24,113 nucleotides of DNA from a virus: positions 1 through 24,113 of the IMG/VR virus record IMGVR_UViG_3300036985_004800. One strand, 5' to 3'. Below are positions 1 to 24,113 of this stretch, one piece after another (positions within the stretch are counted from its first letter, which is position 1; each line of letters opens with the position of its first letter). The notes under the pieces are model-generated. The model saw nothing but the letters and a program-made list of their open reading frames with translations, ran no database searches and was not told the origin of the DNA. The position numbers and the translations under genes were made by a program.

Positions 1-132
1 TCGAGGATACATCAATCCCCGGATAGTTTGGCATGCCCTATCAACATGGGTGTATTGAAGGGAGGTTTAGACGCTCACGCATCCACTCCCCTTGTACGGA
101 GGGCACCAGACCCCCGCCGGTTAAACATGCTG

Positions 133-219
133 TCAGTTTGAATAGTATTCGGACCATTCAAACCTATGATAACGGCGCACGGTTACAGCTTCACCGTGCG
201 CCCAGATTAAAAGTAACAT
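133..219 (-). CDS. Possible 28-residue small protein
   Basis: A short leftward ORF begins MLLLIWAHGEAV and ends in an aromatic, charged tail (RYHRFEWSEYYSN). An AAGGAG Shine-Dalgarno sequence lies 9 nt upstream of its ATG (229-234). That and the non-random composition are the only support. Against it, the ORF contains two perfect inverted repeats: an 8-bp stem 136-143/156-163 and a 10-bp stem 174-183/193-202. The stretch could instead be a structured untranslated region or the end of an RNA. A terminator-like hairpin at 290-315 would separate it from the gene cluster upstream. No family is recognised. Nothing else is seen in bases 1-132. Confidence 0.25.
   Translation of the reverse strand: MLLLIWAHGEAVTVRRYHRFEWSEYYSN
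174..202. repeat. Perfect 10-bp inverted repeat (hairpin)
   Basis: GGCGCACGGT (174-183) and ACCGTGCGCC (193-202) are exact reverse complements around a 9-base loop. No T-run follows on either strand, so it is not a standard intrinsic terminator. A second stem, GTTTGAAT/ATTCAAAC, lies at 136-143/156-163. Confidence 0.6.
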
Positions 220-289
220 CCGATTCAACTCCTTCCATACTTTGCTCCTGCCCAGTATGACCGCCGGGCGCGGTGTTGATTGAGGAAAG

Positions 290-315
290 GGTGGCGCCCT
301 CGCTGTGGCGCCACC
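290..315 (-). terminator. Terminator-like hairpin for the left small-gene cluster
   Basis: GGTGGCGCC (290-298) and GGCGCCACC (307-315) form a 9-bp GC-rich stem with an 8-base loop. On the minus strand it is followed by CTTTCCTC, a weak pyrimidine-rich tail. It lies 45 bases beyond the frameshifted stop of the DUF6948-like gene, where the leftward transcript would be expected to end. Confidence 0.45.
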
Positions 316-360
316 GTCACCGCCATCGGCGGGCAGGTCGAGGGGGCCGGCACCTGTGGG

Positions 361-641
361 CTACGCGGCAGGCCGCTCCAGCCCCTTCGGGTTGAGGCCG
401 GTCCACCGGTACTCCGGGGCCCACTGGTCAATCTCTGGGCGCCGACCGGGGGGACGCGGAGCGGACAGACCCGCGAGCCGGGACCGGGACCGAAGGAGGC
501 GATGCCCTCGACTGCTGCTGCCTTCGTCCAGTAGTGGATTTTGCGGCTGGACGCGAGGGCCCAGCTCTTGGCCGAGTGGGCAATAAGGGTGCCGACGAAG
601 ACGCCGGCCATGTTGTCGCGGATGATGACGAAACGGTCCAT
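361..641 (-). CDS. DUF6948-like small phage protein with apparent -1 frameshift
   Basis: The ATG at 641 is preceded by AAGAAGG with 5-nt spacing. The N-terminus (VIIR, then AGVFVGTL, then RKIHYWTKAAAVEGIA) matches my recollection of the DUF6948 family of about 95-residue phage proteins: a beta-rich Arg/Ala-Gly-Val start and a Trp-Ala-Ala core. The family has no known function. In the ATG frame the reading stays open to 225, but after about residue 63 the sequence becomes Arg/Pro/Ser/Gly-rich and looks non-coding. One base back, the frame reads PEIDQWAPEYRWTGLNPKG and stops at 361, giving a 93-residue product of normal family length. The two frames meet at a run of six C on the coding strand (448-453) that fits the -1 slippery form C CCC CCG. 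Programmed slippage, a real mutation and a sequencing error all fit. It follows the 77-residue gene by 76 bases. Confidence 0.55.
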
Positions 642-717
642 TAGGACCTTCTTGGGTGAGCCCCGGGCCTCTCGACCCGGGTCGGTGGGGGACTGGCCAG
701 CCCCGGGCGCTGGTGGG

Positions 718-951
718 TCAGTCGGCGACCGGCGGCCACACGAGGCCCTCACCGCCAGCATCGGCCGGCAGGAAGTCCTCGACGCGGGGCTCGGGCCAGT
801 CCGCAAGCCGCGTGTCGGGGTTCGACTGCTCCGCCTGCCACGCGGCGGTGGCGTCCTCGGTGGCAGAGTAGGCAGCGGCCCACTCCTCGGCGGTGGGGAG
901 GCGCGGCAGGACGGACTCATATGGGTAGGCGACATCGGGGAAAAGAGACAT
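718..951 (-). CDS. Acidic 77-residue protein, unknown
   Basis: The leftward ORF starts MSLFPDVAYPYESVLPRLPT and ends in VWPPVAD. GGAG sits 5 nt before the ATG. The protein is acidic and rich in Ala, Glu and Trp; the middle stretch TAEEWAAAYSATEDATAAWQ looks helical. It has no membrane segment or Cys pair. Its composition is unlike that of the overlapping frames, which are Arg/Pro-rich shadows. It sits between the basic 75-residue gene and the DUF6948-like gene, all leftward, and probably shares a transcript with them. No family is recognised and no function is offered. Confidence 0.65.
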   Translation of the reverse strand: MSLFPDVAYPYESVLPRLPTAEEWAAAYSATEDATAAWQAEQSNPDTRLADWPEPRVEDFLPADAGGEGLVWPPVAD

Positions 952-1035
952 GGTAGCTCCGGGTGGTGGGCGGTTGATCGAATCCCCTGTTCCCCGGGGC
1001 TCGGGGCCGCGCGACCGGCGCGGCTCGGGAGGGCG

Positions 1036-1263
1036 TCAGGCGGCGAGCAGGGCCTCCATGGCCCGGAGCGTGGTCAGCGGGCCGTGGCGGCCGCTGAAGG
1101 CGACGAGGCCGATGGGGGCCCACTGGCCCGCAGCGTCGAAGAGGCTGGCGTAGGGGCCGGCGGCGCGGGCCGCCACGGGGTGCGAGGGGCCGGCGGCGCG
1201 AACCCGGGCGAGGGTGCGGAGGGCGCGACGGGTGCGGGTGCGAAGGGATGCGGGAAGGGCCAT
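1036..1263 (-). CDS. Basic Ala/Arg-rich 75-residue protein, unknown
   Basis: I start the gene at the ATG at 1263 because GGAG lies 7 nt upstream. A longer reading from 1485 would overlap the 41-residue gene in another frame and begins with low-quality sequence. The N-terminal third (MALPASLRTRTRRALRTLAR) is a strongly basic amphipathic stretch. The C-terminal half (GPYASLFDAAGQWAPIGLVA) is more hydrophobic, but too short and polar to be a clear membrane anchor. It lies 84 bases upstream of the 77-residue gene on the same strand. A nucleic-acid-binding role is conceivable from charge alone but is not shown. Confidence 0.5.
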   Translation of the reverse strand: MALPASLRTRTRRALRTLARVRAAGPSHPVAARAAGPYASLFDAAGQWAPIGLVAFSGRHGPLTTLRAMEALLAA

Positions 1264-1332
1264 GGCAGACTCCAGAGAGAGGCGGTGAATGTGGGCCCCG
1301 CGGCTGCGGGCGCGATGTGAAACTTTGGGAGG

Positions 1333-1346
1333 AACCCAGGTTAACC
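1333..1346. repeat. AACCCAGGTT(C/A)AACC dispersed element, copy 1
   Basis: AACCCAGGTTAACC lies just past the end of the 41-residue gene. Close copies occur at 1964-1978 and 5686-5700 (both AACCCAGGTTCAACC), and a degenerate copy (AACCCAGGTTCTACC) lies inside the coding region at 5024-5038. The core is a dyad, GGTT-AACC, as expected of an operator or other protein-binding site. Confidence 0.5.
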
Positions 1347-1352
1347 CCGAGT

Positions 1353-1478
1353 TTAACGGGGATTGCACGGGGTCGAAAGCTGCCCGACCCGGGAGCGCCC
1401 GCACTCGGGGCACACGAAGTAGAGGCCGCCCCAGGCGTTGACCCGGGCGACGTAGTTGCAGTAGCGAACCTTGGGCAT
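1353..1478 (-). CDS. 41-residue Cys-rich (zinc-ribbon-like) protein
   Basis: This very small leftward ORF starts MPKVRYCNYVARVNAWGGLY and carries Cys at positions 7, 23, 26 and 38, the middle pair as CPEC followed by Gly. The spacing suggests a single zinc-binding knuckle or a minimal zinc ribbon. The start at 1478 is chosen because the reading from 1580 adds sequence with no Shine-Dalgarno site and no Cys. The site before 1478 is weak (GAG about 8 nt upstream). It appears to be the first gene of the leftward small-gene group. The 3' end lies near an AACCCAGGTTAACC element at 1333-1346. It could be an RNA- or protein-binding adaptor, but its function is unknown. Confidence 0.5.
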   Translation of the reverse strand: MPKVRYCNYVARVNAWGGLYFVCPECGRSRVGQLSTPCNPR

Positions 1479-1625
1479 GATGCATCTCGAATGAAGGACG
1501 TTGAAAGCCGCTGAAGGATACAGAACTTGAACTGAAAACTTGGGCCCCAACGCGGGAGAACGCCTGAGTTTAGGGTTCAATCACACGCGCCGAACCTATG
1601 AAGCGTACGAAAAGAGGGTGCAAAA

Positions 1626-1675
1626 AAACTTATTTTTGCGGATAGGGTAGAGGTGCTTTACTGCACGCGCACACT
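1626..1675 (+). repeat. 50-bp promoter-like direct repeat, copy 1
   Basis: This element matches a second copy exactly 130 bp downstream (1756-1805) over AAACTTATTTTTG, TAGGGTAGAG, GC, TACTGCACGC and CACA. On the plus strand it contains an AT-rich upstream block, a possible -35 (TTTTTG, 18-bp spacer) and a possible -10 (TTTACT). Both copies are followed by TCAGACCCTG and GAACCCGGGC segments, so the duplication is larger than the core. There is no rightward gene downstream before 4925, so any transcript would be non-coding or a primer. Confidence 0.5.
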
Positions 1676-1755
1676 ACGAACCCCGGGGCCCTCAGACCCT
1701 GCCCCGCCCCGGCCTGAACCCGGGCTTATGTAGCGCCCTACCCCACCTTGATAAT

Positions 1756-1805
1756 AAACTTATTTTTGGTCTTAGGGTAGAGACGCTATACTGCACGCAC
1801 ACAAT
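1756..1805 (+). repeat. 50-bp promoter-like direct repeat, copy 2
   Basis: This is the second copy of the element at 1626-1675. Here the -10-like hexamer is TATACT, which is closer to consensus. The conserved block TTAGGGTAG also recurs at 4731-4739, just upstream of the regulator gene, suggesting a shared binding protein or promoter class. Confidence 0.5.
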
Positions 1806-1863
1806 GGCGCGCACTCCCTCCCTCACCCTCGAACCCGGGCGCCTTCAGACCCTGAACACCTGT

Positions 1864-1935
1864 TTAGTGTAGGAGTTTAGACTGTGCGCTGCATAGACCA
1901 CTTACACTACATATAAAATATATTATTTTTTAACA
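1864..1935. other. AT-rich tract with flanking inverted repeat; possible unwinding element
   Basis: Within GC-rich DNA, 1908-1933 is almost pure A/T (ACATATAAAATATATTATTT and a T-run). It is preceded by TAGTGTA and, about 30 bases later, its complement TACACTA. Together with the neighbouring repeats this is the local duplex-melting profile expected of a replication origin. No DnaA box consensus is seen. Confidence 0.35.
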
Positions 1936-1963
1936 TCTGTTTTCTCATTCTCAATATCGCGAA

Positions 1964-1978
1964 AACCCAGGTTCAACC
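1964..1978. repeat. AACCCAGGTTCAACC element, copy 2
   Basis: Here the dyad is longest: CAGGTT-C-AACCTG is a perfect 6+1+6 palindrome. It sits about 60 bp upstream of the first sigma-54-type promoter, where an operator or activator site could act. Confidence 0.55.
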
Positions 1979-2017
1979 TGCCTTTTGGAGCAAGTTGACA
2001 CGTCAAGGCTTTTGCTG

Positions 2018-2031
2018 CAAGTGCAGCATTT
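2018..2031. repeat. CAAGTGCAGCATTT direct repeat, copy 1
   Basis: An exact 14-base repeat recurs at 2142-2155. GTGCAGCA also occurs at 2124-2131. This copy is part of a dyad, TGCTGC-AAGT-GCAGCA (2013-2028). The copies flank the two sigma-54-type promoters. They may be activator or replication-protein sites. Confidence 0.55.
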
Positions 2032-2039
2032 TCATGCGC

Positions 2040-2056
2040 TGGCACGGCTCTTGCAT
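2040..2056 (+). promoter_or_regulatory. Sigma-54 (RpoN) type promoter 1
   Basis: TGGCACGGCTCTTGCAT matches the -24/-12 consensus TGGCACG-N4-TTGCA exactly, with GG (2041-2042) and GC (2053-2054) separated by the required 10 bases. It reads rightward into 2070-2540, which has no convincing gene. Sigma-54 promoters need an enhancer-binding ATPase; dyads at 1995-2006 (TTGAC-AC-GTCAA) and 2013-2028 lie close upstream. Function depends on the host having RpoN. Confidence 0.6.
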
Positions 2057-2073
2057 ACCCCCCCTTTTCGAGC

Positions 2074-2090
2074 TGGCACGGAACTTGCAT
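2074..2090 (+). promoter_or_regulatory. Sigma-54 (RpoN) type promoter 2
   Basis: TGGCACGGAACTTGCAT is a second consensus -24/-12 site on the same strand, 34 bp after the first. The invariant positions are kept while the four spacer bases differ. That suggests selection on the promoter elements rather than a simple copy. Confidence 0.6.
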
Positions 2091-2141
2091 CCTCTGCTGC
2101 GGCACAGCAAAAACCGTGACGCAGTGCAGCAAAAGGGGTGT

Positions 2142-2155
2142 CAAGTGCAGCATTT
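2142..2155. repeat. CAAGTGCAGCATTT direct repeat, copy 2
   Basis: This is the second exact copy of the 14-mer at 2018-2031. It overlaps a TGTCAAG motif and is followed by TGTCAAGAGATTGT (2155-2168), which resembles the tandem repeats at 2519-2560. Confidence 0.55.
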
Positions 2156-2265
2156 GTCAAGAGATTGTAAAAAGCGGTGTGACAAAATGTCGCGGTTCGA
2201 GTGCGTGTCCGAAAATTGGGACGCAGCGGGGGCCGATTCCTCGCATTTTGTACGACTGAGCACTG

Positions 2266-2321
2266 TTCATTCTCAAAATGGGGGCGTTCTCAAGACGGCG
2301 GCGGCCCATTTTGAGAATGAA
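2266..2321. repeat. 17-bp perfect inverted repeat
   Basis: TTCATTCTCAAAATGGG (2266-2282) pairs exactly with CCCATTTTGAGAATGAA (2305-2321) around a 22-base loop. In RNA it would be a stable stem. It lies about 200 bases downstream of the sigma-54-type promoters. Confidence 0.75.
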
Positions 2322-2338
2322 AACGACCGCCCCAAAAC

Positions 2339-2358
2339 GGGGGTTGAACCCCCCTTTT
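2339..2358 (+). terminator. Short GGGGG/CCCCC hairpin with T4 tail
   Basis: GGGGG (2339-2343), loop TTGAA, CCCCC and then CTTTT (to 2358) form a compact terminator-like structure on the plus strand. It would end a transcript of roughly 260-290 bases from the sigma-54-type promoters. Confidence 0.35.
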
Positions 2359-2382
2359 CGGCGTGTAAAAAGATTGTCAACC

Positions 2383-2400
2383 GGTCAGGGCCACCTGACC
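2383..2400. repeat. 7-bp hairpin GGTCAGG/CCTGACC
   Basis: GGTCAGG (2383-2389) and CCTGACC (2394-2400) are exact complements around GCCA, followed by TTCTCATTTT. It is one of four hairpins in series in this gene-free region. Confidence 0.5.
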
Positions 2401-2407
2401 TTCTCAT

Positions 2408-2463
2408 TTTGAGGTCAAAGTAGTCTCAAAAGGGGGGCATCTTGAGACTACTTTGAGGTCAAA
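2408..2463. repeat. 15-bp perfect inverted repeat flanked by TTTGAGGTCAAA direct repeats
   Basis: TCAAAGTAGTCTCAA (2415-2429) pairs exactly with TTGAGACTACTTTGA (2442-2456) around a 12-base loop. Each outer end overlaps a copy of TTTGAGGTCAAA (2408-2419 and 2452-2463), itself a dyad (TTTGA-GG-TCAAA). The nested design looks like paired protein-binding sites able to extrude a cruciform, as in some origins and operators. Confidence 0.7.
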
Positions 2464-2474
2464 CGAGGCACGGC

Positions 2475-2507
2475 AAAAGGGCCCACCCCATAAGAGGCGG
2501 ACCCTTT
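2475..2507 (-). terminator. Terminator-like hairpin after the 190-residue gene
   Basis: AAAGGG (2476-2481) and CCCTTT (2502-2507) close an imperfect GC-rich stem. On the minus strand it is followed by TTTTGCC. It lies about 35 bases past the stop of the leftward 190-residue gene. It may also block rightward transcription from the sigma-54-type promoters. Confidence 0.45.
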
Positions 2508-2518
2508 CAAGACCCGGA

Positions 2519-2560
2519 TGTCAAGAGAATGTCAGGGATATGTCAAGAAAAGGTCAGGGG
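2519..2560. repeat. Imperfect 20-base tandem repeat TGTCAAGA..GTCAGGG
   Basis: TGTCAAGAGAATGTCAGGGA (2519-2538) and TGTCAAGAAAAGGTCAGGGG (2541-2560) match at 17 of 20 positions with a 22-base period, about two helical turns. A related TGTCAAGAGATTGT is at 2155-2168. The second copy overlaps the last codons of the leftward gene. Confidence 0.5.
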
Positions 2561-3115
2561 CTCGCCCTTAATCGGGATGATGCGCCCGTAGTACAGGATA
2601 CCTACTTCCGTTGAATACTCGATCGGGTGCGGTATTATGGGGTGTGCGACCGGAGGGAGCGGAAGCAGCGCGGGCCCCTCACCCGCGTAGTCTCCCCGGC
2701 GCGCATATTCGTTAGCGCGCTTGACATCGTTGTAAACCTGAACCTCCGGGGCCCGGACGGCGGGCGCACCCTTCCCACGCTTCCCATAATCGGGCTCAAC
2801 CACGGGGCGCACCGGGGCCCGAACCACGGTCAAGCTCGGAGCGCGGTAATGAGCCGCCGCATTTGCCGTGGGGGCAGGGCCCCGATCGTCGTATCTCTCC
2901 GCGCCCTCCGCGTTGAACGCGGTGCGCCCTGACCCGTCGCGCCGCTTTATTTTAGAGGCGGAACCCACGTACTCCGCGCTGGGAAGACGGCCCCCGCCGG
3001 ACCCGTTACCGTGCGAGCGATTCTGTTTGGACGCACTTATGTCGCCCTTGATACCGCGAACCATGTTGCGCTTAGCATTAGCCCGTTTCTTGCGTAGCTT
3101 TTGTGATTCAGTCAT
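2543..3115 (-). CDS. Basic 190-residue protein, unknown
   Basis: GAGGTG precedes the ATG by 4 nt, supporting the start at 3115. Residues 1-35 are very basic and polar (SQKLRKKRANAKRNMVRG), residues 36-75 are Gly/Ser-rich and look disordered, the middle is rich in Ala, Pro and Arg, and the C-terminus is more ordered and hydrophobic (YSTEVGILYYGRIIPIKGEP). There is no Cys cluster or membrane segment. A nucleic-acid or virion-associated role is possible from charge, but no family is recognised. A perfect 20-bp hairpin occupies the leader directly upstream of the ribosome-binding site, so translation or mRNA stability may be controlled there. A terminator-like hairpin follows the stop. Confidence 0.7.
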   Translation of the reverse strand: MTESQKLRKKRANAKRNMVRGIKGDISASKQNRSHGNGSGGGRLPSAEYVGSASKIKRRDGSGRTAFNAEGAERYDDRGPAPTANAAAHYRAPSLTVVRAPVRPVVEPDYGKRGKGAPAVRAPEVQVYNDVKRANEYARRGDYAGEGPALLPLPPVAHPIIPHPIEYSTEVGILYYGRIIPIKGEPLTFS

Positions 3116-3124
3116 GTTTCACCT

Positions 3125-3174
3125 CGTTCTGTAGCCGCTTCGGATAGGTTAGTGTCCGAAGCGGCTACAGAACG
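3125..3174. promoter_or_regulatory. Perfect 20-bp inverted repeat in the leader of the 190-residue gene
   Basis: The arms 3125-3144 (starting CGTTCTGTAGCC) and 3155-3174 are exact reverse complements over 20 bp, with the 10-base loop TAGGTTAGTG. The stem ends where the GAGGTG ribosome-binding site of the leftward gene begins. In the mRNA it would be a very stable 5' hairpin touching the ribosome-binding site. It could be a translational operator, an mRNA stabiliser, a processing site or a cruciform protein-binding site. Confidence 0.75.
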
Positions 3175-3414
3175 GGCGGGTAAGGCACCGGGTTAATCCG
3201 ACATTAGAGCCTAAGCGTTTACGCTTAAACCCTTGTGTCAGGTATGACCCTTGCGTTTACCCGCCTATTCTGACTTGACGGTATGTAGACATTAAGGGAG
3301 GGCCTATTACAGCTTACAGGGTCGCTCTGGTAGCTACGTCGCATTGTTTGATGCGCTACGATTGCGTAGACTCGTCAGGGTTACTCACATTCCCCGACTA
3401 TCTACGGACACCCT

Positions 3415-3446
3415 ACCCGCGTTTGGAATCGCGCGGGTCCGTTTTT
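3415..3446 (+). terminator. Intrinsic terminator-like hairpin with T5
   Basis: ACCCGCG (3415-3421) and CGCGGGT (3432-3438) form a 7-bp stem with a 10-base loop. CCG and TTTTT (3442-3446) follow on the plus strand. It would end a rightward transcript inside the gene-free stretch, antisense to the flanking leftward genes. Confidence 0.45.
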
Positions 3447-3666
3447 GATCACCGGTCTACCCGGCATCCTCCCTTGTCATCCGTCTGATAGCCGTAGCTC
3501 CACAGGCTCCAGGGTTCCACGTTTGAACCCGTTGCAAGCGGTACACTATCGACTGTTTGTCAGAGTACGCAACCACGGGTTAGCGTTGGATCGAACGGGC
3601 GGCCCACAAGGGACCGAACCGGCAACGCGCTAACGGGGGTTGTACGTGTTTGTCAGACCGGTAGGG

Positions 3667-3723
3667 GCATGGATTATTTCTAATCCATGCACCAACGGGT
3701 CTACCCGCCAAAGGGGCGGGTAG
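3667..3723 (-). other. Two adjacent perfect hairpins after the 209-residue gene
   Basis: A 9-bp stem CTACCCGCC/GGCGGGTAG (3701-3709/3715-3723) and a 10-bp stem GCATGGATTA/TAATCCATGC (3667-3676/3681-3690) lie 18 to 74 bases past the stop of the leftward gene. On that strand the second has a GAAA loop (GNRA class). Neither has a T-run, so they suit 3'-end stabilisation, RNA processing or the start of a structured RNA better than plain termination. Confidence 0.5.
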
Positions 3724-3740
3724 CCGGGTTGAAGGTGGGG

Positions 3741-4370
3741 TTACTCCCGGGCCTTGACGGGGGTGCGGTAGCCCGTCACCTTGCTCACATTCTCATTCAG
3801 AGCAGCGCCGTCCGCGGCCGTCGCAGCGCGACCGTGGGCGAGACGCCCGATCATATACGCAGCAGCGCCCCCACCGGCTGTGCCGATGTCGTTGTACTTC
3901 GCTGCAGCCTTAGCTCCCGCGTCGCCAGCCTTGGACATCGAAGCAGCGGCAGCGCCGCGCTTCTCCGCGTCCTTCGTTCCGGCCTCGCGGGCCGTGTCGG
4001 GCGCCTTGTCGAGACCCGCCAGGACGCGGAAGAAAGAGCCGATGTCCTGGGGCACGTTCTTACCCACGGTGTCGGCGTCCTGACCCGAAGCGGTGGCCAG
4101 GGCCGCCACAAGGGCCTTACGGGCCGTCTTGCGCGCCTTACCGTCGTCGAACGCGTAGTTTACGAGCGCGGCGATGGTCGCGTCCAGCGAGAGGGGGGGG
4201 GGTTCCGTCTTAACCTCGGGGACGGCGTTGTCCGCCACAACGGGGGAGGGGATGGTGGGCAGGGTGTTCGTTTCGGTGAGCAGGGCAGTGTCCTTCGGGT
4301 TGACGGTGCGGGTCTTGACGGTGCGGGTCTTGACGGTGCGGGTCTTCGTTTCGGTCTTCGGGGCGGTCAT
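3741..4370 (-). CDS. Ala-rich 209-residue protein with N-terminal KTRTV repeats, unknown
   Basis: The ATG at 4370 has CGGAG about 9 nt upstream. Residues 1-25 contain three tandem KTRTV units and form a basic low-complexity tail; residues 26-60 are Pro/Thr/Glu-rich and probably disordered. From about 60 to 110 an ordered helical domain is likely (LDATIAALVNYAFDD, KTARKALVAALATASG). The C-terminal half is Ala/Gly-rich helix ending in KVTGYRTPVKARE. There is no transmembrane segment or enzyme motif. The basic tail plus a helical domain could bind nucleic acid, but no family is recognised. A sigma-70-like promoter is proposed at 4448-4476, and two hairpins follow the stop. Confidence 0.7.
   Translation of the reverse strand: MTAPKTETKTRTVKTRTVKTRTVNPKDTALLTETNTLPTIPSPVVADNAVPEVKTEPPPLSLDATIAALVNYAFDDGKARKTARKALVAALATASGQDADTVGKNVPQDIGSFFRVLAGLDKAPDTAREAGTKDAEKRGAAAASMSKAGDAGAKAAAKYNDIGTAGGGAAAYMIGRLAHGRAATAADGAALNENVSKVTGYRTPVKARE
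4301..4345. repeat. Three perfect 15-bp tandem repeats inside a gene
   Basis: TGACGGTGCGGGTCT is repeated three times head to tail. It encodes the KTRTV units on the minus strand. Perfect identity at the DNA level implies recent slippage expansion, so unit number could vary among relatives while keeping frame. Confidence 0.85.
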
Positions 4371-4447
4371 GTTCGTTGCTCCGTTGTACTTGCGGCCCCC
4401 GGTCGGGGAGCGCTTCGGGTTCGGCTTGGTGTTGTGCTTACTCTTTC

Positions 4448-4476
4448 TATGTAGCCCGCTTGACCCGCCCTGGCAA
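4448..4476 (-). promoter_or_regulatory. Sigma-70-like promoter for the 209-residue gene
   Basis: On the minus strand TTGCCA (4471-4476), a 17-base spacer and TACATA (4448-4453) lie about 80 bases upstream of the ATG. The -35 is one mismatch from TTGACA; the -10 is weak. Confidence 0.4.
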
Positions 4477-4530
4477 GCGCCCTACCCCCCCACAACGCTA
4501 CACCCCCACCGCGCCCGAGCGCTCGACCCC

Positions 4531-4556
4531 GCCGAAGTTTTCGATGTTTGTTGAGG
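4531..4556. repeat. GCCGAAGT..TCGATGTTT..GAG dispersed repeat, copy 1
   Basis: GCCGAAGTTTTCGATGTTTG followed by TTGAGG resembles 5923-5949 (GCCGAAGTGCTCGATGTTTC, then GTCGAGC). Here the stem potential of the second copy is mostly lost. It lies 52 bp before the first iteron. Confidence 0.4.
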
Positions 4557-4607
4557 CCCCCCCGGGTTCCCCCCGGCGCGCGAGGGGCCCCTGGCCTACG
4601 CCCCCCC

Positions 4608-4713
4608 TATCGGAGAAATTTGTCTCAAAATCAAGGTTAAACGCCGCTTATCGGAGAAATTTGTCCCAAAACGCAGCTTAAACCCTGCTTTTGCGCCCCT
4701 ATCGGAGAAATTT
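4608..4713. promoter_or_regulatory. Three TATCGGAGAAATTT iterons upstream of the regulator gene
   Basis: Identical 14-mers start at 4608, 4649 and 4700. The first two extend into TGTCTCAAAA/TGTCCCAAAA. Spacings of 41 and 51 bp are close to four and five helical turns, placing all copies on one face of the helix. They lie 118-251 bp upstream of the -10 at 4854, in a stretch without genes. This is an arrangement typical of operator or iteron arrays bound cooperatively. The winged-helix-like protein encoded just downstream is the obvious candidate ligand, by context only. Confidence 0.7.
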
Positions 4714-4830
4714 AGATGGAAACTGGACTTTAGGGTAGTACGCTCCACCACAGAGCATCCCTTGGACCTCCCTGTGAACTCAGCCTTGACCTCATCACCA
4801 AAAAAAGTTGAAGAAGGAGCCCTACGGGAC

Positions 4831-4859
4831 TTGCGCGCATCCGCTGATGGGGGTATAAA
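4831..4859 (+). promoter_or_regulatory. Sigma-70-like promoter of the regulator gene
   Basis: TTGCGC (4831-4836), an exact 17-base spacer and TATAAA (4854-4859) precede the gene, predicting transcription from about 4866 and a leader of about 58 bases. A TTAGGGTAG block at 4731-4739 recalls the repeats at 1626 and 1756. Confidence 0.6.
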
Positions 4860-4924
4860 TAGAACATGAGCGGCGGGCGCAACGGCGATTCCAGCCAAAT
4901 CCCCTCCGAACTCAAGAGGCTACA

Positions 4925-5593
4925 ATGGCAACTCCACATAAGGGAGGGGGGAAGAAGAAGGTCAAGACTTCGGTCGAAGCTCCAGCCGAAGCGCTCCCCG
5001 AAGCCCTCCCGCTCCCCACCGAAAACCCAGGTTCTACCTCGGTTTCCCCAGAAGTTACCCCTGAAGCTCCTGTTTCCGTGTCCCCCCCGGCGCTTGTCGC
5101 CACTACCCCGAGTGAGGCTACTCCCATGACCACTGACATCCAGGCTCTTCGTGATCAGCAGCGTGCCCTCAACGCCCAGATTCGCGCCGCCGCTCGCGCC
5201 GAGAAGGCCGGTCCCGTTCTGCCGCGCTACACCGTCGCCCTCGACAGCTACCACGTCACCCTGGCCGCCGCGCAGGCCGCCTACGCCGAGCTTGAGGCTG
5301 TGGCCGGCGAAGTGTCCGGTCTTCGCGTGCCGAAGTTCGGCGCCGAGCTGACCGACTCGACCCCCGTCGCCCGTCGGCCCTCTGCCGGCCCCCGCGCCGA
5401 GAAGGGCTCCAACGTCCAGCGCGTCATCGACTTCGTGATCAACCACGAGGCGGGCATCACCCTCACGGCGAAGGCCATCGCGGCCGGCGCTGGCATCTCG
5501 ACCGGCAGCGTGGGCTCCGCGGTCAAGGCCGCGAACAAGCTGCGGATGATCCTCAGCTCCGGCGGGAAGCGGCAGCCCTTCGTCGTGTGCTGA
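4925..5593 (+). CDS. Putative DNA-binding protein with C-terminal winged-helix-like domain
   Basis: The ATG at 4925 has AGAGG 5-6 nt upstream; an internal ATG at 5127 (residue 68) is a weaker alternative. Residues 1-15 are Lys-rich, residues 16-67 are a Pro/Glu/Val/Ser linker, residues 70-95 are helical and charged (IQALRDQQRALNAQIRAAAR), and residues 100-130 form an Ala-rich helix. Residues about 165-215 (QRVIDFVINHEAGITLTAKA through GISTGSVGSAVKAANKLRMI) have the helix, turn-helix and recognition-helix pattern of winged-helix proteins. It is the only rightward gene in the left half. It has its own promoter, upstream iterons and terminator, so autoregulation or origin binding is plausible. 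Codon use is strongly GC3-biased, like the capsid gene, suggesting good expression. Confidence 0.7.
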   Translation: MATPHKGGGKKKVKTSVEAPAEALPEALPLPTENPGSTSVSPEVTPEAPVSVSPPALVATTPSEATPMTTDIQALRDQQRALNAQIRAAARAEKAGPVLPRYTVALDSYHVTLAAAQAAYAELEAVAGEVSGLRVPKFGAELTDSTPVARRPSAGPRAEKGSNVQRVIDFVINHEAGITLTAKAIAAGAGISTGSVGSAVKAANKLRMILSSGGKRQPFVVC

Positions 5594-5645
5594 GAAGTTC
5601 GGGCTGAAGTTGAAGATTCGGTTTCAGCTTTAGTTCAGCGGCACT

Positions 5646-5675
5646 AAGGGGCCCCCTCACCAGGGGCCCCTTTTT
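5646..5675 (+). terminator. Strong intrinsic terminator after the regulator gene
   Basis: AAGGGGCCCC (5646-5655) and GGGGCCCCTT form a GC-rich stem with a 7-base loop, ending in TTTTT (5671-5675). It lies 53 bases past the stop. Confidence 0.85.
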
Positions 5676-5685
5676 GCGTCTGAAA

Positions 5686-5700
5686 AACCCAGGTTCAACC
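5686..5700. repeat. AACCCAGGTTCAACC element, copy 3
   Basis: This copy is identical over 15 bases to 1964-1978. It lies directly after the terminator and at the head of the gene-free stretch 5701-6458, where a promoter or operator for that stretch would be expected. Confidence 0.55.
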
Positions 5701-5922
5701 CCAACTTCTTATGGGCTTCGAAGGACCGAAGTAGGGCACCCTCCGGGCCTTGCGGCCCCTGCCCCGCGAGCCCCCTCAACGCGCGCCACTTTGGCGCACT
5801 TCCTTCTCGCCCAGGCTTGACGCCCAATCGCAGCGCGTTAAGGGATGTCCATGAGGCGTGAGGGTTTCGGCCCTCCCCCTCTGTAGCTCCTTGAAACACC
5901 TGCGGTCCCCCCTGGCACAGCG

Positions 5923-5949
5923 GCCGAAGTGCTCGATGTTTCGTCGAGC
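5923..5949. repeat. GCCGAAGT..TCGATGTTT..GAG dispersed repeat, copy 2
   Basis: This is related to 4531-4556. Here the sequence forms a clean stem, GCTCGA (5931-5936)/TCGAGC (5944-5949), with loop TGTTTCG. Confidence 0.4.
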
Positions 5950-6458
5950 TTACGCCGCGTCAGCTTGGGGGCCAACCGCATGAATGATTGGAACTACCGC
6001 GCGTAGTAGACACCATGTCGCCTGTTCCGGACAGGGCAATGACGGACTCAAGGTTCGGCCGAACCTCCAAAGTTGCCAGAGACGACACAGTGAACGAGCT
6101 TGAACCTCGTAGGGTCAATCCGGACGCCTCTCAAGTACGCGTGTTTTAAGGTGGTCAAGGTCGAACTTCTGCACAGTTGAATGACGACCGACACCACTTA
6201 GCGGCATGTTTGCCCTCGGGCAACTGGAGAGCCTTCCTCCCGCATGGTTTGGGCGGACGTGGGAACCCTTAAGTGAAGCTTCGGCTTCGCAGTAGCCTCA
6301 GCCCCACCTTCTCAACCATGGGGCCCATCGGTGAGCCGGTTAGAGTCTGGATTCGCAAATGAGCCTACTCCTGGACTCGGCCCAGCCTAATCGGTAACGT
6401 ACCGCCGCCCCCCGGGCCCGGTCACAATCGCCTCATGAAGCGAGGCTGCTTCAGACAT

Positions 6459-6495
6459 AAAGCCCCGAGAGTTTAACCACTCTCGGGGCTTTTCT
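6459..6495. terminator. Bidirectional terminator between the RNA candidate and the packaging operon
   Basis: AAAGCCCCGAGAGT (6459-6472) and ACTCTCGGGGCTTT (6479-6492) form a perfect 14-bp stem with loop TTAACC. The plus strand continues TCTGCG after the T3, and the minus strand reads GGGGCTTTATG. It can end both the rightward stretch 5701-6458 and the leftward operon, whose last gene stops at 6511. Confidence 0.85.
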
Positions 6496-6510
6496 GCGTC
6501 TACGGCACAC

Positions 6511-7491
6511 TCAGGAGCTGTTCCGGGCCTCGCGCTCGCGGTCGCGCATGACTTCCATGTAGCTCTTGCCCGAGCTGGGGCCGCCCGTGTTCACGCTGCC
6601 CACGAGTTTGCCCGGGTTCGTACGCTCAGGCGCTCGAACACTCGGACTGGGCGCGGCTGCGGGTGCGCGTACGGCGCTCGCGGCTGCAACCGGACCCACC
6701 GGACCCACCGCAGGAGCTTCATAGCGTTTGAGTACACCTTCGAGCGTGTTCTGGTCCCAGGGGCGCTTGCCGGCCAAGCGCGAAACCAGCGGAACTTGCG
6801 CGTTCGCGGCGTTTTTGTAGATGGTCGCCATGAACTCGTCCAGTTTTGTCTGGTCCTTAACGTCGAAGTCGTCGCCGTTGGGCGCCAGGATGTGCGGCGC
6901 GCGTGCAGCGAGCATGGAAAGCAGCTCGTCAATCTCGCGATCGGCCGCTTCGTTCTTCAAAGTCTCGAACATGGACGTTTGGTCGTCCAGTGCGGCGAGT
7001 TTCGCGTTCAACTCGGCGTCATTTCCGATGACTTCCTTCAAGAAGTCGGGGTCCTTCGCCAGTTCAGACCTAAACGTAGCCTTAAGGGCCTCCATATCCG
7101 GAGCCGGAGTCGCGTTTCCGCTGCTTGCGGGCTCATCATCGAGCAAAAGCGACTTCAGTTGCTCTAAAGACACACGCTCAGCCTCGAATGAGCGTCGTTC
7201 TGCGGCCAAACTCTCCATTTTAGCGGAGAAACCGCGCTCGACGTTTTTGGTTTTCAGCTCAAGTCCGGATTTGAGGCCGGATTTGAGCGCGTTTGGGTCG
7301 CCCTTGAACGCTTTCCACCCGGCCCAAGTGTCCAGGTGGTCCATTTCGCCGTTCCAGGCCGAAACGGAGGCGCTTTCACCCCCGCTTTCCCCTGAAACGG
7401 ACGTGCTTTCGGTCGAAACGGCGGGAGTGGCGCCTTCGCCTGCTCCCGAGCCGGGGACCTCGCCTTCATTGTCTTCGAATTCGTGTCCCAC
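6511..7491 (-). CDS. Putative capsid scaffolding protein
   Basis: The GTG start at 7491 has GGAGG 5 nt upstream. The 326-residue product is acidic at the N-terminus (residues 1-50, Glu/Ser/Gly-rich and disordered). It has a charged coiled-coil-like middle (residues 85-120, SLAAERRSFEAERVSLEQLK; residues 130-200, Leu/Glu/Lys-rich), a Pro/Ala/Val linker (about 255-290) and a short basic C-terminal tail (EVMRDREREARNSS). This architecture, with a basic C-terminal tail that binds coat protein, is typical of podoviral scaffolds such as those of P22 and T7. It is the last gene of the portal operon, as expected except that the capsid gene is elsewhere. No protease motif is seen. It acts inside the procapsid and is lost on maturation. 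Confidence 0.7.
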   Translation of the reverse strand: MGHEFEDNEGEVPGSGAGEGATPAVSTESTSVSGESGGESASVSAWNGEMDHLDTWAGWKAFKGDPNALKSGLKSGLELKTKNVERGFSAKMESLAAERRSFEAERVSLEQLKSLLLDDEPASSGNATPAPDMEALKATFRSELAKDPDFLKEVIGNDAELNAKLAALDDQTSMFETLKNEAADREIDELLSMLAARAPHILAPNGDDFDVKDQTKLDEFMATIYKNAANAQVPLVSRLAGKRPWDQNTLEGVLKRYEAPAVGPVGPVAAASAVRAPAAAPSPSVRAPERTNPGKLVGSVNTGGPSSGKSYMEVMRDREREARNSS

Positions 7492-7539
7492 GGTAGCCTC
7501 CGCATGGGTTTTGGTGTAGTTTAACGCTGCGTTTGGGCT

Positions 7540-7992
7540 TTAGCCCAGGTTGTCCATGCCAATAGCGTTCGACTGCGCGTGCGCCGCGGACTCGACCAGC
7601 TTCTGGCGGAGCATGTAGTTCTTGCCGATGACCTTGCCGGCCTGGGCGATGGCCATGTTTTTGAACTGCGGCATCTTCTGGGCCAGGGCCCACATCTCGG
7701 CGGCGACCTCCAGCTCGGCGCCAACGTCCTTGGCGAACTCGGCCAGCTCGTCCGGAGCGGCCTCGCCTTCAGGCTTTCCCTCGGGCTTCAGCTCGGACTT
7801 CGGCGGCAGGGGCATCCCGCCCTTGGGCATGGCGTCGGCAGGAGCACCAGTTTCGTCCGTGGGGGGCATCGGAGGCATGTTTTCTTCACCTTGTTCCAGA
7901 GCTTCGTCCGGAATCATGTCGAGGGCGGCCTTGATCTGCTGAGGCGTCATGCCCTTTGCAGTCAGAGCTTCATAAGCAGCTTGAGGAGTCAT
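7540..7992 (-). CDS. Pro/Glu-rich 150-residue head-operon protein, unknown
   Basis: AAGAAGG lies 7 nt before the ATG. Residues 1-34 form two short helices (MTPQAAYEALTAKGMTPQQI, then a DEALEQ end) reminiscent of small three-helix domains. Residues 35-85 are a Met/Pro/Glu linker, and residues 88-150 are helical (ELAEFAKDVGAELEVAAEMW, then a basic helix KVIGKNYMLRQKLVESAAHA). It lies 48 bases before the scaffold-like gene and 32 after the Cys-containing gene in the leftward operon. Position and a helical, linker-rich make-up suggest an assembly co-factor or minor head protein. No family is recognised. Confidence 0.65.
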   Translation of the reverse strand: MTPQAAYEALTAKGMTPQQIKAALDMIPDEALEQGEENMPPMPPTDETGAPADAMPKGGMPLPPKSELKPEGKPEGEAAPDELAEFAKDVGAELEVAAEMWALAQKMPQFKNMAIAQAGKVIGKNYMLRQKLVESAAHAQSNAIGMDNLG

Positions 7993-8024
7993 GGCAACAC
8001 CTTCTTAGGCTTCGTAGGCTTACG

Positions 8025-8579
8025 TTAATCTTGCGTGTGCGCCGTCGCGCGTTGGTACGCGCCAGTTTGCACGGCCAGTGGCGCAATGGACTTTACGGCC
8101 TGGTACGCAGCCGCATCAGGGTCGGCGTTGACGCGCAACGCAGAGGTTCGCGCCTCTTCCGCGGCGCGCTTGGTGCGCTCGGAGAACTCTTGGCGCATCT
8201 TGGGGGTAATCCCGTTGGCCGCGAACTTCGTCGCTTCCTTGTGCTTCAACTCTTCGATAGAAGCACCGCGCTCGGCGTCTGATTCGGTGCGCACGTAATG
8301 GTTGACCCCGGTCTTCTCGGTAAGCCGCTTGGCGCGCTCGTCCAACTCACGAGTCGAGCTTTTTTGGAACCGATTAATCTCAAACTCGCTCATGCCGATG
8401 AGCGCGGGAAGGATGATGTTCCCGTTCTCGTCTGGTTCCATGACGGAATGGAGTGGCTTGGAAGCGCGGGTCATCTGGCCGCTACACGCGCAGGCGGGCG
8501 GCCCGGAATCTCTCCAGTACACAACGCGCTCAAGCTTATGACACGTATTACACATAAGCTGTTCATTGACGTTGAACAT
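8025..8579 (-). CDS. Head-operon protein with N-terminal Cys cluster (zinc-ribbon-like)
   Basis: I start it at 8579 (MFNVNEQLMCNTCHKLERVV) because GGAGG lies 5 nt upstream; an in-frame ATG at 8591 has no such site. The gene overlaps the end of the portal gene by 17 bases, indicating translational coupling. Cys10, Cys13, Cys30 and Cys32 (CNTC and CAC) make a plausible zinc site. Residues about 60-150 are charged and helical (SEFEINRFQKSSTRELDERA; MRQEFSERTKRAAEEARTSA). The product is 184 residues with no membrane segment. In portal operons small zinc-ribbon proteins are common but rarely characterised. The role is unknown, possibly head assembly. Confidence 0.7.
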   Translation of the reverse strand: MFNVNEQLMCNTCHKLERVVYWRDSGPPACACSGQMTRASKPLHSVMEPDENGNIILPALIGMSEFEINRFQKSSTRELDERAKRLTEKTGVNHYVRTESDAERGASIEELKHKEATKFAANGITPKMRQEFSERTKRAAEEARTSALRVNADPDAAAYQAVKSIAPLAVQTGAYQRATAHTQD

Positions 8580-10443
8580 TGCCGCCTCCATTAAGCGCGT
8601 TGGACATGATAGCCTCTGGATTCACATTGGGGGGAAGTTCGCCTTCGCGCGGCACTTCCGGTTCGACCATGGAAAGTGGCGCGGTCGGCGGGGGAAGTGC
8701 AGCTCCTTCGGGGGGAGCGCCTGGAGCGCCCGGAGCGCCCGGAAGTTGTGCCTGCGCCTGTGCCGGAACTCCGCTGCCCATGACCTCGCTCGGGGCGCCA
8801 ATGGTGCGGAGCACGAAGTCGATGAGAGCCTGTCCGCGCTCGGGCGGCAGCGCCTGAAGGAACAGCGCCATGTTGTTGTGCAGCGCTTCGATGACGACCA
8901 TCGGGTTCTCGCGTACAGGATTGTAGGCGATCATCTCGAAGCGCGCCATGGCGGACTTGAGAATAGCTGCGGCGAGAGTGACCGGGGCGTCGTTGACGAC
9001 ACCGCTGGTCTGAAGGAAGATGGTCACATCTTCATCGAGGAACTTCTGCGCGAGCCGGAAGCACTTATTCGCTATGTCTTCAAAACCATCGTACAAGAAC
9101 GCTCGGCGCGAACCCAGCCGCGACTGGGTGTTCACGTCCATGTACGCGACTTCGGTGGCCGTGCGCGCGTTGGCGAGCTGGCCGCGCGCCGGGTCAGACA
9201 CGGCGGTCGTGTACGCCACCATCTCTTTGAGCTGCGCGATGAAGCCGACCAGCGCGGAGGACAGCTCTGGAATCGGGGCGGCGTAGAAGGAGTTGGCGAA
9301 GCGCTCGCGGGGCTGTCCATCTCCAGACGGTGGCACGAGGATGGTCGCACCAGGGGCGGCGTCGTTCGCCGTGGTCACGGACTCCTGGCTGACGGTGCCG
9401 CCATCGGCCCAAATCTTGGGCGCCTGTGCGTGGCAAACCTGATTCACTAAGGTCAGAAGTCTATCCAGGTTCTGCTGCAACCTGTGGATGACCTTCGTGT
9501 CGGCTACGCCCTCGGCGTTCACGCCGTTCGCTGTCAAGGTAACGATGGTGAATGGGATGTACGGGGCGCCGTCCAGTGACTCCAGGGGACCGTCATGGAT
9601 GATGAGGTCCGCTTCGGCAATGTAGACGACGTACTTGTTGTTCGTGCGGTCGTAGAAGCGCCAAACCGTGAGCCACCGATCGAGGTTCAGCGTGTCGATG
9701 TCCTGCTTCTTACGCTGCGGGTCCAGAAGCCAGTCCGGGTAGTCCTTCGCGCGCTGAACCATCTTGTCGATGTCTTCGACACTGAGGTGTACGTTGCCTT
9801 CGGCGTCACGCGCCTCGACGTTCAGCGTGCCGTAAAGTTCGGTGAGCGCGACGGGTTCGCATTCGGCGAACCAACGAATGTCAGACACGCGCCGCGGGTT
9901 CAGGTCGAAAAACATCTGCCGCGCAGGACGTGACTCGATGCGTGCCATCTTGGCCGCGGAGTCCCACGTAGTCTTGAAGATGCCGTAGTTGTGAATCAGA
10001 CAGTCAAGCAGTACGTCTACCGTGTTGCGGCGCACCTTGTTCTCAACGAACACGGTGTCCATGTACGCGTCGAGCAACTGCTTCGCATCGCGCGAAGCTA
10101 CGTTCAGTGGCCGGGCCGCGCACTTGGGGTTGCCCGGTAGCAGCCCGCTCATAGCGGTGTCAATAATCGCGTAGATGAGGTTGAACGAAATGGCGGTCTT
10201 CTCGTCCCCAGACATGGAAGCTTCCATGCCGGGCAACCCGCGCGTCATCGCAAGCAGCTCGTCTTCGACTGCCTTACGATTCGTGCTCGCCCTGTTCTGG
10301 AGAACCTTAACGGTTTCTTTTAGACTGGAGAAGATATCCGTCTTAGTGCGGCCCTTGATGGCGCGCGCCAAGGCGGACTCAAGCGTATCGCTCGAAGCGG
10401 CGCTTTTGCTATTGGCGTCCATGTTTTCTTCGAGCGAGTGCAT
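8563..10443 (-). CDS. Portal protein
   Basis: The 626-residue product is of podoviral portal size. The start at 10443 has GGAGG 6 nt upstream, inside the end of the previous gene. Features typical of large portals are: a helical N-terminus (1-70); a mixed alpha/beta wing (about 130-300, including VRRNTVDVLLDCLIHNYGIF and TLNLDRWLTVWRFYDR); a long helix with ARTATEV (426-432) preceding VAYMDVNTQSRLGSRRAFLY, like the crown/stem TATE motif region; and a Pro/Gly/Ala-rich C-terminus with repeats of GAP. It forms the dodecameric ring at the capsid vertex through which the terminase pumps DNA and to which the adaptor binds. Its operon partners are the terminase upstream and the scaffold-like gene downstream. 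Confidence 0.88.
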   Translation of the reverse strand: MHSLEENMDANSKSAASSDTLESALARAIKGRTKTDIFSSLKETVKVLQNRASTNRKAVEDELLAMTRGLPGMEASMSGDEKTAISFNLIYAIIDTAMSGLLPGNPKCAARPLNVASRDAKQLLDAYMDTVFVENKVRRNTVDVLLDCLIHNYGIFKTTWDSAAKMARIESRPARQMFFDLNPRRVSDIRWFAECEPVALTELYGTLNVEARDAEGNVHLSVEDIDKMVQRAKDYPDWLLDPQRKKQDIDTLNLDRWLTVWRFYDRTNNKYVVYIAEADLIIHDGPLESLDGAPYIPFTIVTLTANGVNAEGVADTKVIHRLQQNLDRLLTLVNQVCHAQAPKIWADGGTVSQESVTTANDAAPGATILVPPSGDGQPRERFANSFYAAPIPELSSALVGFIAQLKEMVAYTTAVSDPARGQLANARTATEVAYMDVNTQSRLGSRRAFLYDGFEDIANKCFRLAQKFLDEDVTIFLQTSGVVNDAPVTLAAAILKSAMARFEMIAYNPVRENPMVVIEALHNNMALFLQALPPERGQALIDFVLRTIGAPSEVMGSGVPAQAQAQLPGAPGAPGAPPEGAALPPPTAPLSMVEPEVPREGELPPNVNPEAIMSNALNGGGNVQRQ

Positions 10444-10444
10444 G

Positions 10445-10741
10445 TCAGCCCTCCAGCAGCGGCTTCAGCTTTTCGTCTTTGACTGTGTACTCAAGCTTGC
10501 CCTTCGCGCGAAGGTCCTTCAGCGTCGTGCAGAAGGAAGCCTCCAGGTCGTTCGCGGAGGGCTCGTCTTCCGTACACTCCTCTTCGGCTTCATCCTCAAC
10601 TTCAGGCGCTTCCGAGGCTTCGGGATTCATCGCGGCCATCTTGGCCTTTCCCTCTCGGGCCCGCATGTGGCCGAGGTACCCACCCCCGCCAGGGGCAGAA
10701 ATGATGATGGCGACGGGACCTTTGGAATCGGGCATGCTCAT
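10445..10741 (-). CDS. Acidic 98-residue protein between terminase and portal, unknown
   Basis: I start at 10741 (MSMPDSKGPVAIIISAPGGG), where AGGAGG lies 9 nt upstream. The reading from 10789 lacks a site and would run through a promoter-like sequence. Residues 1-35 are Gly-rich, about 36-60 very acidic (EVEDEAEEECTEDE), and 60-98 helical and charged (DLEASFCTTLKDLRAKGKLE). The gene stops one base from the portal ATG. A small terminase subunit would fit the size, but the usual N-terminal helix-turn-helix is absent. It may be a packaging accessory protein. Confidence 0.6.
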   Translation of the reverse strand: MSMPDSKGPVAIIISAPGGGGYLGHMRAREGKAKMAAMNPEASEAPEVEDEAEEECTEDEPSANDLEASFCTTLKDLRAKGKLEYTVKDEKLKPLLEG

Positions 10742-10760
10742 GGGGGGTGTCCTCCTGGGT

Positions 10761-10789
10761 AGTCTATCCCCTTTCGGGGGGCGGGTCAA
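10761..10789 (-). promoter_or_regulatory. Sigma-70-like promoter for the 98-residue/portal genes
   Basis: On the minus strand TTGACC (10784-10789), an exact 17-base spacer and TAGACT (10761-10766) precede the AGGAGG site. The spacer contains a CCCC-GAAA-GGGG hairpin (10768-10779). The -35 matches that proposed at 13074-13079, supporting a shared promoter type. The portal group could thus be transcribed independently of the terminase. Confidence 0.5.
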
Positions 10790-10795
10790 CCTTGA

Positions 10796-12754
10796 TTACC
10801 GCCGCTTTGACTTGGGCTTGTATTTGTAGTCAGAGCCGTACACGTAGCCCGCTGGGCGCAGGCCGAGTTCGTCTACATCCAAATCGGATTCGCAGATAAC
10901 GTCCACGACCGTAGGTTCCCCTTTCGCGGAGGGTGTACGTTCGACGCGCGCCCTGTAGCTCGGCCGCCCTGTGCGCGTCATCGAGGGTTCGCCTAAACCC
11001 GTGTATCCGGCGAGAACAGCGACTCCGATTAGGACTGTAATCGCGCGGTCGTAGTGGTGGCGCGCTCCGTCTTCCTGAATGGGGCGCTCCGCACGCGAGC
11101 GACCGTCGAACCCCAAGAGTTGCTGTAAAGTTCCGATGGAGCGAATGGAGACTTCTTGGTTCGTTAGCACGTCGATGAGAATACCAATCGCGGCGTTCTT
11201 CGACTTAGCCGTCATGAGCCAGCCTTCGTTGCCGGTCGCCCTGCGCCGGAACCAGAGGTTCCCATGGCCCTCTCGCTTCAAGAGTTCGACGACTTCGCCC
11301 GCGTTCGCTTCTACGCACGTCAAGCAGCGCCTGACCTTCGCGCGCCCGTTACCCTCGTCTTGCTCTGGGCGACCGTAGAAGAAAGACGTGGACATGATGC
11401 GGTCGGCGAACTCGCCCGGCTGACAGCGCCCAGCCCACCACGCGACCTCATCCCAGGTCACGCGGTCAAACACGGTAAATGCGGAGGGGTCTTCGCCATC
11501 GCCCGCTTTCGCGCCGTCCGCCACGAGGAGGTATTCGCGTCCAATGACGGGCTCACTAATGACGTTACATCGTCCGACTGGATGGACCGGGGTCTCATGT
11601 TCTCGCAGCGCACGTTCCATGAGCACGCCGATTGCGTCCGAAGGAAGCACCACGTTTTGCGTGCCCTGCCATCCATGGTACGGAGAGCGCGGATACGCAT
11701 GCTCGAAGTGCGCGTACTGGCCGCTCAAGAATTGGCGCGTATGGTTGCGCCTAAACGCGAGATGGCCATCCGTAAGTCCGGGGCATTCTTCCTGAAGCTT
11801 GATTTCCGTTTCGGTGTGATCTGTAAGAACTGTGTTTTTAATGGTACATGTAGAGTCTCGGAAATACTCTAAGAATATGGGGTACGGTACGCGCACGGGC
11901 ACCGCTTCCGCGTCAGGGGAGAACCCGCGCTCAAGCGAATCTAACCAGTGTGCGTGCGCCGTAGATTGGTCCGTGCCCGGCGTGGTCTCCCACACGACGC
12001 GTGCATTCGGGCGGCGGTTGAACGCGGGGATAACACGCGAGACTGCGGCCTGCGCGCGGGGGGCCAGTCCCCACTCAGTAACAGCCAACCTATCAATAGA
12101 GCGGCCTAAGCCCTGTGATTTACCGGAGATCCAAAGGACCTGAATGGTGCCGCCATGCTCGAACTCGATGGCGTAGTCAGAGCCGGTCTTACCCTTAGCG
12201 CGACGTACTTTCACTTCGTCTGGAAGTGTGTTGTACATGTTCCTTAATCTTCTAAAGCATTCTTTACCGACTTCTTCCGTGTTCGCCAGAAGCACGCCGT
12301 TAATCCCGGATAAGTACATGCAATCCCGCAGGAGCCACGTCAAGAAGATAGTCGTAATCCGCGCTTGTCGGTACTTGTCTATGTAGATCCAGTGCCGTGC
12401 GTGGATGCCCCATAAGCACAGCATCTGTTGAATCGTAGGGATGATACACGCCGTCTCCGAAGTCTCGGAGTCGCCCGTCTGACAAATACGCGAGAACGCG
12501 TCGTACCTGGCAAGCAGGTCGCCAGCGATGGTGTCGTTGTCCAAGTACGGCGCGTTGAAGATTTCTGGTCCGTCTTCGTACTCTACGTGGGACGGGTCTA
12601 AGTAACGGCGAAGCGGGTACAGCGTCGTGCCTAAGCGCGGTAACCCGTTCTTGAGGAAGCCGTCTAAGCTCGGGCCCCACAGTGGAGGTACGGGCATCCT
12701 GTCCGGTAGGTAGCCTTTACTGTCCCAGGGTTGGATGATGTCTGACTCAAGCAT
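10796..12754 (-). CDS. terL: Terminase large subunit (ATPase and nuclease)
   Basis: The 652-residue motor protein packages DNA into the procapsid and cuts it. The ATPase domain shows an adenine-binding motif (PTIQQMLCLWG, about 106-115), a variant Walker A without GKT (KYRQARITT, 127-135), Walker B with catalytic Glu227 (RLAVTEW, Thr in place of the usual Asp) and a coupling motif (VVWETTPG, 253-260). The RNase H-like nuclease domain shows acidic residues at Asp413 (LLVADGAKAGDGEDPSA), Glu482 (CVEANAGEV) and Asp569 (HHYDRAITV). The last 70 residues form a basic tail. The start overlaps the end of the RHH-like gene by 8 bases. The variant Walker A and S/T-E Walker B are known in several terminase families, so they do not argue against activity. 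Confidence 0.93.
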   Translation of the reverse strand: MLESDIIQPWDSKGYLPDRMPVPPLWGPSLDGFLKNGLPRLGTTLYPLRRYLDPSHVEYEDGPEIFNAPYLDNDTIAGDLLARYDAFSRICQTGDSETSETACIIPTIQQMLCLWGIHARHWIYIDKYRQARITTIFLTWLLRDCMYLSGINGVLLANTEEVGKECFRRLRNMYNTLPDEVKVRRAKGKTGSDYAIEFEHGGTIQVLWISGKSQGLGRSIDRLAVTEWGLAPRAQAAVSRVIPAFNRRPNARVVWETTPGTDQSTAHAHWLDSLERGFSPDAEAVPVRVPYPIFLEYFRDSTCTIKNTVLTDHTETEIKLQEECPGLTDGHLAFRRNHTRQFLSGQYAHFEHAYPRSPYHGWQGTQNVVLPSDAIGVLMERALREHETPVHPVGRCNVISEPVIGREYLLVADGAKAGDGEDPSAFTVFDRVTWDEVAWWAGRCQPGEFADRIMSTSFFYGRPEQDEGNGRAKVRRCLTCVEANAGEVVELLKREGHGNLWFRRRATGNEGWLMTAKSKNAAIGILIDVLTNQEVSIRSIGTLQQLLGFDGRSRAERPIQEDGARHHYDRAITVLIGVAVLAGYTGLGEPSMTRTGRPSYRARVERTPSAKGEPTVVDVICESDLDVDELGLRPAGYVYGSDYKYKPKSKRR

Positions 12755-13040
12755 CGTCGCCGCCTACGTTCATATCGTCTACGTCTAAGAGAACACGCAA
12801 ACCGAGGTCGAGCGCCATGCGTGTCACCTCGGCAACGCTGGCGATCGGTTCGACGTAAAACTCTGGCTTGACCTGGGTTTCTGGCTGGGACCGCCGCAGG
12901 ATGCGCGCGACCAGCCGCTGCGTCCGAGGAGCGCGAAGCATCTCCACCACGTCGGTCGGGACGCGCACCTTCAGCTCGACCAGAGGAACGCTTGGTCCAT
13001 CCTGGTTTTTGTCGAGGCGGGGGCGTCCGGTGCGGGGCAT
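12747..13040 (-). CDS. Ribbon-helix-helix-like protein at the small-terminase position
   Basis: I start at 13040 (MPRTGRPRLDKNQDGPSVPL, 97 residues). The ATG at 13049 lies only 2 nt from the -10 box and would precede the transcript start. Neither ATG has a Shine-Dalgarno site, so a nearly leaderless mRNA is likely. VELKVRVPTDVVEML looks like the strand and first helix of a ribbon-helix-helix fold; SVAEVTRMALDLGLRVLL (about 72-89) looks like its second helix. They are separated by an atypical insert of about 35 residues with a basic segment (RTQRLVARILRRS). The gene overlaps terL by 8 bases. It may be an autoregulator of the packaging operon or an unusual small terminase subunit; the sequence does not decide. 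Confidence 0.6.
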   Translation of the reverse strand: MPRTGRPRLDKNQDGPSVPLVELKVRVPTDVVEMLRAPRTQRLVARILRRSQPETQVKPEFYVEPIASVAEVTRMALDLGLRVLLDVDDMNVGGDDA

Positions 13041-13051
13041 GGTTGTCATCT

Positions 13052-13079
13052 ATATTAGGGGGCGCTGCGGAGGGGTCAA
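13052..13079 (-). promoter_or_regulatory. Sigma-70-like promoter of the packaging operon
   Basis: On the minus strand TTGACC (13074-13079), a 16-base spacer and TAATAT (13052-13057) end 11 bases before the ATG at 13040. Transcription would start about 5 bases upstream of that ATG, giving a virtually leaderless mRNA. Confidence 0.55.
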
Positions 13080-13201
13080 GGTCGAGCGCTCAGGTTGAAG
13101 CCCCGCCCTGCCCTCGGGCTACTTTGTACCCCAAAATCAGGGGCGCCGCAACCGGGGCCGCAGCTTCGGTTAGGGTGAAAGCACCCCCCCTGGAGGTTCT
13201 C

Positions 13202-14119
13202 GTGATCGTCTACATGCCCGAGCGTGGCTACTCTCTTCTCTCGTCCAGTCCCACGAACTTTCCCGACATCCGGGTCGCGATTGCAACCGCCGCTGTGACG
13301 GCTGGGCAGATCGTGATCGTGGACGGCTCGGCTGATGGCGCTGTTCCCAAGGTCAGCCCGGCCGATTCGGATGCCCTCGGCACGTCCAACGGGCTTCTTT
13401 TCGTCGCCCTCACCGGGCAGGCCACCGTTGGCGGCTACCTGAAGATCGTTCCCGAGATGCGCCTGACCGCGCAGAACACCTCCGGCCTCGCGGTCGGCCA
13501 GCGGGTCTACCTCTCGGGCACTGCTGGCGGGTGGAGCGCGACCGTTGGCTTCATCGGCGTTGCCGTGGGTGTGGTCGAGGTCGTCTCGGCGACCGTCGGT
13601 GTTATCTACCTGTCGCCTGGAAGTGTCGTTGCTGTGGGCTCCGCCACCGCCATGGTTTCGGCCGGTGCCACGGTCGCGAACACTATTACTGAGACTTCGA
13701 CCTACGCGATGTCGCTTCCCGCGAGCACGCTCGCCGCTGGTACGCGCGTCCGCATTCGCTGGGCCATTCAAGCTACCGCGACCAATAGCACGGACACGTT
13801 GCTCGCTAAGCTGTACCTCGGGGCCACTGCGCTTTCGACTACGGCGAACCCTGACGTGGCTAACAACGATGGCGCGCAGGGTGAGTACGAGTTCACGGTT
13901 CGCGCCGCTCCTTCCGCCGCGTCTGCGATTGTGGGCGCTGGTTGGTCCGTCGGGCCCGCCGCTACGGGTGCCGGTACGTTTAAGCCGGAGTTCATCCCGG
14001 CGACCAACTTCGCGACGAATGGTGCCCTCACCATCGCGCTGAAGCTTACGTGGTCCGTTGCCAACGCGGGTAACATCGCGGCGGGCACCATGTTCAACGT
14101 GGATGTCATTCCCGCCTAA
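13202..14119 (+). CDS. Head decoration-like protein with C-terminal beta-sandwich
   Basis: I start at the GTG at 13202, with GGAGG 5 nt upstream; an ATG at 13214 is too far from it, and the longer reading from 12992 runs into the divergent promoter. The product is 305 residues. Residues 1-145 (AAVTAGQIVIVDGSADGAVP; a second repeat VGFIGVAVGVVEVVSATVGV) resemble small beta-rich capsid cement proteins. Residues 150-305 (TITETSTYAMSLPASTLAAG; RVRIRWAIQATATNSTDTLL; DVANNDGAQGEYEFTVRA) match a beta-sandwich module common in head fibre and decoration proteins of marine phages. It is very rich in Ala, Val and Thr. It is the first gene of the rightward operon, followed by a terminator. A hairpin, GGGTG/CACCC (13173-13186), precedes its ribosome-binding site. 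Confidence 0.65.
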   Translation: MIVYMPERGYSLLSSSPTNFPDIRVAIATAAVTAGQIVIVDGSADGAVPKVSPADSDALGTSNGLLFVALTGQATVGGYLKIVPEMRLTAQNTSGLAVGQRVYLSGTAGGWSATVGFIGVAVGVVEVVSATVGVIYLSPGSVVAVGSATAMVSAGATVANTITETSTYAMSLPASTLAAGTRVRIRWAIQATATNSTDTLLAKLYLGATALSTTANPDVANNDGAQGEYEFTVRAAPSAASAIVGAGWSVGPAATGAGTFKPEFIPATNFATNGALTIALKLTWSVANAGNIAAGTMFNVDVIPA

Positions 14120-14142
14120 AGCGTAGATTAGTCTTGTCGCTC

Positions 14143-14183
14143 AGAGCGCCTTTGGAGTAGCCTCCCAAGGGCGTCTCTTTTTT
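14143..14183 (+). terminator. Intrinsic terminator between the decoration and capsid genes
   Basis: AGAGCGCCTTTGGAG (from 14143) pairs imperfectly with CTCCCAAGGGCGTCTCT around TAGC, followed by a run of six T to 14183. It probably lets the capsid gene be expressed from its own promoter. Confidence 0.7.
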
Positions 14184-14194
14184 GGGGCCCACAG

Positions 14195-14223
14195 TTGCGT
14201 TCGGCCCACGCTTCAGATAGGCT
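14195..14223 (+). promoter_or_regulatory. Possible promoter of the capsid gene
   Basis: TTGCGT (14195-14200), a 17-base spacer and TAGGCT (14218-14223) lie just after the terminator. The -35 resembles TTGCGC at 4831 and TAGCGC at 16134. The -10 is weak. Confidence 0.35.
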
Positions 14224-14255
14224 AAGAGTGCGCCCAGAGGGTAGCCCCCGACGGT

Positions 14256-14300
14256 CCTCGGATGCGGTGCACAAGTTTCTAACTCCCCCTTCATCCGAGG
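14256..14300 (+). promoter_or_regulatory. 9-bp stem that includes the capsid gene ribosome-binding site
   Basis: CCTCGGATG (14256-14264) and CATCCGAGG (14292-14300) are exact complements with a 27-base loop. The right arm contains the GAGG ribosome-binding site of the capsid gene (ATG at 14307). Folding would hide the site; unfolding or a bound factor would expose it. It could be a translational switch or a co-transcriptional transient. Confidence 0.6.
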
Positions 14301-14306
14301 TTTATC

Positions 14307-15404
14307 ATGGCTACTTCGTGGATTGACGACATCAATCTTACCCAGCTCCCGTACTTGAACAAGGAAGGTGTCATCACCTTCCGGCGCATGATGCCTCTGT
14401 TCGAGTACCTCTACGACGAGGTCAAGTCGATTCCTGATCAGGGCCTGAGCTACAAGGAGCCGTTGCTCTACCGTAGCGCCGGTTCTTCGACCGGTCTCTA
14501 CAGCGGCGACGAAGTCCTGAACATTGTTCGTCACAACGTCGTGAAGAACATCAACGTCGATACTCACCGTGTCATGCTCCAGTCCGGTTCCATCACCGGT
14601 AAGGAACTTGCCAAGGTCAAGGGTATGGCTGCCAACCTCGTTGGTATCCAGTTCACCAAGAAGTACCCCGAGTTGATGACCAAGGACTACATGCAGGCGC
14701 GGCACAAGTACGCCCTGATGGGTTCCGTGCCCTCGGGTTCGAGCGTGAAGCTGGCCGATCTTCAGGGCTTCATGACCCTGAATGGCGAGATCAGCGTGAC
14801 CGAGCGCATCACCGGTATCTCGAATGGTCTCATCGACTTCGTGGCTCCCGCCTCGCAGACCGACACCGTTCAGTCTCTGGCCAAGAGCACCACGTACAAC
14901 TACGTGAACCAGTACGCCCACTCGTCCGGGTTCACTGGCGACTCGTACTCCCAGCTCAACGCCCTGGTCATGCTGTGCAAGGCTCGTGACGTGGAGAGCT
15001 TCGGCATCCCGACCCGCCTGTTCATGGACACGGGCTCGTTTGGCAAGGCCAAGGAGTACATCCGCAACCGCGCCACGATCTACAAGGAAGCTGGCGGCAA
15101 GGGCGTCTCCGATGAGACTTCCATCTCCGGCGCCTCGATGTTCTTCCCCTTCTTCGAAGGCTGCGAACTCGCCTACACCGAGGACATCGACGTTACTGCC
15201 TTCTCTACGAACGCGCAGTACGGTTTGACCTACATCATCAACCCCAACACCCTCAAGCGCATCGAGTGCGAGAAGGGCAAGTGGGGCCCGATGGTGCAGT
15301 CGGACGCTCGTCAGGAAGTCTGGTTCAGCACCTTCGTGGAGCAGGAGCAGCACTTCATCAACAACCTCCAGGCGAACGGCGCGCTCACTGGAACGAATCT
15401 CTGA
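14307..15404 (+). CDS. Major capsid protein (putative)
   Basis: The 365-residue product is of coat-protein size, with an N-terminal helix region (FRRMMPLFEYLYDEVKSIPD), an extended-loop-like stretch rich in Gly/Ser, a long middle helix (SYSQLNALVMLCKARDVESF) and a C-terminal beta/alpha domain ending FINNLQANGALTGTNL. Codon use is strongly biased to C-ending codons, unlike the tail genes, as expected of the most abundant virion protein. It is flanked on both sides by decoration-like genes, has its own terminator and promoter signals, and its ribosome-binding site is in a stem. An HK97 fold is inferred, not shown. The scaffold and portal partners lie on the opposite strand. It could be another abundant structural protein, but no better capsid candidate exists in the window. 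Confidence 0.72.
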   Translation: MATSWIDDINLTQLPYLNKEGVITFRRMMPLFEYLYDEVKSIPDQGLSYKEPLLYRSAGSSTGLYSGDEVLNIVRHNVVKNINVDTHRVMLQSGSITGKELAKVKGMAANLVGIQFTKKYPELMTKDYMQARHKYALMGSVPSGSSVKLADLQGFMTLNGEISVTERITGISNGLIDFVAPASQTDTVQSLAKSTTYNYVNQYAHSSGFTGDSYSQLNALVMLCKARDVESFGIPTRLFMDTGSFGKAKEYIRNRATIYKEAGGKGVSDETSISGASMFFPFFEGCELAYTEDIDVTAFSTNAQYGLTYIINPNTLKRIECEKGKWGPMVQSDARQEVWFSTFVEQEQHFINNLQANGALTGTNL

Positions 15405-15460
15405 TTCACGTTTAGTTTGAGCGTCCTTCAACTTAACCTTCTTCCTTCATAGGTGTCCTC

Positions 15461-16024
15461 ATGCAATCCATGGGTTTGATCTACTCCCAGACTGACACTA
15501 CTCCGAGCAAGCCGCTCGGCATGCGTGTCCGTCTGGTCCCTGGCGAGCTGTCTGCCGTCTACCTCGACGCCAACCCCACCCTCTCGAAGACCACTCTCGA
15601 AGCTGCCCTCCTGGGTGAGCACGAGTTGATGTACGTGAAGAACGACGAGGCCAGTACGGCTCTCGCGTACGGCGACTGCGTTGTCGTTGACGTGGCTGGA
15701 ACTGACCCGTTCAACGGCGTGCTCGCTGTCGTTGGCGGAACTACGGGCGTCTCCACTCCCGGTATCCTGGGCTTCGCGCTCGGCGCTATCGCGGCTGGTA
15801 GCTACGGCTGGATCGTGACCAAGGGTGTGACTTACGCTCGCGCGGATTCTACCTCCGCCAATCAGCAGGGCGCGTTCCTCACCACGTACAGCGTGGCGAC
15901 TGCGGGCTGCGTCAAGACTGGTACCCCGGCGACGGAAGAGGAAACTCTTTGCATGGCTGGCTACGGCGTCACGAGCGCGGCGGCTACCATTCAGGCGCGG
16001 TTCCTCATTCGCTGTAATCTGTGA
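15461..16024 (+). CDS. Second head decoration-like protein
   Basis: The 187-residue product begins MQSMGLIYSQTDTTPSKPLG. AGGTG lies 5 nt before the ATG. It is beta-rich with repeated Gly/Val/Ala strands (GDCVVVDVAGTDPFNGVLAV; GSYGWIVTKGVTYARADSTS) and two Cys near the end. Such proteins are usually capsid cement proteins or head fibre bases and commonly sit directly after the capsid gene. Codon use is as biased as that of the capsid gene, suggesting high expression. It is followed by three hairpins that end the transcript, so the capsid gene and this gene form a separate high-expression unit. Its exact position on the head is unknown. Confidence 0.65.
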   Translation: MQSMGLIYSQTDTTPSKPLGMRVRLVPGELSAVYLDANPTLSKTTLEAALLGEHELMYVKNDEASTALAYGDCVVVDVAGTDPFNGVLAVVGGTTGVSTPGILGFALGAIAAGSYGWIVTKGVTYARADSTSANQQGAFLTTYSVATAGCVKTGTPATEEETLCMAGYGVTSAAATIQARFLIRCNL

Positions 16025-16032
16025 TGTAGCGT

Positions 16033-16056
16033 GAAGCGGGGGTTCGCCCCCGCTTC
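16033..16056 (+). terminator. UUCG-capped 10-bp hairpin after the decoration gene
   Basis: GAAGCGGGGG (16033-16042), loop TTCG, CCCCCGCTTC (16047-16056). There is no T-run, so it may protect the 3' end of the capsid mRNA or act jointly with the next terminator. Confidence 0.65.
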
Positions 16057-16066
16057 AACCATGGCT

Positions 16067-16123
16067 AAGGGGCTCCCGCAAGGGGGCCCCTTTTTCGTGC
16101 CCGCCTCGTGGGCGGGGTATTTT
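16067..16123 (+). terminator. Intrinsic terminator with T5, then a second stem
   Basis: AAGGGGCTCC pairs with the GGGGGCCCCTT arm, followed by TTTTT (to 16095). A further stem, CCCGCC/GGCGGG (16100-16105/16111-16116), is followed by TATTTT. The tandem arrangement implies tight isolation of the capsid unit from the tail genes. Confidence 0.8.
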
Positions 16124-16133
16124 GGTACACAAA

Positions 16134-16162
16134 TAGCGCGCGGGGTCCGCCTGGGCTATAGT
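16134..16162 (+). promoter_or_regulatory. Sigma-70-like promoter of the tail genes
   Basis: TAGCGC (16134-16139), a 17-base spacer and TATAGT (16157-16162) lie directly after the terminators and 46 bases before the adaptor gene. The layout matches the TTGCGC-17-TATAAA promoter at 4831. Confidence 0.5.
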
Positions 16163-16207
16163 CCCCTGACGTTGAAGCGCGTCTGAAGCGCATCCGGAGC
16201 GCCCCCC

Positions 16208-17752
16208 ATGGACATGACCTACGCCACCCTGGCCGAGACCGTGAAGGCCCGTCGCTCGTGGCGCTCGACCGGCGCCGCCTTCGACACGAACGTCCGGCGC
16301 TCTGCGGCGCTGGCGCTCATGGAGATGTCGTCCCTTATTGAAGGGTCGCTTGCCGAGGACATGTTCCACACGCGCACGTTGCGTACTTACCGCGGCACCG
16401 ACGTAGGCGTGTCGTCTACGGTGGCCGCCACTTCTGACCGGCTTGTGCTGGAGATTCTGTCGAATACCGGAGCGCCGCTTACGCCCGGCGAGTGGCACCC
16501 GCAGGTAGATGGTACGTGGGACGCCATCATGTGGCTGGAGATTCAAGTCTCTATCTCGAACCCGGATGGTTCGACGTACACGGAGTACGAGCGGCGCCAG
16601 AGTCTGGAGTGGTGGTCTCAAGACGTATCTTCAGTCACGCGATATTACGTAACCATTGACCGGCCCTGGCGTAATACTTCGGATACGCTTCTCGCCTATC
16701 GTCTATATCAGCCGCACTTCTACATGCCCTCCGTCTACACCGGCTTGAAGCATCCTTCGGCTGGGAAGATTTGGAACCCCGGCCTGTACTACATGAACGA
16801 GATTAGCTACGCAGACGCGGACCAACTGCGCCTCCTGGCTTCTCCCTACGATGTGACTGGCCCCGTTCAGATGATCTGGAAGGACAGGTACTACACGGAA
16901 CAGGCGTTCCATACTGCGCCCACGGTCGCCATAGCGTACGAAGGGCTGCCGCCCATTCCGTGGGTCGGTCCAGTACAGGAAGGTGTGTTCACCTTCTACG
17001 CGACTGTGGTTTGGGGGCGTACGTCCTCGGAGTATCAGGACGCGAACAACCTGATTCGTGACCCCATCTTCGAATCCGCGCCCTCTCCTGTGAGCGCCGC
17101 GTTCTCGCATGTTACGAACGCGGGGCTTGCCGTGCGAATCACGGTTCCCAACCCGGATGAAATCCGCGGGTTCAGCGTAGCGGGCACGCTGCGCTACGGA
17201 CACTCCGGCCGCCGAGTGCGTATTTACGCGGCACGCAGTAGCATTCGTACGGCCGGTGCAGGAACTTACAACAACGTAGAAGCGGATAACATCCCCTACT
17301 TGATTGCCGAGATTGACCCTTATGACCAGACGCCGACTTCCACGTATACGTGGGACGGGTCCGCATTCCCCGAAGTCACGCGCCGGCTGCCGTTCCACAA
17401 CACGACGCAAGTCGGGTACCGCATGTATCCGATGCCGGACTACGAGTACATCCTCGACGCGCGAGTGAAGTGCGCCCCAGCCGAGCTGGCTGGCCCCGGC
17501 GACGTGGTCCCGGTCCACGAGCTGGGTATGCCGATGTTCCTGCGTCTCTTCGAGTCCGAGCTGTGCCGCTTTGACGGCGGGGACTTGGCGACCTCAACGG
17601 CGCTTCGGCAGGAAGCTCTTGCCATGGCGGGCCGCATTCGTGGGCAGCTCGCGGGCCTCCAGGTTATCATGCCTGCGTCGTACTCCATCGGGCGCAACAA
17701 GCGCGCTCCGTTCGCCAGCTTCCCGATCAACGCCACCCGCGGCATTACTTAA
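16208..17752 (+). CDS. Head-tail adaptor-like protein with large inserted beta domains
   Basis: GGAG lies 9 nt before the ATG. Residues 1-50 are helical (TYATLAETVKARRSWRSTGA; ALMEMSSLIEGSLAEDMF), followed by beta-rich regions. At about 285-345 there is a fibronectin-like segment (SPVSAAFSHVTNAGLAVRIT to GFSVAGTLRYGHSGRRVRIY). At the C-terminus the pattern YPMPDYEYILDARVKCAPAE, then VPVHELGMPMFLRLFESELC and a helix (TSTALRQEALAMAGRIRGQL) strongly recalls podoviral adaptors such as T7 gp11-type proteins, which ring the portal. Those are usually about 200 residues; this one is 514 because of the middle domains. It would link portal and nozzle. A 7-bp hairpin, TCAGGCG/CGCCTGA (17754-17783), separates it from the next gene. 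Confidence 0.65.
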   Translation: MDMTYATLAETVKARRSWRSTGAAFDTNVRRSAALALMEMSSLIEGSLAEDMFHTRTLRTYRGTDVGVSSTVAATSDRLVLEILSNTGAPLTPGEWHPQVDGTWDAIMWLEIQVSISNPDGSTYTEYERRQSLEWWSQDVSSVTRYYVTIDRPWRNTSDTLLAYRLYQPHFYMPSVYTGLKHPSAGKIWNPGLYYMNEISYADADQLRLLASPYDVTGPVQMIWKDRYYTEQAFHTAPTVAIAYEGLPPIPWVGPVQEGVFTFYATVVWGRTSSEYQDANNLIRDPIFESAPSPVSAAFSHVTNAGLAVRITVPNPDEIRGFSVAGTLRYGHSGRRVRIYAARSSIRTAGAGTYNNVEADNIPYLIAEIDPYDQTPTSTYTWDGSAFPEVTRRLPFHNTTQVGYRMYPMPDYEYILDARVKCAPAELAGPGDVVPVHELGMPMFLRLFESELCRFDGGDLATSTALRQEALAMAGRIRGQLAGLQVIMPASYSIGRNKRAPFASFPINATRGIT

Positions 17753-17799
17753 TTCAGGCGTAAGCGGGACATTAAGCGCCTGAGACCAGAGGCTACACC

Positions 17800-18222
17800 A
17801 TGGCTAAGATTGAAACCTTCGAAACTCCCACCCTTGAGGGTGGTCCCAACATGGGCCCCGATGGAGATGCGGCAACCGTTCAGCGGTACATCTACACGCT
17901 CCACTACCCGCGGCCGAAGTGCGGGGATACGTGGATTCACTCTGAGACGAACGTGGAATGCCTCGTTCTCGGCGTGGGCCCGTCTGACAACAAGGGCTTG
18001 TCGCAGCTCGTGCTTCACGATATGGACCGCGGCACGCAGTTCACGAGCACGCACATCATGAGTGGCGGCATCTACTACCCCCAGGGCTCGAAGCTCGACC
18101 CCCGCTTCGGTAAGTACATCCCCAGCGGCTATGGTTTGGGCGCTAAGGGCCTCGAAGCGATTCCAGCTAAGGCTGAAGTGAAGTCCGAGGTTAAGGCTGA
18201 AGTTCCCGCTCCGAAGAAGTAA
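17800..18222 (+). CDS. 140-residue tail-module protein, unknown
   Basis: AGAGG lies 7 nt before the ATG. The first 110 residues look like a compact beta-rich domain (RYIYTLHYPRPKCGDTWIHS; ECLVLGVGPSDNKGLSQLVL), with His and Cys residues that do not form an obvious metal site. The C-terminus is a Lys/Ala/Glu/Val tail (AKAEVKSEVKAEVPAPKK) that is probably extended. It lies 9 bases before the nozzle gene, with the same transcript direction. Size and place suggest a small tail or stopper protein. No family is recognised. Confidence 0.7.
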   Translation: MAKIETFETPTLEGGPNMGPDGDAATVQRYIYTLHYPRPKCGDTWIHSETNVECLVLGVGPSDNKGLSQLVLHDMDRGTQFTSTHIMSGGIYYPQGSKLDPRFGKYIPSGYGLGAKGLEAIPAKAEVKSEVKAEVPAPKK

Positions 18223-18231
18223 GGACACACC

Positions 18232-20316
18232 ATGGCCGGCTCCGTAACACCGTTGCAGTTCATCGACCTCGGCCTCCCCATGGGCGAGTCGCAGGACTTG
18301 TTGTCTGCGGAGTCGGCCAGCCTTATCCAGAACATGGCGCCGCATAACGAGGGAGGGCTGCGGTCTATCTCGGGTCCGTGCTCTGTGGAGCCCGACCGGG
18401 GTAATGGTTACCCCAGCTTGGGGGAAGCGCACGGCGTCTTTCAGACGAACTTCTCCGGCGTGTATGACATGCTTCTATTTCGTATGGGGTCAAACCTGTA
18501 CGAGCACCGGGGCTGGACTCGAAGTTTCGTATCTTTAGTATCTGGGCTCACGGATGAGCGCCGGCCCGCGTGGCCGGACCAGTTCGCGCGCGTAGCGGAC
18601 ACTGTAGTTTGGATTAACGGCACTGACCGTGCGCGTCTCATCATGATGAATGGTCATGTCATTCCGCTTGGGTTCGACCGCGCCCCGTCGGCGCCCACGG
18701 TGGACGGCCCCGAGTCGCCCACGGAAGGAGACAAGCTCTACTTCTACCCCAACGCGTTCGGTGTGTCTTGGCCCGGCAGCATCGGTACGGCGGGCGAGGT
18801 ATTGAACGACAACGACGGGAAGTTGCTGTCCGGTGAGTGGACTGTCAAGCGGCAGCTTCAAGACGAAGTAGGCAACCGCTCTCCGTGGTCCGTAGCCAGT
18901 GCTGAAATCGGCATGGACGAAATCGTCGTTAAACCTTACCGCTTCACGTACATCGGTGGTTTCGTCTCAGACGACAATGCGTCCGGCATCGACATCTCTG
19001 ACGTGTACCGCCGCTTTGTCTACACGATGGACGACACTGGAACGGCGCACCACACGCGGACGAACATCGCGCGTACGGAGAACCAGCGGTACAAGGGAAA
19101 CACGCACAACTTTTGCGTGTCCTACGAGGGCTCCAGCATCAGCGTCGTGAGCGACGGGATGGCTGACGGCGCCCTGGGGCAGCCCGTTGTAGACGTGGAG
19201 CCGGTGCCCATCTTTCGGGTCATGTGTGTCCACGATGGTAGCTTGGTGGTCGCCAACACGCCCACGGATGCGTGTATGGTTATGCGCTCTGAAAGGGGGT
19301 ACGCCGGAACCCTTTTGACCTCTACGAAGACGCGGCTTCCGGACGTAGAGTGTACGGCGCTGCACTCGCATAATGGAAAGCTCTACGCGTTCGCGCAGTC
19401 GCAGATGTTCCTCATCACGGACAAAGGCCCCCTTCTAATCGATGGCAGTGTAGGCGCCGCCGGGCCCAACGTGGTTCAGTCGTTGGACGACGGGTCGATG
19501 GTGTGGCTCGGATACGACACGGTCTACCGGATGGTGGGCGACAACGTCACCGTTATCTCCGAAGCTATCGCTGAGTTCTTGGCGCTCGGCTTGAATAAAG
19601 CTCGAATGAAGATGGCCTCCTCGTGGGTGGACCCCACGAACGGAACATGTTACTGGGCACTTGCGGATGCGGGAGCAAAAAGAAATAGGTACGTCATTGG
19701 CTGGCATCGTAGCGCGGGCTGGAGCCGCCTGGACTACGGCGTAATCGGCCTCGCGGGTGTCTGTGTCTCAAACGGTAATAAGCCCCACATCTTCGCTGCG
19801 GCCACCTTGAACGACACCGGTTACGCCCTGGTTTTGAACCGGTCTTACATCGACTTTACCGTACCTCCCCGGAACGCAATCTATAGAACACGCTGGTTAC
19901 GCGTTGACCCGCTCATGCGCAAGAAGTTCACCTTTCGCGACGTTCATATCTCGTTCTTAGAAACGGGTAACTACCAGGTTACCGTAAATATTTATAGGGA
20001 CCAAATCGAGACACCCGCGATGACCGCGACGATGTACCTGTATGACTTGCCGTTCACCGGCACGGACAGCCCCATCAACGCGAGCTTGGCCGAGGTTGAC
20101 ACCTCGATTATCCGGAAGCCGCGCATTGCGACTCGCTGGCTTAGTGTCAATGGCCCCGGCCTTGAGGGCATCACCGACGTGCGGTGTGCTATGATTGAGG
20201 TCGTCGCCGCCTACCCCGCGAAGCTGCACCTCATGGGGCTCTCTGTCTCGTGGGCCTCTGGCGTCAGTGCGGGCGAATGGACCGGCCGCATCCCTACGGT
20301 TGACGCTACCAGCTAA
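18232..20316 (+). CDS. Tail nozzle/hub-like protein (podoviral beta-propeller type)
   Basis: The 694-residue product has AAGGA 7 nt before the ATG. The N-terminus (FIDLGLPMGESQDLLSAESA, then a stretch with IQNMAPHNEGGLRSISG) matches the usual opening of podoviral nozzle proteins, which state how a virion strand seats on the adaptor. Blade-like repeats follow: DMLLFRMGSNLYEHRGWTRS, RVADTVVWINGTDRARLIMM, KRQLQDEVGNRSPWSVASAE, HDGSLVVANTPTDACMVM, SHNGKLYAFAQSQMFLITDK, DDGSMVWLGYDTVYRMVGDN and KRNRYVIGWHRSAGWSRLDY. This resembles P22 gp10 and T7 gp12-type proteins that close the tail channel and bind fibres. The C-terminal 150 residues are a separate beta domain. It supports podovirus morphology. 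Confidence 0.7.
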   Translation: MAGSVTPLQFIDLGLPMGESQDLLSAESASLIQNMAPHNEGGLRSISGPCSVEPDRGNGYPSLGEAHGVFQTNFSGVYDMLLFRMGSNLYEHRGWTRSFVSLVSGLTDERRPAWPDQFARVADTVVWINGTDRARLIMMNGHVIPLGFDRAPSAPTVDGPESPTEGDKLYFYPNAFGVSWPGSIGTAGEVLNDNDGKLLSGEWTVKRQLQDEVGNRSPWSVASAEIGMDEIVVKPYRFTYIGGFVSDDNASGIDISDVYRRFVYTMDDTGTAHHTRTNIARTENQRYKGNTHNFCVSYEGSSISVVSDGMADGALGQPVVDVEPVPIFRVMCVHDGSLVVANTPTDACMVMRSERGYAGTLLTSTKTRLPDVECTALHSHNGKLYAFAQSQMFLITDKGPLLIDGSVGAAGPNVVQSLDDGSMVWLGYDTVYRMVGDNVTVISEAIAEFLALGLNKARMKMASSWVDPTNGTCYWALADAGAKRNRYVIGWHRSAGWSRLDYGVIGLAGVCVSNGNKPHIFAAATLNDTGYALVLNRSYIDFTVPPRNAIYRTRWLRVDPLMRKKFTFRDVHISFLETGNYQVTVNIYRDQIETPAMTATMYLYDLPFTGTDSPINASLAEVDTSIIRKPRIATRWLSVNGPGLEGITDVRCAMIEVVAAYPAKLHLMGLSVSWASGVSAGEWTGRIPTVDATS

Positions 20317-20338
20317 AACTTGAATTAAGGGTGACCCC

Positions 20339-21916
20339 ATGGCGTACGAATGGCCCACTGACGTTGTGAATGACGCGGACATCCTGTCGCCCGGTCGGTT
20401 CAATGAAGACCTCGGCAACATCGCTGAGGTCTTGAACGAGCTGGACGCGCACAACCTTGAGGCCGCCTCGTTCGCCGCCAGCGCGACGTTCGACTCCGCC
20501 GCTGTCGGGCGCATCTATTGGGCTGCCAAGACTGTGAATCCGGCGTTCGGCGACAGCACTTCGTATGGGTATCCATCGAAGACTGCTACGGACGTGTACC
20601 AAGTTCGGAATAACTCGCAGTGGCAAGACCTGCCTTACGCTACGGTCACTACGGCTGCGACCGGGAACTCGGTGTTTCGCATCGACGCATTCGTGCAGTA
20701 CATCTGGTTCGACTGGTTGGGCACGACGATTAAAACTGAATACGACCACGTCTCTCACTCGAACAGCACGTATCCCGAGTCGTCGCTTCCTTGCGCGTTC
20801 CAGGTCGCTATTGTTGTAGACGGCACGTTAATCGAGTCTTCAATTAGTGGGCACCTCTCCCTGCGCCATCGAGACTTCTGGCCGGTGAAGGCGAATCCTG
20901 AACGTAATAACCCCACGAGTCTTGGCGCTACGTCGCTCACGCAGCCCGGACCCGCAAGTCCGAGAACGCCGCGCATCTTCGGCATGGGCCCCGAGTGCGC
21001 AGGCGTCGTGATTCAGGCCGCAGTCGAAGTGCCCCCTGGGGCGCACACGATTAAGCTGGTGGTCCGGCGCCCTGTGTCTCCGCAGTCTGCGGGTCGGCTG
21101 CGTACGGACGCCCATGTGGATGAGGTCTACGTTTACAACCGCGTGCTTGTGGCGGAAGAGGCCCCCGTCTGGGCGCCGACCAGTAGTGCGGCTGCCGTTG
21201 TCGGTGCGGATATCTTCGCCACGGAGACAGTGCTCTCGACGACAAGCATCTACACTGATCGACTGAACGTGCTACGTACGGCGCAGAACGATATTCGCGC
21301 GCAGAACATCAAGAAGCACTCCCTGCGTTATGAGCATTTGCCGTCTATTTTGCTCAACGCAGCAACGGCGAACATCAACCCTGGGTTGGTGCAGACTACC
21401 AACGATTACTACCCAGGCTACACTAATGTTTTCGCGTCTACGAAGACCGGTGACGACGGATGGTGGCTCGTAGATGATGGTGTCAACGACTTGGCTACGT
21501 CCACGGCGTTCACTATCTCGCCGACCGTTACGTCTTTTGTGCGTATCCGTGCGCATCTGCACGTCGCTGCGGTTGAGGACGCGACCGGAACGTATCCGTA
21601 CGCGAAAGGTTTCTTCGGCGCGTTTGCGCTGGGAATCTATAACGGTACTACGTGGGCCCTCATTCCCTTGTCGATTACGTTTCTGAACTCGTGGAACATC
21701 TGCGATAACGGGTCTGGTAATCCGGAGGAGACCAACGTGTCGCTCCTCGGCATTTTGGATTACCATAACACTCCGGGCAACTTTACTTTGTACAAAATTG
21801 GTGTCTTCGCATGCGGCATGCCGAACGCGGACTACGGCGGGTTGGCGCCGCCGTACCTGCGCGCCAAAGTGCGTTGGAAGCAGGGCGCCATCACCGCAGT
21901 TCAGTTGCGTCCCTAA
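20339..21916 (+). CDS. Fibre-like tail protein 1
   Basis: The 525-residue product opens with EWPTDVVNDADILSPGRFNE and a helix (DLGNIAEVLNELDAHNLEAA), a start often seen in proteins that anchor fibres to a virion. Two beta-rich halves follow. The first (about 95-275) ends in VPPGAHTIKLVVRRP and DEVYVYNRVLVAEE, and the second (about 330-525) carries GFFGAFALGIYNGTTWALIP and ends AVQLRP. The middle (residues 280-325) is probably a linker and helix (TDRLNVLRTAQNDIRAQNIK). The first beta half is similar in pattern to the next gene's product. A host-binding or baseplate role is inferred from position after the nozzle. No enzymatic motif is seen. The ribosome-binding site GGGTGA lies 4-5 nt before the ATG. 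Confidence 0.6.
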   Translation: MAYEWPTDVVNDADILSPGRFNEDLGNIAEVLNELDAHNLEAASFAASATFDSAAVGRIYWAAKTVNPAFGDSTSYGYPSKTATDVYQVRNNSQWQDLPYATVTTAATGNSVFRIDAFVQYIWFDWLGTTIKTEYDHVSHSNSTYPESSLPCAFQVAIVVDGTLIESSISGHLSLRHRDFWPVKANPERNNPTSLGATSLTQPGPASPRTPRIFGMGPECAGVVIQAAVEVPPGAHTIKLVVRRPVSPQSAGRLRTDAHVDEVYVYNRVLVAEEAPVWAPTSSAAAVVGADIFATETVLSTTSIYTDRLNVLRTAQNDIRAQNIKKHSLRYEHLPSILLNAATANINPGLVQTTNDYYPGYTNVFASTKTGDDGWWLVDDGVNDLATSTAFTISPTVTSFVRIRAHLHVAAVEDATGTYPYAKGFFGAFALGIYNGTTWALIPLSITFLNSWNICDNGSGNPEETNVSLLGILDYHNTPGNFTLYKIGVFACGMPNADYGGLAPPYLRAKVRWKQGAITAVQLRP

Positions 21917-21953
21917 CTTAAGCTGAACCTAATCGTGGGTTTAAGGAAGTACT

Positions 21954-22775
21954 ATGGCTGACGTAACATTTGCCTACCTGTATCCCGCGGGCGTATTTGA
22001 TACTGCGGGGCACAACAATAATATCTTCGACGCGACGAATGGCGTCTCCCTCTTGGGTGAGGCGAACGGGCGCATCCAAACCGCCAATATGCACTCCAGT
22101 TTCAAGATTGGAGCGGAGCATATCCTGCCGCATCAGGGCAAGGACGTTCACTCCGAATCCTCAACTCAAGCCGCACCTTTTGTGGATAATATGCTCTCGA
22201 CGGACGAGGACGTGGCGCTTGGCTACGTATCCATCCCGGGTGCGCAGGTTAAGTTCTACATCGCGTTCGCGCGCCCCTGGGTCGAAATCGCGTGGCAGGT
22301 GTATGTTCATGTCTTTCGGTTTGTGGGTCTATTCGATGACGGACACAGCTACAAGGGCGTGAACCTTCAGACGTTCATTGATGGCGTGCCAATTCCGCAT
22401 ACAAAGTGCGAGGTTCCTATCACGACCGTCTTCGATTCATCTACGGTTGGGTACGTAGATCGAATGTTCTCTAATGAGAGCGGAAGCGCGCATGTCGTGG
22501 CGCAGTCGCATTTAGTGCCGAATATCGGCGTTGGATATCACACGCTCGAAGTAAGGTTATGGATGGAGATGTCGCGTACGAACGAGAATAACTACCTTAT
22601 TCCGCGCGGCTCGAACCCCCCATTGTTTCCGGCGGCGTTCGGTACTGGCGCCGTGGGCGGTTACGGCACGGACTGGACTGGCGCGCTAGCCGATGTCTTG
22701 GGTTTGGGTTATCCGCATGACGTGTTCAACCGAGTTACGTTCGGCTGTAGGAACGTGGTCGTTTCGCAGTATTAA
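21954..22775 (+). CDS. Fibre-like tail protein 2
   Basis: The 273-residue product has AAGGA before the ATG and follows the previous gene by 37 bases. It is beta-rich and aromatic (VKFYIAFARPWVEIAWQVYV; HVFRFVGLFDDGHSYKG). Near the end, HLVPNIGVGYHTLEVRLWME and RVTFGCRNVVV repeat the architecture VPPGAHTIKLVVR ... VYVYNRVLV of fibre-like protein 1. That suggests a shared beta-sandwich module and ancient duplication. Codon use is less C-biased than in the capsid gene. It is probably a virion surface protein or receptor-binding accessory. No chaperone or peptidase motif is seen. Confidence 0.55.
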   Translation: MADVTFAYLYPAGVFDTAGHNNNIFDATNGVSLLGEANGRIQTANMHSSFKIGAEHILPHQGKDVHSESSTQAAPFVDNMLSTDEDVALGYVSIPGAQVKFYIAFARPWVEIAWQVYVHVFRFVGLFDDGHSYKGVNLQTFIDGVPIPHTKCEVPITTVFDSSTVGYVDRMFSNESGSAHVVAQSHLVPNIGVGYHTLEVRLWMEMSRTNENNYLIPRGSNPPLFPAAFGTGAVGGYGTDWTGALADVLGLGYPHDVFNRVTFGCRNVVVSQY

Positions 22776-22849
22776 GCGTAGGTTCCACGTCTTTCGGGCG
22801 GAGTGGCGCCTCCTCCCAGCCTTTGATATGATACCCTTGAGGTGCAATG

Positions 22850-23536
22850 ATGAGCGACACGAGCACTCCTCTCGCGGCAGGTCTGGGCGCTGCCGCCCCT
22901 GCCCTGGTGTCCGCTGGAATCTTCGGACTCTCAGATGTGATCTCTGGCCGGCGAGCGCAGCGGAAGCGCTACGAGGGGATGGTCCTCGACGACTACCATC
23001 GTTCTACGACTGAGGGCCTGGGCCTCTCAAACGCGGCGAAAGGCAAGGCTCTCTCTGAGGCAAGGGCCGCGATTCGCGGTGACCAGCGTGAGCTTCAAGC
23101 TGAAGTCGCGCGCTCGGGTGGGGTCCAAAAGGTTGAGAACCTGGGCGCGCTCGCCAACGCCCGCGCTTCGGGGATTGCGCAGGCGCGCTCCAACATTCAG
23201 GCGCAGTCCGACGCCCTGAACCTGGAGCGCACCGCCCGGCTTCGGCAGGAGATGGCCCAGATGGGCCGGCAGGGACCGGGGCCGGGCGTTCAAGCTCTCG
23301 CGGATGGGCTGGGCGCCGGAGTTCAGGCGGGCATCGGTCAGTACGCTGAGAACCCCGAGAGTTCCAGGCTTAACGATGCACTTCGTAACTCTTGGGCCAA
23401 GACGCAGGAGAACGCTGCGATCCGTCAGAATGAGCGCATTGCGCGACGATCTGAACGAAGCGCCGACCGTACGGCCAGCAAGCGTGCCCGTATGTCCGAA
23501 GACGCTGCGATGAAGCTCGCCGAGGGAGGAAACTGA
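22850..23536 (+). CDS. Putative internal virion protein (gp14-like position)
   Basis: Two adjacent ATGs occur at 22847 and 22850. I prefer the second because GAGGTG (22839-22844) is 5 nt from it and only 2 from the first. The 228-residue product has an N-terminal hydrophobic Ala/Gly segment (LAAGLGAAAPALVSAGIFGL, residues 8-27). Beyond it lies long charged helix (ARAAIRGDQRELQAEVARSG; SGIAQARSNIQAQSDALNLE) and a basic C-terminus (RIARRSERSADRTASKRARM). A short hydrophobic N-terminus followed by coiled coil and the place after fibre genes fit ejection proteins such as T7 gp14, which form the first trans-envelope channel. Family membership is inferred from architecture. TATGAT (22827) is a possible -10 box upstream. 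Confidence 0.6.
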   Translation: MSDTSTPLAAGLGAAAPALVSAGIFGLSDVISGRRAQRKRYEGMVLDDYHRSTTEGLGLSNAAKGKALSEARAAIRGDQRELQAEVARSGGVQKVENLGALANARASGIAQARSNIQAQSDALNLERTARLRQEMAQMGRQGPGPGVQALADGLGAGVQAGIGQYAENPESSRLNDALRNSWAKTQENAAIRQNERIARRSERSADRTASKRARMSEDAAMKLAEGGN

Positions 23537-23538
23537 CC

Positions 23539-24113
23539 ATGGATGACAATCTTACCACGTCCGAATCCATCATTTCAGACCCGAAGTTTCGACGCATTTC
23601 GAACTTCAGTGATGACCAAACTGATGTTGTCAACCTGTTCAAGTTTCTTAGTGAGGGTGCGCTTAAGCTGAACGCTGAAGCCGCTAAGGAGCGCGCCAAG
23701 GGCAATGACCAAGCCATCAAGGCGTACACGTCTGCGATGGATACTCGTGTTAAAGGTGCGAGCGCGCTTACGAAGTACATTGCGGACCTTGGTTCGAATG
23801 ATGCCCGCGTGCGTTCTGCGGCTATTGCTGGTATTGCTAATACGACCAAGGCGCAAATCGAAGCGTTCACCAAGATTGAGAAGCAGGAGTCCGGCAGTTT
23901 CCATCCGTGGTTCGAGCGGGCACGCGGTAACGCGCGCTCCTCTACTGGCGGTGTAATGGGGCCGAGTTTCTGGACGGGCCTTGTGGGTGGTGTTATTCAG
24001 GATGCTGAAATCTCGCGCGAGAACATTAACATCCCCTGGTTCGTCAACGTGGTTCAATCGAAGATTGACCACGGCGAAATTGGTGACTGGCGTAAGATGC
24101 GCGAGCAGTTGGG
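23539..24113 (+). CDS. Partial protein, probably a second internal virion protein
   Basis: The ATG at 23539 lies 2 bases after the previous stop. Its ribosome-binding site GGAGGAA is inside the end of that gene, so the two are coupled. The frame stays open for 191 codons to the window edge. The start MDDNLTTSESIISDPKFRRI is acidic, and residues 30-110 are helical (LKLNAEAAKERAKGNDQAIK; SAAIAGIANTTKAQIEAFTK). Around residues 125-155 a Gly/Trp stretch (GGVMGPSFWTGLVGGVIQDA) could be membrane-active. T7-like phages encode larger ejection proteins after gp14, which fits this order. It is truncated at the 3' end by the window, so no final family call is made. Confidence 0.65.
   Translation, partial: MDDNLTTSESIISDPKFRRISNFSDDQTDVVNLFKFLSEGALKLNAEAAKERAKGNDQAIKAYTSAMDTRVKGASALTKYIADLGSNDARVRSAAIAGIANTTKAQIEAFTKIEKQESGSFHPWFERARGNARSSTGGVMGPSFWTGLVGGVIQDAEISRENINIPWFVNVVQSKIDHGEIGDWRKMREQL

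Follow-up and report, generated by a model that had tools for sequence, protein, structure and literature searches.

Sigma-54 (RpoN) promoters of bacteria are built from a -24 and a -12 element, and their extended consensus shows Y before TGG, then R-T-T-Y, and W after TTGCW. DNA sites can also titrate a regulator, as is known for datA, which titrates DnaA in E. coli. The clusters of viral sigma-54 motifs described here share with bacterial RpoN promoters the 16-base motif, the 4-base spacer and the flanking preferences, and with datA-type titration sites the grouping of high-affinity sites where no target gene is apparent. Unlike bacterial RpoN promoters, however, the phage sites occur in both orientations, include overlapping convergent pairs and may precede no gene, and bacterial genomes have essentially no arrays of at least three perfect sites, as they occur in the phages. 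In Salmonella, inactivation of rpoN leads to phage resistance via glutamine limitation and RpoS (PMC8744999), which links sigma-54 to phages by another mechanism than the arrays. The sigma-54 motif itself is thus already known, whereas the open-access papers searched contained neither virus-specific arrays nor a direct precedent for sigma-54 in phages, nor a natural sigma-54 sink, phage-borne or other, that could be compared to datA.

The window analyzed here is a 24,113-base virus contig from IMG/VR, in which two perfect sigma-54 motifs are located on the same strand (+) within a non-coding gap, 34 bp apart from start to start (Table 1). As the original prediction had stated, all conserved bases of TGGCACG-N4-TTGCAT are kept in both copies, which conform to TGGCAYR-N4-TTGCW with the GG and GC elements at fixed spacing. 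In both copies a C precedes TGG, whereas the N4 differs (GCTC vs GAAC). The start at 2013 that had been assigned to the pair is that of a palindrome; the motifs begin at 2040. All remaining matches to the sigma-54 motif in the window have three or more mismatches. Given the base composition, a window would be expected to contain 0.0076 perfect TGGCACGNNNNTTGCW sites, both strands included, and a second perfect site on the same strand within 60 bp has a probability of 9e-6, which agrees with the earlier view that a chance origin is very unlikely. A reading as chance or as a simple local duplication without function could refer to the fact that the window has two copies only and that their core identity extends two bases to the left and one base to the right (GCTGGCACGG). 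It is strongly contradicted by the low number of expected sites, by a core that stayed perfect while N4 and spacer diverged, and by the class-wide conservation reported below, so that we regard it as extremely improbable.

Table 1. Features in and around the non-coding gap with the two sigma-54 motifs.
Feature	Position	Strand	Remarks
Small ORF, ~41 aa, MPKVRYCNY...	1353-1478	-	Left of the sites; putative gene call
17-nt inverted repeat I4, arms 2001-2017 / 2105-2121 (88%)	2001-2121		Brackets exactly the two sigma-54 sites
Palindrome TGCTGCAAGTGCAGCA	2013-2028		Just upstream of the motifs; direct repeat D9 and terminator-like hairpin
Perfect sigma-54 (-24/-12) motif 1, TGGCACG-GCTC-TTGCAT, TGGCACGGCTCTTGCAT	2040-2056	+	0 mismatches; predicted start, if used, ~2066
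Perfect sigma-54 motif 2, TGGCACG-GAAC-TTGCAT, TGGCACGGAACTTGCAT	2074-2090	+	0 mismatches; predicted start, if used, ~2100
Non-coding, strongly structured stretch 3' of the sites	2101-2470	+	Arms 2266-2282/2305-2321 and 2408-2429/2442-2463
Next convincing gene, 190 aa, basic, plausible ribosome-binding site	2543-3115	-	Without PHROG match

The pair is situated in a co-directional gap between minus-strand genes. The palindrome in front of the motifs, of which CAAGTGCAGCATTT is present again at 2142-2155, might possibly be a binding site of some regulator. Behind the motifs, the + strand of the structured stretch folds better than all shuffled sequences (z = -4.16). The claim that only hairpins and no protein gene follow downstream was thereby confirmed: the next convincing gene is encoded on the opposite strand and is therefore not driven by the sites, and the co-oriented downstream gene or operon that is usual for a promoter was not found at the window pair. 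Neither Rfam families nor tRNAs were found in the window. The proposed product, a regulatory RNA or a replication primer, would be consistent with the structured non-coding region and the absence of genes, from which the idea was derived.

In IMG/VR, at least 119 stretches carry tandem perfect sigma-54 motifs (two motifs 10-40 bases apart) and 54 stretches carry three perfect motifs in a row, whereas the reversed motif yielded no tandem stretch and a control with unchanged motif halves but a 5-base spacer yielded one. That sole contig with tandem 5-base-spacer pairs (L311) has them at 12901-13157. Perfect pairs that face each other were detected in 57 stretches and divergent pairs in 64 (independent scans). 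In bacteria and archaea, only two perfect triples occur in 257 Gb from 84,980 species, the enrichment in viruses over genomes being expressed as counts of stretches. Since both of these triples belong to long tandem repeats in which the motif is included incidentally, ordinary bacterial arrays were rejected as a source. The viral array loci form 107 locus clusters, linked by shared 31-mers only, and have one common motif, which is thus not private to one phage lineage, as it would be for an iteron or operator. The view that sigma-54 promoters are rare in phages therefore holds for ordinary phages (no site in T5, three sites together in 13 others), but not for a large class of uncultured phages with arrays. 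That the arrays constitute a widespread, virus-specific class of cis-acting sigma-54 binding-site clusters which functions mainly as a sink or roadblock, with the window pair as a small member, is the reading to which we give somewhat less than an even chance; its application to the window would follow from class membership.

The assignment of the arrays to sigma-54 was assessed on positions that had not been part of the search pattern. Among 348 distinct sites, the base before TGG is C or T in 83%, the first N is A or G in 74%, the second and third N are T-rich, the last N is C or T, and 80% have A or T after TTGCW. These unselected columns agree with the extended sigma-54 consensus. A 4-base spacer is present in 931 distinct sites compared to at most 30 for any other spacer, counted in loci for which the 4-base motif had itself been the selection criterion. 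Within five array families the 11 core bases diverged by 0-0.095 (0-9.5%) and the internal N4 by 0.13-0.39 (13-39%), whereby the motif itself may have influenced the alignments; the rate of change of the internal N4 equals or exceeds that of the linkers. As the core bases change far more slowly than the internal N4, selection acts on the sigma-54 contacts. Thus, the sequence comparisons strongly support the array motifs as selected candidate binding sites for host sigma-54.

The geometry of the arrays was analyzed with related arrays dropped only when identical, so that the following spacing counts are not fully independent. Neighbouring sites on the same strand show spacing peaks at 26, 37, 46 and 54-56 bp with a best period of 9.8 bp, divergent pairs show peaks at 23-25 and 35, and 88 of 112 convergent pairs lie 18-22 bp apart. 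Judged from footprint sizes, convergent sites at this distance would offer room for one holoenzyme but not for two. In their arrangement as arrays, their helical phasing and their palindromic pairing, the motifs resemble iterons or operators, and it might be that they do not serve sigma-54 but are bound by a DNA-binding protein of the phage, act as replication iterons or form an RNA hairpin. For a phage-specific protein, however, it would not be expected that 107 locus clusters share the exact sigma-54 consensus with an obligatory 4-base spacer. An RNA hairpin from convergent pairs was excluded, because their N4 matching is below that of shuffled pairs (0.233 vs 0.322) and the N4 are not complementary, so that they do not form stems. 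Altogether we consider a target other than sigma-54 quite improbable. One array family of 13 loci (L152 with the relatives L016, L048, L132, L141, L142 and L153) contains a repeated convergent-pair unit of 46-47 bp, and adjoins a gene for thymidylate synthase ThyX (seen in L152) as well as one of ~130 aa.

The array records contain 2-24 sites each, mostly in one cluster or in one stretch of several kb, and are nearly empty of the backward control pattern. The class as a whole thus has what a sink would need, namely several high-affinity sites that are clustered and orientation-free, whereas the window has two sites on the same strand. Two long IMG/VR contigs stand out by their number of sigma-54 sites, ~25 over ~13 kb in a 49-kb contig (L175-L177) and ~15 over ~13 kb in a 58-kb contig (L178-L180); in the latter, several sites are located just 3' of a gene stop codon and are directed against that gene. 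According to the IMG/VR gene calls, which are crude and come from a simple longest-ORF method, 54 of 106 arrays lie in divergent gene settings compared to 19% of other long gaps, and in several near-complete contigs the cluster is located where the leftward gene arm gives way to the rightward one. By the same calls, arrays with co-directional flanking genes have the same and the opposite direction in a ratio of 14:17 (12:16 and 9:16 when the gene calls were made stricter), and in whole genomes sites opposed to transcription are in excess (28:10). A sigma-54 activator domain (PF00158) was not found in 50 array records, whereas the same search was positive in 14 of 14 control genomes; T7-type RNA polymerase was also not found in the 50 records, in a search that had no positive control. 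There is no common neighbour gene, the 99 flanking proteins being mixed (three GP88, three peptidase M15, two SAM lyase, one ArdC and others).

Among cultured phages, sites are present in nine Vibrio T5-like phages (VCPH, 70E37.1, VF16, Athena, phi 3, VspSw_1, pVp-1, Thalassa and Pylo) with genomes of 111-129 kb. All of their TGGCAYGNNNNTTGCW sites are located at most a few kb from A1/A2 in the first-step-transfer (pre-early) region, the repeated copies of this region included, either beside A1/A2 or in its distal, non-coding portion. Some of the sites face opposite-strand genes (Athena 475, Thalassa 501, Pylo 333), and in the annotated genomes only opposed genes lie ahead of the distal sites. 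Several of these phages have one to three distinct sites per genome. Vibrio phages 1.235.O and 1.253.O carry a single site, which lies in non-coding DNA of a terminal region, and Aeromonas phage pAh6-C, a BLAST match, carries none. No site was found in E. coli phage T5 and Yersinia phage R201, unlike in their Vibrio relatives, which hold all their sites in the first-step-transfer region; in T5, every gene class is transcribed by means of sigma-70 (PMC7472727). From Yersinia to Vibrio, T5-like phages share ~55 bp of conserved sequence in the divergent pre-early gap (L158, ~2914-2982).

It might be that the sites are genuine sigma-54-dependent early promoters, which are fired by a host activator, e.g., of envelope stress or nitrogen, and yield small or non-coding transcripts or boost divergent early operons. 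The complete consensus at -24, -12 and flanks and the location in divergent gaps, as well as at the arm switches, make promoters a serious rival, and the pre-early location in the Vibrio T5-like phages, the palindromic repeats around the window pair and the strongly structured RNA downstream of it fit such a role. However, the sites have no preferred orientation relative to genes and are rather opposed to transcription in whole genomes, with the crude gene calls in mind, convergent pairs overlap, a phage activator was not recognised, and in T5 sigma-70 serves all gene classes. Of the original prediction of sigma-54 promoters, the part on real sigma-54-type sites is therefore supported by motif, spacing and the consensus tests on other viral loci, whereas the part on a transcript is not supported, because the window sites face the 3' end of an opposite-strand gene, the orientation in the class is independent of genes and convergent pairs at 18-22 bp are common. 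Overall, ordinary early promoters appear less likely, a possibility that we hold with clear reservation.

Most likely, the sites hold sigma-54 in non-productive closed complexes, as a sponge or as a roadblock. The arrays, which occupy non-coding stretches of early or regulatory DNA in phages without a recognisable sigma-54 activator of their own, are expected to bind host E-sigma-54 (or sigma-54), and the bound complexes would stay mostly closed, since no phage AAA+ activator was recognised, orientation is free, many sites face each other or are directed against the genes and convergent pairs overlap. In this way an array would mainly withdraw sigma-54 holoenzyme from the promoters of the host (flagella, pili, nitrogen, envelope stress) or hold the early control region, whereby the effect would grow as the phage DNA replicates. 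Tentatively, many environmental phages may carry DNA sponges, i.e., phased, orientation-free arrays of perfect RpoN sites that trap the holoenzyme in closed complexes and, in the course of infection, silence flagellar, pilus and stress or defence genes with no protein made, to which we give a little more weight than to early promoters. Several observations speak against a sink: arrays occur preferentially in divergent intergenic gaps, the natural place of promoters; the sites retain the whole promoter consensus including -12; one to three distinct sites, as in several Vibrio phages, are too few to titrate sigma-54 before replication; and the restriction of the Vibrio sites to the first-injected region suggests a role in timing.

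For a local effect, in contrast, few sites would be enough. Closed host E-sigma-54 complexes that cover early sigma-70 promoters, or the boundary at which the DNA enters, could serve as roadblocks or repressors and set these free again upon firing of an activator or a change of cell state, which would suit the divergent promoter gaps, the distal non-coding first-step-transfer DNA of the Vibrio T5-like phages and the excess of opposed sites. However, the sites were not shown to keep a fixed distance from sigma-70 promoters, and members of an array family differ strongly in copy number and position, so that we consider such a local regulator unlikely. If the arrays act as the favoured sinks, a virus would silence a host regulon without a protein; if they are promoters, many phages would couple their early programme to host activators. 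Both readings are testable in the cultured Vibrio T5-like phages, which have their sites only in the DNA that enters first.

The portal and the large terminase of the window virus have weak PHROG family matches. Relatives were found neither for the terminase in IMG/VR or INPHARED, nor for the portal in INPHARED, nor for the presumed capsid protein in IMG/VR. The window contains several further repeats. Within the non-coding region 1945-2440, the element TCTCAAAA(T/G)GGGGGC occurs in several copies and both orientations (repeats D4, I3, I5 and I7), and ATGTCAAGA repeats are located at 2154 and 2518-2559. Two direct repeats of 51 nt, which are 82% identical and 130 bp apart (1623-1673 and 1753-1803), have the form AAACTTATTTTTG...TAGGGTAGAG...CTGCACGC, and each copy is followed by a CGAACCC-CTCAGACCCTG repeat; perhaps these are promoters of another kind. 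Further to the right, TATCGGAGAAATTT is present in three copies within ~110 bp of non-coding DNA (4608-4720), and TTGACGGTGCGGGTC is arranged in tandem at 4300-4345 within the minus-strand gene 3741-4370, where it codes for KTRTV repeats.
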